Shown: piece by piece, positions 1 to 64,000 of the stretch | How the letters are laid out: each line of letters opens with the position of its first letter | How positions within the stretch are numbered: position 1 is the stretch's first letter | Program-made: the position numbers and the translations under genes | Source: Terriglobia bacterium | GTDB taxonomy: Bacteria > Acidobacteriota > Terriglobia > Bryobacterales > Bryobacteraceae | NCBI GenBank assembly: GCA_020073445.1 | Contig: JAIQFE010000003.1 | Span: 1 to 64,000, forward strand | Reading direction: 5' to 3' | Length of the DNA: 64,000 nucleotides | Notes under the pieces: model-generated | Databases searched by the model: none | Told to the model about the DNA's origin: nothing | Seen by the model: the letters and a program-made list of their open reading frames with translations, nothing else

Positions 1-295
1 CCATTGACTCCAACAAAGGCCGAATACATTGACGCAGACCCCATTGGCCATCCCGTTTTTCGCTTGCAATTCTGCGGCGGACCATACATACCGATATTAC
101 ATTCTTATCGGGCCGCTAGAGCACCGTTTCTTGGCACATGTACGGTTTGCCCACGACCAAGCAAGTGATTGTTTCCGAGTCGCCCGTCCCTTTTTCGGCA
201 ACCGCGTAACGCGCCAGGTCGGAAAACTCACATTCCTTGGTATGCTCCAATTGAGACTTCCCATGCGAGGGCTCATGTGATACTCGGAGGTTCCT
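1..295. other. Upstream region without a supported gene
   Basis: Short open frames exist on both strands here but none has a convincing composition or family resemblance. The only clear signal is the ribosome binding site GGAGG at 286-290 that serves the multicopper oxidase GTG start at 296. The window begins inside this stretch, so a gene ending just before it cannot be excluded. Confidence 0.5.
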
Positions 296-1729
296 GTGGC
301 CAGCAGTCATCGCCGCACGTTTTTGAAGGCCAGCCTCGGCCTGCCTTTTGCGCTCCGCAAACTTTCCTCGACCTCCCCGGTGGTGGACGTCGATCTCGAA
401 GCCCGGCAAGGCTGGATGCGTGTCGGGGGCCGGCCAGCTTATCTCTACGGCTATAACGGGCAAGTCCCTGGGCCGATGATCGAGGCCCGTCCCGGCGACC
501 ACGTGCGCGTGCGACTCCGTAATGGGCTTGCCGAACCCACCAACATCCACTATCACGGCCTGCACGTCTCGCCTTCGGGGAATTCCGACAACGTGATGCT
601 GCACATCCCGGCGGGCGAGGTGCTCATCTACGAATTCGACCTCCCTGCGAACCATCGCAGCGGCACGTTCTGGTATCACCCCCACGTGCATGAATCCGTA
701 GCGCGTCAGGTTTCGCGCGGCTTGGCCGGAGTCTTCATTGTTCGCGGTGAACTGGACCAGATCCCCGAAATCGCCTCTGCACCGGAGGCCGTGCTTGTCT
801 TGCAGGATTTCAGCCTCAGCAGCCGCGGCGATCCGCTCGAACCCAACATGATGGAACGAATGATGGGCCGCGAGGGCGGTCTAGTCACTGCCAACGGCCA
901 GATCAACCCCGCCCTTCCGATTCGGCTCGATGGCTGGCTGCGACTCCGGATCCTCAATGCATCGAGTTCCCGCTTCCACAGAATTCAACTGGAGGAACAT
1001 CCGCTGCATGTGATCGCGACTGATGGCGGAGCGCAGGCCGCACCGGAAGAACGGGATGAGATTCTGCTTCTGCCCGGTGAGCGAGTCGAGGTGATGGTTC
1101 GCGGGAATCGACCTGCCGGCCCATACCGTTTGCTCAGCCGTCCCTACAATCGCGGCGGGATGATGGGTATGGGAATGCAGATGGGCGGGGGCATGGGGAG
1201 CGGCATGATGGGCATGAGCATGATGGGACGCGCCCCAAGTGCGTCGTCCGGCCCGCAGGTTCTGGCAACCCTCAACTACCAGGGCCGGGCTGCCAAGACC
1301 TGGAACCTGCCTCAGCAACTGGTCCGCATCGACCCGCTGCCGAAGCCTACCGTCTACCGCACCTTCCAACTCGGCGGCGGAATGGGGATGGGCATGATGA
1401 TGGGCGGCAGGATGAACTTCACTATCAATGGACGCACCTTCGATCCGGATCGGATCGACACGCGAGCGGCGCTGAACACCGTGGAGGAATGGGAATTTGT
1501 GAACTCCTCGATGATGGATCATCCGATGCACATTCACACAAATCCGTTTCAGGTCGTGGATCCTGGCGGAGGAGCGGCCCGCTCCTGGAAGGATATGGTT
1601 CTGGTCCGCGCCGGCGACCGGGTCCGCGTGAGAGCCGCGTTTCGGGATTTTACAGGAACGGTGATGTATCACTGCCACATCCTCGATCACGAAGACTTGG
1701 GGATGATGGGCCGGCTGGAAATCACGTGA
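296..1729 (+). CDS. Tat-exported methionine-rich multicopper oxidase
   Basis: Three-domain multicopper oxidase of 477 residues, expected to oxidise Cu(I) or phenolic/metal substrates in the periplasm. The N-terminus has a twin-arginine signal (R6-R7-T-F-L-K then a hydrophobic stretch). All copper ligand blocks are visible: HYHGLH at 85-90, HPHVH at 128-132, HPMHIH at 409-414 and HCHILDHEDLGM at 459-470, giving the type 1 Cys460, His465 and Met470. Two methionine/glycine-rich segments (about 289-311 and 363-373) resemble the Met-rich inserts of copper-tolerance oxidases such as CueO and CopA. The GTG start is chosen because GGAGG sits 5 bases upstream and it retains the Tat signal. No copper transporter or chaperone is adjacent, so the copper role is inferred from the protein alone. 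Confidence 0.93.
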   Translation: MASSHRRTFLKASLGLPFALRKLSSTSPVVDVDLEARQGWMRVGGRPAYLYGYNGQVPGPMIEARPGDHVRVRLRNGLAEPTNIHYHGLHVSPSGNSDNVMLHIPAGEVLIYEFDLPANHRSGTFWYHPHVHESVARQVSRGLAGVFIVRGELDQIPEIASAPEAVLVLQDFSLSSRGDPLEPNMMERMMGREGGLVTANGQINPALPIRLDGWLRLRILNASSSRFHRIQLEEHPLHVIATDGGAQAAPEERDEILLLPGERVEVMVRGNRPAGPYRLLSRPYNRGGMMGMGMQMGGGMGSGMMGMSMMGRAPSASSGPQVLATLNYQGRAAKTWNLPQQLVRIDPLPKPTVYRTFQLGGGMGMGMMMGGRMNFTINGRTFDPDRIDTRAALNTVEEWEFVNSSMMDHPMHIHTNPFQVVDPGGGAARSWKDMVLVRAGDRVRVRAAFRDFTGTVMYHCHILDHEDLGMMGRLEIT

Positions 1730-1960
1730 TCGGATTACGGCAGGTAGTGCACCTAACCCTGCGAATGCTCAAGAATGGTTAACCGGCAAACCGGGTAAGT
1801 GTCACCCGCCTGGGGACCGCGCGGAAACCGTCCGTTAATGCCCGATATCGGTCCACTTCCGAGAAGCCGACTTGAACGAAGCCTAACGGCAGACGCTTCG
1901 CGTGCGGGCTCGTCAGCCGTGATGATCTGAGCAGGAATAACCTCCGTCCAGGAGGTTGTT

Positions 1961-2845
1961 ATGACCGATCTTCGCAAGCTGATGATCGAGGAACTCGATC
2001 GTCGAAACTACTCGCAGGCGACCTTGCGTGCCTACCTGGCCGCAATGGAGGATTTCGCACGATACTTCAATCGTCGCCCGGATCAACTCGGCCCCGATCA
2101 TATCCGCCAGTACCAGGCGTATCTGTTCCGCGAGCGGAAGCTGGCGGCCAACAGCGTCACCCAACGGCTCGGCGCATTGCGGTTTTTCTTCATCAAGACC
2201 CTGAAGCAATCCTGGAGCGTGGAACTGACGCCGTACCCGAAGAAGGTGCTGCGGCTGCCTTCCATTCTTAGTCAGGAGGAAGTCACACGTCTCATCGAAG
2301 GCGCACGCACGCCGTTCCAGCGCATTCTGCTCATGACTCTATATGCAACCGGCCTGCGACGCGCCGAACTGGCCAACCTCAAGATCAGTGACATCGACAC
2401 TGCGCGCAACGTGATCCACGTGCAGGGAGGAAAAGGCCGCAAAGATCGCGATGTGATGCTTAGCCCGAAGCTGCTCGGCGCACTGCGCGAGTATTGGCGT
2501 GGATTGAGGGTGAAGCCAAAGACCTGGCTGTTTCCCGGCAACCGCTGGCACACCGCGGATCACCCGATCGACACCAAGGTGGTCTGGCTGGCCTGCAAAG
2601 ACGCTGCTAAGCGCGCGGGCATCCGCAAAGAAGTTCATCCGCACACTCTGCGGCACTGTTTCGCCACGCACCTGCTCGAAGCCGGCGCCGATTTACGGAC
2701 CATCCAGATTCTGCTGGGCCATCGCGATCTGGAAGAGACCACGATCTATCTCCACCTCTCGCAACACCACCTCAACGCTACCGCCAGTCCGCTCGACGTC
2801 CTCCCACTGGCTACCCAGCGCAACCACAACGGCGATTCAGAATAG
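1961..2845 (+). CDS. Tyrosine recombinase of IS91-like element
   Basis: XerC/D-like recombinase of 294 residues. The N-terminal SAM-like core-binding domain spans about 1-90 and the catalytic domain about 100-280. Catalytic residues are visible: Arg133 (TGLRRAEL), Lys158 (GGKGRKDR), His228 and Arg231 (HPHTLRH), His254 (LLGHRDLEE) and Tyr263. The start ATG at 1961 follows AGGAGG. Its stop codon is immediately followed by the transposase ATG (TAGATG), so the two are translated as a unit. In IS91 elements with this extra gene its role is not well defined; an accessory role in transposition or resolution is an inference. All catalytic residues are present and it looks intact. Confidence 0.93.
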   Translation: MTDLRKLMIEELDRRNYSQATLRAYLAAMEDFARYFNRRPDQLGPDHIRQYQAYLFRERKLAANSVTQRLGALRFFFIKTLKQSWSVELTPYPKKVLRLPSILSQEEVTRLIEGARTPFQRILLMTLYATGLRRAELANLKISDIDTARNVIHVQGGKGRKDRDVMLSPKLLGALREYWRGLRVKPKTWLFPGNRWHTADHPIDTKVVWLACKDAAKRAGIRKEVHPHTLRHCFATHLLEAGADLRTIQILLGHRDLEETTIYLHLSQHHLNATASPLDVLPLATQRNHNGDSE

Positions 2846-4018
2846 ATGCCGCGGCCGCCCCTGGAGGTGGCCGATCTGATCCGCGAGGCGGGACAGGCAT
2901 TCATCGAACGGAGTCGCCACTGGCTCACCTGGCAGCATCTCAAAGTGTTGCTGGCGATCGAGCGGTGCCGTACAGCTGCCCTAGGCGGCCACCTCGATGA
3001 GTGCACCGGCTGCGGTCAACGCGCCATCTCCTATAATTCTTGCCGCAACCGGCACTGCCCGAAGTGCCAAGCGAACGCGCGCGATCGCTGGCTAGAGGCT
3101 CGCGGCCGGGACCTTCTGCCCACGCGCTATGTTCACGTGGTTTTCACGCTGCCACACCAGCTTTCACCACTGGCGCTGCAAAACAAGCGCGAGATCTACA
3201 GCTTGCTGTTCCGGACCAGTGCCGAGACACTACTTCAGGTCGCCCGCGATCCGAAGCACCTCGGAGCGGAGATCGGATTCTTCAGCGTCTTGCACACCTG
3301 GAATCAAAAGCTACTTCATCATCCGCATGTTCACTGTGTTGTCCCGGCCGGCGGACTGGCTCCCGACCACACGCGATGGAAGATGGCGCAGCGACGTTTT
3401 TTCCTGCCCGTCGCAGTTCTGGGAGAAGTGTTCCGAGGCAAGTTTGTGGACGGCCTGCGCCAGTTGCATACCCAACGCAAACTGAGCTTTCGTGGGGCAC
3501 TCGCGAAGCTTCAAAATCCCAGGGCGTTCGCGGCTTGGCTTCGTCTGCTGTTCCGGTCCCGATGGGTAGTCTACTCCAAACGCCCCTTTGGCGGAGCGGA
3601 ACAGGCGCTTCGCTATCTCGGCCGTTACACGCATCGAGTGGCGATCTCGAATCACCGTCTGGTCTCACTCGGCGATGGCGTCGTCACCTTCCGATGGCGT
3701 GATTCCGCCCACAATAACAGGCCGTCTTTGATGACGCTCACCGTCGAAGAGTTTCTACGCAGATTCCTGCTACACCTGTTGCCGCCGGGATTCGTTCGCA
3801 TCCGTCACTTCGGATTCTTGGCCCATCGGCGCCGCGGAACTCTACTCCCACTCTGCTTCCAGCTGTTCAGCGGATTCAGGCCCCCTCCTGCCTCCGATCC
3901 CACGGCGCCGCTCTGGCGGTGTCCGATCTGCGGTGGCTCTATGGTCGTCATCGAGCGACTCACAACCGCCCAGATTCGACCACGATCCCCACCCACGCTG
4001 GCGCAGACTCTGCAATGA
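2846..4018 (+). CDS. IS91 family transposase (Y2 HUH)
   Basis: Transposase of 390 residues that would nick and transfer single-stranded DNA at the element ends. An N-terminal zinc-binding region has Cys53, Cys56, Cys66, Cys71 and Cys74 in CxxC-type spacing. The HUH metal-binding motif is HPHVH at 159-163, and the two catalytic tyrosines four residues apart are Tyr257 and Tyr261 (YLGRY). The C-terminus is basic with a further CPIC pair. It starts one base after the recombinase stop. Length and motif order fit the family, and no frameshift is seen, so the element may be active. Confidence 0.94.
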   Translation: MPRPPLEVADLIREAGQAFIERSRHWLTWQHLKVLLAIERCRTAALGGHLDECTGCGQRAISYNSCRNRHCPKCQANARDRWLEARGRDLLPTRYVHVVFTLPHQLSPLALQNKREIYSLLFRTSAETLLQVARDPKHLGAEIGFFSVLHTWNQKLLHHPHVHCVVPAGGLAPDHTRWKMAQRRFFLPVAVLGEVFRGKFVDGLRQLHTQRKLSFRGALAKLQNPRAFAAWLRLLFRSRWVVYSKRPFGGAEQALRYLGRYTHRVAISNHRLVSLGDGVVTFRWRDSAHNNRPSLMTLTVEEFLRRFLLHLLPPGFVRIRHFGFLAHRRRGTLLPLCFQLFSGFRPPPASDPTAPLWRCPICGGSMVVIERLTTAQIRPRSPPTLAQTLQ

Positions 4019-4461
4019 CTCGCTCTTTCTCAACTCGGATGCACCGCACGCTACACCTGCCCGATGTGTGCACGCCTCGCGAAGCATCCTACCCGAAGCG
4101 CTGCCCGAATCACCAGAGCGGGTCCTCTAACTTCCGATTCCGCTTCGCTCCGATAGCCCCCCGTAGCATTCAAAACCCATAGCTTCAAAGTTCCAAACGG
4201 CTTCCTTCAAGTCGCTGTATCAAAAACGATCCAGCACCGCCGAATTCCTTCGTCCCGCATCTCATCTCACCGGATCGTTTCCGATACAGCACTAAGACTT
4301 CCCATTACTAATCCGGCCGACTTCCTCGCCCGTTGGTCTTAATCGAGCCATGGCGGTGGCTTATAAGTCCGCGTACCCCTCCATTGGTATTGTTTATGGA
4401 AGGGTGGCCGACCTCTGGAAGCTATCTTTCGCGGCCCCGAGAGGCGACATCGCCAGAAGCT
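4019..4461. other. Right end of IS91-like element and intergenic spacer
   Basis: This 443-base stretch carries no supported gene. It holds the presumed right terminal region of the IS91-like element, including the palindrome described separately, and then about 170 bases of spacer up to the stop codon of the large minus-strand gene. Short open frames here read as fragments without family likeness. Confidence 0.55.
4214..4290. repeat. 19-base imperfect palindrome, possible oriIS hairpin
   Basis: The arm GCTGTATC..ACGATCC at 4214-4232 is matched by the inverted arm at 4272-4290 at 17 of 19 positions, with a 39-base loop. It lies about 200 bases past the transposase stop. A subterminal hairpin in this position is a known feature of the oriIS end of IS91-like elements. 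A bidirectional terminator for the flanking convergent genes is the alternative, but there is no T-run beside the arms. Confidence 0.5.
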
Positions 4462-7400
4462 CTACGGCTGCAGCAGTTCTCCTGGGGTAACTGCAAAAGA
4501 GAAGACGCCTTCGGCCGAAGCGGTAGAGCGTCCCCCAGGCGTGACTGTCACCAGGTGGTTGGCACCCGAAATGGTAACCGAGACGGTGTAGCCGCCAAGC
4601 GGAACAAGATCCGTGATCACGTGGCGAGTTTGCGCCGCTGGCACTACATAGGAGAGCGCGCCCGCGATGGCCGTTCCCACTGGAGCCGTACCGAATACTG
4701 TTGCGGTGTTGCCGCTGGAGGATTGGAGTAGCGCTCCCACGGCCGGCCCGCTAAGAATGGTCAAGGGAGTCGCCGCGGCGACTTGTGCCGAAGATCCGGC
4801 CAGGTCGAAAACGGTCAGCCACTGCCGGGTTGCTGCCGCGGCATCGGTGGGACGGATCTCGGTCCTCCATAACTTGTTCCACGTTTGCGGATCGGTCGAG
4901 ACGCGGTCCGTGGTGACGAATGCTGCGTTCGCGGGAAGAATGGTCGTCATCGAGCCGGCGAATTGTCCGGTGTTGATATCGAAGCGGTGCAACCCCGGCC
5001 CCGGGGGCGGGACTTCGACGGGGTTCGACGGAAAGTGGAAGGCCAGGTATTGATCGAGCGAGGCGTTGCAGATGCCAGTCCGGTCGTATACGACGAATTG
5101 TGACGGCCGCAAGTACAGGATCTGACGGGACCACGATGTGACTGGGGAGTTCCCAGCGCAGATGGTGTTGAACGGCCGGTACATATCCTCGAGGAATTGC
5201 CCCACGGTGAGCACGTAAGATCCGCCGTCTTCGTAACGGCCGATCTTGGTGCGAACAAAATCGCTCCTCTGGAGCGCCCACTGCCCATAGTTGTCGAGAA
5301 TTCCGCCGGTGGCATCGACGTGACGCAATTGAAAGGTGTTGTAGAGAATGCGATTGCCGAGGGTGTGATCAACGTCCCAATTCCCGAAGCGATCGTCATA
5401 CGTAGCGCTCCAGCCAGGATCGCCGTTGGGGTCATGAGACAACCAGGCATCCGGGTTCACCACCAGCGGGTTCTTATTTCTCTCAATCGCCAGCGATCCC
5501 TTGTCGAACGCCTCATGACCGGCGCCCGGATTGTTGATGTATGGACCTGACATGAACGACATGAACGTGCCACTCGTCGACCAGTCCGAGCGTGTCGTCA
5601 CCCCACCCATACCCGGAGCCAAGTAGGACACCGGAAGGCTCGAATAGTCGGAGGTTTCCGGAGCGTTCGGATCCCAGAAGAGGAAGTCGATCCAGTCCGT
5701 GCTGTCTCCAACGCCGAGCGCATCCAGAGCCGTCTTGGCATCGCGCGCATACCTATGCATCATCGGAGCCATCGGATCTCCCAGCATGGCGAGAAGACCT
5801 GCGGAAAACCGATACGTATCGACGCGACCAGTTCCAGGCCAGATCCTTGGGTCACCAGTGCCGTATAGCTCGCCGCGATCGTCAATAAGATCGCGTGTGG
5901 GCCACGTAAACGCCATCAGCCAGCGCGGATTGTCGAGCGGATACGTGTAAGACGAGTTGGGATCTCCTGCCTGAATCAGGTCGATGCCTTTGGCGGTCTT
6001 CACCGCGAGTGCGGGCAGAGACTGGTTGCGGGTCGCCAGAATTCCGTACTGTGCGTAGCCTTCGGTCCATCCTCCACCGGCGAGGTTGGCTCGGTAATAC
6101 GGTGCAGTACGACCCAAGTGTTCGTGGTTGTACCAGTCGTTCCACCACGTGTCACCGATGGCTGCGTCTCCCTGGACGGCCAGAGCCGCCACGCACTTCG
6201 CGACATAGTAGCCGGCGTAGTAGTTGCCTTGCGGAATTTCATACTCGAAGGCGACTTTAGGATCGGTTTCGAAAGTCGTAAACCACTGGCTGAGCGCGGT
6301 CTGCAATTGCGTCAACTGCGCCGGTGTCATCCGATCGTGGAACCAATCGTAGCCCATGCCCATCCCGAAGCCGAAATTGCGGATGCCGTAGCCGTCATCG
6401 CGCAGCGGGATTGCGCAGTTGCAATCGTCCGCGGTCTGATGGGTCGGGTCCGACATAGCCATGAGGATCGCGACGCCAGCCGTTGCGTATTTCGCGGCAG
6501 TGGCCGGATCTGATGCCTGGATCGTCTGGTAACAAAGGCCGAGCGGCATCAACGCAGCGACGTATCCGTCGCCTTGATAGCCCTCGCCTACATTGGGCCG
6601 GTCGGGATAATCGTTTCCGTTGATGAATTCAACCGTGCCGCCTATGTAAGAATCGCAGGTCGACTTCAGCGTGGTCCATTCCGCCGTATGCGCCTGCGCG
6701 CGCCCACGGAGCGTGGCGAGCGTCGGGGCGTCGAGAATGATTCTCGGATGCGCGCTCGTGGTCGGATTCACCAGAGTGATGGTCGCGGAAGCGCTCTTGG
6801 TTGGATCCTGAACGCTGGTCGCGATCGCCGTGAACGAACCCGTGGCGCTACCCGCCGTGTAGAGTCCGAAGGACGAGATCGTCCCGCCTGTTGCCGACCA
6901 GGTCACCGAAGTATTCGCCGCGTTGGTCACGGTTGCGGTGAATTGTTGCGTGCCGTTCGTAAACACCGTCGTGCTCGTGGGAGAAATGCTGATGCTGACT
7001 GGTTGCGGTAGCGTGTTGACCGTAACGGTCGCTGTCTCGATTGCGGAACCTCCGGCATTGGTTGCAGTCAGCGTATAAGTGGTAGTCGCGGCGGGAGTGA
7101 TGGTCAGGGAATTGCCCGTGACCGTTCCTACTCCGGGAGAGATGCTGAATGTGGTCGCACCGGTGACAGACCAGTTCAGAGTCGTGCTCTGCCCTGACTG
7201 CACGGAAGACGGTGATGTGGTGAAGCTTGATATGACAGGCGATGCAGGCGTCCCTGAACCTCCACCGAACAAGCCGAACTGATCGGCAGGCTCGCCGTTG
7301 CCAACCGCGCCGATGTTGCCTCCCTGCCCGTCTTGCGGATCGCCCGCGCCAAGGAGCGGACTGCCCGCAGCCGGCGTGTACATCAAGCGGTACGTCGAAA

Positions 7401-10400
7401 GAACATCCGAGACTTTTTTGGTTCGGGTCCAGATATCTTCGGGCAGGAACGGGAATGGAATCGTGGTGGGCTGTTTGAACTTCGGATTCAAGTGCCCATT
7501 GAATCCGCCCAGGTCGTGCATTCCATACCCCGCGCTGCCGGCAGACTTGCCGACAACTCCCAATCCGTAGTTCAGCTGATTGGGAGCATCCGGGTTGTAG
7601 AAGTCGTTGTAATCCGCATAGCGCACCCGTGCTAGCGGGGGATTCGTGGATTCCCCGAGATCTCCGGCCAGGAATGGCGATCCCGCCAGATCCGCGAAAT
7701 TGTAGAAGACATTGTTGCGCAGGCTGCCGATGAATGCGCCTGGCAGGACTGCGACGGGAGTTCCGGAGAAGGCCATGAAGGCGCCGCCTCCGTCCATCAC
7801 GTTGTTGTGGAACTGAACGTTATCGACGTTATACATCACGCGGAGCCCCGTTCCGGGACTGTAGTAGGTCTGGCTAACCGTAAACGTGATGATGTTGTGA
7901 TGCATGTTTGCGTTGCTCAGCGGACCCTGGATGATCTGATCCGAGTTGCCGCTGGCATCGATCAAGTTGTAGCGAAGTTCGCCGCCAAAACCCCGAACGG
8001 GCCAGGACGAGCTGCGAATCACGTTATGCTCGGCAAGGAAACCATCGCCATCCAGCTGGAAATTGTCGCCCTGCGAGAAGCGATGCGGATAATTGTGCTG
8101 GCTGTAGTTGCCCCGCAGCACCATGTTCGAAGATCCGCTGATGGTGAATCCGCAGCGAACTCCCATCAGAACGTTACTCTCGGCATCGGTATTGCCGCCG
8201 ATCAGCCAGTTCCGCGTGTTCTCGAAAACAACCGTCGACAATCCGACGTTATTCCCTTGGAAAAACTGTTGCGCGGTGGAGTTGCCGATCGCGTGGAACA
8301 CCGGAAGCGTCTGGTTGGCGTATTCCGTCGGGAGCGAAGTCACGGGAACCAGCGTGTTCTCGCGGAACTCGTTGTTGCGGACGACCGCCTGCGCCTGATC
8401 GTTCGTTCCGATGGAGACGGTCCCGAAGGTGTCGAACACGTTGCCGGTCAACTGAACGGACCCCGCACCGTTGACGGTCACGTCGATCGATGGGTTGGTG
8501 GCCGTGCCCAGGCCGCGAATATCGCAATTGCGGATGTTCAAGGATCCAGTGAAGCCACTCACGGATCGGATCTGGAAGCCGTTCCCATTGATCGCGCAGT
8601 GATTGGCCGGAGTTCCCGCATAAGTAGTCGTCTGCGATCCCGACAGCACCACGTTGGCGGTCAGATTAAAGACCGGCCCCGAGGAAGCTGCCGGATTATC
8701 GACGTAAACCGTCACCGGCCAGCTGTTCACAACCTTGCTCGCCGTCGACGTGATCTGCGTGGTAATGGTGTACGTTCCGGCCGCGACGTTGTTCACGGTC
8801 AAGGCCCAATATCCATTGCGGGAAGCATCTCCGACGTACGTGCCGACCTGCTGGCCGTTCATCAGAAACCGGACGGTGAGGGCGTCCGGATCGGCCGCAC
8901 CTCCGTCGAAGGCATCGGCGTAGATGTGAATCGTCGCCGGCGCGGTGAAGTGCATACCGGAAACCGGACTTTGCGTGACGACGTAGGGCCCGTCGAACAT
9001 ACGTGGCACGGGCGGATACACCGTGGTCGTGGTGTTGATATGGACCGAGGCGGTCGCAGTCTTGGTCGGATCGGCCACCGACTTCGCGGTCACACCGAAG
9101 TTTCCCGCGCTGGCGCCCGCTGTATAGAGACCCGTGGAAGAGATGGTTCCGCCGGTGGCTGTCCAGGTTACGGCGGTGTTGGAGCTGCCAGTCACCGCAG
9201 CCGTGAATTGCTGCGTCCCACCGGATTGCAAAGTGGCGCTGGTGGGCGAGACCGTAACGGAGACCGCAGGAGGGGACTGGATGGTCACACTGGCCGAAGC
9301 AGTCTTCGTGGAATCGGCGACGGAGGTTGCCGTGACGAAAAAGTTACTGCCCGCCGTGGAGCCGGCCGCAAATAGCCCGTTGTTTGAGATCGTTCCTCCC
9401 GCGGCGGTCCAGGTTACAGCCGTGTTAGAACTGCCCGTCACGGTGGCGGTGAACTGCCAGGTTTGTCCGGATTGCAAGGTCGCGCTCGTCGGCGAGACCG
9501 AAACCTGCACGGGCTGCGGTTGCGGGATCGTTATCGTGGCAGTGCCTGCTTTAGTCGGATCCGCTACAGAAGTAGCTGTGACGGTGAAGCTGCCGGGAGC
9601 GGCGCCCGCCGTATACACGCCAGTTCCCGAGATCGTGCCGCCGGAGGCGGTCCACGTTACTGAGGAGTTGGACGATCCGGTTACCGAGGCGGTAAACGTC
9701 TGCTGACCGCCCGCCGGCACAGTTGCCGTCGATGGCGAGACCGTCACGCTAACAGCGGGTGCTCCCGAAGCCACGACAACAGTTAGCATCGGGCGCATGT
9801 TCTGTTTTCCCGCCGTGCTGACCGGATTCACGATATATCCCGGAATATTGTTGACCAGCATGATCCCCTGATCGGCGGCGGGGGTATCAATCCATGCCTG
9901 AACCACATCCGGATCCAAGGCAATCGTCACGGTCTGCGTGCCCACAGGTCGTAGCGCTGGAACCTGGAAGGTCTTGCCCGCGATCGTATCGACGCCCGCC
10001 GAAGAAGCTCCGGGACCAGCCCAGTCGCCGGTCGAGCTTCGATGCAGCCAGCCGAGCTTGTTGGAGGCCGGGTCCCAGCTGTTCTTAAGATAGAATCCCG
10101 TGATATTCGAGCTACGCGAATCCCAATTATCGATGGAGATGGTGAGTGCAGCGGACACGACCTGCGATCCGGCCGGAATCGAGAGGCTTCCGAACTTTAA
10201 GAGATAGCGGACCGAGTACGCGCCGCTCCCAGTGGTGGTGTAGCATCCCAGTTCCGGGTCGCCCGTCCATTGAATCCCATTGCCGCCGTTGTACTGAGAG
10301 TATTGCGTATTGATGGATACGTCCGCGCCGCCGGTGTAACCGCTGACGCCATTTCTGAATGTCAGAGTGGTGTTCGCACCCAATGCGGAGGCAGCCAGAA

Positions 10401-10458
10401 GCGCAACGATGGCTTGTATGATAGGCACACGAGGGTATTCCAATGATCGGTTTGTCAT
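4462..10458 (-). CDS. Giant secreted protein: Ig-like repeats, beta-helix and heparinase II/III-like domain
   Basis: Secreted multidomain protein of 1998 residues, likely a polysaccharide-binding and -cleaving enzyme. From the chosen ATG (10458, preceded by GGGAG) the order is: signal peptide about 1-28; DNRLRE/CBM96-like domain about 30-232; three BIG2-like Ig repeats about 235-311, 316-394 and 398-474; another Ig-like domain about 485-590; a right-handed beta-helix region about 595-1060 with repeated short N-rich turns; an Ig/PKD-like domain about 1072-1148; a fourth BIG2-like repeat about 1152-1228; and a C-terminal alpha/alpha-toroid plus beta-sandwich resembling heparinase II/III or alginate lyase from about 1237. 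Longer in-frame starts add residues before the signal peptide and are less likely. The substrate cannot be read from the sequence. It stands alone, flanked by the IS91-like element. Confidence 0.85.
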   Translation of the reverse strand: MTNRSLEYPRVPIIQAIVALLAASALGANTTLTFRNGVSGYTGGADVSINTQYSQYNGGNGIQWTGDPELGCYTTTGSGAYSVRYLLKFGSLSIPAGSQVVSAALTISIDNWDSRSSNITGFYLKNSWDPASNKLGWLHRSSTGDWAGPGASSAGVDTIAGKTFQVPALRPVGTQTVTIALDPDVVQAWIDTPAADQGIMLVNNIPGYIVNPVSTAGKQNMRPMLTVVVASGAPAVSVTVSPSTATVPAGGQQTFTASVTGSSNSSVTWTASGGTISGTGVYTAGAAPGSFTVTATSVADPTKAGTATITIPQPQPVQVSVSPTSATLQSGQTWQFTATVTGSSNTAVTWTAAGGTISNNGLFAAGSTAGSNFFVTATSVADSTKTASASVTIQSPPAVSVTVSPTSATLQSGGTQQFTAAVTGSSNTAVTWTATGGTISSTGLYTAGASAGNFGVTAKSVADPTKTATASVHINTTTTVYPPVPRMFDGPYVVTQSPVSGMHFTAPATIHIYADAFDGGAADPDALTVRFLMNGQQVGTYVGDASRNGYWALTVNNVAAGTYTITTQITSTASKVVNSWPVTVYVDNPAASSGPVFNLTANVVLSGSQTTTYAGTPANHCAINGNGFQIRSVSGFTGSLNIRNCDIRGLGTATNPSIDVTVNGAGSVQLTGNVFDTFGTVSIGTNDQAQAVVRNNEFRENTLVPVTSLPTEYANQTLPVFHAIGNSTAQQFFQGNNVGLSTVVFENTRNWLIGGNTDAESNVLMGVRCGFTISGSSNMVLRGNYSQHNYPHRFSQGDNFQLDGDGFLAEHNVIRSSSWPVRGFGGELRYNLIDASGNSDQIIQGPLSNANMHHNIITFTVSQTYYSPGTGLRVMYNVDNVQFHNNVMDGGGAFMAFSGTPVAVLPGAFIGSLRNNVFYNFADLAGSPFLAGDLGESTNPPLARVRYADYNDFYNPDAPNQLNYGLGVVGKSAGSAGYGMHDLGGFNGHLNPKFKQPTTIPFPFLPEDIWTRTKKVSDVLSTYRLMYTPAAGSPLLGAGDPQDGQGGNIGAVGNGEPADQFGLFGGGSGTPASPVISSFTTSPSSVQSGQSTTLNWSVTGATTFSISPGVGTVTGNSLTITPAATTTYTLTATNAGGSAIETATVTVNTLPQPVSISISPTSTTVFTNGTQQFTATVTNAANTSVTWSATGGTISSFGLYTAGSATGSFTAIATSVQDPTKSASATITLVNPTTSAHPRIILDAPTLATLRGRAQAHTAEWTTLKSTCDSYIGGTVEFINGNDYPDRPNVGEGYQGDGYVAALMPLGLCYQTIQASDPATAAKYATAGVAILMAMSDPTHQTADDCNCAIPLRDDGYGIRNFGFGMGMGYDWFHDRMTPAQLTQLQTALSQWFTTFETDPKVAFEYEIPQGNYYAGYYVAKCVAALAVQGDAAIGDTWWNDWYNHEHLGRTAPYYRANLAGGGWTEGYAQYGILATRNQSLPALAVKTAKGIDLIQAGDPNSSYTYPLDNPRWLMAFTWPTRDLIDDRGELYGTGDPRIWPGTGRVDTYRFSAGLLAMLGDPMAPMMHRYARDAKTALDALGVGDSTDWIDFLFWDPNAPETSDYSSLPVSYLAPGMGGVTTRSDWSTSGTFMSFMSGPYINNPGAGHEAFDKGSLAIERNKNPLVVNPDAWLSHDPNGDPGWSATYDDRFGNWDVDHTLGNRILYNTFQLRHVDATGGILDNYGQWALQRSDFVRTKIGRYEDGGSYVLTVGQFLEDMYRPFNTICAGNSPVTSWSRQILYLRPSQFVVYDRTGICNASLDQYLAFHFPSNPVEVPPPGPGLHRFDINTGQFAGSMTTILPANAAFVTTDRVSTDPQTWNKLWRTEIRPTDAAAATRQWLTVFDLAGSSAQVAAATPLTILSGPAVGALLQSSSGNTATVFGTAPVGTAIAGALSYVVPAAQTRHVITDLVPLGGYTVSVTISGANHLVTVTPGGRSTASAEGVFSFAVTPGELLQP
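6769..7005 (-). repeat. BIG2-like repeat unit 4 (within large secreted protein)
   Basis: This segment encodes an Ig-like unit of about 79 residues that shares the pattern SPTS.T...G..QQFTATV, TVTW.ATGGTIS and DPTK.A.A with the three tandem copies at 9037-9756. It is separated from them by the beta-helix region, so the same unit has been used twice in the protein architecture. Confidence 0.75.
9037..9756 (-). repeat. Three tandem BIG2-like repeat units (within large secreted protein)
   Basis: Three consecutive units of about 77-80 codons share nearly identical cores (for example GSSNTAVTWTA and SVADPTK). The high similarity at codon level suggests recent duplication or homogenisation, and the copy number could vary by recombination. 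These domains usually act as spacers or carbohydrate/cell-surface adhesion modules. Confidence 0.8.
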
Positions 10459-10723
10459 AATCTCCCAGCAGTGTTTTCGCGATTTTACAACTCGATTCCA
10501 AATGTAAATAAGTACTGCACTATGAATTACTTGCACGCTTTTTGTGCGCTAGTCTTCAGGACTACAAGTACTATATGCAGACTCGGGTGCGGCTTCAATA
10601 GGGAAGATCACCAGATGGGTCTTAAGGGGCGGCCAAAGGGAGTAGAAGATTTACCGGCACGCAAAATCTACACTATCTCCACGGAATCTCCACGAGTCCA
10701 GAAGCGAAAATACATATCCTGAA

Positions 10724-10939
10724 GTGGTCGTGAGGGGAACATTTGTAGTTCAGCTTCGGAACGTCAGCCAACGCGAGGCCGATCGGATGGAAGGCTTGGT
10801 TGAGGAAGTAGACACCGGCAAGCAGAAGCAGTTCAAATCCGAGAACGAGCTGATTCGATTCATGCGCGAGCGTGTCGCAGACATCCAGGACTCACCAAAG
10901 GAACGAAGGATAGATGAGCCCGGTGACCATCGCTCCTGA
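10724..10939 (+). CDS. Small hypothetical protein, coupled to histidine kinase
   Basis: A charged protein of 71 residues with a pattern of beta strand (TFVVQLRNVSQ), a VEEVDTGKQKQF segment and a C-terminal ELIRFMRERV helix. It resembles short uncharacterised proteins that I have seen annotated only as hypothetical, and I cannot name a domain. The GTG start at 10724 is the best in-frame start. Its last 26 bases overlap the start of the histidine kinase gene, which implies translational coupling and a shared role. No signal peptide or membrane segment. Confidence 0.6.
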   Translation: MVVRGTFVVQLRNVSQREADRMEGLVEEVDTGKQKQFKSENELIRFMRERVADIQDSPKERRIDEPGDHRS

Positions 10940-11660
10940 ACGATCTGGTTCGATACCGGCGGCAATAGCGGTCGCTATTGTTCACGATCTTCGCAATCCA
11001 TTGAGTGCGATCCACGGATGCGCGGAGATGTTAATCGACTCCAGACTTTCCCAACCACAGGTCCAGCGGATCGCGCAAAACTTGCATGGAGCCTCGGTCC
11101 GCATGCTGGAGTTGCTCGAAGAGTTCTTAGAGCGATGTAGAGGGACCGAGAAGGTACGGGAGTCCTGCGACCTTCGCGAGCTGGTTACAGACGCTACGGA
11201 TGTAATCGGCCATGCTGCTGAAGTTCAATCCGTACGAATCCTTCGAGACATTCCAGCCGAAATACAGATCGTCGTGGACCGGCTTCGCGTCCGCCGGGTT
11301 CTCGTCAATTTGATGGTGAATGCGCTGGAAGCGATGCTCGACGGAGGAACACTTCACATTTCCGCAGTCTCCGAACCTAACGCTGTCCTGATTGAGGTTC
11401 GCGATACAGGACCAGGGATCGCCCCGGAGATTCAGAGCCTGCTCTTCCAGCCGTTTGTCACCGCAGGTAAAGCCGGAGGCATCGGCCTGGGTCTTGCTAC
11501 TTCGCGACAGGCTATCCTCGATCACGGCGGCACTATGTGGGCAGAGTCATCCGAAAGAGGCGCGTGTTTTGTTTTTCGTCTGCCCAGGACAGTCGCGGAC
11601 GCGCACTGCCGCCTGCTGACACCACCGGAACAAGGGCGCGTCGAACCGGTTGCCCGCTGA
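10914..11660 (+). CDS. Soluble sensor histidine kinase lacking an input domain
   Basis: Histidine kinase of 248 residues. The HisKA dimerisation domain has the phospho-acceptor His24 in VHDLRNPLSAIHG, followed by a HATPase domain with the N box (Asn132/Asn136), G1 (DTGPGI at 164-169) and G2 (GGIGLGLA at 188-195). There is no transmembrane segment and only about 20 residues before the H box, so the sensing part must be another protein; the overlapping small protein at 10724-10939 is the obvious candidate. No response regulator is adjacent, so the kinase is either an orphan or works with a distant partner. A hairpin followed by TTTT lies at its 3' end. Confidence 0.9.
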   Translation: MSPVTIAPERSGSIPAAIAVAIVHDLRNPLSAIHGCAEMLIDSRLSQPQVQRIAQNLHGASVRMLELLEEFLERCRGTEKVRESCDLRELVTDATDVIGHAAEVQSVRILRDIPAEIQIVVDRLRVRRVLVNLMVNALEAMLDGGTLHISAVSEPNAVLIEVRDTGPGIAPEIQSLLFQPFVTAGKAGGIGLGLATSRQAILDHGGTMWAESSERGACFVFRLPRTVADAHCRLLTPPEQGRVEPVAR

Positions 11661-11686
11661 GCAGCGGTTCCTCTCGCGGCTCTTTT
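11659..11686 (+). terminator. Putative Rho-independent terminator after histidine kinase
   Basis: Arms GAGCAGCG (11659-11666) and CGCGGCTC (11675-11682) pair with one mismatch around an 8-base loop and are followed by TTTT. It overlaps the stop codon of the histidine kinase gene. The stem is short and the T-run modest, hence moderate confidence. Confidence 0.45.
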
Positions 11687-11779
11687 AACGCGGGGAAATC
11701 GATGGAATCTCATGGACTGGTGGGCTGACCGCGGATTCTTCCTTCAGGTCAGGCGGGATTTTATAAGGAGGGAAAGAAA

Positions 11780-11886
11780 CATAGGCGCCAACATCAAACC
11801 GTCTTGCCCCCTCTGCCTGGGGGTCAGCCCGCGCTTACAACGCACGGGTCTTCGTCTCCGAGTTCGAGTGACAGTCGGCGCCTATG
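11780..11886. repeat. 10-base perfect inverted repeat bounding a 107-base segment
   Basis: CATAGGCGCC at 11780-11789 is repeated inverted as GGCGCCTATG at 11877-11886. The 87 bases between contain further C-rich/G-rich complementarity (CCCCC...GGGGG). It lies between the histidine kinase and the PEP-CTERM gene. It could be a structured RNA, a miniature mobile element or an operator pair; the sequence alone does not decide. Confidence 0.4.
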
Positions 11887-11911
11887 GATGAAAGGGCAGC
11901 CGGAACCGCGG

Positions 11912-12550
11912 TTACTTGCGACTCTGGTTGCGCCTCAGAAAGTAGCTGCCGATGCCGACAAGCCCGAAAGCCATCATGGTAAGACTGGACGGCTCCGGAA
12001 CCCCGGAGGTCATCGAAAAGTTGGAGGCGGAAAAAGTAGAGAGTTCATTGCGGCCGTTTGCGCCGTTCAGGTTCAACATGCGAGCAAGAATCTTCAAGTC
12101 TGCGTTGGGGTCACTGAGGTCGGTCGAATAGACCAAGCGCGGCAGATCCAGGGCCTGATTGAAGTAGATGAAGAATCCCGCGCCCGGAGTCGTAATTCGA
12201 TCTGCGATCAGGTTTGCCGCCTGGCCCGCGCCAAACGGAGTAGCCGGATTGTTGTCGTCGTCGAAGCTCTCCAGCACAACCACATTGACGCCACTGGTTG
12301 GAATCGCGGACGCCAATGCATTCACGAAATTGACAGTGCCTCCCGTGCCGAATACCGTCGGGTCAAGCGAGAAGACATCGGTGGCCGTAGAAAAGCTAAT
12401 GAAGTTCTCGCCGGCGACAATCTGCCGTCCGGGGGTGTTCAAAACGTTTGTTCCGGCGAACGGGTCTGTATTGAACGTAAACGTTGTTGCATGCGCGGTC
12501 GAGCACATTACAGCGAGCGCGATCCCGAAGCAATATTTAGTGAGACTCAA
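11912..12550 (-). CDS. PEP-CTERM sorting domain protein
   Basis: Secreted protein of 212 residues. It begins with a signal peptide of about 21 residues ending in STAHA and closes with the tripartite PEP-CTERM tail: VPEP at about 184-187, a hydrophobic helix and a basic RRNQSRK end. Such tails are processed by exosortase and are linked to extracellular polysaccharide. No exosortase is in this window. The TTG start at 12550 is preferred over an upstream ATG because GGAGGAG (12558-12564) lies 7 bases before it and it places the signal peptide at the very N-terminus; the longer form would add 20 residues of basic sequence. The middle, with beta-rich and Asp/Asn-rich segments, has no domain I recognise. 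Confidence 0.85.
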   Translation of the reverse strand: MSLTKYCFGIALAVMCSTAHATTFTFNTDPFAGTNVLNTPGRQIVAGENFISFSTATDVFSLDPTVFGTGGTVNFVNALASAIPTSGVNVVVLESFDDDNNPATPFGAGQAANLIADRITTPGAGFFIYFNQALDLPRLVYSTDLSDPNADLKILARMLNLNGANGRNELSTFSASNFSMTSGVPEPSSLTMMAFGLVGIGSYFLRRNQSRK

Positions 12551-12760
12551 TTTGTTTCTCCTCCAGAACAAGAATTTGCGTATCGAACGTTTGAGTGCCG
12601 AAACTGACACGCAATATGTTCCGGCACAGCACCAGAGTATGGGACTAGAGAAACCGAGGCGTGACGTTTCCGTTGCTTTTAAGTCCGATTTCCGTTTGCG
12701 AATTCGGCAGAAACTAGGGCGAGACAGCGAGCATCCAACAGGAAGTTGTAACTAAGCCAC

Positions 12761-12769
12761 TGCTATAAT
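12761..12769 (+). promoter_or_regulatory. Extended -10 promoter element
   Basis: TGCTATAAT matches the extended -10 consensus TGnTATAAT exactly, 55 bases before the ATG of the winged-helix regulator. No good -35 hexamer is found at 17 bases, which is typical of extended -10 promoters. Confidence 0.5.
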
Positions 12770-12823
12770 ACAGATCGCATTCCAGCAGACGTTCTTTCCC
12801 CGATACGAACCGGGAACCTAAGG

Positions 12824-15800
12824 ATGAAAGCATTCGGGCCGTTCCGGCTTGACACCGTCAACCATTGCTTGTGGCGTGGCCAGGAGCGTGCGTCTCTTAC
12901 GCCCAAGGGATTCGATGTGCTGCGCTATTTGGTGGAGCACGCGGATCGCCTGGTGACTCCGGACGAATTGCTGGAGGCCCTGTGGCCTGAAACCTACGTC
13001 AACCCGGAGGGCATCCGGAAGTACATTTTGGAAATAAGGAAGGTTCTGGGCGATCGTCCGGACCAGCCTGCATTCATTGAAACGTTACCGAAACGCGGTT
13101 ACCAATTTGTAGCTTCCCTCACCGAAGACAGCAAAACCATCGAATGGGAGTCGTTACCGCAGCCCACGGGAAATATCGTGGGACGCCAAACGGGACTTGC
13201 GCGGCTGGATGGTTACCTGCGCCGAGCATTGGATGCTGAACGGCAAATTGTTTTTGTCACCGGTGAAGCGGGAATAGGCAAGACCACCCTTGTGGATGTG
13301 TTCCAACGGCAGGCATCTCAAATTCCTAACCTTAGAACCGCTCGCGGACAGTGTATCGAGGGTTTCGGGGGTATCGAAGCCTACTACCCAATGCTCGAAG
13401 CGCTCGGCTCGCTGCTTCAAAGCCCGGATAGCAGTTCCTTAGTTCAGATGCTCGCCCAGCGAGCGCCTACCTGGTTGATTCAGTTTCCCGCCCTGGTGAA
13501 GTCTGAACAACGAGAGTCCCTCCAGACGGAGATCTTAGGAAGTACTCGCGAGCGGATGGTGAGGGAACTTTGCGAGGCTCTGGACATCATTACCGCGGAA
13601 ACGCCGTTGATGGTGGTGCTGGAAGATCTCCACTGGGTGGATCCTTCGACGCTAGACTTGATTTCCGCTCTGGCCCGGCGGCGGGACCCGGCTCGGCTTC
13701 TCGTGATCGGGACCTATCGGCCCGTGGATGTTGTGCTTTCCCAGGGTCCACTCAAAGCTCTAAAACAGGATTTACTGGTTCGGGGCTTGTGTCACGAACT
13801 CGCCATCGAGTGTCTGGAAGAATCCGATGTGGCCGACTACCTGGCAAGAACGTTCACGGCCGAAAGCATGCCCCCCGGGTTTCCAGGCCTGATTCACCAC
13901 AACTCGGGAGGCAATCCGCTGTTCATGAGTGCGATTGTTCAGGACATGCTGAACAAGGGTTTGATCGCGGAGGATCAGGGGAAAATGATCCTCATCGCGC
14001 CGATCGAGGAACTCTACCCGGGCATCCCAGAGACCCTCCAACAGATGCTGGAGATTCAACTTGAGCGGCTGAGCCCGGAAGACAGAAAAGTTCTGCAAAG
14101 TGGCAGCGTGGCGGGGGAGCGTTTTTCGATTTGGGCCGCCAGCGTAATGCTGGGGGAGTCTCCGGCGTCCATCGAGGAGCGCTGCGAGAGGCTCGCGAAC
14201 CGGCAGCAGTTCATTCGCTCGGTGGGGATTCAAGACGCCCCGAACGGGTCCGCCTCGGAGCACTACGAATTCAGGCACTCTCTTTACCGGCAAGCTCTGA
14301 ATCGCAGCCTGTCCGGTCCCAGCCGGGCACAACTTCACCTGCGCCTGGGCGAACAGCTAATGCCGATTTGTGCGGCGGGAAAGTCGGAGTTGGCCTCGGA
14401 ACTTGCTCTGCACTTTCAAGAGGGCCGCGATTATCAGCGCGCGGCCCGTTGTTTGATGCTAGCCGCCGAGAACACGCAGAAGCGGTTTTCCTATCGTGAT
14501 TCCATTCAAGTCCTGCGCCAGGCGCTGGAACTTGCCTCACGCCAAGGACCATCCACCAGAATTGAGCTCGAGATTCCGCTCTATCAGCGCATCGCCGATA
14601 CGCAATTCGCCTTGGGGGAGATGTCGGCATCTGTCGAGGCTTACGGGACTGCGGCGGACCTGGCGGCGCAAGCGGGCCTTCGAGCACAACAAGTCACATT
14701 GTTGACGCAGATGGCCCTTCCGGCGTGGTTCATCGACCAGGGCCTTGGCGACCAGGTGCGTGGCGCACAAGTCCTCCAGCAGGCACTCGAGGTAAGTCGA
14801 AGTCTGTCCGATCCGCTGCTTCTGGCCCGGACAGAGTTAGCAGCGGCTTGTTTCCGGCTGTTATATGACTCCTGGCGCGCGGAGGATCTAGAAGTCTGCG
14901 TCAATGCCGAGAAGGTTATTCGCTCTCTCGACGGACCCGCCTCACCCCTGCATGTCTACCATATTTACGTCCAAGTGCTTAAGGGGCAGGTTCAGCAGGC
15001 TCTGGAAGAGGCGGATGTCATGATGAGCAATGCGACCAGCCCGACTGCACATGTGGGTGCTTTTGGCGGGAAGGGCTTGGGTCTTTTCTCTACAGGCAGG
15101 TATGGAGAAATGCTTCGCAACGTTCGGAGAGAAAGAGAATTGGCGAGGAAGAACGAGTCGGAGGCATGGATGTGGGTTCTGGCCGAAGCGTGGCTGCGGC
15201 TGCTTTGCTTCGACTTTGAGGGAGTCCGCCGCGTGGCGGAAATTACGATGGCCAGCGACGTAGAATCGCATGCCATCTGGACCCGGACCGCCGCCCGGAT
15301 TGCTGCTGGTTATGCTGAAATCTCTCGCGGGAATCACGACAAGGCTTGGGAATCGTTCGCTGAAGTCCGCGATTACGAGGTCACTCCCAAATTCTTCCTG
15401 CATTGGCACTGGCGCATGCATGCCGAACTGGGCGCAACGGAAGCACGCCTGAGCGCTGGAGATATCCAGAACGCCCGGCGCGAGGCGGATGGGTTCTTGC
15501 AGTCCGCTCTCTCCGTCGCGGATCCCAACCTACGGGCATTCGCTTGGGAAATCAATTCGCGAGTGGCTCGGGCGGAAAGAAACGCACAGAGAGCGCGTGA
15601 GTGCGTCGACAATGCCCTTGCGGTCCTGGATAAGTTCGAGATTCCCGTTTCGGGCTGGCAGGTCCACCGAACTGCCTGGGACATATGCCGGGATGAAGGA
15701 GATCATGAGAAAGCCGAAAGCCATCGTCTGCGCGCGAGCAACTTGATCATGAAAATTGCGAACTCCTTTGAACAGGACGAGCCGCTCAGGCAATGCTTTC

Positions 15801-15850
15801 TGGGTATTCCGCCAGTTCGGCGACTTTTTGAAGAGGCTAGCTCTGCCTGA
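12824..15850 (+). CDS. Winged-helix/AAA ATPase/TPR transcriptional regulator
   Basis: Regulator of 1008 residues. The N-terminal OmpR/CadC-type winged-helix DNA-binding domain spans about 1-98 (with the RGYQFVA wing). A STAND/AAA-type ATPase domain follows, with Walker A GEAGIGKT at 147-154 and Walker B LMVVLEDLHW at 262-271. The remaining 500 or so residues are helical and TPR-like. This layout is like the large ATP-dependent activators of the AfsR/MalT class, in which ligand or partner binding to the helical part controls DNA binding. It is transcribed alone from an extended -10 promoter. Target genes and inducer are not evident; a neighbouring target such as the HTH/TolB gene downstream is possible but unproven. 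Confidence 0.87.
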   Translation: MKAFGPFRLDTVNHCLWRGQERASLTPKGFDVLRYLVEHADRLVTPDELLEALWPETYVNPEGIRKYILEIRKVLGDRPDQPAFIETLPKRGYQFVASLTEDSKTIEWESLPQPTGNIVGRQTGLARLDGYLRRALDAERQIVFVTGEAGIGKTTLVDVFQRQASQIPNLRTARGQCIEGFGGIEAYYPMLEALGSLLQSPDSSSLVQMLAQRAPTWLIQFPALVKSEQRESLQTEILGSTRERMVRELCEALDIITAETPLMVVLEDLHWVDPSTLDLISALARRRDPARLLVIGTYRPVDVVLSQGPLKALKQDLLVRGLCHELAIECLEESDVADYLARTFTAESMPPGFPGLIHHNSGGNPLFMSAIVQDMLNKGLIAEDQGKMILIAPIEELYPGIPETLQQMLEIQLERLSPEDRKVLQSGSVAGERFSIWAASVMLGESPASIEERCERLANRQQFIRSVGIQDAPNGSASEHYEFRHSLYRQALNRSLSGPSRAQLHLRLGEQLMPICAAGKSELASELALHFQEGRDYQRAARCLMLAAENTQKRFSYRDSIQVLRQALELASRQGPSTRIELEIPLYQRIADTQFALGEMSASVEAYGTAADLAAQAGLRAQQVTLLTQMALPAWFIDQGLGDQVRGAQVLQQALEVSRSLSDPLLLARTELAAACFRLLYDSWRAEDLEVCVNAEKVIRSLDGPASPLHVYHIYVQVLKGQVQQALEEADVMMSNATSPTAHVGAFGGKGLGLFSTGRYGEMLRNVRRERELARKNESEAWMWVLAEAWLRLLCFDFEGVRRVAEITMASDVESHAIWTRTAARIAAGYAEISRGNHDKAWESFAEVRDYEVTPKFFLHWHWRMHAELGATEARLSAGDIQNARREADGFLQSALSVADPNLRAFAWEINSRVARAERNAQRARECVDNALAVLDKFEIPVSGWQVHRTAWDICRDEGDHEKAESHRLRASNLIMKIANSFEQDEPLRQCFLGIPPVRRLFEEASSA

Positions 15851-16681
15851 GGGCTCCGGAATCGGGCATCTAGATTGGATTCCCGGAAACGACTGAGTCC
15901 TATTCGGCGCTGGAAGTCCTGAAACCGCGCAAGTCAACAGCGGGTCGAAGGCTGGCCGCCTGAGGCCCCCCCGTGCCTGAAGATGCGGTGACCATATTCG
16001 CTTGATCACGATGCTGGATCGCTAATTCGACACGAACTTCAGAAGTTTGGATTGCAGCGGAGTAATGGGTTGTGGCCGCCCCAGGAAGGCTGAAAGGGAC
16101 TGTTAACCGGCAAACATGAGATCTGCGGGCGTCGCATGCAAGTTCGGCTGCGGTACACCTCACCATGCCGCCTTCGCCCATCAGGCCAAGAATCTCTTAA
16201 GGTCCGAGCTTGTCACCCGTCGTTAGAGGAATGTGCTGATCCAGCTAAGTTTAACTGATCAAGAACTTGTTTGTATTACGGCGCATCCGGAGACAATCGG
16301 TCGTGGGCCAGAAGTTCCGTCTCTGAAATTCAAGGATGGCTTCCGGTAATGCTCCATAACGTGCAGGAGAGAGGGCCCATCTATGCGTTAAGCCTAGATT
16401 TGGCGGGGCATGCCAGTATCCCCGACCGTCATATGGATCGCAGGCATTGTTTAAAAGGTTTGCTGGCCGGTGTCTCGGGCTGTTGCATCCAAGAAGAGAT
16501 CTGATCCCTTGCGGATTTCTCGCTCAGGTAGTCGGACAAGTGGGATACTGGGGGGATTTTCGAGGCAAGCACGGATTTTGAATGGTTTGCGTCCTAATAC
16601 CTATTGCCGATGAACCCTCCTGACTCTACGCTGGGCAAGGCCAGACGAACAAACCGGCCGAAAATCACCAGGAGCATGAGC
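15851..16681. other. Long intergenic region with GTTAACCGGCAAA repeat
   Basis: About 830 bases without a supported gene. Short open frames lack any family likeness. At 16102-16114 the word GTTAACCGGCAAA occurs, identical to the presumed left end of the IS91-like element at 1778-1790, which suggests an old insertion footprint or another dispersed repeat. The last part probably contains the promoter of the HTH/TolB gene. Confidence 0.45.
16102..16114 (+). repeat. Dispersed word GTTAACCGGCAAA, copy 2
   Basis: Identical over 13 bases to 1778-1790 next to the IS91-like recombinase gene and, over 12 bases, to 27071-27082. No similarity of note continues on either side. Confidence 0.4.
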
Positions 16682-18685
16682 ATGGACCAACTGAATCGCC
16701 AGGAAGAAGCACCGCTTGAATCGTGGAAGGAAATCGCGGGGTATTTACAGAAAGACATCACTACGGTGCGACGCTGGGAACGCCGGGAAGGACTGCCCGT
16801 CCACCGGCATGCCCACCAAGACCGCAGTAGCGTCTACGCTTACTCCAGCGAGATCGACGCGTGGCGGGCGGGGAGGAAGGTAGTACCGGAACCAGCCCCC
16901 CGGCCGCTGTGGAAGATTCCAGCGTTCGCGCTGACGATGCTCTTATGTCTGGTGATGGTCGGCAATGGAGTCCGGCCCGTGGAGGCGCAAGGGGCCAAAG
17001 TCGCCGCGAAGCGGCTGGTCTGCTCCGGCGAGTGTGCAGATACTGAGGCGAGTCTCAGCGCGGACGGACGATCGGTACTCCTGACTGACTGGAATACTGG
17101 CGACCTCGCGATCTGGAAATCAGGGAGGCAGCATCGTTTGATGGCTAGAACGGGCTCCTACGATGACAAAGGCGATTCCGGCGCGTACGGCGAAAAGCCG
17201 CTCTTCTCTCCAGACATGCGGCAGATCGCCTACTTCTGGCTTCCTGAAAAAAATAAAGCGCAGCTGCGGGTCATGGCGAATGCAACGAGCGGCGAGAGCC
17301 GGATTCTGGTGGACAACCCTGAGTATGAGGACGTTATGCCCTCAGCATGGTCTCCAGATGGAAAATCCATCCTCGTCAACGTAAGCAAGCGATCCGACCG
17401 GACATGGCAGTTCGCGTGGGTTTCCGTCTCCGATGGCGCAGTGAAGCCGGTTGCATCTCTCGAATGGCGGGACCAGGGAGCGCCCAGTCTTTCTCCCGAT
17501 GGGCGCTATATCGCTTACGCCGCGTCGGCGGTGAATCCGAAGGCCGCGAATTCCAAGGACAGTGGTGACGTTCATATCTATCTCATGGCTTCCGACGGAT
17601 CGGGCGTGACAGAGCTCGTAAAAACCGCGGGGATAAATACGAATCCAATTTGGACCCCGGATGGAAAACACGTTCTCTTCGTGAGCGACCGGTCGGGCAG
17701 CCACGGCCTATGGTCGATTGCGGTACAAGACGGGAGATCTGTGGGACCCGCAACGCTGATTCGATCAGACACTGGAGAGATCTTCGGTATAGGTGTGCGC
17801 GGCGGGGCGTACTATTACGTGCAGAAGACGCCGGGTGTCGAATACGTCTCGTTCGCGGGGATGTCCCCGGCGGGGATGAAGAGCACTGAGCCGGCGCGAG
17901 AGAGTTTAGTCGGAATGCAGCCGAAGTGGTCGCCCGACGGGAAGTCCATATCGTTCATGCGGCGTCACCAGGGAAGCACAGACACGTTTGATCTGGTCAT
18001 TCAGTCGGTGGAGACCGGCGACGAAAAGATATACGCCGCTAACGTTCCCGCGCAGAGCAGGCCTGAGTGGTTTTACGACGGCCACAGCGTCAGAGTGCGG
18101 GTTGCCGAAACCGTATCTAGAATCGACGTCCAGACGGGCGATATCAAACCCCTTTCGAAGGCGGACGGATCTCTCTCTCCGACGGACCCGACAGTGTATC
18201 ACTTGAAAGCCGGCGCGGATGGAAGGCTTACTCAGATCGTGGCCGTGGATCTGAACACGGCTCAGGAGCGCGTGGTGTGGACCTTAACGCGAGCGAACGC
18301 GGATTTCCGCAGGGGCTCTGGAGCGCTGGCCCGCGATGGAAAAACAGTCGCCTTTATCCTTCGGGACCAGAATGAAATTCATCTCGCTAGCGTGCATACC
18401 GATGGAACCGGCTATCGCGAGACTCCGGTCCCCGGCGTGGTCAACAATGGCCGGATCGCCTGGACCGCAGACGGTCGAGGCCTTCTCTTTGTCCAATATC
18501 AAAACGATAAGAGCCGATTTCTGCGGGTGCCGGCGGAGGGCGGCCAGCCGGAGTTCACTGGGCTCGAAGTCGCGGGTAATGTGCAGTCCTGGGACGTGAG
18601 CCCGAACGGCACGCTGGCCTACACCACCAACAAAACACTGTGGGAGCTTTGGGCGCTCGATAATATCGCCGCAGCGCTGAAGTAA
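16682..18685 (+). CDS. HTH - membrane anchor - TolB-like beta-propeller protein
   Basis: Protein of 667 residues with an N-terminal helix-turn-helix of the MerR/excisionase kind (SWKEIAGYLQKDITTVRRWE at about 14-33), one transmembrane helix at about 77-94, and a large extracytoplasmic domain made of TolB/PD40 propeller repeats (for example SPDGKSI, SPDGRYIAY, TPDGKHVLF). It therefore resembles a membrane-bound one-component regulator that senses outside and binds DNA inside. The start ATG at 16682 has AGGAG 7 bases upstream; starts at 16604, 16610 and 16676 are in frame but lack a better site. No partner gene is adjacent. Confidence 0.82.
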   Translation: MDQLNRQEEAPLESWKEIAGYLQKDITTVRRWERREGLPVHRHAHQDRSSVYAYSSEIDAWRAGRKVVPEPAPRPLWKIPAFALTMLLCLVMVGNGVRPVEAQGAKVAAKRLVCSGECADTEASLSADGRSVLLTDWNTGDLAIWKSGRQHRLMARTGSYDDKGDSGAYGEKPLFSPDMRQIAYFWLPEKNKAQLRVMANATSGESRILVDNPEYEDVMPSAWSPDGKSILVNVSKRSDRTWQFAWVSVSDGAVKPVASLEWRDQGAPSLSPDGRYIAYAASAVNPKAANSKDSGDVHIYLMASDGSGVTELVKTAGINTNPIWTPDGKHVLFVSDRSGSHGLWSIAVQDGRSVGPATLIRSDTGEIFGIGVRGGAYYYVQKTPGVEYVSFAGMSPAGMKSTEPARESLVGMQPKWSPDGKSISFMRRHQGSTDTFDLVIQSVETGDEKIYAANVPAQSRPEWFYDGHSVRVRVAETVSRIDVQTGDIKPLSKADGSLSPTDPTVYHLKAGADGRLTQIVAVDLNTAQERVVWTLTRANADFRRGSGALARDGKTVAFILRDQNEIHLASVHTDGTGYRETPVPGVVNNGRIAWTADGRGLLFVQYQNDKSRFLRVPAEGGQPEFTGLEVAGNVQSWDVSPNGTLAYTTNKTLWELWALDNIAAALK

Positions 18686-19007
18686 GCGTTACGTTTCTCA
18701 AAAAACGCCCGCTTGCCTTCTACTAAGGTAGCCTCCTCTGCCTCAAGCGCAGTCAGGCCAAGTAATGCTGCTTCCGATAATGGTGGTTAACGGGCGCGAC
18801 ACAGCCCCATCGCACTGGACGATTCGCTCAGCGGAGTGGCGCGCTAAGACTACTGGAGTCGGATCGAACGAATCGGCCTTGAAGCGTTATCCAGTGGGCT
18901 GTCATGATTCCTTCCGAGCTTATACTGGGTGGCGATGCCGCTGTGCTCAAGAACGGGAGCGATCCCCTGGGGAGACTCGGGCGGCCAATTGGAGCCGTCG
19001 TCGCGAA
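18686..19007. other. Convergent intergenic region
   Basis: This 322-base spacer separates the plus-strand HTH/TolB gene from the 3' end of the minus-strand nitrate operon. Small open frames here have no recognisable product. A short CGTCGC/GCGACG hairpin lies near 18997-19016 at the operon's 3' end but has no T-run on the minus strand. Confidence 0.45.
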
Positions 19008-19274
19008 CTACGGCGACGATCCCGAGTCAACGGCGCCGCCCACCCTCCGCAGCTTCTCCAGGCGAATGACAAAAAGGCAGAGACCTCCGCAGGCGAGAAA
19101 TAGGACGCCGGAAATGACAGCGCCGGGCAGAGCTGCGTCGCCATGGCCGGCGAGATAAGCGTCCAGCGTCGCCGAGAGCAGCCACATCTGAACGACGAGG
19201 AGCAGGACGATGAGCGCCATCGCACCGTCGATGGCCGTGAGGCCTCGGGTTGGCGAGACACGGGGGCCGTTCAT
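19008..19274 (-). CDS. Small two-helix membrane protein (DUF6755-like)
   Basis: Protein of 88 residues with two predicted transmembrane helices (about 19-39 and 52-70) and a basic C-terminal tail. It resembles the DUF6755 family found beside Rieske proteins; the assignment is from memory of the pattern and is moderate. Its ATG overlaps the Rieske stop (ATGA), so it is the last gene of the seven-gene operon and is probably a membrane subunit or assembly partner of the Rieske/cytochrome b part. Confidence 0.65.
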   Translation of the reverse strand: MNGPRVSPTRGLTAIDGAMALIVLLLVVQMWLLSATLDAYLAGHGDAALPGAVISGVLFLACGGLCLFVIRLEKLRRVGGAVDSGSSP

Positions 19275-19819
19275 CGCGCTTCCCGTTCCGCTTCCATCCG
19301 AATTGCGACCAGATCCGTGCCGCGCCGCTCGAGAACCACCCGGGGTAAAGGTCGCGTCGGAGGCCCTTGAAGAACCGAGCCATCTTCGATGGAAAAATAC
19401 CCTTCATGGCATGGGCATTCGATGCGATGATGCGCTGGCGAGTAATACACCGCGCAAGAAAGATGTGTGCACTTCTGGCTGAATGCGACGTACCGGTCCT
19501 CACTGGTGCGCACCAGAATGCATTGGTCCTCCGGACCTGGATATTCGAACAGTTTCACTCCGTCCACGGGGATTTCTCCAGCGCGCGCGATAGCGCGTTC
19601 GGGATATGTGACGCGGGAGCGCAACCACGATTTCACCAGAATCCACGCGTTGCCAGCGAACATCGCCAAGCTGGTCAAGGTGAGGAACTTGGTGAGTTGC
19701 CGGCGGCTCACGTAGCGCTCGTCGGCCTTGTAGATAGAAAACTCCTCGCGCCACAGCGGGCGGTCACCAGTTCCAGCCCCCTGGTCAGGTGAGGTTTCCG
19801 TGGGTTTCTCAGGCTTCAT
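19271..19819 (-). CDS. Membrane-anchored Rieske [2Fe-2S] protein
   Basis: Electron-transfer protein of 182 residues. One N-terminal membrane helix lies at about 45-63 after a RRQLTK stretch, followed by a Rieske fold with box 1 CTHLSC (Cys117, His119, Cys122) and box 2 CPCHEG (Cys135, Cys137, His138). In Rieske proteins the first Cys and the His of each box bind the cluster and the other Cys pair forms a disulfide. The start ATG at 19819 has GGGAGG upstream and overlaps the ferredoxin stop by 11 bases. It probably carries electrons between the cytochrome b-like part of the NarK fusion and the ferredoxin/molybdoenzyme pair; which side of the membrane it faces is not certain. Confidence 0.9.
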
Positions 19820-20396
19820 GGGATACTCCCTCCCACATATAATCAACAACGTCGATTGCGATTTCGTCGAGCCCGGCGGGCGCCATCATGAATACCTTAG
19901 TTCTCACCAGCTGCTGCCCAAAGCGGAAATCGTTCACGGGGTTTTCGCGGCGCGTGCGAGCGATCTCCTCCGGCCGCACGTAAGCCAGAGCCTGACTGGG
20001 ACAGACGGTGGCGCACATGGGACGCTTGCCAGCCGAGGTGCGGTCGTAGCACATGTCGCACTTCATCATCTGGTCGTACTCAGGCACCAGCTTGGGAATG
20101 CCGAAAGGACAGGCGAGTACGCAGTTCGAGCAAGCGATGCAGCGCGGTTTCAATGCCGATTGCACAACGCCATCCTCACCTATCTTGATTGCGTCTGCCG
20201 GACATACTTCGGCGCAGGTTGGATCATCGCAATGGAAGCAAACGAACGCCGCGCTGGCGATGGAGTTTGACCGGTCCAGGTAGTCGAAATTGATCATAGA
20301 GACGCCACGATGTGTCTCGCATTCCTCGCAAGCCTTGACGCAGGCCTGGCAGCCGATGCAGCGCGAGGGATCGACGAAAAACTCGTACCCGAACAT
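19809..20396 (-). CDS. Four-cluster [4Fe-4S] ferredoxin subunit (DmsB/NrfC type)
   Basis: Electron-transfer subunit of 195 residues with 16 cysteines arranged as four [4Fe-4S] sites: Cys13/16/19/23, Cys53/56/61/65, Cys86/89/92/96 and Cys113/116/128/132. This is the standard pattern of the iron-sulfur subunit of molybdopterin oxidoreductases. No signal peptide is present, so it should be cytoplasmic along with its partner. The ATG at 20396 overlaps the molybdoenzyme stop (ATGA), which sets the start; a longer in-frame version would add 11 residues inside that gene. Confidence 0.92.
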
Positions 20397-22612
20397 CAGC
20401 GCGGCCCTCCGTTTGGGTTCGTCGCCCACTCAGGAACGTGCTCGGCCTTGCGAATGCGGCAGGCCGACACCTTGAATTCAGGGATCTTACTGCGTGGGTC
20501 GAGCGTGCGGTGGGTGAGTTTGTTGGCGCTCTGTTCATCCGCCCAGTGGTAAGGAACGAAGACCGTGTCCGGGCGAATCGTCTTAACGATCATGGCGCGC
20601 AACGTCAGTTCTGCACGGCGGGAAGTGATAGTTACCCAATCGCCGTCCACGATGCCGTGGCCTTCAGCAAGGCGCGGATGGATCTCGGCGCGCGGCTCCG
20701 GATATATATCCACGAGACCGCCGATCCGTCGTGTCTGGGCGCCAGAAAGGTACTGGCTGACTACGCGACCCGTGGTGAAGTACAGAGGGAAATCCTCGGC
20801 AACAGGATCGCCGCTCTCCCTCCACTCGGTCACTTGGAAGCGGCACTTGCCGTCCGGAAACAGCGAAACGCCCCCTTCCATCAGCCTCGGCGTACCAGGG
20901 TGATTTTCCGACGGACACGGCCAAAACACGCCCATCTCGCGATCGATTCTTTCGTAAGTGATGCCGTAGTAATCGGCGATACCGCCGCGCGAGGCTTCGC
21001 GCAATTCATCGAAGATTTCGCGCGTAGACTGGAACGGGAAATAGCGCTCCTTTCCCAGGCGCCGCGCCAGCTCACAGATGATTCGCGAATCGCCCCACGC
21101 ATTCGCCGGGGGATCGACCGCTTTGCGAATGTGAAGCACCCGACCTTCGGTATTGCAGGTCACCCCCTCCTCCTCTTCCTGAAGACTTCCAGCCAACACG
21201 ACGTCGGCATGGCGGGCCGTCTCGGAAAGAAAGAAATCGATCACGCCGAAGAACTCCAGCCGGTTGAGCGCCTCCTTGGTATATTCGGCGTGCGGCAGCG
21301 AAACCGTCGGATTGAAACAAATCGATAGAAGGCCCTTGATCTCGCCCTCATGAATCGCGTTCATGATCTCCTGTGCGGAGTAGCCGGCCTGTGGCAATTC
21401 GTCAGGCTGAATACCCCAGACACGGGCCACGTGCTCCCGGGCGGCTGGATCATGGATCGAACGCGCCCCCGGCAACTGGTCGCATTTCTGGCCGTGCTCG
21501 CGGCCTCCCTGGCCGTTACCCTGGCCGGTGATCATGGCGCATCCGCAGCCTTCGCGCCCAATTTTCCCAGTAGCGAGCGTGAGATTGATTAGCGCCAGCA
21601 CATTCTCGACACCTTTCGATTGATGTTCCAGCCCACGTGCGTGCAGCGCGACACTCCGCGGGCCTTGGGCAAACCATTGGGCGGCGAGTTCAATGGCTTC
21701 GGGAGGCACTCCGGTGCGCTCCGCCACCGAACGCAGATCATAGGATTTGACGGACTCAGCCACTTCATCGAATCCCGTGGTGTGCACGGCAATGAAATTG
21801 CGATCTTCCAAACCATCCCGCAGCACCACGTGCAGCATTCCCATCAGGAGCACCAGGTCCGTTCCAGGCCGGAGGGGCAAATACAGGTCCGCATTGCGTG
21901 AGATGGGCGTAAAGCGTGGGTCCGCGACAATCAGTCGCGCACCGTGATCGCGCGCGCGCCAAATGTAGTCCGTAGTGATCGGCGCACATTCTCCCACGTT
22001 GGCGCCGATGCAGAAGACTACGTCGGCTTGGGCGATGTCGCTCCACGGAATCGGGCTGCGGTCTACGTTGAAGGCGAGTTTATACGCCACGCCCGCCGAA
22101 ACCATGCACAGGCGTCCGTTGTAATCGATGTGGCGCGTGCCCAGAGCCACACGCGCAAACTTCCCCATCAGGTATGCCTTCTCGGTGATCAGTGATGCTC
22201 CGCCAAACACAGCCACCGAGTCTTTCCCATACTTTGCCTGGATCTCCTGGAGACGCTGCACCGTAAGATCAAGCGCCTCCTCCCATCCTGCTTTGCGGAA
22301 ACCTCCGCGGGTGCGAATGAGCGGATCAAGAAGGCGGTCGGGATGATTCGACTGGAGGTAACGCTTGACACCCTTGGGACACAGTTTGCCCTCATTAAAA
22401 GGAAACTCTTCCCACGGCTCGAACCCGATCACGGAGTTCCCGCGCACCTTCAGTTGGATTCCGCATTGCTGACCACAGAAGCAGCAGTGCGTTTTCACCA
22501 GGCGTTCAGCTGGATTTCGAGACTCCTCTTGCCAACCACCGGGAGGCACTCGCTGCGGATGAGGGCCGAATTCCGCGGTCAGTTGCTGAAGGTCCACTGG
22601 GGGCTTAGCCAC
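20396..22612 (-). CDS. NarB/NasA-like molybdopterin oxidoreductase (probable nitrate reductase)
   Basis: Catalytic subunit of 738 residues. An N-terminal [4Fe-4S] site is formed by Cys43-x2-Cys46-x3-Cys50-x27-Cys78. The motif GRLCMVSA supplies a Cys as probable molybdenum ligand, as in NapA/NasA/NarB enzymes. The C-terminal molydopterin dinucleotide-binding domain is present ([22 protein letters not shown]). There is no Tat signal, so it should act in the cytoplasm. The GTG start at 22612 has AGGAG 7 bases upstream and overlaps the NarK fusion gene by 8 bases; longer frames would extend far into that gene. The NarK partner makes nitrate the most likely substrate; a formate dehydrogenase-like role is the main alternative. 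Confidence 0.85.
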
Positions 22613-24797
22613 GCGACTGCTCCTTGGCACGAAGTTGTGCTCCGGCGAGCGTCTTCCGTTTGCACGTGGGACACAGCGCCTGCCAATGCCCCGCGCCCCC
22701 CCCGATCTGGTAGTTAAATCCCACTTGAGGAAGCACGCGTCGCAGGTCGTCGATGTGCATTCGAGAGGCAAAGCGCTGGCCGCATCGCACGCATTGAGCG
22801 CGCTCGCCTGCATCCCCAACTTCCTGATACAGCTTCACACCCAGTTGCGCGGGACGCTGGAAAATATGAAAAAACTTGCCGAATGGTAAATAGAGCAGAC
22901 CAGCGACAACGGTGATGGCGTGAAGAATCGACAGAAAACTGTATCCCACGCCGCGCAACCACTCCTGCGAGGCCGTGAGTGCCAGACCACTAATCGAAAT
23001 GGCGAACAGGATCGTCAGCGGGAAAAAGTCCATGGCAAAGGATTGCAGTGGCTGCGCTCCCTGATCTCGCATGCGCCGCCACAGTGAAAGTCCGATGCCG
23101 GCCAATACCAGGACTGCCGCGATATCCAGACCGTGGAACAGGAGACTCGAAACCAGGGTACGGATCCGGAATTCTCCCGCCGGAAATCCGAACAGATACG
23201 TGACGTAAATCATCTGATCGTCGGGCCGGCTGCGGAAGGCAATCCATCCGAAGACCAGCGGAAACGTGATAACCACCGCCAGCAGGCAGCCCCAGAAGAT
23301 GCATTGGTGCATCCACCAGCGTAGTGCCGATCGGCGTTGGATGAAGCGCTGTCCCACCAAGTGGGTGGCAGAAGTACGGACGATCGTTATGATGCTGCCG
23401 ATGCCGCGCGTATGCAGGAGTTGCCATCCCCGTTCCCAATAGAGGCGCGTCGGCGGTTTCTCCAGCCATACATTGTAGTGATACACCACGCCCCACGTGG
23501 CGAAAATCACCGCGAACGTGTAGATCACCAGCGCGGGGTCGAGATTCGCGAGGTTCCTGGAACCAACCACGATGGCGGCGATGAGCACTGCCGTCCAGAG
23601 TGTCGCCCAGGCACTGGCCCGCAAGCGCTCAAAGTTCCGGCTGGATACCATCGCCGTGCGATCGCGCGGGAGGAAAACACGATTATTGACGATCCACAGC
23701 ACAAACGCTGTGAGCGCCAGGAGCACGAAACCGGGCCAGATCATCCCGAGACGGTCGCGGAAGAATCCTAACAAGAGTGGCGGGAAGAATCCGCCCAGGC
23801 CGCCCATGGCGCCGACTAATCCGGTGACCGTGCCGGTTTCGGCGGCGAAGTATTGCGGAACGAGTTTAAAGACCGCCCCGCTTCCCGCGCCCAATAGAGC
23901 CGCGCACCCCAACGCGCCCACGGTAAACGGGACCATGGACGGCCACGCCAGCAACAGCGCGAACGGCACGACGCCCAGAAATACCAGCGAGAGAACGTGT
24001 GCACCGCCGATGCGGTCCGAAAGCCACCCGCCGATGGGGCGCGTTCCGGTGGCCAGCAGAACGAAGCCGGCGGTGCGGAATCCGGCGTCCGCGGCGGTCA
24101 ACTGGAACTCCTGCCGAAGCAGCGCCGGAAGGTAGATCGAGAACGCGACGAATCCGCCGAAAGTCAGAAAATAGAACGCCGAGAGAACCCATGCTAGGCG
24201 TTCTCGGCCGAGCAGCGCAAGCATCGCTCCCAGTTTCCGCGGCGGCGCCGTCGCGGGCGCGTTGCGAGCGGACAGAGCGAATACCGCGGCCCAGATCACC
24301 AAAAGAACCGAGACACTACGAAAGACGGTCTCCCATCCGAAGCGCGCCGCTAAAAGCGGCCCGAGAAAGACCACCACGGATTGCCCGGCGTTGCCGAGGC
24401 CGTAGACGCCCAATGCCGTGCCCTGTTGCTCACGCCCGAACCACGGCGATACGAAACCGACGCCGACGGCGAATGACGATCCGGCCATGCCGAGTAAGAA
24501 TCCGACCACCAGCAGCATGGAATAACTCGACACAACCGGCGCCAGGAGCGGCGGAATCGCCGAGAATAACAGCAAGCCGGAGAAGACGGCTCGTCCTTTC
24601 CAGTGGTCCGTGAGAAGACCCATGGGAATGCGGGCCAGCGACCCGAGAAGCACGGGGGCTGCGATTAGAAATGCGGTCTGGCTGGCGCTGAGGTTATAGA
24701 TCTCGCGGAAGCGCGTCGCGAATGCACTGATCAGGCCCCACGCCGCAAAGCAGATCGCAAACGATATGGTGCCGAGCGCGAGCTGGCGATTGGCCAT
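22605..24797 (-). CDS. NarK-type nitrate/nitrite transporter fused to NarI-like cytochrome b domain with zinc-ribbon tail
   Basis: Membrane protein of 730 residues. Residues 1 to about 375 are a 12-helix MFS transporter with NarK signatures (GNAGQSVVVFLGP at 135-147 and GAMGGLGGFFPP at 329-340) and conserved arginines in RIPMG and TRPIGGW. Residues about 395-650 form additional helices with His497, His555, His626 and His644 in helix positions like those of haem-binding quinol-oxidising cytochrome b subunits (NarI/HdrE type). The tail has CxxC at 669-672 and CPTC at 709-712, a zinc-ribbon or rubredoxin-like site. The gene is 13 bases after nnrS. The design suggests one polypeptide that imports nitrate and passes quinol electrons to the downstream Rieske/ferredoxin/molybdoenzyme. 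Fusion is intact with no frameshift. Confidence 0.87.
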   Translation of the reverse strand: MANRQLALGTISFAICFAAWGLISAFATRFREIYNLSASQTAFLIAAPVLLGSLARIPMGLLTDHWKGRAVFSGLLLFSAIPPLLAPVVSSYSMLLVVGFLLGMAGSSFAVGVGFVSPWFGREQQGTALGVYGLGNAGQSVVVFLGPLLAARFGWETVFRSVSVLLVIWAAVFALSARNAPATAPPRKLGAMLALLGRERLAWVLSAFYFLTFGGFVAFSIYLPALLRQEFQLTAADAGFRTAGFVLLATGTRPIGGWLSDRIGGAHVLSLVFLGVVPFALLLAWPSMVPFTVGALGCAALLGAGSGAVFKLVPQYFAAETGTVTGLVGAMGGLGGFFPPLLLGFFRDRLGMIWPGFVLLALTAFVLWIVNNRVFLPRDRTAMVSSRNFERLRASAWATLWTAVLIAAIVVGSRNLANLDPALVIYTFAVIFATWGVVYHYNVWLEKPPTRLYWERGWQLLHTRGIGSIITIVRTSATHLVGQRFIQRRSALRWWMHQCIFWGCLLAVVITFPLVFGWIAFRSRPDDQMIYVTYLFGFPAGEFRIRTLVSSLLFHGLDIAAVLVLAGIGLSLWRRMRDQGAQPLQSFAMDFFPLTILFAISISGLALTASQEWLRGVGYSFLSILHAITVVAGLLYLPFGKFFHIFQRPAQLGVKLYQEVGDAGERAQCVRCGQRFASRMHIDDLRRVLPQVGFNYQIGGGAGHWQALCPTCKRKTLAGAQLRAKEQSRG

Positions 24798-24810
24798 CTG
24801 TCTGCACTCG

Positions 24811-26142
24811 TCAGCTTATCGCAACCGCCGGTTGCAGGTGAGCCGGAGGTTGGAGCAAGGTCAGCGCCAGGTTCACGGCGAACAAGCCGACCGCCAGCAG
24901 TTCGATTACGCCGGAACACGGGAGCACATGCCAGGCGACCCGCACGTTATTCTCATACGCTGGGATCTCGGACGCGACGCGCAACACGCAGCCGACGTTG
25001 AGCGCAGCCAGCGAAGCCAGCATCAGGCGGGGGCTGTACAGGACGCGCGCACCGCAGAAGGCGGGCAGAATCCGCTGGCCGATCGCGAACACCATGGTCG
25101 AGAGAAATCCGACGGTGAGCGCGTGCCGCGACGCGCCCCAGATGCCGCCACTCACATCGCTCCAGGATGCGCGCACCGACAGAGCTGCGGCGACCAGCAG
25201 CCACACGTACGCTAGTCGCACAAAGAACGGAAAGCTCGGATGCACGCCCGTGGTCTTCGCCGAACGGACGGAAGGCTCAGCAATGCGTAGTGCGAAAACG
25301 GCGGCCAGCGCTGCGAACGGAAGCAGAGCCGCGAACCAGGTGAGTCGACCGGAAAATTCCATCAGAATCGCTGCCCACCCGAGGCCCAGAGCGAAAAACA
25401 GAAATCTCGGCCGCGGCTGGTCGAGTCCCAGAAAGACGGGCAGCCAACGCGCGTTGAATCCCCATACAGCAGGAACCAAGAAGCCCCACGTCGCGAGCGT
25501 CACCAGCCGCTGGTCAGACACGTGTCCCAGTGTGGGTCCCGTGTTGTCAATGGAAGCCTGAAGAGTTGCGATAAGATTCATTGCCAGCGTTACCAGAAAT
25601 CCGAGCGTCGAGCCGATCACCATTAGCATCCACGGCTCAGGTCTGCGAGGGGTTGCCGTAGCCCCTCCTGCCGGCGTCGGAGGCCGATGACTGGAGACAG
25701 TCCGGAAGAACACCAGAAACGCCGCCAATTCCAACAGCCCAGAGAGCGGCAGCAGGATTCTCCACTGCCAACCCGCAACGCCCGCGAACCAGCGCAACGT
25801 GATCCCGGTGGCCCATAGACCGAAGCAAGTCCATCCGCGCGGGATGGCGAAGGCGGGCAGATGGCCCATCTTGGTCAGAGAATAAAACCCGATGCCTAGG
25901 ATGAACGTCCCGATCCACCCGAAGATCTGAGCGTGTCCGTGAGCTTGCAGAAAAGCCGGAGAGAGACTATCGAGCGCGTGCCGGCTGCTGATCGAAATTA
26001 GGTTCCAGACCCCTAGAAACGTACCTGGCAGCAGCAGGAACAGGAGGCCCGTAAGGATGTAGCAGACCAACATGCGCTGCATCTTTAATTCGCGCTCAAC
26101 GAGAGTGGCCGGGCCCGTGCCGATCTGGCTAGTGGTGCTCAT
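24811..26142 (-). CDS. nnrS: NnrS family haem-copper membrane protein
   Basis: Integral membrane protein of 443 residues with about 12 helices. The histidines in HGHAQIFGWIGTFILG (about 67-82) and RHALTVGFLSTMVFAIGQRILP (about 337-358) match the NnrS family, a haem- and copper-containing protein that protects against nitric oxide stress and is often co-regulated with denitrification genes. It overlaps the ric stop codon by 14 bases and precedes the NarK fusion by 13 bases. Its presence implies that nitric oxide forms during the pathway this operon encodes. Confidence 0.85.
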   Translation of the reverse strand: MSTTSQIGTGPATLVERELKMQRMLVCYILTGLLFLLLPGTFLGVWNLISISSRHALDSLSPAFLQAHGHAQIFGWIGTFILGIGFYSLTKMGHLPAFAIPRGWTCFGLWATGITLRWFAGVAGWQWRILLPLSGLLELAAFLVFFRTVSSHRPPTPAGGATATPRRPEPWMLMVIGSTLGFLVTLAMNLIATLQASIDNTGPTLGHVSDQRLVTLATWGFLVPAVWGFNARWLPVFLGLDQPRPRFLFFALGLGWAAILMEFSGRLTWFAALLPFAALAAVFALRIAEPSVRSAKTTGVHPSFPFFVRLAYVWLLVAAALSVRASWSDVSGGIWGASRHALTVGFLSTMVFAIGQRILPAFCGARVLYSPRLMLASLAALNVGCVLRVASEIPAYENNVRVAWHVLPCSGVIELLAVGLFAVNLALTLLQPPAHLQPAVAIS

Positions 26143-26869
26143 GGGCTAGCTCCGTGCCCTGCTCCATGTGAAGCGCGCGCGGGAAGAGGATGTTGTTCTC
26201 CAGGTGCACATGCTGGTGAAGATCGCGTTCAAATTCGTCCAAACCGTGATACAGAGCTCGATAGGTCGGACACGCGGACTCCGGTGCGCTGTATCCCGAG
26301 GACAGTACGCGCATCTTGGCCAGTAACACCCCGGCATCTTCGTGGTCGGCGAGCATGCGGCTGATCGGCATTTCGACGGAACCGAAAACCGCAGGTGGTG
26401 GAATTTCCCCTCGGGTCACAGCCGCGTCCATCTTCTCGAGGTAAGGGAAAAGGACATTCTCCTCCTTGAGCATGTGTGCGAACAGTTCCTGCGTCAGCGC
26501 ACTGAATAAGTCGCGGATCGAGGCCAGCTCCGGGTGGTCTTGCCCATGGCGGCTCACAACCTTGTCGAACATCGTCATTAGACGTGGGGTCTCGCTGCGG
26601 ACGTAACTGTGGTGGCGGCCGACGATGTGGCTGATCAACTCCTGGGCGCTGGCTCCGGCCCAGTTTGCAGCCTCAGATGGCGTGTGTTCCTCAATTTGCG
26701 CCAGCAGATCGAGAGTGCGTTCCACTGGCACGCCCGCGCGCTCACAAGCATCCTTCAGAGTTCGCTTGCCGCCACAGCAATAGTCGATCCCTAGCGACTC
26801 GAAAGCCCGGACAGTCGCAGGATGCTCGATCGCGATCTCTCGCACAGTCTGGTTCAGATCGGGTTTCAT
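26129..26869 (-). CDS. ric: Di-iron iron-sulfur cluster repair protein (RIC/YtfE/ScdA)
   Basis: Cytoplasmic protein of 246 residues that repairs iron-sulfur clusters damaged by nitric oxide or oxidants. The N-terminal ScdA_N domain (DUF542) has the CCGG motif at about 31-34, and the C-terminal hemerythrin-like domain supplies the di-iron histidine/glutamate ligands (GRHHSY, HMLKEENVLFPYLE, DHEDAG, HQHVHLENNILFPRA). The ATG at 26869 has AAAGG upstream; a GTG two codons earlier is the alternative. It heads the operon, so its promoter in 26870-27070 probably drives all seven genes. I could not find a convincing FNR, NsrR or NnrR site there. Confidence 0.92.
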   Translation of the reverse strand: MKPDLNQTVREIAIEHPATVRAFESLGIDYCCGGKRTLKDACERAGVPVERTLDLLAQIEEHTPSEAANWAGASAQELISHIVGRHHSYVRSETPRLMTMFDKVVSRHGQDHPELASIRDLFSALTQELFAHMLKEENVLFPYLEKMDAAVTRGEIPPPAVFGSVEMPISRMLADHEDAGVLLAKMRVLSSGYSAPESACPTYRALYHGLDEFERDLHQHVHLENNILFPRALHMEQGTELAHEHH

Positions 26870-28066
26870 ATGCACACCTTTCCCTCTTTCTGGGCTGGTG
26901 CAACTGAAAGGCCAAGGTGGATTTATGGCCGATTCGTCGCGTTTTTGGAGATGTTGCTGCCGTGACTATGCAGGGTTGCGCCTTTTGGCCCATAGCGATG
27001 ACGGTAATCCGGAATCGATTTCCGTGGACGGTTAACCCAATTTCATGAACCCAAGAGGGTCAAAGGAATGGTTAACCGGCAAGTCGGCCGTGGCTAGTCG
27101 AATCCCCCGGATCGCCGATAAGGCCCAATATCGGTTCCCGCGGTGGAGACCTATCGTTTTCGCAAGGGATGGGAACTCGGACGGGAGCCAGGTTTTTGGG
27201 ACGCCCCTGCGCGCCTCGTACGCGATTTAGCAAGTCGAATCGTCCTGATTGGCCGCCTAGATCTGTCCGGCGTGCCCTGAGTCGCCCAAGAGTTTTTGGC
27301 ACGAAATCCGTGACGCCAAGCGCTCCTCCAGCTTCCTAGGACAATCCCGTTCCATTTGGGGATCGCGTCGTCCTCGTCAGAGTCGGGCCGGTGCGCGAGT
27401 TGGGTTTAAGACGGCCGGTTTGCGTTCGCCAATCCCAGTTAATATTTACTATACTCGCGCGCGCGAGGCCAGGTGTGTGGAAACAATACTTATGAATCAG
27501 AGAGTTAGTGTGTACACCGGCTGTCGGGAAAATTGAGGCCGAAACCGGGTGCGAAAACGAAGTCGTTTCGGGCATTCGGGAGGGTCCTTATCCACCGGAA
27601 AAGAGCGCTGTCGGGTCGGGCCGAACAACCAGGGTTCATTTTGCACATTCTGACGCGACGCTTTGGCTTCGGTGCGACTCTGTCATCCGCCTAACCCACC
27701 CCGAGCCCGTCGGTACTGGGATCTGGTGCGCCGTGCCGAGTGCAGCGTGCGTCCCAAAATTCAAGGAACGCGTCCTAAAACTCTCAGAGCGTCGGGGCCG
27801 AGGGTAGCTGTATCCGTACCGACAAAAAGGCTTCCAGGCGCTGTACGCAAAGCGAGGACCCGACACACTTGGTGGTCCGTCGACTCCGGTGAGCCACCAA
27901 GCTGCGTCCCAGCGTTGTGTTGCTCGCCGGCCGAGCGTGGAGCTGGAGCCGCCATCGACGAGCCTGGGAGCGCGCCGTCATGCGGCCGTCGCCGGTACGC
28001 TGCCCACGGTGATCGAATAAGCCGCCGCCGGAACCACCACATAGCCCCCCCTAACACCGGGCATCT
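26870..28066. other. Gene-poor region of about 1.2 kb
   Basis: No supported gene. The first about 200 bases should hold the promoter of the nitrate operon. At 27066-27082 the 17-base word GAATGGTTAACCGGCAA is identical to 1773-1789 beside the IS91-like element. The remainder (27.1-28.07 kb) has open frames on both strands rich in Arg, Pro, Cys and His that look random rather than coding. An AT-rich patch near 27440-27460 stands out locally. The stretch may be an eroded mobile-element or accessory segment. Confidence 0.5.
27066..27082 (+). repeat. Dispersed word GAATGGTTAACCGGCAA, copy 3
   Basis: Exact 17-base match to 1773-1789. A weaker likeness follows (GCCCAATATCGGTTCC at 27123 compared with GCCCGATATCGGTCC at 1840), at a similar but not identical distance, which fits two diverged copies of an element end. 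Confidence 0.5.
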
Positions 28067-28966
28067 TTGCGTCGGGCAAGAATAGAAGGAGTGACTCGAC
28101 CTGCAACAGTTCCAATAGGGAGGCAAGAACAGATTCGGGTTCAGATGATAGCCCTCGCTACATCGGCGGATAAGCTGCAATTAGTAACGGAGAGCGCCTA
28201 CGCCTCCAGGGATCTGATGAAACCGCTCGTCCGCGAACGCGAGACGCTGAAACAGCAACTTTCCGAAGTAAACAGCCGGGTCCCAAGGGACACGATCAAG
28301 GCCAATCAAATCCAGCAGCGGATCGCAGACTGCAACGAGGAGATCAACAGGGTTGTCGAACCCTTCCGCGAATTCACTGAGGGCGTGAGGAGCTTGGTCA
28401 CGCAGCTCAAATCAGCCTTTCGGTTCTTGCCTCTGTCTCCGCGCACGCAAGAGCTTCGAAAAGAGATTGAGAAGCTTCCCCTTCTAATGCGCGGCTTAGG
28501 CGATGACTGGACGGAAGTGCGAGATGATCTTTTGGCGATCCGAATGCGTCTTTCTGAACTCGCGTCACAATCAGCGCAGCGAAACCTATCCCTTCGGATC
28601 GAGGTTCCACTCGGCACGAAGTGGGAGAACATACAAATGCGGTTCCTCGGCCGCGAAACCGTCGAAATCACAACACCAGATTCACGCCGGCTTTGCAACT
28701 TCGCCGAATTGGGCTTCGAAGACAGACGGAAGTCGGGAGTCCCGAACACCGCCTGGGTGTTTTTACGCGAACTGGCGCTGGCCAAGGACAATGAGATCAA
28801 GAGGCCCGTAAGTGATCCTGCCAAAGTCGAGAAAGCTGTCCAGGCCCTGCGCAAAAGGCTAAAGGACCTGTTCGCCCTGGGCGATGATCCCTTTCGCCCG
28901 TATCGCCAGGTCAAGCGCTACGCCCCTGCGTTCAAGCTGTCGTTCCCTAACCCCGACCACCACTAG
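28067..28966 (+). CDS. Hypothetical coiled-coil protein with winged-helix-like C-terminus
   Basis: Protein of up to 299 residues, no recognised family. Residues about 45-110 contain long charged helices likely to form a coiled coil (ERETLKQQLSEVNS, NQIQQRIADCNEEIN). The C-terminal part (about 205-295) has ITTPDSRRLCNFAELGFEDRRK, a W-centred helix, then KAVQALRKRLKDLF and a GDDPFRPY motif that resembles the last half of a winged-helix DNA-binding domain. The TTG start at 28067 is the longest option; GTG at 28091 and ATG at 28145 are alternatives and the true N-terminus is uncertain. No signal or membrane segment. It sits in an accessory stretch next to recombination genes, and a regulatory role there is only a guess. 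Confidence 0.6.
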   Translation: MRRARIEGVTRPATVPIGRQEQIRVQMIALATSADKLQLVTESAYASRDLMKPLVRERETLKQQLSEVNSRVPRDTIKANQIQQRIADCNEEINRVVEPFREFTEGVRSLVTQLKSAFRFLPLSPRTQELRKEIEKLPLLMRGLGDDWTEVRDDLLAIRMRLSELASQSAQRNLSLRIEVPLGTKWENIQMRFLGRETVEITTPDSRRLCNFAELGFEDRRKSGVPNTAWVFLRELALAKDNEIKRPVSDPAKVEKAVQALRKRLKDLFALGDDPFRPYRQVKRYAPAFKLSFPNPDHH

Positions 28967-28986
28967 AGCCAGACCGGCGAAATTTC

Positions 28987-29009
28987 AGCTGCCTCAGCTA
29001 GACTTTTTT
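28987..29009 (+). terminator. Putative Rho-independent terminator after coiled-coil gene
   Basis: A small hairpin AGCTG-CCT-CAGCT (28987-28999) is followed after four bases by six T residues (29004-29009), 20 bases past the stop codon at 28966. The stem is only 5 bp but the T-run is clear. Confidence 0.45.
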
Positions 29010-29193
29010 GAACCATTCTTCTCCCCCCTATCAGGATTGATTTCAAACAACTACGCAGCTACCCGCGGACGGGCCGCACTGGTTCCAACTGACGAAGTTG
29101 CCGAAATTTCGCCGGTAGTTAAGTAGAGGCGAGTTTTTGCGGAGACGCAGAGCTGCTTGTCCCGGCTCTAAAACCGGGGCGTTTGGAAGACCG

Positions 29194-29457
29194 ATGACTC
29201 AACTGCCCGCGCTCACGGAACGCCACTACAGCGTCAAGGAAGTGGCCCAAATGTTGGCAATGTCCGGGGCGGCGATTCGACGTCTGTTCTGCAACGAGCC
29301 CGGTGTGCTGCGTTTTGGCAAGGAGAAGCGCGGGCACCAGAGGGACTATGTGACCCTCCGCATTCCTGCCAGCGTGCTCGAGCGGGTGTACCGGCGCATG
29401 ATGTGCCCAGGTTTCGTGACCAGTGCGGAACAGGACAAGATGAAAGCGGCCCGATGA
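29194..29457 (+). CDS. Excisionase-like helix-turn-helix protein
   Basis: Small DNA-binding protein of 87 residues. The segment RHYSVKEVAQMLAMSGAAIRR is a typical MerR/excisionase helix-turn-helix in which the protein chooses its site by an N-terminal winged helix. ATG at 29194 is preferred because GGAAG precedes it and it begins just before the HTH; an upstream start adds 19 basic residues. It is convergent with the adjacent tyrosine integrase, 26 bases away, so it could be the directionality factor of that integrase or a regulator of element genes. Confidence 0.7.
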   Translation: MTQLPALTERHYSVKEVAQMLAMSGAAIRRLFCNEPGVLRFGKEKRGHQRDYVTLRIPASVLERVYRRMMCPGFVTSAEQDKMKAAR

Positions 29458-29483
29458 AGTTCTTTCCATCCTGCCGATCGGTC

Positions 29484-30659
29484 CTAGGCCGCCGTTCCGC
29501 TCGCCCAAGCTCGGCGGACGGAGTTGGCGATCTGCTCCCGGCGCGCTGCTACAAAAGCCAGGTAATGTTGCTCCGTCACTTTGACCGAGGAATGGCCCAG
29601 CAGAATCGAGACCTGGTCCAGAGGAACCCCACGGAGCAGCAGGTCGACAGCAAAGGTGTCCCGGAACCGATGGGGATAACCCCCTTCGATCTTTGCGTTC
29701 TTGAAGAGTTGACCCAGGCGCCGCCGCCAGTTGTCGGTCGCCGTCGCGATGGCGCTTTCGCCGCTCCAGAAGTAGTAGCCCGCCGCGTTCGGTTCGATCG
29801 CGTCCAGAGCCGCCCGCAGTTGCGGATGCACAGGCACGCTGACCGGCTCATGCGTCTTGCTCATGTACAGCAGGATGCTGCCGTCCGCCATCAGACGGTT
29901 GCGGTGAAAGGTGACGGTATCAGAGATCCGCAACCCGGCTCTTCGCATCAGCAGTGTGACGGCCATGAGCTTGGGTTGGTGTTGGGCCTGCCGCATGATG
30001 GCTTTCCATTCCGGCCCCTCTTCCGGCAAATACTGCGCGTCAAACGGTTGCTTGGGCGGCACCCTCGTCGCACGGCCCCGCGGATGCTCCAGGCCGAGCG
30101 CCGGGTTTTTCTCCAGCCACTCGGCGACAATGCAGAACCGGAAAAACCGGCGCAGAACTTGAATGCGCTTGGAACGGTGCCGCGGGCCGCATGTCCAGGA
30201 TGCAGCGTGCTCGGCAAGCAGTGGCACACTCAACTGAGCGAGCGTAACGATGCCCCTGTCGCGGCAGAAATCCAGCAGGCCGGCGGACACCTTCCGTTGC
30301 GTCTTGAGCGCCCACTGCGGGTTCACGCCGGCAAGCGCCGTGCGGATCTTGCGCGTCGTGCTTTTGGCCTTGCCGTTCGACTGGGCAGTCAACGCCTGAA
30401 GAAAAGCGGTTACTGCATCGGCAACGGTCACCTGGAGTTTCTCGTTCGGGTCGTGCCAGGTTCCACGTGCTTCCTTCTCGCGCACCAACTCCTGGGCGCG
30501 CGTCCAGGAAGAGGTGTCCAGGGTCTTGCGGTGCATCATCCCGCCGAGGTGCCCTTCGGCGTGGAGGGGGCATTGGCAGCGGCGGTAGGTGCGACCCGGG
30601 TCCCGTCCGTCGTGGTGAGCGATGCAGTTCTTGGTGTGTCGGCGGAAGATCGTAAGCAC
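29484..30659 (-). CDS. Tyrosine-type site-specific integrase
   Basis: Integrase of 391 residues. An N-terminal Cys/His-rich segment (Cys12, His15, His16, Cys28, Cys30, His33) could bind zinc, a core-binding domain covers about 75-190, and the catalytic domain about 215-380 has Arg244, Lys268, His330, Arg333, His356 and Tyr366. All catalytic residues are present. It differs from the IS91-associated recombinase and looks like an integrase of an integrative element. Its upstream side is only about 120 bases from a protein kinase gene that is cut short, so it probably marks the edge of an insertion. A large plus-strand frame across it is an artefact. Confidence 0.92.
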   Translation of the reverse strand: MLTIFRRHTKNCIAHHDGRDPGRTYRRCQCPLHAEGHLGGMMHRKTLDTSSWTRAQELVREKEARGTWHDPNEKLQVTVADAVTAFLQALTAQSNGKAKSTTRKIRTALAGVNPQWALKTQRKVSAGLLDFCRDRGIVTLAQLSVPLLAEHAASWTCGPRHRSKRIQVLRRFFRFCIVAEWLEKNPALGLEHPRGRATRVPPKQPFDAQYLPEEGPEWKAIMRQAQHQPKLMAVTLLMRRAGLRISDTVTFHRNRLMADGSILLYMSKTHEPVSVPVHPQLRAALDAIEPNAAGYYFWSGESAIATATDNWRRRLGQLFKNAKIEGGYPHRFRDTFAVDLLLRGVPLDQVSILLGHSSVKVTEQHYLAFVAARREQIANSVRRAWASGTAA

Positions 30660-30748
30660 GGGTTGGTCTCCTGGTCAGAGGTTCAAAGTCCTCAGACCAA
30701 TGTATCAGAACGAGGCCCACGGAGCACACACGTGACGATACTTCATAC

Positions 30749-30763
30749 AATAAGTGTCTTATT
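30749..30763. repeat. AATAAG-TGT-CTTATT palindrome beside the integrase
   Basis: Perfect 6-bp inverted repeat with a 3-base spacer, followed by an AT-only run (30765-30783) at the exact point where kinase similarity stops. It could be part of the attachment site of the integrase at 29484-30659, or simply an AT-rich junction. Composition is unlike the GC-rich surroundings. Confidence 0.45.
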
Positions 30764-31368
30764 TACATATATATATAATATAATGCGTGAGTCTGTTCCG
30801 GAGACATGTAGGCTACAGTCCCCATTACGGTTCCCGCTTCGGTCAAGGCCTCGTTCGTCAGCGTTTCATCCTCCCGGCCGGGAGCGCGCTCGATCAATTT
30901 TGCAAGTCCAAAATCCAGCACTTTGATCTGGGATTCCGCGGTCACCATTACGTTGGCCGGCTTGATGTCCCGATGCACGACTCCAGCCGCGTGCGCCGCA
31001 GCCAACGCGCTGGCGATTTGGATGGAATAGCCAACTACTTCGGCAAGCGGCAGCCCTTTCGGAGTGATCAGTTTGTTGAGCGACTTGCCTTCGACATATT
31101 CCATCACCAGGTAGTCGATGCCGCCGTCGTTGGCGATGTCATGCAGCGTGACGATGTTCGGGTGACTCAGGGCGGAAATAGCGCGAGCTTCCACTAAGAA
31201 ACGCCGCTTGCTTTCCGAATCGGCAACCTTGTTGTGAGGCAAAACTTTGATAGCGACGATGCGGTGTAATCGAGTGTCGGTGGCGCGAAAGACTTCACCC
31301 ATGCCGCCCGCACCAATGGATGCAATTATTTCGTAGGGGCCAAGTCTGTCGCCTGCGGAGAGCGGCAT
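30763..31368 (-). pseudogene. Serine/threonine protein kinase, 5' fragment
   Basis: N-terminal 195 or so residues of a PknB-type kinase, broken off at the activation segment. Visible motifs: GAGGMGEV at 19-26, Lys41, HRDIKPAN at 132-139, DFGLAK at 152-157 and GTVAYMSPEQ at 183-192. After Glu191-Gln192 the frame reads THALYYIYM and stops inside an AT-rich run. The C-lobe, any membrane helix and any sensor domain are missing and are not found elsewhere in the window. An intact relative would go on for several hundred residues. Disruption by the adjacent integrase-bearing element is the simplest reading. The fragment lacks the substrate-binding lobe and should be inactive. Confidence 0.88.
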
Positions 31369-31449
31369 ATTCTTGATTTAATTCAGTCTAACTGATCAGC
31401 GGAGTAGCCGCGTGGGAGCAACGAGTTAACCGACTTCGATTAGAACAAC

Positions 31450-32187
31450 CTACTTCTTACAACCTTTTTTGGTTTCCTCGAATCCATCGAACAAGCGTCC
31501 CGCATTGGCGCCGACGAGCGTTTCCATCCGGTGCGGCTGACCCTTCTCCACGGTATAGCGGGCGACAGTCCCCTGCGAGCGCAGCCATTCTGCTTCCTTC
31601 TTCATCTCCGGATGCCACATGTATTCGTCATTCTCGCCGACGTACATGAACACGCACATCTTCGAAATCGCCTGCAGTTTGGCCGTGCTGGGTTCCCACA
31701 TGTATCCGGGGAAGGCGGTTACCGACGAGAAGTACTGCGGATTCGCGGCCGCGACGTAAAATGCGGCGATTCCGCCGTTGGATGGTCCCGCGATGTGGAA
31801 CTTGTTGTCCTGGATCTTGTAATCCGCCAGGATCAGCTTCAGAAACTCAGGGAAGATGCGAGCTCCGTCCTCGAAGAACAACTGATCGTTGGGAGCTGCT
31901 GGAGCAACCACGATGTAGCCGCGTCTTTCGGCCTCGGTGCGGAAGTTGCGGTCGAGAACGCTGTCCACAGTGTTCATCGTCTCCGGACCTCCGCCGAAGG
32001 CCAGGATCGCGGGATAAGTCTTCGCCGAGTCATATCCGGTAGGAAGAACGACTTTGTACCGGACTGTGGTCCCAGCGACCTTCTTCGACTTCTCCAACAG
32101 CTCCGCATGAACGGGCTGGGTTGCGATTATCGCCACGGCGGCAGCCGCGAAAAACAACGGCATCCATCTGGACTCTGGCTGGGTCAT
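31450..32187 (-). CDS. Secreted alpha/beta hydrolase (PHB depolymerase/esterase-like)
   Basis: Exported hydrolase of 245 residues with a signal peptide ending near QPVHA (about 28). The nucleophile elbow is GPSNG with Ser136, and His219 and an Asp near 187 are plausible partners. The fold pattern (LPTGYDSAKTYPAILAFGGG, YIVVAPAAPND) fits the esterase/LpqC-like polyhydroxybutyrate depolymerase group. The start ATG at 32187 has GGAGG upstream and places the signal peptide at the N-terminus; a longer frame adds 30 non-signal residues and overlaps the divergent gene's leader. Substrate unknown. Confidence 0.8.
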   Translation of the reverse strand: MTQPESRWMPLFFAAAAVAIIATQPVHAELLEKSKKVAGTTVRYKVVLPTGYDSAKTYPAILAFGGGPETMNTVDSVLDRNFRTEAERRGYIVVAPAAPNDQLFFEDGARIFPEFLKLILADYKIQDNKFHIAGPSNGGIAAFYVAAANPQYFSSVTAFPGYMWEPSTAKLQAISKMCVFMYVGENDEYMWHPEMKKEAEWLRSQGTVARYTVEKGQPHRMETLVGANAGRLFDGFEETKKGCKK

Positions 32188-32275
32188 TGGCAGGAAGCCT
32201 CCATGTTTCGGGAACGGCAATATCGATTCTATCCAAAGACGCGTGTATACTGGTTCGCGTTTGGAGGGAACCATC

Positions 32276-33460
32276 ATGACTCGGGCGATCGCGTTCTTTG
32301 TCTTATTTGGTTTTGTCGAATTCCTCCAGCCCCAGGCGGCGCTCGCTCATCACGGCGGGGCCGAGTACGACCTGGGCAAGACGGTAGAGTTCAAGGCCAA
32401 GCTCACCAAGGTCGATCTGATCAACCCGCACGCGTGGCTGTACTTCGATGTCACCGAGAATGACGGGAAAGTCAGCCACCACCGCTGTGAGATGAGGTCC
32501 GTCCACGTGCTGCGGCGCTCAGGCTGGACCAAGGAGCTGTTTCCCGTCGGCCAGCAGATCACCATCGAAGCTTCGCCCAACCGTACCGATCCTGCTTCGT
32601 GTTACCTGCAAACGATCCTGACCGCGGACGGAACGCGTATGGACCGGTATGGGCAGTACGTCAAGGCCCCGCAGGGCGGCGTCCAGGAAGTCCGGGGTCC
32701 CATCAGTACGCCAAAGGCCAGCAGATCCTTGCGGCGTTCGACGGGCGAGCCGAACATCGCGGGCGACTGGGCGCCGGTACAACAGGTCATGGTCAATCCG
32801 CGCGGCACCGGCGGTGGATTGGTGGCGCTCAACACGCTCGATCAATACAAATCCACCGAGCGGCCAGCCAACGCAGGCGCGGGTAAGGGGAAGGGCAGTG
32901 GTGCCCCCAAGGGTCCGCGGCTCTATGGCGGGACCGAGCTGACGGAGGCCGGCGAAAAGGCGGCCGCGGATTTCAAGCGCGAGGATACTCCGCGTTTCAA
33001 GTGCGAGACCACCAGCATCGTCTTCGACTGGACCTTCGATGGACCCGTCGACCGGATCACGCATAACCGAGATACGATCGTGCTGGAGTACGGGCAGTTC
33101 GGGTTGAAGCGCACCATCTATATGAACCAGAAGGAGCACCCGATTAATATCAAACCGAGCCGCGCCGGGCACTCGATCGGGCACTGGGAAGGCGACACTC
33201 TGGTGGTGGATACCGTGGGGTTCCTGCCGGGGTATCTGAACACTCCCGTGCGGAATAGCGACAAGCTGCACGTGGTTGAGCGTTTTTCGCTGGATACGGA
33301 CAAGATGGCGCTGACGCGCAATTATTCCGCCGACGACTCCGTGTATCTAAAAGGCAAGTACACGGGCTCGGATACAGTCCTTGTCGCGGATGCGCCGTAT
33401 AATCCGGGCAAGTGCCAGGAGCTGAGCTTCATCGACTACTCGAAACAACAGAAGCAGTAA
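32276..33460 (+). CDS. DUF6152-WEGD fusion protein, secreted
   Basis: Secreted protein of 394 residues with a signal peptide ending ALAHH (about 24). Residues 25 to about 125 are a DUF6152 domain (AHHGGAEYD, KLTKVDLINPHAW, GQQITIEASP). A Gly/Lys-rich linker near 198-215 leads to a domain with GEPNIAGDW (157-165), Cys243 and the core WEGDTLVVDT (304-313) followed by LHVVERF. The same second domain occurs in four other genes in this window. Start ATG 32276 follows GGAGGG. It is 12 bases from the DinB gene and forms an operon with DinB and VOC genes. Function unknown; the domain pairing is discussed as a finding. Confidence 0.8.
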   Translation: MTRAIAFFVLFGFVEFLQPQAALAHHGGAEYDLGKTVEFKAKLTKVDLINPHAWLYFDVTENDGKVSHHRCEMRSVHVLRRSGWTKELFPVGQQITIEASPNRTDPASCYLQTILTADGTRMDRYGQYVKAPQGGVQEVRGPISTPKASRSLRRSTGEPNIAGDWAPVQQVMVNPRGTGGGLVALNTLDQYKSTERPANAGAGKGKGSGAPKGPRLYGGTELTEAGEKAAADFKREDTPRFKCETTSIVFDWTFDGPVDRITHNRDTIVLEYGQFGLKRTIYMNQKEHPINIKPSRAGHSIGHWEGDTLVVDTVGFLPGYLNTPVRNSDKLHVVERFSLDTDKMALTRNYSADDSVYLKGKYTGSDTVLVADAPYNPGKCQELSFIDYSKQQKQ

Positions 33461-33472
33461 AGGAGAATTTGC

Positions 33473-33991
33473 GTGAACCGTATCTGGACTCTTGTTCTGG
33501 CGATCGCAATCGTCGCCGTCCCGGCTGTGCGGGCTCAAAGCAATCCGTTCAGCGATGACGCTCGCCAGACCTACGCGTTGATCAAAGACAGTCTGCTGAA
33601 GGCGGCCGATAAGATGCCTGCGGAGTCGTATTCGTTCCGGACGGTTCCGCAAGTGCGGACCTTCGGCGAGATGATCGCGCATATCGCCGACGCGCACGTC
33701 AGAATGTGCGGCGTGGTGCGAGGGGAGCAGGTCGGCAACATCTCCACGGGCAAGACATCGAAGGCCGAGCTGGTGGCGGTGCTCAAGGCATCCTTCGAGG
33801 CCTGCGATCCGGTATATGAACACATGACCGATGCCGTGGGAGCCGGCAAAGTGAAGTGGGCCCGCTGGGAGATGAGCAAGCTCGGGCTGCTCAACTGGAA
33901 TATATCGCACGACAATGAGATGTACGGCATCATTGGCGCGTTCCTGCGGATCAAAGGAATCGTGCCGCCTTCGAGTGAAGGCCGTCCCTAA
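33473..33991 (+). CDS. Exported DinB family protein
   Basis: Protein of 172 residues with a signal peptide of about 22 residues (ending VRAQS) and a DinB-like four-helix bundle. The helix histidines are in FGEMIAHIADAHVR and LLNWNISHDNEMYG, which matches the DinB metal-site spacing, although one position is uncertain. The C-terminal GIVPPSSEGRP is typical of exported DinB proteins in this phylum. DinB-fold enzymes include thiol transferases; no substrate can be named here. GTG start at 33473 has GGAG upstream. Confidence 0.82.
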   Translation: MNRIWTLVLAIAIVAVPAVRAQSNPFSDDARQTYALIKDSLLKAADKMPAESYSFRTVPQVRTFGEMIAHIADAHVRMCGVVRGEQVGNISTGKTSKAELVAVLKASFEACDPVYEHMTDAVGAGKVKWARWEMSKLGLLNWNISHDNEMYGIIGAFLRIKGIVPPSSEGRP

Positions 33992-34000
33992 GGAGACATT

Positions 34001-34480
34001 ATGGAAGCAATCATTTCGGATCTGTTGAGTCGTTTCGAAAAGGGGGCGCTCACGCGCCGGGGATTGATTCAGGGCCTCACGATGGTGGCCGCGGCGGGCG
34101 GCGCGGCCAAGGCCCAAGCCCAAGTACAAGCCCCGCAGGCGGCGCTTAAAGCCGCGAAGATCGACCACATGAGCATTCAGGTCAGCGATCTGCCGCGTTC
34201 GATCGCCTTCTATCAGAAGATGTTCGGACTGACGACCGTGAGTGAAGACAAGCCGAACGAAATCGTGCGCCTGGGAGTGGGAACCAGAGCCTTAGTTTCT
34301 CTTCACCACAAGAGTCCGACCGGCCTGGTGGATCACTTCGCCATCGGAGTCGAGAACTTCAATAAGGATGCGGTGACGCGGGAACTGAAGGCACGCGGGG
34401 TGAGTCTGGAAGACAACCTGGACGCGGGATTTCACATCGTCGACCCCGAGGGAATCAGCGTTCAGATTGTCGGCGCTTGA
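34001..34480 (+). CDS. Exported VOC/glyoxalase-fold protein
   Basis: Protein of 159 residues. The N-terminus (LTRRGLIQGLTMVAAAGGAAKAQAQ region, about 17-41) resembles a twin-arginine signal. The rest is one VOC domain with KIDHMSIQVSDLPRSIAFYQKMFGL at its start, a central histidine in GLVDHFAIGV and a C-terminal DPEGISVQIVG strand. The two half-repeats provide metal ligands in dioxygenase/isomerase relatives; the specific reaction is unknown. It is the last gene of the three-gene run with the DUF6152-WEGD and DinB genes, 9 bases after DinB. Confidence 0.85.
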   Translation: MEAIISDLLSRFEKGALTRRGLIQGLTMVAAAGGAAKAQAQVQAPQAALKAAKIDHMSIQVSDLPRSIAFYQKMFGLTTVSEDKPNEIVRLGVGTRALVSLHHKSPTGLVDHFAIGVENFNKDAVTRELKARGVSLEDNLDAGFHIVDPEGISVQIVGA

Positions 34481-34498
34481 GAAGAGCGAGGCGACGCT

Positions 34499-36064
34499 CT
34501 ATTTCTTCCCGGCCGCCGCGTCTTTCAGCGCTTTCAAATGCGGCAGGTCGCGATCTTCTTCGTGACAGGCAGCTTCACTCAGCTCGAATTTATTGCGCTT
34601 GAGCGGGAATGCAATCGTCCACGGCCGCGTATACACCACCGGATCCGTGACCGTCGCCTCGTAGTTGATGGTTTCGGAATCCACCGGCGTAAATCGCTCC
34701 ACCACGTGCTCGGCATAGCTGACGATCTCGCCGACCTCATTCAGCCAGGTCTTGCCGTTTAAGTTGGTGGTATCGACCACCAGCGTGTCGCCCTCCCACC
34801 GGCCGACGGAATCGCCCTGCCACAATCGCATGGAGTCGGGGAGGTGGGCGCGAGCATTCAATGCCACAATGCGCCACGATGTGCGCTCGTGCAGAAAAAC
34901 AATGTAATCGGATGTTTGGACGACGTGGAACGACGTTGGCACATACATCGATCGGGGAACACCGGCGGGGAAACAGTGCGCCGTCGGATCGTCGTAGCCG
35001 CGCTCGGTCAGGTTACGGTCGGCCTTTTCCTTCACGGCCCATGGCTGCATGGGTAGCTTCCCGTCCGGCGGATCGATGAGCACTCCTCGTCCGCCCGGAG
35101 TGACGTCGTTGGCGGCGTGTCGTTCCAGGCCGTAGTTCGCGCCTCCACCGTCGGGGACAAAGAAACCCTGCAGGTCAGGCTTACCGTCAGCCCTCCGGCG
35201 AACATTCGTCGCCGCTTTCGCTGGAGCCGCGGGCGAACGCGGAGGCTCGGCGGTAAACTTTGCCGGCGGCGTTCCGTTGCCCGGATACCACGTTCGCTCC
35301 TCACGCATGAACGCGCCGTTGGCCTCTTCGGCCTCAGCCTGACACACGTACTCGAAGAGCCGGTCCCGATCGGTCCGCCGGTGCAAGGCGATGTTGATGG
35401 TCCACGGTTTCGTAAAAACCTTCGCGTCTTCGATGGTGGCCTGATACTGAATCGTGTCGCGGCCGGTCATGCTGTAGCGCTCGACGACATGCAGGGCATC
35501 GCTATGAAAGTCCCCCGCCATGTCGAACCAGGTTTTGTCATTGTTGTTGCTGACGTCGACCACTAGCGTGTCCCCCTCCCAGTGGCCCCGCGAATCGCCC
35601 ATCCAGGAATCGAGATCGGCCGGATGCGGGCTGCCGTCCGTGTGGATCAGGCGATAGTCCAGCGACCATTCGAAGGCCATCGCAACCTCCCGAGGTGTCT
35701 GGAAGATCTGAAACGGAAACTCCAGATACATGATCCGCGGCACGCCGGGGATGTAGCACTGGTTCAGCGGATCGGCCTTCTGCCGATTTCGAAAGTTCTC
35801 GGCTTTCTTCGCAGCGGCCCAGGGTTGATACGGGATCTCGCCGCCTGCGACCACCGACCGGCCGGCCAGCATGTTGTAACTGGCGGCGTGATCCTGGAGA
35901 TCGGCTGCCGCCGTGCTGGACGCCTGCCAAATGCCTTCGAGGTTGGGCTTGCCATCGGCCGTGCGCGGCAGAGTCCGCCGGGCAGCAGGAGGACGTTGCG
36001 GAAAGGCGACAAGCGCGCTCATCAGGGCGATGGCCGTAATCGTAGCTAGACGGTGCGTGGGCAT
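34499..36064 (-). CDS. Secreted protein with two tandem WEGD domains
   Basis: Protein of 521 residues with a signal peptide of about 22 residues. It contains two copies of the WEGD domain. Copy 1 (about 35-260) has ADGKPNLEGIW, CYIPGVPR, HWEGDTLVVD (core 162-165) and LHVVERY. Copy 2 (about 291-512) has ADGKPDLQGFF, CFPAGVPR, RWEGDTLVVD (core 423-426) and HVVERF. The offset is about 260 residues, so the gene arose by internal duplication. Function unknown; conserved Cys, Trp and acidic residues suggest a folded binding or enzymatic domain. No DUF6152 gene is next to it. It is divergent from the HbpS-like gene. Confidence 0.75.
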   Translation of the reverse strand: MPTHRLATITAIALMSALVAFPQRPPAARRTLPRTADGKPNLEGIWQASSTAAADLQDHAASYNMLAGRSVVAGGEIPYQPWAAAKKAENFRNRQKADPLNQCYIPGVPRIMYLEFPFQIFQTPREVAMAFEWSLDYRLIHTDGSPHPADLDSWMGDSRGHWEGDTLVVDVSNNNDKTWFDMAGDFHSDALHVVERYSMTGRDTIQYQATIEDAKVFTKPWTINIALHRRTDRDRLFEYVCQAEAEEANGAFMREERTWYPGNGTPPAKFTAEPPRSPAAPAKAATNVRRRADGKPDLQGFFVPDGGGANYGLERHAANDVTPGGRGVLIDPPDGKLPMQPWAVKEKADRNLTERGYDDPTAHCFPAGVPRSMYVPTSFHVVQTSDYIVFLHERTSWRIVALNARAHLPDSMRLWQGDSVGRWEGDTLVVDTTNLNGKTWLNEVGEIVSYAEHVVERFTPVDSETINYEATVTDPVVYTRPWTIAFPLKRNKFELSEAACHEEDRDLPHLKALKDAAAGKK

Positions 36065-36140
36065 TCAAAAACCATCAAACCACAGATTCAACGTCGTCAA
36101 TCTGGCGACGCGGAGGAAAACGACATAGAATAGCTGGATC

Positions 36141-36626
36141 ATGACCTTCACAAAGCTCGCCATCCTGACCACTGCAACGGCAGCCTTTTCGATGAGTGCC
36201 TTCGCGCAGCTCCCGCAATCGAGGGTGCTCACCCTTGACGTAGCTCAGACCATCGCGACGGAAGCGATGGCCAAGTGCCGAGCCGATGGCTACAAGGTCA
36301 CCGTGCTGGTGGTCGATGCACTCAATGCACCCAAAGCGATGCTGCGTGACGACGGCGCCTCCGCGTCAACAACGGAAGCCGCCAAAATGAAGGCCACATC
36401 GACAATGCTCTACAACCGGCCCTCCGGTCCGGCTCAGCCTCTGGCCCCCGGCGCCACGGCTCCGCCCGCGACAATTCCAGGCACGATCAACTCTCAGGGC
36501 GCCGTTCCGATTAAGTTCGGCGATGTAACGATCGGCGCGGTCGCAGTCAGCGGCGCTCCCGGCGGCGACAAGGATGCCGCCTGCGCGAATGCCGCCCTGG
36601 CGAAGGTTGCGGATAAACTAAGATAG
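36141..36626 (+). CDS. Exported GlcG/HbpS-like haem-binding family protein
   Basis: Protein of 161 residues with a signal peptide of about 22 residues (ending SAFAQ) and one GlcG/HbpS (DUF336) domain, typical length about 135. Family pattern visible: LTLDVAQTIATEAMAKCRADGYKVTV-type first helix, TTEAAKMKATSTM and the closing GAVAVSGAPGGDKDAACANAAL. HbpS binds haem and degraded haem products; other members are of unknown role. The next gene starts 2 bases after its stop, so it is in an operon with the sterol desaturase-like gene. Confidence 0.85.
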   Translation: MTFTKLAILTTATAAFSMSAFAQLPQSRVLTLDVAQTIATEAMAKCRADGYKVTVLVVDALNAPKAMLRDDGASASTTEAAKMKATSTMLYNRPSGPAQPLAPGATAPPATIPGTINSQGAVPIKFGDVTIGAVAVSGAPGGDKDAACANAALAKVADKLR

Positions 36627-36628
36627 CT

Positions 36629-37468
36629 GTGCCTTGGGAACGAATCGAAAGCTACTCGTATTGGATCCTGTTCGCGGCCACGTTCCTTGGGGTAGCCGTC
36701 TGGGAATCCTTCCGCCCCAAGCAGAAGCTGTCGGCGACCCCGGAGCGACGTTGGGGCAGGCATGGCCTGGTTCTGCTCATATGCACGGTGATTTCCGTGG
36801 GGCTGTATCGAGCCAGTCCGGTGGTCGTTGCCATCGCCTTTGCCGGGAACAGGTACGGCCTGCTGAACAAGCCGTGGATCCCGTTCGCCGTACGCTGCAT
36901 TCTGGCCGTCCTGCTGCTCGATTTCGTAAAGTACGCGACCCATTGGGCGTTCCACTCGGTATCGTTCCTGTGGCGCGTGCATCAGGTCCATCACTCCGAC
37001 CCGGATTTTGACGTATCCACGGCCGCGCGCGTTCATCCCATCGAGGTGGTCCTGACGCAAGGGGCGTATTTTGCCGTGATCGCGGTCTTCGCTCTGCCGG
37101 TGATGGGGGTCTTGATCGCGGAACTCGTGGCCGGGTTCCAAAGCTTCTTCGAACACGCCAACGCGTCACTCCCAGCGTGGGCCGAAAGGCCGCTGCGCCG
37201 CTTCATCGTCACTCCGGATATGCATCGCATCCATCATTCCGAGGAGATCGGAGAGCAGTTCACGAACTATGGCGAGACTTTTCCCTGGTGGGATCAGTTG
37301 TTTCGAACGTATCTAGCCGCGCCGGCGGCCGGTTACGAGGGGATGATCGTCGGACTCAAGGGCTATCAGAACGACGCCAGCCTGGGCATGGGCTTCATGC
37401 TGACGCAGCCCTTCTTGCGGGAGCGAAAAGAGCCGGCTTCCACCGTCGCACCCGCCGAACACACTTAG
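36629..37468 (+). CDS. Sterol desaturase/fatty acid hydroxylase superfamily protein
   Basis: Integral membrane di-iron oxygenase of 279 residues. Histidine boxes: His105-x3-His109, His118-x2-His121-His122 and His199-x2-His202-His203, plus His176. About four membrane helices surround them. This superfamily uses oxygen to hydroxylate or desaturate lipids or sterol-like substrates. GTG start at 36629 leaves 2 bases after the HbpS-like gene and gives the expected length. The lipid substrate is unknown. Confidence 0.88.
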   Translation: MPWERIESYSYWILFAATFLGVAVWESFRPKQKLSATPERRWGRHGLVLLICTVISVGLYRASPVVVAIAFAGNRYGLLNKPWIPFAVRCILAVLLLDFVKYATHWAFHSVSFLWRVHQVHHSDPDFDVSTAARVHPIEVVLTQGAYFAVIAVFALPVMGVLIAELVAGFQSFFEHANASLPAWAERPLRRFIVTPDMHRIHHSEEIGEQFTNYGETFPWWDQLFRTYLAAPAAGYEGMIVGLKGYQNDASLGMGFMLTQPFLRERKEPASTVAPAEHT

Positions 37469-37478
37469 GCGCGAGGAG

Positions 37479-37601
37479 TTAGCGCTTGCGGCGGCCGCGG
37501 ATCACCAGGACAGCGCCTGCCAGCAAGGTGAGGGCACTCAATCCCGTGGCCGGACTGATTTCCGGGGCGGCAGGAGCCGCGCCCATCACGAGCCCCGAGC
37601 T
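37479..37601 (-). pseudogene. Degenerate APEISP-tail small protein, copy 1
   Basis: Reads APEISPATGLSALTLLAG then a basic RGRRKR end, matching copies 2 and 3, but its signal-peptide part is deleted. The start codon that should serve it (ATGAAG at 37605-37600) is in a different frame. In the tail frame the preceding codon is a TGA (37604-37602), which is also the stop of copy 2. An internal ATG at 37586 would give only 35 residues without export signal. Confidence 0.7.
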
Positions 37602-37964
37602 TCATAAGGTACGAGATCCCTTTCGACTAAGCGGTTGAGGGCGTGAGCCCGCGTTACGTATGTAGGAACCGCGGGCGTCCACGATTCGCAGAAGTATTTC
37701 GTGCTGTCCACCGGACCGGCGAGGCTCTTCCGGAAGACCGCTGGGGCTGAATCGAATCCGTTTTTCGAAGATGACTCGTCCACGCGCGGGAGCTTTCCCT
37801 GACTTGGCTCCGCGCGGAGCGCAGACCACCAGGAGCACGGCAGTTACCAGAGCCAACGCTCCCACACTCCAGCCCGGGCTGATTTCGGGCGCGGCAAGCA
37901 CCACGGCGCCCACAACCAGACTGGCCAGGCACACTACCAACAACGTAGTTCCAACCGGCTTCAT
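37602..37964 (-). CDS. APEISP-tail small protein with read-through extension, copy 2
   Basis: The first about 50 residues match the small-protein pattern: signal peptide MKPVGTTLLVVCLASL..., APEISP, a hydrophobic helix and a basic segment (APRGAKSGK). It has lost the normal stop after the basic end and runs on through the spacer for a further 70 residues to a TGA at 37604-37602, in frame with copy 1. The extension is basic and of no known fold. Leader sequence before its ATG matches that of copy 1 at 22 of 28 positions. It may be a decaying gene. Confidence 0.55.
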   Translation of the reverse strand: MKPVGTTLLVVCLASLVVGAVVLAAPEISPGWSVGALALVTAVLLVVCAPRGAKSGKAPARGRVIFEKRIRFSPSGLPEEPRRSGGQHEILLRIVDARGSYIRNAGSRPQPLSRKGSRTL

Positions 37965-37999
37965 AAGTAACTAGATCTCTTTGAACGAAAGCTGCGATT

Positions 38000-38158
38000 C
38001 TACTGCTTGCGCCTTCCGCGGACGACGAGAAGAGCGCCTGAAACCAACGCGAGTGCCGCCATGCCCGAAGCTGGACTGATTTCGGGAGCGATCCCCCCGC
38101 CCGCAAAAGCGAAACTCGACAAACACACTAAGAGCACGAGTATTGCAGTGGACTTCAA
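38000..38158 (-). CDS. Small APEISP-tail (VPEID-CTERM-like) membrane protein, copy 3
   Basis: Intact 52-residue protein: signal peptide of about 19 residues, APEISP at 24-29, a hydrophobic helix and the basic end RGRRKQ. The plan copies PEP-CTERM/VPEID-CTERM sorting tails, but the whole protein is hardly more than signal plus tail. The TTG start at 38158 is set by AGGAGG at 38165-38170. It could be a tiny cell-surface protein processed by an exosortase, or a membrane peptide. Tandem diverged copies lie just downstream on the same strand. Confidence 0.7.
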   Translation of the reverse strand: MKSTAILVLLVCLSSFAFAGGGIAPEISPASGMAALALVSGALLVVRGRRKQ

Positions 38159-38332
38159 AACAGACCTCCTGGACGGGAGATTTCCTGGTGGGAGCAATGT
38201 GGACGCATCCACCAGTCGCAGCAGTATGGCATGCGGCGAACCTACTGACAATGTATTTCCCAAAAAATTATCGTACCAGTTCGAGTGATTTTGTACTAGC
38301 AGTACTGCATGGCACTGACTCCGCGAGCGCTG

Positions 38333-39175
38333 CTAGCGCGTCGACCCGCCGGGACCCTGCGCTGGACCCGAGATGTGCTGCAAGTCGTAATTATCTTCCT
38401 GGCAGATGTACTCCATCAGCTCGGTGCCCGCCATCAGGCGAGCACGGCCCACAGTGGTGAATGGCCTGGCGTATGCGCCGGGATCGTCGATGGTCACCTC
38501 GATCGACATGTTCCCCATATCGGTCCGCGTGTAGCGTTCAATGGTGTGGAGCTTTTCCGTGTGCGGATGGCCCACGTAGTCGAACCAGAATTTGTCCTTG
38601 AACCCGACCGTGTCGATCACCCAGGTCGGACCGTCCCAGCGCCCGATGGAATTCCCGTACCAGGCCGGATCCGGATCCTCGGGATGCTTGCGGCCGTCCA
38701 TGAAAATCTGCCGCCAGCTATGGATGTTGCCCTCGAACACAATAAAGTAGATGCCGGGCGTCTGCGCGATCCGCCACGGGTATGGCGATCCGCGCGGAAT
38801 ACCGGCCGGCAGGCAATTCGATTCGGGATCGTCTTTCGACTGCCGCGTTTTCACGAGGGCTTCGGCCCAAGGCAGCATCACCACGGAATCCCCGGGTTTC
38901 AGCGCGCGCGAAATGTCCGCGTCACTGGCGCCGCCGCCCAGCCAGACTCCCGAGAGGTCGGGTGTTCCGTCGGCCAGCTTCGGGGCAGGACCCGTGGGCG
39001 CGGGAGGTTGCCGCTGATACAGTCCGACGCCTCCTCCTTTCGGAGCGTCTCCTTTTGCGTTTGGGCCTTTGGTCTTGCCCTTACCTGCGTCGCCTGGAGG
39101 CTGCTGCGCGACGAGAGAGGCTACCGCGAGGGCAGCCGCGGCGACCGTGATCCCGGTGATCCAGCGTCGTTTCAC
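38333..39175 (-). CDS. Secreted WEGD domain protein, paired with DUF6152
   Basis: Protein of 280 residues: signal peptide of about 23 residues, a Gly/Lys/Pro-rich linker (about 25-65), then a WEGD domain with ADGTPDLSGVW, CLPAGIPRG, HSWRQIF and a variant core RWDGPTWVIDTVGF, followed by LHTIERY. The GTG start overlaps the DUF6152 stop as GTGA, so the two are translated together. It appears to be the split form of the fusion at 32276-33460. Function unknown. Confidence 0.78.
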   Translation of the reverse strand: MKRRWITGITVAAAALAVASLVAQQPPGDAGKGKTKGPNAKGDAPKGGGVGLYQRQPPAPTGPAPKLADGTPDLSGVWLGGGASDADISRALKPGDSVVMLPWAEALVKTRQSKDDPESNCLPAGIPRGSPYPWRIAQTPGIYFIVFEGNIHSWRQIFMDGRKHPEDPDPAWYGNSIGRWDGPTWVIDTVGFKDKFWFDYVGHPHTEKLHTIERYTRTDMGNMSIEVTIDDPGAYARPFTTVGRARLMAGTELMEYICQEDNYDLQHISGPAQGPGGSTR

Positions 39176-39567
39176 TTGCCGTCCTCAAACGCCGATAGGA
39201 AGTTCAGCTTGCGTCCATCCGGGAAAACGATGGTCTGTGCGATACCGAAATTCGAGTTGTCCCGGGCGCGCGATCCGGTGACCGTGACCGTGTCGCCTTC
39301 CTTGACGGAATGCCGCGTCCATCCGTTCCGCACCAGGATGCTGGGACTGGCCAGTTCCAGGTTCCAGTTGGTCACTTTGCCGGCGCTGTCCTTCACATCC
39401 AGGTAGAAGTGCGCGTGCGGGTTGACCCATTCCATCTTGGTGACCACGCCCGTGAGGTCGATCTTCTTGGTGTTATCGAACACCGCGGCGCCCGAATGGT
39501 GCGCCATCATAGGCAACCCTGACGCCAGCAAAGCCATTGCTGCCGTGATGTTTAAGATGACTCGCAT
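39172..39567 (-). CDS. DUF6152 family secreted protein
   Basis: Protein of 131 residues with a signal peptide ending MMAHH (about 23) and one DUF6152 domain: AHHSGAAVFDNTKK, VVTKMEWVNPHAHFYLDV, a W-centred strand, GDTVTVTGSRARD. The fold pattern suggests a small OB-like beta barrel. The ATG at 39567 has GGGGGT upstream; a longer frame lacks a signal peptide at its start. It is translationally coupled to the WEGD gene downstream. Related stand-alone domain at 50682-51098. Confidence 0.85.
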   Translation of the reverse strand: MRVILNITAAMALLASGLPMMAHHSGAAVFDNTKKIDLTGVVTKMEWVNPHAHFYLDVKDSAGKVTNWNLELASPSILVRNGWTRHSVKEGDTVTVTGSRARDNSNFGIAQTIVFPDGRKLNFLSAFEDGK

Positions 39568-39656
39568 CGAATGACCCCCAACTCGAAATTCTGTCATAGG
39601 CGTACATTGGGTGCAAGGAGTTATTGTTAACCTAAGAAGCAGGAGCGGCATCACAT

Positions 39657-41306
39657 ATGAAGATGCTCCGTTGTATTTCCGCCCTTTTTGTCGTGGCCTT
39701 TGCGGCCTCGGCCCAAATTCCGAGCCAATATCCGGGGCAATATCCTCCCGGACAGTATCCGCCCGGCACACGTGGACCGATTCCGCGGATACCCGGCCAG
39801 ACTAGCCCAACCGGGCGTCCGCGCGGCGGACAGCCTCAACCGGATAGCCGCGGCAAGAAATCGGACTCCAAGGCGCAGTTGGTCACCACTACGGCCGGGA
39901 TTCTGCGCAGGGTGGCTCCGAATCAGCTGGTGATTGAGCCCGACGATCATCGCGTGGTCTGGTACCGGCTGGCGCCGCAGCTCACGGTGCGGAAAGATGG
40001 CAAGGACGCGGATCTGAAAGATTTCGCCCCGGGCGACTATCTGAGCGTCGATTCCGATTCGGACGACGACAGCATCATGACCGCGGTCTCCGTGACCTGG
40101 AAGAAAGCGGGGACGCCCGACGATCGCGCGGAAGCCTCGAAGACCTGGGACCTTCCTCGACCGGAAACCGCGGCGCGCGGCACGGCGACGTCGTCGCCCA
40201 AGTCGAACACCAATTCGTCGGCTTCGTCGCCGCCTCGCGAGCCAGGCGATGATCGCCCGGTGCTTCGCCGCAAGGATCCGGAGCCGGCACAGCAGCCGGA
40301 AGCTGCTTCCGCTCCCGCGGCGCCGCCGAAGCAGGTCGCAGCCGTAGCTCCTCCGAAGGAAGAAGAACCGGACAACAGTCCTCCGCCGACCCAGATGCGT
40401 CCGCCTGATCCGAAGCCGGATGACGACGATCCAGGCAAGCCGGCGCTTCGTCGCGGCGTCCCGGCCCCGAGGCGGCAAACCGCGGAAGAATCGCCGATTC
40501 AGCACGAGATTCCTCCAACGCCAACGGTAAAAGCTCCCGTGGCGGAGGCGATTAAGACAAGCCCGCCATCCGTTGCCCCTGCACCGGCATCGCAACCTAT
40601 CCCGCTCGGCGACGATGCCACGATCACCAAGGCTCGGGAAGCGGCTCTCGCGTACTCCGCGACGCTGCCTAACTATCTGGTCCAGCAGATGACCACGCGA
40701 TATCAAAGCGATCGGCCTAAGGCAGGCTGGACGGCGCTCGATATTGTCACCGCCGACCTCACCTATCAGGACGGCCGCGAAAGCTACAAGAACATCAAGG
40801 TCGGCAACAAGAGCGTGAATACGTCCATGGACGAAATCCCGGGGACGCGTTCGACCGGCGAATTCTCGACGCTGCTCGAGCAGTTGTTCGAGGCGGGCGC
40901 GGCCAAATTCCGTCCGGGCGGACAGGACACGATTCACAATCGCCCGGCGTTGGTCTACAGTTTCGAAGTCACGCGCGAACTATCGCGCTGGCGGATCGAA
41001 GCGCCCTCGCAGCTGTACTATCCGGCGACCAAGGGATCCGTCTGGATCGACAAGGAGACTTCGCGAGTTCTGCGCATCGAACAGCAAGGCAAGGGCATGC
41101 CCGCGTTGTTCCCCTTCGACACGATTGAAACCTCGGTGGACTACGATTTCATCCGCCTGGGGACATCGGGACCGTACCTGCTTCCTGTCGAATCCGAGGT
41201 GCTGAGCTGCCAACGCGGCACTAGCATCTGCTCGCGCAATAAGATCGAGTTCCGCAACTATCGCAAGTTCGGGGCGGAGACGAACATCACGTTCGACAAG
41301 CCTTAG
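39657..41306 (+). CDS. Secreted protein with proline-rich linker and LolA-like C-terminal domain
   Basis: Protein of 549 residues. Signal peptide about 1-19, a YPPGQYPPG-type repeat at about 25-36, a beta-rich domain about 75-150 (TTAGILRRVAPNQLVIEPDD...), a long low-complexity Pro/Ala/acidic linker about 160-325, and a C-terminal domain about 330-549. The last has SVWIDKETSRVLRIE and FRNYRKFGAE typical of the lipoprotein-carrier (LolA/LppX-like) half-barrel fold seen in many Acidobacteria proteins. Probably periplasmic; ligand unknown. It lies just before the TonB receptor but 90 bases away. Confidence 0.7.
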   Translation: MKMLRCISALFVVAFAASAQIPSQYPGQYPPGQYPPGTRGPIPRIPGQTSPTGRPRGGQPQPDSRGKKSDSKAQLVTTTAGILRRVAPNQLVIEPDDHRVVWYRLAPQLTVRKDGKDADLKDFAPGDYLSVDSDSDDDSIMTAVSVTWKKAGTPDDRAEASKTWDLPRPETAARGTATSSPKSNTNSSASSPPREPGDDRPVLRRKDPEPAQQPEAASAPAAPPKQVAAVAPPKEEEPDNSPPPTQMRPPDPKPDDDDPGKPALRRGVPAPRRQTAEESPIQHEIPPTPTVKAPVAEAIKTSPPSVAPAPASQPIPLGDDATITKAREAALAYSATLPNYLVQQMTTRYQSDRPKAGWTALDIVTADLTYQDGRESYKNIKVGNKSVNTSMDEIPGTRSTGEFSTLLEQLFEAGAAKFRPGGQDTIHNRPALVYSFEVTRELSRWRIEAPSQLYYPATKGSVWIDKETSRVLRIEQQGKGMPALFPFDTIETSVDYDFIRLGTSGPYLLPVESEVLSCQRGTSICSRNKIEFRNYRKFGAETNITFDKP

Positions 41307-41396
41307 CTCATCGTCGCCGCGCCGTTTGGCATACGCCGCGAGCATTGACTCTCCGCGAAGTCAGCAGTATGATTCCCCGGTTGGGGGGATTTCTGC

Positions 41397-44300
41397 ATGC
41401 AACTGCGAAGAGTAGCGGCTTGGTTTCTGTTTGCCCTGAGTGCTTTCGCTCAGAGCGATCGAGGCACCATCACCGGTACGGTGACCGATCCTGCCGGGGC
41501 CGTGGTGCCCGGAGCGCCGGTGGAGGCGAGAAACGTGCAGACCGGCGCAGTATATCAGGCCGCCGGTTCCAGCACCGGAAATTACACGCTTTCCCAATTG
41601 CCCACCGGCACGTATGAAGTGTCGGTCACGGTCGCCGGTTTCAAGAAGTTCGTGCGCCAGAACATCGTCCTGCCGGTGGCGCAGACGGTACGCATCGACG
41701 TCGCTCTGGAAGTCGGTTCGGCGACCGAATCGGTGACGGTCACCGAGGCTGCGCCCTTGCTAAAAACCGAAAGCGGCGAGCTGAGTCACAATGTCCGCAC
41801 CGAGCAGCTGGATAATCTTCCGGTTCTGGGCATCGGCGCCGGAGCCAGCCAGGCCGGCATCCGCAATCCATACGCGGTGATGCAACTGCTTCCGGGCAGC
41901 GACTGGCGTCCCGATTCGAGCGTCCGCCTCAATGGCCTCCCCAGCAATACCCAGTCCCTGCGCATCGAAGGACAGGATTCGACCAACGGTTTGATCGGAA
42001 CCCAATCGATGACCCAGCCGAGCGTGGATGCCATCCAGGAGCTGGCGATTCAAACCAGCAACTTCGCGGCGGAGTTCGGGCAGGCGGGCGGCGGCGTTTT
42101 CAATGCCACCATGCGATCCGGCACCAATGCTTATCATGGCAGCGCCTATGAGTACTTCGTCAATGAGGCCCTGAATGCGGGTCAACCCTTCACCAGCGAT
42201 GGCAGCGGGCACCTGCGTCGGCCGCGCCAGCGCAGAAACGACTACGGTTTCACGTTCGGCGGGCCAATTGAGATTCCCAAAGTCTACGACGGCCACGACA
42301 AAACCTTCTTCTTTTTCAGTTTCGAGCAGTTCCGCGAGACCGTGATCAACAACACCACCACCATCACCGTGCCCACGGCTGCGTATCGCACCGGCGACTT
42401 CAGCAAGGCTCTGACGAATCGCAACGTGTGCCCCGCGGCTACTCCCAATTGCGATCCTCTGGGCCGGCCGATCATGGAAAACGCCGTGTACAATCCGCTC
42501 TCGACGCAAGTGGTCGGCGGACAACGCGTGCGCGATCCGTTCGTGGGGAACGTGATCCCCAAGGCGCAGCTGGATCCGGTGTCGCTCAGGGTCGTGTCGC
42601 TGATCCCGCAGCCCACGAACGGAGGCCTCACCAACAATTATCTGGCGCCTTTCACGAATCCGCGGCTGACTTACATTCCGTCGCTGAAGCTGGATCATTC
42701 GTTAAGCGCGAAAACCAAGATTTCGGGCTACTGGTCGCTGACGTCCACCAACACCCCTAACAACAACACGCTTCCGGCTCCCATAACGTCCGCCGTGGGA
42801 AGCGACATCAAGGCGCAAACGGTGCGTCTTAACTTCGATCAGACCGTCACGCCGACGCTGCTGCTGCACCTGGGAGCCGGGTTGATCTATAACGGAGTGA
42901 ATCAGCCGGTAGCCCCTTACGATCCTGTTGCCGGGATCGGGCTTACGGGGACCTATGCCAATCTGTTCCCGTCGATTCAGGGCTTGAATCAGGCGCAAGG
43001 CGGCATGTCCGCGAACATGGGGCCGGGCGCCAAAGTGAACCTGGTCAACACCAAGCCGACCGCCAACGCCAGCCTCACCTGGGTGCGCAACAACCACACT
43101 TATAAGGCAGGCGGAGAGATGATCCTCGAAGGCTACCCGGCGGCCAACGAGACGTACGCCAACGGCTGGATCGTCTTTAACGCCATCGAAAGCGGCCTGC
43201 CCTCCACGCTCGGCCAATCGTTAACGGGGGGTGTTCCCGGATTTCCGTTCGCCAGCTTCATGCTGGGCGCCGTCGATAACGGATTCATCGGGGTTCCTTC
43301 CAAATCGCGCATGGGAGCGAAGGCGTTTTCCTGGTTTGTCCAGGACTCCTGGAAAGTCACCCGGAAGCTGACCGTGGATTACGGCCTGCGCTACGATTTT
43401 CAAACCTTCTTGCGGGAGCAACACGGGCGCATTCCGTATTTCTCCGTAAGTACGCCGAATCCGACCGCGGGCGGCAAGCTCGGCGGCGTGGCCTTCGACG
43501 GCTACGGCCCGGGCCATTGCAACTGCGATATCGCGCACAACTATCCATTCGCTTTCGGGCCGCGAATCGGAGTCGCCTATCAATTCATGTCCAAAACGGT
43601 GCTCCGCGTGGGTGTGGGCGTTTCTTACTTTAAGACCGCTCAGAACGGGTTCAACTCCTATTCCACCGGCTCGCAGAACATCTACAATGCGCCGTCGTAT
43701 GGCGATCCCGCCTATTCGCTCAGCGCGGGCGTGCCGTACAAGATCACATGGCCCAACTTCGATCCGGGCCAGGTTCCCCTGCCGGGAACGGTAGCCTCAC
43801 CGTCGCAGCAAATCGACCCCCACGCGGGGCGTCCTCCCAGAATTTTGGAATGGAGCATCGGATTGCAGCGGGAGATCGGCAAAGACATCGTGGTGGAAGC
43901 GACCTATGTGGGCAATCGCGGAGTGTGGTGGAATTCCGCCTACATCATCTGTCCCAATTGCCTGACTCCCGAGGCGCTGGCGGCATATAAGCTGGACCTG
44001 AACAACGCGGCGGATCGGACGCTGCTGGCGTCGCCGCTGAACTCCTCGATCGCCATCAATCGCGGGTTCGCCAATCCACCTTATTCCGGATTCCCGCTGA
44101 CGTCGCCGGTGAATCAGGCCCTGCGGCCCTTCCCGCAGTTCGGCAACATCACCAACATGCACTGGGCGCCGAACGGCGATACCTGGTATGACTCTTTACA
44201 ACTCAAGGCGGTCAAACGGTTTTCGCACGGCCTGGACGTGACCGCATCCTATACCTGGGAAAAGTCGTTCTCCATGGGCACGGAGGCGGATATTTCCACA

Positions 44301-45008
44301 CTTTCGCCTGTTTCGCCGGCTACCAATGACGTCTTCAATCGTGCCCAGAACCGGTATCTTTCCGGCTTGGATCAGCCGATGTTGCTAGTGATCGCCGGAA
44401 GCTATACGACGCCCAAATGGGGCACCGGGCAGTCGATGGCGGGCCGGGCGCTCTCCTGGGCGGCGCGGGACTGGCAAATTGGGACGATCCTGAGGTACGC
44501 CAGCGGCTTGCCGATCATGGCTCCCATCGCCACCAACGGTATCCGGGAGCTTCTGTTCCGCCAGACCGGCGCGGTGGGAACCACGGGCGGCACATTCTGG
44601 AATCGAGTCCCGGACCAACCTTTGTTCTTGCAGGATCTGAACTGCCACTGTTTCGATCCGAATACCAACTTCGTTCTGAATCCCAAAGCCTGGGTGAATC
44701 CGGCGGCTGGCCAATGGGGTACGTCGGCCGGCTTCTATGGCGATTACCGCTACCAGCGGCGTCCGTCCGAGAGCCTCAGCCTGGGCCGGAACTTCTCCTT
44801 CCGGGAGGGCAGAATGAACTTCCAGGTCCGTGCCGATTTCACCAACGTGTTCAATCGTACGGAGCCCGTGAACCCGGTTTCAAATAACGCGGGAGCCACT
44901 CAGTCGACCAGCGGCGGGCTGACCACCGGGGGCTTCGGATACATAAATACCGCCAGCGTGTTCGCTCAGCCGAGGCAGGGAACCCTGGTGGCGCGGTTCA
45001 CGTTCTGA
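41397..45008 (+). CDS. TonB-dependent receptor, Oar-like
   Basis: Outer-membrane receptor of 1203 residues. Signal peptide about 1-19, carboxypeptidase regulatory-like beta-sandwich about 22-105 (GTITGTVTDPAGAVVPGA, GNYTLSQLPTGTYEVSV), a plug domain about 115-240 (VRLNGLPSNTQSLRIEGQDS) and a large beta-barrel ending in a terminal Phe (VARFTF). Such receptors, very abundant in Acidobacteria, import oligosaccharides or other large substrates with energy from TonB-ExbBD, or act in protein secretion as Oar does. GGGGGGA precedes the ATG. It converges with a cupin gene, whose stop is 2 bases from its own. The substrate is not evident. Confidence 0.92.
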   Translation: MQLRRVAAWFLFALSAFAQSDRGTITGTVTDPAGAVVPGAPVEARNVQTGAVYQAAGSSTGNYTLSQLPTGTYEVSVTVAGFKKFVRQNIVLPVAQTVRIDVALEVGSATESVTVTEAAPLLKTESGELSHNVRTEQLDNLPVLGIGAGASQAGIRNPYAVMQLLPGSDWRPDSSVRLNGLPSNTQSLRIEGQDSTNGLIGTQSMTQPSVDAIQELAIQTSNFAAEFGQAGGGVFNATMRSGTNAYHGSAYEYFVNEALNAGQPFTSDGSGHLRRPRQRRNDYGFTFGGPIEIPKVYDGHDKTFFFFSFEQFRETVINNTTTITVPTAAYRTGDFSKALTNRNVCPAATPNCDPLGRPIMENAVYNPLSTQVVGGQRVRDPFVGNVIPKAQLDPVSLRVVSLIPQPTNGGLTNNYLAPFTNPRLTYIPSLKLDHSLSAKTKISGYWSLTSTNTPNNNTLPAPITSAVGSDIKAQTVRLNFDQTVTPTLLLHLGAGLIYNGVNQPVAPYDPVAGIGLTGTYANLFPSIQGLNQAQGGMSANMGPGAKVNLVNTKPTANASLTWVRNNHTYKAGGEMILEGYPAANETYANGWIVFNAIESGLPSTLGQSLTGGVPGFPFASFMLGAVDNGFIGVPSKSRMGAKAFSWFVQDSWKVTRKLTVDYGLRYDFQTFLREQHGRIPYFSVSTPNPTAGGKLGGVAFDGYGPGHCNCDIAHNYPFAFGPRIGVAYQFMSKTVLRVGVGVSYFKTAQNGFNSYSTGSQNIYNAPSYGDPAYSLSAGVPYKITWPNFDPGQVPLPGTVASPSQQIDPHAGRPPRILEWSIGLQREIGKDIVVEATYVGNRGVWWNSAYIICPNCLTPEALAAYKLDLNNAADRTLLASPLNSSIAINRGFANPPYSGFPLTSPVNQALRPFPQFGNITNMHWAPNGDTWYDSLQLKAVKRFSHGLDVTASYTWEKSFSMGTEADISTLSPVSPATNDVFNRAQNRYLSGLDQPMLLVIAGSYTTPKWGTGQSMAGRALSWAARDWQIGTILRYASGLPIMAPIATNGIRELLFRQTGAVGTTGGTFWNRVPDQPLFLQDLNCHCFDPNTNFVLNPKAWVNPAAGQWGTSAGFYGDYRYQRRPSESLSLGRNFSFREGRMNFQVRADFTNVFNRTEPVNPVSNNAGATQSTSGGLTTGGFGYINTASVFAQPRQGTLVARFTF

Positions 45009-45009
45009 G

Positions 45010-45468
45010 TCACCGCGGCTTGGAGTGAAACGGACCCGGCTCAGCGCCGGGAGGCGCGGGTTCCGGACTCTCGATATCCAGATTGACGACGATCGGCTCC
45101 TGGCCGCTGCGCACCACCACCGCCTCCACGGGCTCATCCGGTCGAGCGTTCATCTCCTGATGCGGCACGAAGGGGGGCACGTAGATGAAGTCTCCCGGTC
45201 CGGCTTCTTCGACGAATTCCAGGTGATCGCCCCAGCGGAAGCGGGCGCGCCCGCGAACGATGTAGAGCACCGTCTCGAGTTCACCATGATGATGCGCGCC
45301 TGTCCGGGCCGCAGGCTGTACCGTGACGGTTCCGGCCCAGAGCTTGTTCGCGCCGGTACGCGCGTGAGTGATCGCCGCCGCGCGAGACATTCCTGGGGTC
45401 TGAGGGGTGTTGGTATCCAACTCCCCAGCACGCACGATACGGATACCGCTCTCTTTCCAGTCACCCAA
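45010..45468 (-). CDS. Cupin domain protein
   Basis: Small single-cupin protein of 152 residues. Metal-binding motif 1 is HHHGELE (His59, His61 and Glu65 in the G-x5-HxH-x3-E pattern), and motif 2 is GDFIYVPPFVPHQEMN with His104 as a likely ligand. No signal peptide, so cytoplasmic. Such proteins can be sugar isomerases, dioxygenases or storage-like binding proteins; nothing here decides. It lies 13 bases after the stop... of no gene but follows a WEGD gene on the same strand direction, which sits downstream of its start region by the opposite order, so they are probably separate units. Confidence 0.82.
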   Translation of the reverse strand: MGDWKESGIRIVRAGELDTNTPQTPGMSRAAAITHARTGANKLWAGTVTVQPAARTGAHHHGELETVLYIVRGRARFRWGDHLEFVEEAGPGDFIYVPPFVPHQEMNARPDEPVEAVVVRSGQEPIVVNLDIESPEPAPPGAEPGPFHSKPR

Positions 45469-45481
45469 GATAAAGGCCCAA

Positions 45482-46303
45482 CTACTTCTTGGCCGCCTTC
45501 GCCTTGGCTTCCTGCTCGGCCTTGATCAGGGTGTCAAGATGCCTCGAGTCCTTCTCGTTCTCGGTGCAGATGTACTCCCACAGATCGCTGTCGGTGATGA
45601 GAGGAGTCCACTGCGTGACCTTCCAGGGACGCGTGTAGTACACCGGATCTTCGATGGTGATCTCATCCTTGAGGTTGCCGAAATCCGGACGCGAATAACG
45701 TTCGATCACATGCAGTTTATCCGACGTCCCGTGTCCGGCCAGATCGAGCCAGGTGAGCCCGTTGAAGCCGATGGTGTCGACCACTAGCTCGTCGCCTTCC
45801 CATTTCCCGACCGAATCGCCCCACCATGTGGGATTCAAATCCTTGGGATGATCGCGATTTAGGAAGATCTGGCGGAAGCTGTGCAGATTGCCTTCGTACA
45901 GGATCACGACCAGGTTGGGCAGCTGGAGAATCTTCGAGGGATACGGATCGCGCCGCGGCACGCCCGTCGGCAGGCAGCGAGCTTCGGGATCTTCCGTGCC
46001 CTCGTTCGCCTGGCGTTCCTTGAACAGCTTTTCTCCGAACGGCGTCATCGGCAGCTCGCCGACATCGTAGTCCTTGGCGATGTCCGACGTGTATCCGGCG
46101 TAACCCCAGACACCCGAAAGATCGACGTGCCCGTCCGAAGTGCGCGGCGTGGGGCCGGGAGGTCCCTTCTTCACACGGCCGTTCCCTTTGCGCTTGGACT
46201 TCGGTATGGTGCTCTCGGCCGGAAACTGCCCTTGGAGGAAGGGGACGGCGGTCAGAACGAACGCTGACGTGGTCAGGATCGCGATCAGGGCTTGCTTTCT
46301 CAC
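45482..46303 (-). CDS. Secreted WEGD domain protein
   Basis: Protein of 273 residues with a signal peptide of about 25 residues, a Lys/Gly/Pro-rich linker (about 33-55) and a WEGD domain: SDGHVDLSGVW, CLPTGVPRRDPYPS, HSFRQIFLN, KWEGDELVVDTIGF, LHVIERYSRPDFG and TIEDPVYYTRPW. The C-terminus is Lys/Ala-rich. It is the fourth WEGD gene in 14 kb and the closest to the one at 38333-39175, but has no DUF6152 neighbour. Its stop lies 13 bases before the start of the cupin gene on the same strand, so the two may form an operon with the WEGD gene first. Confidence 0.75.
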   Translation of the reverse strand: MRKQALIAILTTSAFVLTAVPFLQGQFPAESTIPKSKRKGNGRVKKGPPGPTPRTSDGHVDLSGVWGYAGYTSDIAKDYDVGELPMTPFGEKLFKERQANEGTEDPEARCLPTGVPRRDPYPSKILQLPNLVVILYEGNLHSFRQIFLNRDHPKDLNPTWWGDSVGKWEGDELVVDTIGFNGLTWLDLAGHGTSDKLHVIERYSRPDFGNLKDEITIEDPVYYTRPWKVTQWTPLITDSDLWEYICTENEKDSRHLDTLIKAEQEAKAKAAKK

Positions 46304-46347
46304 GTTGAATTGCCTCTCAGAGATTATACCTGGAGGAGGGGTTTGGT

Positions 46348-46361
46348 ATGCTCATACACTT

Positions 46362-46365
<4 letters not shown>
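46348..46365 (+). promoter_or_regulatory. Five-codon upstream frame MLIHL with strong ribosome binding site
   Basis: GGAGGAGGGG at 46332-46341 stands 6 bases before ATG 46348, which opens a five-codon frame (Met-Leu-Ile-His-Leu). Its TGA (46363-46365) overlaps the permease ATG (46362-46364) as ATGA. The permease itself has no separate binding site, so its translation probably depends on ribosomes that finish this minimal leader. Confidence 0.6.
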
Positions 46366-47822
<1,457 letters not shown>

Positions 47823-47828
<6 letters not shown>

Positions 47829-48725
47829 GAGCATCCGCACGAACCAGCCGATTCCGGCCACCAACATCACTCCGGCTACGGGACGCCGCCACGCCGCCGG
47901 CATTTTGCGCGCCGCGATCCAAAGGACGGCGAGAACTATCGCCTGGGTGATCGAAGCGGCCGTGAGATAGGACGAGGGGAACGCCGAGAACGGCAAACCG
48001 TGAGCTATGCCGAGCACGGGTACAACAGCCCATCGCGCCTGGCTATCGGGCAGAAATACGATTTCCGCGGCCAGATACGCGACGGTCAGTGCCAGCACGG
48101 CTTCCAGGAACTCCGGGCTGAACGACATCGGAATGCGCGGCGAAATCGGTAGCGCCAGCCATTCTCCCGCCAGGAATGCGATCGTCAGAATCCCCATTTC
48201 CCGAGTGTTCCGCGCGGCCAGCACCAGCACCACGAGGAACATCAGCCCTGATACCGATTTGAACAATCGCGCGATTCCTGCCGCGGCAGCTTTGGCGATC
48301 ACCTCCGCTCGCGAGGGCGGATGAAAACGAACTTCGGCCTGCCGGAAGCTTTGATCGAACACCTCCTGATCACTATTCGGTCCCTGGACGGCATAGAGCA
48401 GGTGCACGTGATTTGGCACGGTGACCTGAAACAGGGTGCACTCGACTTCGATTTTGTCGGGCACCGGGCGGTCAAACTCATAGTCGGCGCGGCAGATATA
48501 GGTTCCGTCCTGCTCCTGACAATTCGAAGATGTGCGGCGCGCGCCCTCGAACTTCACTTGATCCAGCAACGCCGTTTCAGGATGTGTGACGTGCGTGAGC
48601 TCATACACGGGGATGCGCAGTTCGTAGGTTGCCGTGCGCCCGTTGACGTGTAATTCGCCGCTGCTCATGCTGACGACGTGGGCATACGCCGTGCAGCAAA
48701 TCGCGAAGAGCAGCAGCCTAGCCAT
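47823..48725 (-). CDS. HupE/UreJ-like membrane protein with extracytoplasmic domain
   Basis: Protein of 300 residues: signal peptide about 1-15 (ending TAYAHVV), a beta-rich extracytoplasmic domain about 16-150, and a C-terminal membrane part with six or so helices of the HupE/UreJ family (SGLMFLVVLVLAARN, GIAHGLPFSAFP). HupE proteins are linked to nickel or cobalt uptake; members of the second HupE group have this N-terminal exported domain and an unknown cargo. The ATG at 48725 overlaps the end of the AI-2E-type gene by 8 bases, so they share an operon. Confidence 0.78.
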
Positions 48726-49755
48726 GAACTTGTTGCCGGCGCATGCGCACGAGAACAATGCGCAGCGCGGCGATGACGGGGACCGAGAAGAACATGCCAG
48801 GGATGCCGGCCACCTGCTCGCCCGCAAGCACGCCGAAGAGCACCAGCAGAGGGTGAATCTCGATGCTCGAGCTCAGCAGATAGGGGCTGAGCACGTAATC
48901 CTGAAACAGGCGGTAGACGATCAGGAAAATGAGAATCCATAGCAGGTGCGGATAGCCGCTGACGGCCGCGACCAATATCGCCACCACGCCCGCGGTCAGC
49001 GGCCCGACGAACGGGATCAGCTCCAGCATCCCCGCAATGCCGGCGAGGAGGACCGCGTAGGGAGCGCCCAGTGCCGAGAGCGCGATGGAGTAGGACGCGA
49101 ACGTCGCCATGGCGAGCAGCACCAGAGCCCGGATGTACTGCGCGACCAGCACGTGCAGATCGTCCAGAATCTCTTCGGCCAGCGACTGCCGGTGAGCCTG
49201 GATGCACTCGACGAACCAATTGCGCATCAGACGGCCGTCCTTGAGAAAGAAAAAACTCAGGATGGGAATGAGCACTGCCGCGACCAGATTTCCGAGGCCC
49301 GACAGGATACCGGGGCCGATTTCCTTGAGAAACGGCAGCACCCTATCGCCGAGACCAGTCGTCTGTTCCACCAGGAACTCGGTCAGCCGGGGTCGCCACT
49401 CTTCCAGCCACCCGGGCAAGGGAAAGCGGCTCAACGGGTCGGACTTCAGCGCGTCGGGAAGACGCATGGCCAGCGCGGAAGCCTGTTCGGCGATCTTCGC
49501 TCCCACCGGAATCAGCACGGCCAGAGCGATGGCTACCAGAGCAAGATAGACAACGGCCAGCACCGTATTGCGGGAGACGTTGCGGGGTGCCCAGCGTTGG
49601 ACGTGCTCGACCAGCGGGGCAATGAGATGAGCCAAAAAGATCGCCAATGTGAAAATTACGATCGTGCCGCGGGAGAGATAGATGAGGGCGATGGCCAGTA
49701 CGAACACGAACACGGTCCACGCTGCACGTAGGACGCGCCCATCGAGCTCGAGCAT
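48718..49755 (-). CDS. AI-2E family transporter (PerM-like)
   Basis: Membrane protein of 345 residues with seven or eight helices and the central soluble loop of the AI-2 exporter (PerM/YhhQ-like) family. Characteristic features: long helix pair after IFLAHLIAPLVE, PLTAGVVAILVAAVSGYPHLLW, and IEIHPLLVLFGVLAGEQVAGIPGMFFSVPVIAALR near the C-terminus. Members act as Na+/H+ antiporters or signal exporters; the substrate is unknown here. ATG 49755 starts just before the first helix. First gene of a pair with the HupE-like gene. Confidence 0.88.
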   Translation of the reverse strand: MLELDGRVLRAAWTVFVFVLAIALIYLSRGTIVIFTLAIFLAHLIAPLVEHVQRWAPRNVSRNTVLAVVYLALVAIALAVLIPVGAKIAEQASALAMRLPDALKSDPLSRFPLPGWLEEWRPRLTEFLVEQTTGLGDRVLPFLKEIGPGILSGLGNLVAAVLIPILSFFFLKDGRLMRNWFVECIQAHRQSLAEEILDDLHVLVAQYIRALVLLAMATFASYSIALSALGAPYAVLLAGIAGMLELIPFVGPLTAGVVAILVAAVSGYPHLLWILIFLIVYRLFQDYVLSPYLLSSSIEIHPLLVLFGVLAGEQVAGIPGMFFSVPVIAALRIVLVRMRRQQVHG

Positions 49756-49771
49756 GGTTACTAGAATAGCG

Positions 49772-49872
49772 GGCTGGAAGGTGGGGTCAGGATTTCCAGC
49801 CTGCCGCCGGCTTTCCAACCGGCGCAAAAGCCGCGCAGAAGCCCGGCTGCGGCCTTGAAAGGCCGACCCCAC
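49772..49872. repeat. REP-like nested palindrome, potential cloverleaf
   Basis: Several perfect inverted repeats nest in 101 bases: GGCTGGAA 49772-49779 with TTCCAGCC 49794-49801; GTGGGGTC 49781-49788 with GACCCCAC 49865-49872; CGCCGG 49805-49810 with CCGGCG 49819-49824; and GGCCTT 49851-49856 with AAGGCC 49859-49864. The outer 8-bp stem closes a set of small hairpins. This is the look of a REP/MITE-type dispersed element or a structured RNA lying between two minus-strand operons. No further full copy is seen in the window. Confidence 0.6.
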
Positions 49873-49949
49873 AACCTCAGATCGGGATTTCCCCAGCTCG
49901 CAGATCGCGTGAGGAAGCCCGCTAAATCATGAATCCCACCACTCCATAG

Positions 49950-50678
49950 TTACTTGGAAGAAGAACAGTTCCCGCCCTGGCAGCGATTATTCTCCTCGCA
50001 CACCTGCTCGAGCAGCGACCAGGTCGGGTGGAGCTTCATTTGAAACTCCTGCGACCAGGGCTTCGTGAAGATCTTAGGATCGTCGATGGTGAATTCGTAA
50101 GAGAGCGTCGTGGCGTCGATGTGCCGCAAGCGCTCGATGGTGTGGAGCGCGTCGCTATGCCATCCATTGCTCGCCGAAAGCGTCCATTCCTTGAGCCCGA
50201 TGGTGTCGATCACCAGCGTGTCGCCGTCCCATTTGGCCACGGAATTCCCCATGAACGTCAGATCGACGTCGGCGGGATGAGGCTTGCCGATCGGGATCAC
50301 GCGGAAAAAGTGCATGTACTCGTACAGGAAGACGATCGAATCGGGAGTCTGGACGATTTGTTGCGCGTACGGCGCCAGCGCCTCGCGCGGATGGCCGTCC
50401 GGCAGACACAACTCGGTGGGATCGTCATGGCGCGGATCGCCCGTGGGCGGCTGAAGGAATTTCGCCTGGGCGCCGGGCTGGAACGGAGCCATCTTGCTGC
50501 GGTCGAAATTCGTAACGCGAGGTGTGTCGGTATCGCCGGGGCCGACGATGTGCGTGAAGGCAGGTCCGGCCCACACGCCCGCGAAGTTAGGCTTGCCGCC
50601 GGGCATACGCGGGATTTTCGTGGTCTGTGCGGAGATCAGGGCTGCGGCCGCAACGAACATGAGTAGGAATCGTTTCAC
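49950..50678 (-). CDS. Secreted WEGD domain protein, paired with DUF6152
   Basis: Protein of 242 residues with a signal peptide of about 17 residues and a WEGD domain close to the N-terminus: PGGKPNFAGVW, CLPDGHPREAL, FLYEYMHFFRVI, KWDGDTLVIDTIG, LHTIERL and TIDDPKIFTKPW. The C-terminus has three Cys (CEENNRCQGGNC). It begins 3 bases after the stop of a DUF6152 gene and is the last gene of an AraC-DUF6152-WEGD run. No linker is present, unlike the copies at 38333 and 45482. Confidence 0.78.
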   Translation of the reverse strand: MKRFLLMFVAAAALISAQTTKIPRMPGGKPNFAGVWAGPAFTHIVGPGDTDTPRVTNFDRSKMAPFQPGAQAKFLQPPTGDPRHDDPTELCLPDGHPREALAPYAQQIVQTPDSIVFLYEYMHFFRVIPIGKPHPADVDLTFMGNSVAKWDGDTLVIDTIGLKEWTLSASNGWHSDALHTIERLRHIDATTLSYEFTIDDPKIFTKPWSQEFQMKLHPTWSLLEQVCEENNRCQGGNCSSSK

Positions 50679-50681
50679 GCT

Positions 50682-51098
50682 CTACTTCTTCTCAGTGGGA
50701 TTCACGGCCTGATCCTGCCCGATCAGGGTTTCGCGTCCGTCGGGCGTCGTCACGATGTTGCCCGAGGCGTTGTTCGATCCGTCCTTGGCGCGATGCCCGG
50801 AGATCGTGAGGACGTCTCCGAGCTTGAGGCTGTTCTTGGTGATGCGGCGTCTTAGTAGCATGCCGGGAGGCGACGCGGAAAAGCCCCAGTTGGTCACGCT
50901 GCCCTTGTCGTCTTTGACGTCGAGGTAAATCCAGATATGAGGATTGGACCACTCGAGCTTGGTGACCACTCCGGTCACCTTCACCGGTTTGGTGGTATCG
51001 AACTCAGCGGTGTACGCGTGATGGGCCAGCGACACGCCCTGCGCCAGCAGCAGAGCTGCCGCGATCGCGCATAAGTTGGCTAACTTGCTCGCCCGCAT
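50682..51098 (-). CDS. DUF6152 family secreted protein
   Basis: Protein of 138 residues with a signal peptide ending SLAHH (about 25) and a DUF6152 domain: AHHAYTAEFDTTKP, VVTKLEWSNPHIWIYLDV, VTNWGF, GDVLTISGHRAKDGSN and TPDGRETL. It begins 18 bases after the AraC regulator stop and ends 3 bases before the WEGD gene. The second DUF6152/WEGD pair in the window, arranged in the same order as the first. Confidence 0.86.
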   Translation of the reverse strand: MRASKLANLCAIAAALLLAQGVSLAHHAYTAEFDTTKPVKVTGVVTKLEWSNPHIWIYLDVKDDKGSVTNWGFSASPPGMLLRRRITKNSLKLGDVLTISGHRAKDGSNNASGNIVTTPDGRETLIGQDQAVNPTEKK

Positions 51099-51116
51099 AG
51101 AGCCTCGACTATTCTA

Positions 51117-52037
51117 CTAGCTCTCGACGGGCCAGAATACCTCGGTCTTCCAATCCTTGGGATCGGGATATTCGGATGGGTCATTCAAGTAGCACTCCCA
51201 CGGCGGGCCTGCCGCGACCAGCCCTTCGGCGTCCATCCACTGTTCTATCGCGGCGTAGGCGTCGGAGAGTTTGTCGTACGGACCGGCGTGGACTGTGGTT
51301 ACCGCGGGCCCTCCCGGCAAGGTATCCGCGACGATTTCGCCCTGACTGGCCGCGCCCGCCGAGGTTACGCGCATTCCCGGCTCCATGGTGATCATCCCGG
51401 GTCCCATTTCTACGTAACGCGTGAACGGGAGCCCAGCCAGCGCGATCCCGTTTTGTTGCGCGTAGACGAAGATGTGGGGAAGCGCCTCCCCGATCGTCGC
51501 CGCAATGTCAGACCGCTTCACTCGTCTCCTCACGACCAGCACCGGCTGAGGTGCGAGTTCTTTCTTGATGATGGAATAAGGCATTTCGTTTTCCTGTGAT
51601 CTCCTGTTTTCGCTGATGTGAAAAAGCCCGATGCATGGGCCGGCCGCATCGACAACCTCGGCGTGTTTCCTGGCCGCCGCTCGATCCGCACCGGCGGCGA
51701 ATCCGCGCTTGCGATAGTTGCTGGGCGCCATCCCGAATCGTCTGCGAAACGCACGGCAGAACGCTTCGTGGCTCTGAAAGCCGCAGGACAGGGCGATATC
51801 CAGCACCGAATCGTCGCCGGCAATAAGCATCACCGCGGCGCGACCGAGCCGAAGCCGCAACGTGTACTGCTTGGGTGTTTCTCCGGCAGCGCTGGAAAAG
51901 ACGCGTTGCAGATGGAACGTCGAAAGCCCGCTCTGCTCGGCCAGCGCCCGCAGCGAGACGTCTTCGTCCAGATGAGCCGCGGCGAACCCAAGTATCGGCA
52001 ATACTCGGTTGAGCGGCGTCGTCGGCCGAATCATCAC
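51117..52037 (-). CDS. AraC-type regulator with GyrI-like effector domain
   Basis: Regulator of 306 residues. The N-terminal AraC double helix-turn-helix (about 8-112) has FHLQRVFSSAAGETPKQY and GFQSHEAFCRAFRRRFGMAPSNYR. The C-terminal GyrI-like/Rob effector-binding domain (about 152-306) has the SDIAATIGEALPHIFVYAQQNG and YEL-type closing pattern. Relatives such as Rob and BmrR-like proteins bind amphiphilic small molecules. It is upstream of and on the same strand as a DUF6152-WEGD pair with short gaps, so it may control or be co-transcribed with that pair. Confidence 0.9.
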   Translation of the reverse strand: MMIRPTTPLNRVLPILGFAAAHLDEDVSLRALAEQSGLSTFHLQRVFSSAAGETPKQYTLRLRLGRAAVMLIAGDDSVLDIALSCGFQSHEAFCRAFRRRFGMAPSNYRKRGFAAGADRAAARKHAEVVDAAGPCIGLFHISENRRSQENEMPYSIIKKELAPQPVLVVRRRVKRSDIAATIGEALPHIFVYAQQNGIALAGLPFTRYVEMGPGMITMEPGMRVTSAGAASQGEIVADTLPGGPAVTTVHAGPYDKLSDAYAAIEQWMDAEGLVAAGPPWECYLNDPSEYPDPKDWKTEVFWPVES

Positions 52038-52154
52038 CTCAGTCTAATCAAAGTACGGGCTGAGATCTTGATCTTTCTTGCGGTGGAGATCTTTTATCCT
52101 GGTTGGGATGCCTGCCGGCTCGCACAAGCTTATGCGGCATTGGAAATTCAAACC

Positions 52155-52820
52155 ATGACCGAGGACGCGCTGAGCGAGCTCGCGAAGAACACGCTCCTGA
52201 TCGTCGGGGCGCTGTTTCCGATCGTCAACCCAATCGGGAATACGCCGATCTTCTTGTCGCTGACTCGCGGGTTGTCCAGTCATGGGCGCACGGCGCTGGC
52301 CAGGATGATCGCGCTAAACGGTCTAACCCTGATCCTGGTCTCGGTCTTCATTGGCACCCACATCCTGACCTTTTTCGGCATCTCGCTGCCGGTGGTTCAG
52401 GTGGGAGGAGGGCTGATCGTGATTTCGACCGGCTGGGGGCTTCTTCGCCGCCCGAACGATGACGATAAAGGCGGCACCCAGGAGTGTAAAGAAAGCGACT
52501 ATGCCAGCCAGGCATTCTATCCCTTGACGATGCCGCTGACGGTCGGGCCCGGCTCGATCTCGGTGGCGATTACAGTCGGCGCCAATCGCCCCGAGGGATC
52601 GGAGTGGCGGTGGCCTCTGATCGGAGGCATGCTGCTGGGATCGGCTCTGATTTCGGCGTCGATTTATCTGAGTTACCGGTTCGCCGAACGGATCGGGCGC
52701 ACACTGGGCGACTCCGCGATGAACATCATCATCCGTCTATCTTCGTTCATCCTGGTCTGCATTGGCGTGCAGATTCTATGGAACGGCCTGAGCACGCTGC
52801 TCCGGACTCTCGTGCATTAA
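52155..52820 (+). CDS. MarC family membrane protein
   Basis: Integral membrane protein of 221 residues with six helices, of the MarC/NAAT family. Family signatures: PIVNPIGNTPIFLSLT (second half of helix 1), STGWGLLRR, and FYPLTMPLTVGPGSISVAI. Function of most members is unsettled; some have been linked to amino acid transport. ATG 52155 gives the family's usual length; a longer in-frame extension overlaps the AraC gene on the other strand and is unlikely. Confidence 0.88.
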   Translation: MTEDALSELAKNTLLIVGALFPIVNPIGNTPIFLSLTRGLSSHGRTALARMIALNGLTLILVSVFIGTHILTFFGISLPVVQVGGGLIVISTGWGLLRRPNDDDKGGTQECKESDYASQAFYPLTMPLTVGPGSISVAITVGANRPEGSEWRWPLIGGMLLGSALISASIYLSYRFAERIGRTLGDSAMNIIIRLSSFILVCIGVQILWNGLSTLLRTLVH

Positions 52821-52828
52821 AAAGCAGT

Positions 52829-53269
52829 TCATTGAAGTCGTTCCAACGTCTGGTGATCGAGCTCGCCGCCAAAGTACTTTTGCAAGGCAGCTGTGAAGAT
52901 GTGATCGCCGGGCGCGGCGCTCGCAAACAGGGTCATGCAAGACTTGAACTTCATGTCATCGGGCGAACCGAGGATCTCGTTAATCGAGCGTCCCTCCACC
53001 AGAGTTACCAGACGGCTGCACTCCCTCAGCCGAGGTCCAAGAATGGGGTGCTTCAAGTACTGTTCTGCTTCTTCTCGCGAACCGATACCGAATTTGGCGG
53101 CCATCTGGCTGTGTCCTAAACCCCGAAGCTGCGGGAAGATGAACCACATCCAGTGGCTTTCCTTCTGGCCGTTGCGCAATTCGGTAAGCACCTCGTCGTA
53201 GACGGGATCTTGAGCTTTGACGAACCGTTGCAGGTCGTAAGGATCGTTCGCCGATGCCACCGCCTTCAT
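52829..53269 (-). CDS. DUF1810 family protein
   Basis: Cytoplasmic protein of 146 residues. The whole family pattern is visible: DPYDLQRFVKAQDPVYDEVLTELRNGQKESHWMWFIFPQL, GLGHSQMAAKFGI, YLKHPILGPRLRECSRLV and SPDDMKFKSCMTLFA. Function unknown; the fold is a small helical protein found across bacteria as calpastatin-like DUF1810. ATG 53269 is preferred because GGGAG lies just upstream; ATG 53296 lacks a site. Divergent from the carboxyltransferase gene with a 30-base gap. Confidence 0.9.
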   Translation of the reverse strand: MKAVASANDPYDLQRFVKAQDPVYDEVLTELRNGQKESHWMWFIFPQLRGLGHSQMAAKFGIGSREEAEQYLKHPILGPRLRECSRLVTLVEGRSINEILGSPDDMKFKSCMTLFASAAPGDHIFTAALQKYFGGELDHQTLERLQ

Positions 53270-53299
53270 TTTCTCCCATTTCCAACTGATTAACATAGA

Positions 53300-54898
53300 G
53301 TGGTGACCCACACCCCGGCCGACCGCATGCGCGGGCTCGTGAGCGGTATCCAGGAACTCGAAGATAAGCTCAAGAACGGCGGCGGCGCGAAGAAGATCGA
53401 AAAGCAGCACGCCGAGGGCAAGCTGACGGCCCGCGAACGCGTGGCTCATTTGATAGATCCGGGTTCGTTGTTCCTGGAAGTCGGCCTACTGATCGCTTAC
53501 GACCGCTATGACGGGCAGGCTCCGGCGGCGGGCGTGATCACCGGCCTGGCACACATCGAAAAGCGGCCTTGTGTAATCGTCGCTAACGACGCAACGGTCA
53601 AGGCCGGCGCGTGGTGGCCCGAGACGATCCACAAGATTCTGCGGGCGCAGGAAATCGCCATGCGGAACCGGCTGCCGATCGTCTACCTGGTGGATTCGGC
53701 GGGCGTGAATCTGCCGTATCAGGACGGCATCTTTCCCGGGCAATACGGCGCGGCGCGGATTTTCTACTACAACTCGCTGATGCGGCGGAGGCTGAAGGTT
53801 CCGCAGATCGCCGCGGTGATGGGCATGTGCATCGCGGGCGGGGCGTATCTGCCGGCGCTCTCCGACGTGATCATCATGGTGGAGAAGACCAGTTTCATGG
53901 GATTGGGTGGTCCGAACCTGGTGAAGGGCGCAGTGGGCCAGGTGGTGGATGCCGAATCGCTCGGCGGCGCGTCGCTGCATACCAAGATCAGTGGAGTCGC
54001 TCACTATTCAGCCAAGGACGATCGCGCCTGTCTGGCCCTGATTCGAGAAAAGATTCGCGAGCTGCCCGAGCCCACGCACGCGCTGAAGGGAACGGCTCCG
54101 GCGAAACCCGGCGAGGGACTGTACGATCTGCTCCCGGCCGATCACCGGCTGCCGTACGACATGGAGGCAGTGATCGCCCGTATTGTTGACGCGGATGGTT
54201 ATCTGGAATTCCAGCCTGAGCACGCCCCAGAGATGTTGTGCGCGCACGCCCGGCTGCACGGCCGGCCAATCGGCCTGATGGCGAACCGCCGCGGATTCCT
54301 GAAGACGCCGGAAGGGCCTCGGATCGGCGGCATCGTGTACACCGAATCTGCGCGCAAGGCCGCATACTTCGTCGAAACCGTTGAGCGCCAGGGATTACCG
54401 CTGGTCTATTTGCAGGACGTGTCGGGATTCATGGTGGGCGTCGAATCGGAAAGCGCGGGTATCATCCGGGCGGGCGCCGAGATGGTGGAAGCCATGGCAT
54501 GCGCGACCGTTCCGAAGATTATCGTGACGCTGAATCATGCATCGGGCGCCGGATATTACGCGATGGCCGGGCAGGGGTTCGATCCGAACTTCACCTTTGC
54601 CTGGCCCACGGCGCGGATCGGTGTGATGGAGGGCGACGCCGCGGTGCAGGCGGTGCATGGAACGGAGTTGGAACGCCTGAAGTCGGCGAAGCAGCCGGTT
54701 CCGGCGGAACTCGAAGCTCGCATCGCGCAAACCCGCGAAGATTACGAAAAGTGGTTGGACGCGCGCTACGCCGCGGCGCGCGGTCACGTCGACGCGATCA
54801 TCGATCCTCTGGAGACGCGTCGAGTGCTGGAGTTCGCGCTGGAAGCGGCCACTGCCAGCGGGCATCGCGAGCATCTGCCCCTGGAGCTTTTAAAGTGA
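53300..54898 (+). CDS. Acyl-CoA carboxylase carboxyltransferase (beta) subunit
   Basis: Biotin-dependent carboxyltransferase of 532 residues that transfers CO2 from carboxybiotin to an acyl-CoA. Two crotonase-fold halves are present: N-half with MGMCIAGGAYLPALSDVIIMVE (oxyanion GG-A) and C-half with LQDVSGFMVGVESESAGIIRAGAEM and NHASGAGYYAMAGQGFDP. Length and DSAGVNLPYQDGIFPGQYGAARIFYYN are closest to methylcrotonoyl-CoA or geranoyl-CoA carboxylase beta chains; propionyl-CoA is possible. No biotin carboxylase alpha subunit is adjacent. GTG at 53300 or the next codon is the start. Its TGA overlaps the crotonase GTG. Confidence 0.9.
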   Translation: MVTHTPADRMRGLVSGIQELEDKLKNGGGAKKIEKQHAEGKLTARERVAHLIDPGSLFLEVGLLIAYDRYDGQAPAAGVITGLAHIEKRPCVIVANDATVKAGAWWPETIHKILRAQEIAMRNRLPIVYLVDSAGVNLPYQDGIFPGQYGAARIFYYNSLMRRRLKVPQIAAVMGMCIAGGAYLPALSDVIIMVEKTSFMGLGGPNLVKGAVGQVVDAESLGGASLHTKISGVAHYSAKDDRACLALIREKIRELPEPTHALKGTAPAKPGEGLYDLLPADHRLPYDMEAVIARIVDADGYLEFQPEHAPEMLCAHARLHGRPIGLMANRRGFLKTPEGPRIGGIVYTESARKAAYFVETVERQGLPLVYLQDVSGFMVGVESESAGIIRAGAEMVEAMACATVPKIIVTLNHASGAGYYAMAGQGFDPNFTFAWPTARIGVMEGDAAVQAVHGTELERLKSAKQPVPAELEARIAQTREDYEKWLDARYAAARGHVDAIIDPLETRRVLEFALEAATASGHREHLPLELLK

Positions 54899-55500
54899 AT
54901 CTGCGTGTAGAACAAGATGGCCGCGTTCGGCGGTTGACACTAGCGGCACCCGCTCGGCGGAATATTCTGGACGCCGCGCTGGCCGCGCAATTGTTGAATG
55001 AGCTGAGGGACGCCCAGGCGCATCCCGATACCGGCGCGATTCTAGTGGACGCCGAAGGTCCTGTATTCTGCGGCGGCCTGGATTTCACGCAACCCGTTCC
55101 TGACGAGATCTTCACCTTCGGCGGGAGTTCCTCCAAGCCCATTGTGATGGCGATGCAGGGGGTAGCGGTTTCGGCCGGCGTCGCCCTGATCGCGAACGCA
55201 CATGTGGCGATCGTGGCGCAGGGATCGAGCTTCGGCTTGACCGATATTCGCGAAGGGCGCTGCCATCCGGGCATCCTCGGCGCGGTGGCGGCTGCGATCG
55301 GCGATCGCCGGGCGCGGGAATTGTCGCTGACCGGGCGCGTATTCACGGCTCCCGAGGCGCTGGCATGGGGACTGGTGCATGCGATAACTCCGCCGTTCGA
55401 GCTCGACGACCGCGCGAGCGCCGTCGCGAAGGCTCTGGGGAACGCCGATTCGTCGGCTGTGTCCACAATATTGGCTTTTAGTCGCGCGACTGCCGATTAA
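54895..55500 (+). CDS. Enoyl-CoA hydratase/isomerase family protein (short)
   Basis: Crotonase-fold protein of 201 residues, shorter than the usual 255-260 because the C-terminal helical region is reduced. Oxyanion-hole stretches GPVFCGGLDF and QGVAVSAGVALIANAHVAIV are present. The GTG overlaps the carboxyltransferase stop (GTGA), so the two are coupled and probably act on the same acyl-CoA, as in leucine or terpenoid breakdown. The usual catalytic glutamates are not clearly identifiable, so hydratase activity is uncertain. Confidence 0.83.
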   Translation: MNLRVEQDGRVRRLTLAAPARRNILDAALAAQLLNELRDAQAHPDTGAILVDAEGPVFCGGLDFTQPVPDEIFTFGGSSSKPIVMAMQGVAVSAGVALIANAHVAIVAQGSSFGLTDIREGRCHPGILGAVAAAIGDRRARELSLTGRVFTAPEALAWGLVHAITPPFELDDRASAVAKALGNADSSAVSTILAFSRATAD

Positions 55501-55549
55501 TTCACAAACCGCGGAACTTTCCCCGGGTTGGCACGTCCATATTCAAAAC

Positions 55550-57757
55550 ATGCCGCCGCGTTCGCGCTGGATCTTCCTGATCATGTGTGCGACGGCCTGC
55601 GTATCGGCGCAAACAACGCCGCCTCTGCAGCCCGCGCGGAACCTGCACATCACCCGGGTCACAACCCCGCCGCTACTCGATGACTACATCAACGGCACCC
55701 CGCCCGATGGCGCGATGCCCGTCACCAATTTCATCCAGCGCAATCCGGACGATGGGAAGCCTGCCAGCAGCGAAACCAAAGCGTGGCTGGCTTATGACGC
55801 CGAGAATCTGTATGTGATGTTCGTCTGCCGGTCATCCTCCCGCGAGCTGCGCGCCCGCTACACCAAGCGCGACGATATCTTCGCGGACGATTTTGTCGGC
55901 GTGCTGCTCGACACATTCCACGACCGCCAGCACGCCTTCGAGTTCTTCGTCAATCCCTACGGTATTCAGCTGGACGGGATCAACACGGAAGGGCAGGGCG
56001 ACGCGTGGAATTTCGATACCTATTGGAAATCGGAAGGCCGGCTTACTAAGGATGGATACGCGGTGCGCATGGCCATCCCGTTCAAGAGCCTGCGATTCAC
56101 CAGCATGGATATGCAGACGTGGGGCTTCGCATTTTTCCGCAATATTCCCGCCCGCAATGAGAACTCTTTTTGGCCGCCCGTTACTAACCGCGTCAGTGGA
56201 TTCGTTCCGCAATTCGGCGACCTCGACGGGTTCGATAGTATCTCCCCCGGTCGCAACATTCGCCTGATCCCCTACATCGCCGGGTCGAGCGCGCATCTGT
56301 TGAATCAGCCGCCAGACCTGCCGCCGGCGTTTCAGACGAGTCGCGATGTGCGCGTCGGCATGGACGCGAAGCTGGTACTCCGCGAATCGCTTACACTCGA
56401 CGCAACCATCAACCCGGACTTCAGCCAGGTGGAGTCGGACGATCCGCAGGTGACCGTCAACCAGCGCTTCGAGGTCTTCTTTCCCGAAAAGCGACCGTTC
56501 TTTTTGGAGAACGCCAGCTATTTTCAGACGCCCGAGAATCTGTTCTTCTCGCGGCGCATCGGCGACCCGGTGGGTGGAGCGCGTCTGACCGGACGAATCG
56601 GACGCTGGTCCATCGGCTTGCTGGCAGGCGCCGATCGCGGGCCCGGCAAGCGCGTCGATCTATCCGACCCCCGCTCGGGAGACTACGCGCCGGGCGGTGT
56701 CGTCCGCATCCAACGCAATATCGGCAACGAATCTACCGTGGGCGTCTTTCTTTCCGACTATAATTTCGGAGCGAGCCATAATCGAGTTGCCTCCCTAGAC
56801 GCGCGCTGGAAGATCGCCAAGAATTGGGTGGCCGTGGGGCAGGCTATTGCGAGCGCTACCCGGTATCTGGACGGCACTCGTTCCGCCGGCCCAGCGTACG
56901 TGGCGAATTTAAATCGCAACGGGCTGCACTTCAACTACTTCCTGAATTACCTGGACCGCAATCCGGGGTTTCATACCGACCTGGGATTCGTGCCCCGGAC
57001 GGACATACGCATGACCCAGCAGAACTTCAATTACAACTGGAGGCCCAAGGCGACTCCGCTGGCCGATTTCGGGTTCAGCAGCTTCTCCAACGGCGATTGG
57101 AACCGGCAGGGCCGTTTTCAGGATGGCTACACCGGAGCGACCTTTTTCCTCGACTTCCGCCGCGCCACCGGCTTCAACATTAACCATGTCTGGGGATACG
57201 AGCTGTACCAGGGCATCGGCTTCCACAAAAGCGCAACGGAGATGTTCTTTTATTCTGACCGTTTCAAGCGCGTCGGCATCAACGCGTTTTTCGGCGACGG
57301 CACGGGCGTGAATTATTCACCGGCTACGGGAGTCCTTGCTTCGCTCGCCAGCAATCAATACGGAAACACCACGATCACCATACGTCCCAATACCCGGCTG
57401 CGCATCCAGCAGACGTATTTCTACACGCGCCTGGCGCACGTGTTCACGAATCACATTTTCCGCAACACGGTGAACTATCAGTTCAGCCCGGCCCTGTCGC
57501 TCCGCGCCATCATCGATTACAACGCGGTCCTCTCCAACCCTTTTGTGGCCGACTACGATACCAGCAAGAAATTCACGGGAGACCTGCTGCTGGCGTATTT
57601 GCCTTATCCAGGCACGGCCGTCTATCTGGGGTACACAAACGGTCGTGAGAACCTGGCGCTTTTGGGGGAGCCAGCAACGCTGGTCCGCACCCCAAATCCC
57701 GATTTGCAGACGGGGTCGCAAGTGTTCGTGAAGGTGAGCTACTTATTGCGGTTCTGA
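55550..57757 (+). CDS. DUF5916 outer-membrane protein with CBM9-like N-terminus
   Basis: Protein of 735 residues with signal peptide (about 1-20), an N-terminal CBM9-like beta-sandwich (about 30-225; DDIFADDFVGVLLDTFHD) and a DUF5916 beta-barrel from about 240 to the C-terminal Phe (SYLLRF). DUF5916 proteins are common in Acidobacteria and Bacteroidetes and are thought to sit in the outer membrane and act on or bind carbohydrates; the exact role is unknown. The motif PDFSQVESDDPQVTVNQRFEVFFPEKRPFFLEN is conserved across the family. It begins 49 bases after the crotonase gene and appears separate. Confidence 0.88.
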   Translation: MPPRSRWIFLIMCATACVSAQTTPPLQPARNLHITRVTTPPLLDDYINGTPPDGAMPVTNFIQRNPDDGKPASSETKAWLAYDAENLYVMFVCRSSSRELRARYTKRDDIFADDFVGVLLDTFHDRQHAFEFFVNPYGIQLDGINTEGQGDAWNFDTYWKSEGRLTKDGYAVRMAIPFKSLRFTSMDMQTWGFAFFRNIPARNENSFWPPVTNRVSGFVPQFGDLDGFDSISPGRNIRLIPYIAGSSAHLLNQPPDLPPAFQTSRDVRVGMDAKLVLRESLTLDATINPDFSQVESDDPQVTVNQRFEVFFPEKRPFFLENASYFQTPENLFFSRRIGDPVGGARLTGRIGRWSIGLLAGADRGPGKRVDLSDPRSGDYAPGGVVRIQRNIGNESTVGVFLSDYNFGASHNRVASLDARWKIAKNWVAVGQAIASATRYLDGTRSAGPAYVANLNRNGLHFNYFLNYLDRNPGFHTDLGFVPRTDIRMTQQNFNYNWRPKATPLADFGFSSFSNGDWNRQGRFQDGYTGATFFLDFRRATGFNINHVWGYELYQGIGFHKSATEMFFYSDRFKRVGINAFFGDGTGVNYSPATGVLASLASNQYGNTTITIRPNTRLRIQQTYFYTRLAHVFTNHIFRNTVNYQFSPALSLRAIIDYNAVLSNPFVADYDTSKKFTGDLLLAYLPYPGTAVYLGYTNGRENLALLGEPATLVRTPNPDLQTGSQVFVKVSYLLRF

Positions 57758-57764
57758 TAGGTCC

Positions 57765-58196
57765 TTATTTCACGGAATCGACGAACTCCAGCGACCGGAT
57801 CTTGCCCAGATCGAGTTTTTCAGTGCGGCCCACCCGGTTGGACACATACAGCACGCGGAAATCGGTCACGTAGGCCAGCCGCTGCTCGGTCCCATTTTTC
57901 ATCACAAAGACGGCATCGCGATCGGTCGAGTCTTTGATAGATGCAACGGAATCGAGCCAGATTTGCAGCGGTACTCCATTTGCGCTCTTGCTCCGGATGA
58001 AGACTCTCGAACACATGCTTTCCGTGCAGCCGACGCCTTCAAGCTTGATCGAGCGACTGGTTCCGTCAGCGGAGGTGACTCTCGCTGTCAGGCCCGACCG
58101 ATGCCCTTCAACTTGGGAAGGCAGGTTGGCCGCTCCGCTCCTGAGAGCTGGAATCGACATAAGCATAGCCACGCAGCCGATTCGAAGTATTTTCAT
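57765..58196 (-). CDS. Hypothetical secreted protein
   Basis: Protein of 143 residues with a signal peptide of about 22 residues, no recognised domain. The mature part is beta-rich, with a Cys pair (GVGCTESMCSR) that could form a disulfide and a C-terminal LGKIRSLEFVDSVK. It resembles short secreted proteins in which a strand-turn-strand unit ends in a predicted surface loop, but I cannot name a family. It lies 15 bases after the TlpA-like gene on the same strand and may belong to the same ECF sigma operon. Confidence 0.65.
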   Translation of the reverse strand: MKILRIGCVAMLMSIPALRSGAANLPSQVEGHRSGLTARVTSADGTSRSIKLEGVGCTESMCSRVFIRSKSANGVPLQIWLDSVASIKDSTDRDAVFVMKNGTEQRLAYVTDFRVLYVSNRVGRTEKLDLGKIRSLEFVDSVK

Positions 58197-58211
58197 AGTA
58201 TTATTCCTCTC

Positions 58212-58949
58212 TTATTGTTCGTTGAGAACTGTCTGAATGTCGGCCTCGTATTCACTCTTGCTGCACAGGCCGATGTGCGTTACCGCAATGCGCCCAGACT
58301 TGTCGATGACGAATGTCGTCGGTAGCGCAGCGGCGCCGTATTGTTGGGCTAGGTCATCATTGCCGACCATCACGCGATAGTTGACCTTGCGCTTATCGAT
58401 GTATGGCCTCACCGCGTCCCAGCCATCCTCATCCAAGGAGACGCCGAGCGTCATAAAGCCCGAGTCCCGGTGAGTGTTTTGAAATTCGATGAACCAAGGG
58501 ATCTCAAGACTGCATGGGGCGCACCATGTCGCCCAGAAGTTCAACAGCACCACTTTGCCGCGAAAGTCCGAAAGCCGTACCGGCTGACCAGCGGCGTCGT
58601 TTAGGACGAAATCAGGAGCCATCTTCCGGTCTTCCGTCTTCAAAAAACCCGAACTCGGCGCGGCGCCGGACAGGTTCCCCGCGAACACATCGTGCACCCA
58701 GTTCGATTGGCCGACGCACGCCGAAACACAGCGCTGAGCGAACGCCCGCGTCGCTGGAAACGCCATGAGCGGAAGAGCCGTGGCTACAGCCCCTGCGGCG
58801 AGCCACCCCCAGCGCCGCGTACGATGACTCGCCTTGTCGCGCTGCTGCTGAAACCGGGCCAGCCCGCGAGTGGCGTCCGGCTTCCATTCGCTATTCGGCT
58901 GGAGCGCCGCCAGACGTTCTTCCACCCATTGTTCTCTATTCCCGTCCAT
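58212..58949 (-). CDS. Membrane thioredoxin (TlpA-like) with anti-sigma-like N-terminus
   Basis: Protein of 245 residues. A charged cytoplasmic N-terminus of about 46 residues (VEERLAALQPNSEWKPDA..ARFQQQRD) is followed by one membrane helix (about 48-66), a linker with Cys74-x3-Cys78, and a TlpA/ResA-type thioredoxin domain from about 110 with the active site WCAPC (Cys143, Cys146) and cis-Pro in LPTTF. The N-terminal pattern is like that of small anti-sigma factors encoded after ECF sigma genes in this phylum, so this may be a sigma-binding segment fused to a redox domain. The start overlaps the sigma stop by 14 bases. Confidence 0.85.
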   Translation of the reverse strand: MDGNREQWVEERLAALQPNSEWKPDATRGLARFQQQRDKASHRTRRWGWLAAGAVATALPLMAFPATRAFAQRCVSACVGQSNWVHDVFAGNLSGAAPSSGFLKTEDRKMAPDFVLNDAAGQPVRLSDFRGKVVLLNFWATWCAPCSLEIPWFIEFQNTHRDSGFMTLGVSLDEDGWDAVRPYIDKRKVNYRVMVGNDDLAQQYGAAALPTTFVIDKSGRIAVTHIGLCSKSEYEADIQTVLNEQ

Positions 58950-59469
58950 ATCGTTTGATGTACTCCTTTCGGAAAGTTTGTTGCGCACGACTAAGAAAAG
59001 TTCCAATCGAGGCCGGATTCAGGCTGAGCGCGCCGGCCAGCTCGTCGTAGCTTAGGCCATGGCTGCGAAGCACCAGCAACTCGGCCTGCCTAGGCTGGAT
59101 GGCCGCCAATACCGCCCGAACTTTTTCCTGCTCTTCTTTGGAGGCCCGGATGTCCTCAGGGGTTGGCAAATGCCGGAAGACCCGTATCACGCCTTCGCGC
59201 CTGGTTCGGCGGGTTTCGCGGCGCAGTTCGTCGAGGCCCGTGCGCACAGCTACCCGATACAGCCAGGCCTGTGCGTTTTCACCTTGCGCTCCGGGGTTCC
59301 GCGACCATTTCAAAAAGACCTCGACCGCGAGTTCTTCCGCCCGCGAGGGGTCCCGCAAGACCCGGGCAATCACGCGGGCGATTCGCTCATAGTGGGCATG
59401 AAAGATCGTCTCGATATCCGGCCGGCCCTCGTCGGCCATCTCGACAAGCGCTTCGCGTGAGGCATTCAC
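58936..59469 (-). CDS. ECF-type RNA polymerase sigma factor
   Basis: Sigma-70 family ECF factor of about 177 residues. Region 2 begins with IETIFHAHYERIARVIARVLRDPSRAEELAVEVFLKW, and region 4 has ILPRQAELLVLRSHGLSYDELAGALSLNPASIGTFLSRA-like helix-turn-helix spacing. The start is uncertain: GTG 59469 is reported; ATG 59439 gives a shorter form, and a GTG at 59556 a longer one that would leave only 6 bases to folD. A TGTCACA...CGTT promoter lies just before 59469, which suggests it activates itself. It overlaps the membrane thioredoxin gene, a likely regulator. Confidence 0.88.
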   Translation of the reverse strand: MNASREALVEMADEGRPDIETIFHAHYERIARVIARVLRDPSRAEELAVEVFLKWSRNPGAQGENAQAWLYRVAVRTGLDELRRETRRTRREGVIRVFRHLPTPEDIRASKEEQEKVRAVLAAIQPRQAELLVLRSHGLSYDELAGALSLNPASIGTFLSRAQQTFRKEYIKRYGRE

Positions 59470-59477
59470 ACCTCTGA

Positions 59478-59504
59478 AACGCCGCTCGAAGCCGGTTTGT
59501 GACA
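59478..59504 (-). promoter_or_regulatory. Candidate ECF-type self promoter
   Basis: On the minus strand TGTCACA (59504-59498) is followed after 16 bases by CGTT (59481-59478). TGTCACA-N16-CGTC is the known promoter form of ECF41-like sigma factors. Position and spacing fit autoregulation of the sigma gene at 58936-59469, with transcription beginning near 59472. Confidence 0.5.
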
Positions 59505-59562
59505 GGTATTTTGGATATTTCTGACGGCTGGTCCCGCCTGGGTTTGCTAAACTCACTCAAGA

Positions 59563-60468
59563 ATGCCTCAAATCCTGGACGGCATTGCCGTCCGCAACGA
59601 AATCCTCGAACGGTTGAAACCGCGCATCGCCAAGCTCAAGCGAAAACCAGGTTTGGCCGTGGTCCTGGTGGGCCATAATCCGGCTTCCGAAGTCTACGTT
59701 CGCAGCAAGATCAAGACTTGCGGCGAAATCGATATATACAGCGAGAAGCTCACTCCGCCCGAAACCGTGACCACCGAAGAAATGCTGGCGCTGATCGACG
59801 ATCTCAACCGGCGTCCCGATATCGACGGCATTCTGGTGCAAATGCCCCTGCCCAAGCAAGTAGACACCCGGAGGGTGTTGGAGGCGGTCGCGCCGGATAA
59901 AGACGCGGACGGGTTCCATCCCACCAACGTCGGCCATCTGGTGGCAGGCCGGCCCGCGCCCCGGGCGTGCACTCCGGCGGGCATCATGGAACTGCTCAAG
60001 TACTACAAGATTCCCGTCGAAGGACGCCGCGCCGTGGTCCTGGGCCGCAGCGATATCGTCGGCAAGCCGATGGCGCTGATGCTGCTGCACGAAAGCGCCA
60101 CCGTCACCATCTGTCATTCGCGCACCGCCGAGCTGGCTGACGAATGCCACCGCGCCGATATTTTGGTGGCGGCCATCGGCAGGGCGGGGATGGTGACCAG
60201 CGAATTCCTGGCTCCCGGCGCGACCGTGATCGACGTCGGCATGAATCGCGTCACCGATCGCGCGGAAGCAGAACGTCTGGGCAGGGCCGAGGAGTTTGCC
60301 CGCAAAGGTTCGGTACTGGTGGGCGACGTTCATCCCGTCGAAGTAGCTCGCGTGGCTTCGGCGTATACGCCCGTCCCGGGTGGCGTCGGTCCTCTGACCA
60401 TTGCCATGCTGATGGCGAACACTGTGGCGCTTGCCGAGCAGCATCAGGCCGCGGCCGCCTCCCGCTAA
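59563..60468 (+). CDS. folD: Bifunctional methylenetetrahydrofolate dehydrogenase/cyclohydrolase
   Basis: One-carbon enzyme of 301 residues that interconverts 5,10-methylene-, methenyl- and 10-formyl-tetrahydrofolate with NADP+. Family motifs: catalytic Tyr45 and Lys49 (YVRSK), QMPLP at 89-93, DKDADGFHP at about 109-116, GRSDIVGKP at 157-165 in the Rossmann fold, and PVPGGVGPLT near the C-terminus. Cytoplasmic. It starts the plus-strand run folD-coaE-htrA; coaE follows after 4 bases. Confidence 0.97.
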   Translation: MPQILDGIAVRNEILERLKPRIAKLKRKPGLAVVLVGHNPASEVYVRSKIKTCGEIDIYSEKLTPPETVTTEEMLALIDDLNRRPDIDGILVQMPLPKQVDTRRVLEAVAPDKDADGFHPTNVGHLVAGRPAPRACTPAGIMELLKYYKIPVEGRRAVVLGRSDIVGKPMALMLLHESATVTICHSRTAELADECHRADILVAAIGRAGMVTSEFLAPGATVIDVGMNRVTDRAEAERLGRAEEFARKGSVLVGDVHPVEVARVASAYTPVPGGVGPLTIAMLMANTVALAEQHQAAAASR

Positions 60469-60472
60469 ACGA

Positions 60473-61078
60473 ATGCTGAGAGTCGGCCTCACTGGCGGCT
60501 TGGCTAGCGGTAAGAGCTTCGTGGGTCGCGCCCTGGCCGACCTAGGATGCCTGTTGATCCAGGCGGACCTGCTGGGTCGTCAGGTGCTCGAACAGGGCGG
60601 GGAAACCTACGAAGCAGTCGTTAAAACCTTCGGCAACCAGATCCTGGATCCCGACGGCAGAATCAACCGAAGGCGTCTGGCGAAGATCGTCTTCTCCGAT
60701 CCCGAGCAGCTCGCCAAGCTGAATGCCCTGGTCCATCCCCGGGTAAAGGAGCGGGAGCGGGACCTGGTGGACGAATTCGCGCGCGAGCATCCCGATGGCA
60801 TCGCCGTGACCGAAGCTGCGATACTGGTCGAGACGGGGAGTTATAAGGATTACGACCGTCTCATCGTCGCCGTTTGCCGCCCCGAGCAGCAAATCGAGCG
60901 GTCGATGGAGCGGGATGGAGTCAGCCGTGAGGAAGTCCTGAACCGGCTGAGCCGCCAGATGCCGCTCGAAGAAAAGGTGAAGCATGCGGACTTCATCATC
61001 GACACTTCCGGAACCAAGGAAGACACCCTTCAGCAGGTCCGGACGGTATTCGAGTCGTTGCGGAGATTGAATCCATGA
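60473..61078 (+). CDS. coaE: Dephospho-CoA kinase
   Basis: Last enzyme of coenzyme A synthesis, 201 residues. P-loop GLTGGLASGKS at 5-15, a lid/core pattern with DPDGRINRRRLAKIVFSDPEQLAKLNALVHP and a C-terminal DFIIDTSGT. ATG 60473 gives the standard length; longer frames run into folD. Its TGA overlaps the protease ATG (ATGA). Confidence 0.96.
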   Translation: MLRVGLTGGLASGKSFVGRALADLGCLLIQADLLGRQVLEQGGETYEAVVKTFGNQILDPDGRINRRRLAKIVFSDPEQLAKLNALVHPRVKERERDLVDEFAREHPDGIAVTEAAILVETGSYKDYDRLIVAVCRPEQQIERSMERDGVSREEVLNRLSRQMPLEEKVKHADFIIDTSGTKEDTLQQVRTVFESLRRLNP

Positions 61079-62223
61079 GGCTACGAACATTCTTGATCGC
61101 CGCGGCTCTGGTGAGCGCGTTTGTATATTTGACCAGCCGTCAGAATTCGCCGTTCCACGCGTTCCTGCGGGAAAGCGAGCCCATATGGTCCGGTCCGACC
61201 GTGGCCCACTCCGCCGGACTCAGCGCCGACGAGAACAATAACATCGAAATCTACAAGGCCTCCAAGGAAAGCGTGGTGTACATCACCAGTACCACCTACC
61301 AGCGCGATTTCTTCTTCGGAGTGCAGGCCGTGCAAGGCCTGGGTTCGGGATTCCTGATTAACGCCGATGGGCAGATTCTCACCAATTTTCACGTAATCAG
61401 CGGCAGCTCCGACGTCGAAGTGACCATGCCTCCCGACCAGAGCCGCTACAAGGCAAGGATTCTGATGCGCGACCAGGCCCACGATCTGGCGCTGATCCAG
61501 ATCGATCCTAAGAAGAAGCTGCCTTCGTTCCTCAAGCTGGGTGATTCCGACGGCTTGCAGGTGGGCCAGAAGGTACTGGCGATCGGCAATCCATTCGGCC
61601 TCGCGGGAACCCTGACTACGGGCATCGTGAGCTCGCTGCACCGCAAGATCCAGAGCGAGGAACGCGGCGACCTCGAAGACATGATCCAGACCGATGCGGC
61701 GATTAACTCCGGCAACAGCGGCGGACCGCTGCTCGATTCGCAAGGCAACGTGATCGGGATCAACACCGCTATTTACGGTCCCAACGGAGGGAGCGTCGGC
61801 ATCGGTTTTGCGATGCCCATCAACCGCGCGAAGGTACTGCTGGGCGATTTCAAATCCGGAAAACGGCCGGCTTCGAGCACCATCGGCGTGTCGACCTACC
61901 TGATCTCCGGCGATTGGGCCGAGGCGTTGAAACTGCCTCGAGCCGGCGGCCTGCTGATCGGACAGGTGGGCCGGGGGACACCGGCGGCCGCAGCCGGATT
62001 GCGCGGCGGTACTCAGGTGGTCCGCATCGGGAATGGACTGCTGCGCGTAGGAGGCGACCTTATCACCGCCGTGGACGGCAAGCGGGTGGAAGAAGAGAAT
62101 GCGATCACCCGGGCCGTCGCTTTGAAGCATGCGGGCGAAACGCTGGACCTAACCGTTTGGCGCGACGGACGTACGGTGGACGTGAAGGTAACGCTCGCTG
62201 AACAAAGCGATGGGGTACTTTAA
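61075..62223 (+). CDS. HtrA/DegP-like S1C serine protease with PDZ domain
   Basis: Periplasmic or membrane-anchored protease of 382 residues. N-terminal hydrophobic segment about 5-19 acts as an anchor or signal. The trypsin-like domain has the catalytic triad His106 (TNFHVI), Asp137 (HDLALI) and Ser215 (GNSGGPL). One PDZ domain follows from about 270 (GLLIGQVGRGTPAAAAGLRGG). This is the DegS/HhoA-like one-PDZ layout, used in envelope protein quality control. Coupled to coaE by an ATGA overlap, and followed 17 bases later by an MFS gene. Confidence 0.93.
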   Translation: MRLRTFLIAAALVSAFVYLTSRQNSPFHAFLRESEPIWSGPTVAHSAGLSADENNNIEIYKASKESVVYITSTTYQRDFFFGVQAVQGLGSGFLINADGQILTNFHVISGSSDVEVTMPPDQSRYKARILMRDQAHDLALIQIDPKKKLPSFLKLGDSDGLQVGQKVLAIGNPFGLAGTLTTGIVSSLHRKIQSEERGDLEDMIQTDAAINSGNSGGPLLDSQGNVIGINTAIYGPNGGSVGIGFAMPINRAKVLLGDFKSGKRPASSTIGVSTYLISGDWAEALKLPRAGGLLIGQVGRGTPAAAAGLRGGTQVVRIGNGLLRVGGDLITAVDGKRVEEENAITRAVALKHAGETLDLTVWRDGRTVDVKVTLAEQSDGVL

Positions 62224-62239
62224 TCCGCAGGATTGACGG

Positions 62240-63496
62240 ATGCAGGTTCACGCTCCCGAACCCGCGACCGGTTCCCCCGCTGGCGGGGATCCGCTCGGAT
62301 CCTCCAGCGCGCGGCGGGCACTCGCCGGATTCTTCGTATCCGGAGTGCTGTTGTCGTTCCTCGGCACCATCCTGTTTTCCTGGGAGCATCACCTCACATC
62401 GCAGTACGGCATCGTAGGCCTGTACTACGCGGGGTTGATCGCGGGACTGGTCGGATCCGCCCGTCTTTCGCCCGCTCTGCTGCGGCGCAAAGGTCTCGGC
62501 TGGACGCTGGCGCTGGCGTGTGTACTAGCCGGAGCGGCGTTCCTCTACCTGGCGTTCGTATCTCCGCCGTTTTCCCCGTGGTGGCGCGTGGCGGGCATGG
62601 CGATCGTCGGATTTGCCGCGGGCCTGCTGCATACCGCGATCTTTCACGCCATCTCGCCGATGTATCGACACGATCCGGCGGCCACCGTGAACCTTGCCGG
62701 CATCCTGTTCGGGTCGGGATGCTTCGCGCTGGCGATCGTGATTTCGGGGACGTTTTACCTTTACACCGCGGCGGCAGTGCAGGTCTGGATCGCCGTGATT
62801 CCGGCGCTGTTCGGCTGGATGTATTGGAAGACGCCCTTCCCGACTCAGCATGTTGAGCCCGTGCTTCAGCAGCCTCCGTCGCGCGAAGTCTTGTCCGAAC
62901 TCCGCAGCACCGGAGCCGTGCTGTTGAGCCTGCTGTTATTTTTCCAACTGGGAAACGAATGGGCTCTGGCCGGCTGGCTTCCGCTGTTTCTGAGCCAAAG
63001 GCTCGGCATCAGCCCGCCGTCCGCGCTCGGGATGCTGGCGCTGTACTGGTTCGCTTTGACGATAGGACGAGCGGCGTCGCAATGGATCCTGCCGCGCGCG
63101 CGGCATGGCAGATTGCTGCTAGCGACCGTCACCGCGGCCATGTTCGGCTGCATCATCCTCAGCGCGACCGACAATCGCTTTGGAGCGATCACCGGCGTCC
63201 TGCTGGTGGGCTTGGCGTTCGCGCCGATTTATCCCCTGGTAGTGGAAAAGATCGGCCACCGTTTCCCGTACTATCACCCCGGTTTCTATAACGGGATCTT
63301 TTCTCTTGCGATGGCGGGAGGGCTTCTCACTCCGGGAATGATGGGCTACCTCGCGTCCGTGTACGGCCTCCGCATGATCATGCTGATCCCGCTGATCGGA
63401 TCGGTGGTGGTGTTCGTTCTGCTGCTATTGATTTGGTTGGAGTCGCGGCTGCGGGCGTATAGCTCGCCTCCGGCATCATCGGCGCACTCGGCGTAA
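62240..63496 (+). CDS. MFS transporter (sugar/anion-type, substrate unknown)
   Basis: Integral membrane protein of 418 residues with 12 predicted helices, two six-helix halves joined by a cytoplasmic loop around 200-225. Features such as HTAIFHAISPMYRHDP, the NEWALAGWLPLFLS helix and the C-terminal GFYNGIFSLAMAGGLLTPG stretch are like FucP- or proton-linked sugar transporters. No sugar-specific residues can be assigned. Gene begins 17 bases after the protease. Confidence 0.85.
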   Translation: MQVHAPEPATGSPAGGDPLGSSSARRALAGFFVSGVLLSFLGTILFSWEHHLTSQYGIVGLYYAGLIAGLVGSARLSPALLRRKGLGWTLALACVLAGAAFLYLAFVSPPFSPWWRVAGMAIVGFAAGLLHTAIFHAISPMYRHDPAATVNLAGILFGSGCFALAIVISGTFYLYTAAAVQVWIAVIPALFGWMYWKTPFPTQHVEPVLQQPPSREVLSELRSTGAVLLSLLLFFQLGNEWALAGWLPLFLSQRLGISPPSALGMLALYWFALTIGRAASQWILPRARHGRLLLATVTAAMFGCIILSATDNRFGAITGVLLVGLAFAPIYPLVVEKIGHRFPYYHPGFYNGIFSLAMAGGLLTPGMMGYLASVYGLRMIMLIPLIGSVVVFVLLLLIWLESRLRAYSSPPASSAHSA

Positions 63497-63627
63497 GTCA
63501 CGAGCATTGGCTCGGGCTGGCTATGATCGACGCGACTACGCTGCAACTTCTACGTAATCGACGGAAGTCCGGCAGACGATTTCCAATCTCCAAGATTCTT
63601 GTCAGCCCCGGGGGGGGCACTCACGAT

Positions 63628-64000
63628 CTAGAGCTCGCCGCTGACGAAGTTCCGCCCGCGCTTCTCCGGTCCCAGCCCCACCGTTACCGCCGCGAGTATG
63701 AGAACCAGTGCCGCCATAACCCCCATCGCCGTCGAATAGCTGAACGCCGCGGCAAAGCGAGCTTCGATGTATGCGGAACCCGACGCCACCAGTACGCCGA
63801 TCTGGTAACCGAACCCGGGGAAGAAGCCTCGGGCCTCGGGCGGCGACAGTTCGTTGATATGCGCTGGGATTGCCCCCCACGCTCCTTGCACCACCACCTG
63901 CATCAGGAACGCCCCCAGCATCAGCAGCGGCTTCGTGGGCGCCAGGATCCATAGCGGGATCACCAGCAGTCCAGTTAAGGTCACGCTCGCGATCATGCGT
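63628..64000 (-). CDS. MFS transporter, C-terminal part (runs off window)
   Basis: The C-terminal 120 or so residues of a transporter with about four membrane helices. Motif APTKPLLMLGAFLMQVVVQGAWGAIPAHINELSPPEARGFF resembles the last third of sialate/proline-type MFS permeases. The reading frame continues past position 64000, so the N-terminal two thirds are outside the window. It is convergent with the MFS gene at 62240-63496, which it does not overlap. Confidence 0.8.
   Translation of the reverse strand, partial: RMIASVTLTGLLVIPLWILAPTKPLLMLGAFLMQVVVQGAWGAIPAHINELSPPEARGFFPGFGYQIGVLVASGSAYIEARFAAAFSYSTAMGVMAALVLILAAVTVGLGPEKRGRNFVSGEL

Follow-up and report, generated by a model that had tools for sequence, protein, structure and literature searches.

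The locus analysed here raises the question of whether a NarK-like transporter and a quinol-type cytochrome b, encoded as one polypeptide, belong to a nitrate-reducing system and, if so, to which kind. All coordinates refer to the window, the whole stretch of 64,000 nt that was analysed. The fusion gene (22605..24797) is an open reading frame running from ATG to TAA without an internal stop, and encodes a protein of 730 residues (P0001). A sequence-only reading had described this frame without naming its strand; it is intact and lies on the minus strand. Among 80 related loci, some of which end at a contig edge or break the frame elsewhere (e.g. L030, L071, L084), 70 encode the cytochrome and a NarK segment in a single open frame, the two halves are neighboring genes in nine, and the cytochrome stands alone in one. 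Finding both parts in one frame is thus far beyond chance, and the fusion sought in other genomes is present there. A sequencing error or read-through as its source is ruled out by the frame shared in 70/80 loci. The AlphaFold model of the protein reached a pLDDT of 87.6 and a pTM of 0.72.

The first part of the protein (residues 1-382; 23652..24797, minus strand) belongs to the major facilitator superfamily, with its best MFS_1 stretch at residues 11-338 (Pfam, E 6.8e-43). The NarK model TIGR00886 covers residues 4-336 (E 6.1e-65) with 219.7 bits against a cut-off of 311.7, and this half is therefore termed NarK-like. In phmmer searches of the PDB, NarK and NarU were the sole matches (best E 8.3e-17). 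VIA-align to NarK/NarU entries gave Z scores of 36.8-38.6 at 26-27% identity, while other MFS chains with 12-20% identity equalled or outranked them (top Z 41.2). R56 and R253 align with R89 and R305 of NarK, which we take to be its substrate-binding arginine pair, and each arginine is present in 47/47 sequences.

The second part (residues 387-663; 22809..23639, minus strand) comprises six helices, which were taken as membrane helices. The sequence-only reading had expected a four-helix haem pocket after residue 395, and the model places six helices after residue 386, a result that concerns helices and not haem-pocket geometry. That reading had also called this half NarI-like. VIA-align of the modelled cytochrome half gave the best score with EtfD (Z 11.4) and Z 10.3 with NarI; unrelated entries start at Z 8.7, and Z scores of 10-11 can reflect the common arrangement of a helical domain. 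The NarI Pfam model Nitrate_red_gam (PF02665) touched 28/35 members at E 0.1; the member of the window scored 17.4 bits against a gathering score of 22.9, two genomes (G000 and G014) were without a match at E 0.01, and the carriers G029, G030 and G034 came just over the gathering score with neighboring segments. The strongest profile matches were TcuB (35/35 members), QmoC (34/35) and TmcC (16/35), all far under their cut-offs. When the cytochrome profile was compared by hhalign with NarI of relatives, a probability of 23% was obtained (E 0.00089) while two of the nine NarI rows came from the ends of longer frames; removing these two lowered it to 12% (E 0.0026), and an EtfD-like protein, so named by us (L124), gave 77% (E 2.1e-5, 52 columns). 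Foldseek with the cytochrome half alone returned nothing at E <= 0.001 and ranked a purine receptor first, phmmer of this half against the PDB gave no match, and the profile search gave none below E 1. A fold search with the full-length protein returned a list filled by MFS chains and so says nothing on the second half. Taken together, the profile and fold matches support a NarK-like transporter joined to a quinol-type cytochrome b. The resemblance of the latter to NarI stands, but the EtfD fold is nearer, TcuB and QmoC are nearest by profile, and NarI's histidine pair on helix II is not reproduced.

In NarI, helices II and V each contribute two histidines, which together hold two b haems. The four histidines and two CxxC pairs listed in the sequence-only reading are present, and their conservation was followed in an alignment of 57 rows, consisting of P0001 with 46 fused and 10 unfused relatives chosen by hand from the 80 loci. 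H497, H626 and H644 are found in 57/57 sequences and H555 in 53/57, the other four having Asn. By hhalign, H626 and H644 pair with both histidines of the last helix of NarI. The helix-II pair is not reproduced, as of the four conserved histidines only H497 lies in the helix 491-515 and H555 is on the next helix. In the topology drawn from the model, H497/H644 on the cytoplasmic side and H555/H626 on the periplasmic side are candidate haem ligands. Across the 57-row family, the loops proposed to be cytoplasmic have 0.167 Lys plus Arg per residue and the periplasmic ones 0.076, but the loops of the window protein itself hardly differ (10/71 versus 6/46). Two haems are not certain, because EtfD has one b haem and 4/57 proteins carry Asn at position 555.

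The C-terminal tail (residues 664-730; 22608..22808, minus strand) carries a CxxC-x36-CPxC motif, the cysteines of which (C669, C672, C709 and C712) are each conserved in 57/57 sequences. The model of the formate hydrogenlyase subunit HycF matched 29/32 tails and that of HyfH 23/32, and the HycF-model match of the window's member spans both Cys pairs. In a PDB search with the tail, HycF was a weak match (E 0.083) that followed a zinc finger (E 0.072). No Fer4 domain was detected in P0001 (Pfam, E 0.1), so that the part of HycF with two [4Fe-4S] clusters has no counterpart here. The tail, earlier described as a zinc ribbon, seems to resemble most closely the metal site at the C terminus of HycF, with a plain zinc ribbon as a possible alternative.

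Downstream of the fusion gene and on the same minus strand lie the NarB-like enzyme, Fe-S protein and Rieske protein that the sequence-only reading had named. The first (20396..22612, 738 residues) has a GTG start and overlaps the fusion gene by 8 bases. It scored 785.3 bits with the NasC model NF047855, below the equivalog cut-off of 1100, and is therefore called a NarB/NasC-like molybdenum enzyme; no signal peptide was seen by eye. The partner in the operon is thus of the NarB type, and not NarG. The following gene (19809..20396) encodes an electron-transfer protein of the DmsB/HycB type (TIGR02951, E 1.1e-26, below cut-off) with 17 Cys, in which a four-cluster pattern was judged by eye and whose PDB relatives are the FdhN beta subunit, HycB3 and HycB. 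The Rieske [2Fe-2S] protein (19271..19819; PF00355, E 3.9e-11) contains the boxes CxHxxC and CxCH in 69/69 cases found. It has an RR motif ahead of its single hydrophobic anchor, which recurs in 68/69 and suggests export, so the protein is probably periplasmic. This makes doubtful the Rieske part of the proposal that electrons reach NarB through Rieske protein and ferredoxin. After the Rieske gene lies a gene absent from the earlier list, encoding a small membrane protein of 88 residues (DUF6755, 19008..19274, minus strand; PF20540, E 9.5e-11) with two hydrophobic stretches by eye. Where the contig has room, the NarB gene adjoins in 76/76 loci, the Fe-S protein gene in 68/69, the Rieske gene in 69/69 and the DUF6755 gene in 57/67. 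By this conservation, Rieske protein and DUF6755 belong to the system.

On the other side, also on the minus strand, are genes for an NnrS/COX1-like membrane protein of 443 residues (24811..26142), which exceeds the cut-off of PF05940 (E 5.9e-9) and stays under that of PF00115 (E 1.8e-5), and a RIC/ScdA-type iron-sulfur repair di-iron protein (26129..26875; TIGR03652, 239.2 bits, over the cut-off of 204.7). In raw flank tallies without a background control, RIC or NnrS occurs beside 24/65 loci, and 11-12 of 105 ORFs in the flanks encode a Crp-type domain. No clear Fnr box was found upstream in the window (best 6/10 positions); among relatives, 15/74 reach 8 positions, compared with 4.2 expected from single-base shuffles.

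The gene set is conserved in Acidobacteria from soil and in members of several further phyla. A quick tree of NarB separates the 61 fused rows of the main clade from the split rows (support 92), and the fused locus L090 is nested among split Armatimonadota (supports 96 and 100), so that the fusion may have arisen twice. Among ten full-length carriers, none has NapA over its cut-off and NarG is present in two; in the genome of the window itself no NarG was detected at E 1e-60. The fusion locus is also present (as L034) in the cultured strain KBS 96, for which published work describes reduction of about 3% of nitrate and a genome in which an assimilatory nitrate reductase gene, but no dissimilatory nitrate reductase, was found (PMC5900883). 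The assimilatory gene could explain this activity. The same work describes Granulicella mallensis MP5ACTX8 as converting nitrate to nitrite, likewise with a dissimilatory reductase not detected.

Judging from the sequence comparisons and the model, the product of the operon is probably a membrane-bound quinol:nitrate oxidoreductase whose membrane subunit includes a nitrate/nitrite transporter, a complex distinct from NarGHI and NapAB. The NarK half, with 12 predicted helices and both termini presumably cytoplasmic, would bring nitrate in and carry nitrite out, while the fused cytochrome would oxidize quinol near the periplasmic face. Electrons may then pass from a putative haem at H555/H626 to a putative second one, bound by H497/H644 on the side of the cytoplasm. 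There, comparable to the HycF extension in formate hydrogenlyase, the tail with its cysteine quartet would dock both the four-cluster Fe-S protein and the NarB-type enzyme of the cytoplasm, and this enzyme would reduce nitrate inside the cell. The Rieske protein might serve as first acceptor from quinol outside or as a second electron entry. The net process would be electrogenic, like that of NarGHI, and used at low oxygen, with RIC and NnrS handling the ensuing nitric oxide.

Another substrate was considered: the NarB-like protein could be akin to formate dehydrogenase or act on some other oxyanion, and the transporter could carry a different anion. The closest solved structures by sequence are indeed formate dehydrogenases (FdhF of HDCR, E 1.2e-132; NapA, E 3.1e-100), but the NasC model outscores the Fdh model (785 versus 580 bits, both under cut-off) and the arginine pair of NarK is conserved. 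Moreover, the enzymes share the Fe-S motif CxxCxxxC and YNGRLCM in 75/75 sequences; NapA carries Cys-Met at this motif position, where formate dehydrogenases have His. This makes a different substrate most improbable. If the substrate is nitrate, the same quinol-fed complex could still supply ammonium rather than support respiration, its nitrite passing to NirB, NirA or NrfA. NasC being the nearest NCBIfam model of the catalytic subunit would fit, as would NirB over cut-off in six and NrfA in two of the ten full-length carriers. The genome of the window, however, already has a separate NarK-NirB-NasC locus, and some flanks contain NO-repair genes and Crp-type regulators. NirB over cut-off is also missing in four carriers, although NirA may act there, since PF01077, found in 10/10, does not separate nitrite from sulfite reductases. 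An ammonium-supplying role therefore appears unlikely.

A redox valve or a nitrite/NO signal at low oxygen would conserve no energy, because quinol would be oxidized on the cytoplasmic side. The RIC/NnrS neighbors and the small fraction of nitrate reduced by KBS 96 (PMC5900883) are in line with such a role. H555/H626, however, lie at periplasmic helix ends in the topology drawn from the model, with which the loop charges of the family agree and to which those of the window protein are neutral, and we regard the valve as decidedly unlikely. The respiratory quinol:nitrate oxidoreductase, if true, would mean that narG/napA markers miss a nitrate-reducing pathway in abundant soil bacteria, whose NarB-type genes are currently filed as assimilatory. 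One polypeptide would import the substrate, export the product and deliver electrons, and nitrate reduction by KBS 96 would become directly testable in a culturable strain. For the wider proposal we see even chances: NarGHI and NapAB would be joined by another class of nitrate reductase that conserves energy, with a nitrate/nitrite antiporter covalently in a quinol-oxidizing cytochrome, a formate hydrogenlyase-like module inside and a Rieske protein outside, occurring in Acidobacteriota and some Obscuribacterales, Myxococcota, Planctomycetota and Armatimonadota, and accounting, as the enzyme so far missed, for the nitrate reduction of KBS 96. No description of the fusion was found among the titles, abstract openings and paper passages covered by the search, which drew on few subscription papers and no preprints, so one may exist elsewhere.

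Several known systems resemble parts of this one. TcuB, QmoC and TmcC, cytochrome b subunits whose family names point to tricarballylate or sulfur metabolism, share the strongest profile matches with the cytochrome half, but their models are without a transporter fusion. EtfD, the mycobacterial ETF:menaquinone reductase and best structural match, has heterodisulfide-reductase-like Fe-S domains and one b haem and reduces menaquinone (PMC13083937); such Fe-S domains were not detected in P0001 (Pfam E 0.1, NCBIfam E 0.01). In formate hydrogenlyase, a CxxC-x34-CPxC metal site of HycF lies close to the molybdenum enzyme and the four-cluster Fe-S protein (PMC9474812). The HycF-HycB-FdhF module thus shares all three elements with the present operon, in which FdhF-like and HycB-like partners accompany the tail, but here the quartet belongs to a quinol cytochrome instead of a subunit on the hydrogenase side, and the ferredoxin part is absent. 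The assimilatory NasC/NarB enzymes are of the same family as the catalytic subunit, which differs by its score below the equivalog cut-off, its 33% identity to NasC of the separate locus in the same genome and its membrane partners. NarGHI with NarK of E. coli likewise combines a membrane cytochrome b that feeds a nitrate site in the cytoplasm, an Fe-S link protein and NarK nearby, whereas here NarK and cytochrome are fused, the catalytic subunit is of the NarB/NasC type and not NarG, one candidate haem ligand lies on a different helix, and a Rieske protein, DUF6755 and the cysteine-quartet tail are added.

On the minus strand of the window, the narK-cytochrome b fusion gene (24797-22605) holds third place in a run of seven genes, which were assigned from open reading frames and profile matches, with start codons picked by eye. 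It is preceded by genes for a RIC-type repair protein (26875-26129) and an NnrS/COX1-like protein (26142-24811) and followed by those for a NarB/NasC-like molybdenum enzyme with a GTG start (NarB, 22612-20396), a four-cluster Fe-S protein (20396-19809), a Rieske protein (19819-19271) and DUF6755 (19274-19008). Neighboring genes overlap by 14, 8, 1, 11 and 4 bases, and the single gap measures 13. The fusion is one stop-free frame of 730 codons. Searching the species genome collection gave 308 relatives; in the best 80 of them, NarK segment and cytochrome share one frame in 70 loci, form separate adjoining genes in nine, and the cytochrome stands alone in one (L095). The single frame described in the sequence-only reading was thereby confirmed, and the fusion recurs in other Acidobacteria: Acidobacteriota predominate among these 80 loci, next to Obscuribacterales, Planctomycetota, Armatimonadota, two entries labeled Deltaproteobacteria (Myxococcota in the NarB tree) and one labeled Acidimicrobiia. 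The fusion is real and conserved, and it is not described in the literature searched. A frame-splitting sequencing error was rejected in view of the 70 common frames.

Counting only loci with enough contig for the gene in question, NarB follows the cytochrome in 76 of 76, a Rieske protein is present in 69 of 69 and the Fe-S protein in 68 of 69, the contig of the exception (L080) being cut at the expected site. DUF6755 was found in 57/67; the ten loci without it are L090, L095 and eight of the split ones. A quick NarB tree of 73 rows, with SH-aLRT support only and a single long outgroup branch, separated the 61 fused rows of the main clade from the split rows (support 92), while the fused L090 fell inside the split Armatimonadota (supports 96 and 100), a placement suggesting that a second fusion event may have occurred. 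Among 61 genomes of kin, 12 matched at E 1e-30, ten of them over the full length.

A PDB sequence search with the NarK half matched NarK and NarU only (best E 8.3e-17). In the fold search, NarK/NarU structures (26-27% identity) reached Z 36.8-38.6 and other MFS chains of lower identity up to Z 41.2, so the fold indicates an MFS protein only. R56 and R253, aligned to the substrate-binding NarK residues R89 and R305, are each kept in 47/47 proteins. We call this half NarK-like because it scores under the curated NarK cut-off.

Plain Foldseek gave no significant match for the cytochrome half, modeled in isolation (pLDDT 86.9). The fold search placed EtfD first (Z 11.4, 3.8 A over 208 residues), followed by eight NarI entries (Z 9.8-10.3) and, from Z 8.7 downward, unrelated channels. 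Profiles of TcuB (35/35), QmoC (34/35), TmcC (16/35) and DsrM (9/35) matched at E 0.01, and the NarI Pfam model matched 28/35 members at E 0.1. A cytochrome b of the quinol type is supported, with EtfD ahead of the initially proposed NarI as fold match; we infer that all these proteins belong to a single, loosely defined type of quinol cytochrome b. H626 and H644, 18 residues apart, align to the two histidines in the last helix of NarI. In the predicted topology, with both NarK termini cytoplasmic, H497/H644 would lie at the cytoplasmic and H555/H626 at the periplasmic membrane face. The family-wide Lys+Arg density (0.167 in cytoplasmic versus 0.076 in periplasmic loops) agrees with this, but no clear loop difference is seen in the window's own protein (10/71 versus 6/46). 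At the position of H555, NarI supplies its ligand from another helix. Since EtfD has a single haem with two His ligands, according to the accessible part of PMC13083937, one haem is also possible in this family, above all in an unfused clade (L082, L083, L085, L086) that carries Asn at 555 and may have one haem fewer.

NarB carries the Fe-S motif and YNGRLCM in 75/75 proteins, and no signal peptide was seen on it by eye. The Rieske protein was initially proposed to pass electrons to NarB. However, 68/69 Rieske proteins carry an RR...F motif ahead of the anchor, a Tat-like sign (the single miss is truncated by its contig), and they resemble AioB and bc-type Rieske proteins. The motif suggests export to the periplasm, from which the Rieske protein could not reach cytoplasmic NarB directly; its role as direct donor is doubtful. 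The simplest path would run from quinol through two haems and the Fe-S protein to NarB, with the Rieske protein on the outside, where it may have some other part. The fusion is probably at the heart of a quinol:nitrate oxidoreductase. In two relatives with NarG, L115 (G034) and L118 (G024), NarI and a C-terminal Rieske-like domain share one frame (boxes by eye), another nitrate cytochrome paired with Rieske.

Contig 95 of the same genome holds a second locus with NarK, NirB, an Fe-S/anchor protein and NasC (named by its match to NarB and NAPA; 33% identity to the window's NarB), which we read as an assimilatory set. There are hints that this NasC is also quinol-linked. The Fe-S protein there (L102:13106-14629) runs on into a DmsC-like membrane anchor (by eye). 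Among the ten full-length carriers, NapA and NirK exceeded the cut-off in none and NirB in six; NarG and NrfA were found in two, both times G029 and G034, with NarG about 5 kb from the fusion operon in G029. The cultured strain KBS 96 (L034, G030) possesses the five genes from the fusion through DUF6755 and has three NirK matches under the cut-off. The accessible part of its 2018 genome paper (PMC5900883) states that the strain was reported to turn about 3% of nitrate into nitrite, counts two nirK genes and a putative assimilatory nasA, and identifies no dissimilatory nitrate reductase. The fusion operon is a candidate for this activity; the gene counted there as nasA may be separate or the operon's own NarB. 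For Obscuribacter, nitrate respiration was predicted (PMC4040986).

RIC or NnrS occurs in the available flanks of 24/65 loci. Among 105 flanking ORFs, hand-picked from 303 and all from L016-L074, raw counts were highest for Hemerythrin (14), ScdA_N (13), cNMP-binding (12), Crp helix-turn-helix (11) and NnrS (8) domains. A second, decayed copy on contig 42 of the same genome (L002, L003, L103; ~7081-9857) has open RIC and NnrS-like frames, then a broken NarK part; upstream lie a Crp-type regulator (Pfam) and genes judged by eye to be CBS and Usp-like. In G020, a lone NarK half (L104:2895-4064, 78% identity) is preceded by fragments of an NnrS-like gene, and the surrounding stretch L014 gave no cytochrome or NarB match. 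In L095 (6323-8535 and 14088-15422), the unfused cytochrome lies near genes that by eye are nosF-, nosL- and nosY-like, and a 444-residue protein without Pfam match separates the Fe-S and Rieske genes. In an Obscuribacterales genome (L068:6263-9203), a protein resembling quinol NO reductase (qNor) by eye and an Rrf2-like regulator adjoin the operon.

The tail had been taken for a zinc ribbon. Its quartet C669-x2-C672-x36-C709-P-x-C712 is unchanged in 57/57 aligned proteins. For 32 tails scanned alone, Pfam hits were limited to sporadic zinc ribbons and treble clefs (no more than 7/32), and with NCBIfam HycF matched best (29/32), then HyfH (23/32), every other model matching five or fewer. In the PDB, HycF was the top match spanning both Cys pairs (E 0.083), behind a zinc finger. 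The nearest structures to NarB are formate dehydrogenases and NapA; those to the Fe-S protein are FdhN beta and HycB. In formate hydrogenlyase, according to the accessible part of PMC9474812, the quartet contacts HycB and holds a single metal, tentatively assigned as iron, close to the interface with FdhF. As the tail bears a HycF-like quartet and the fusion adjoins a molybdenum enzyme and an Fe-S protein of the kinds found in formate hydrogenlyase (FdhF and HycB), the tail is a candidate docking site for such partners.
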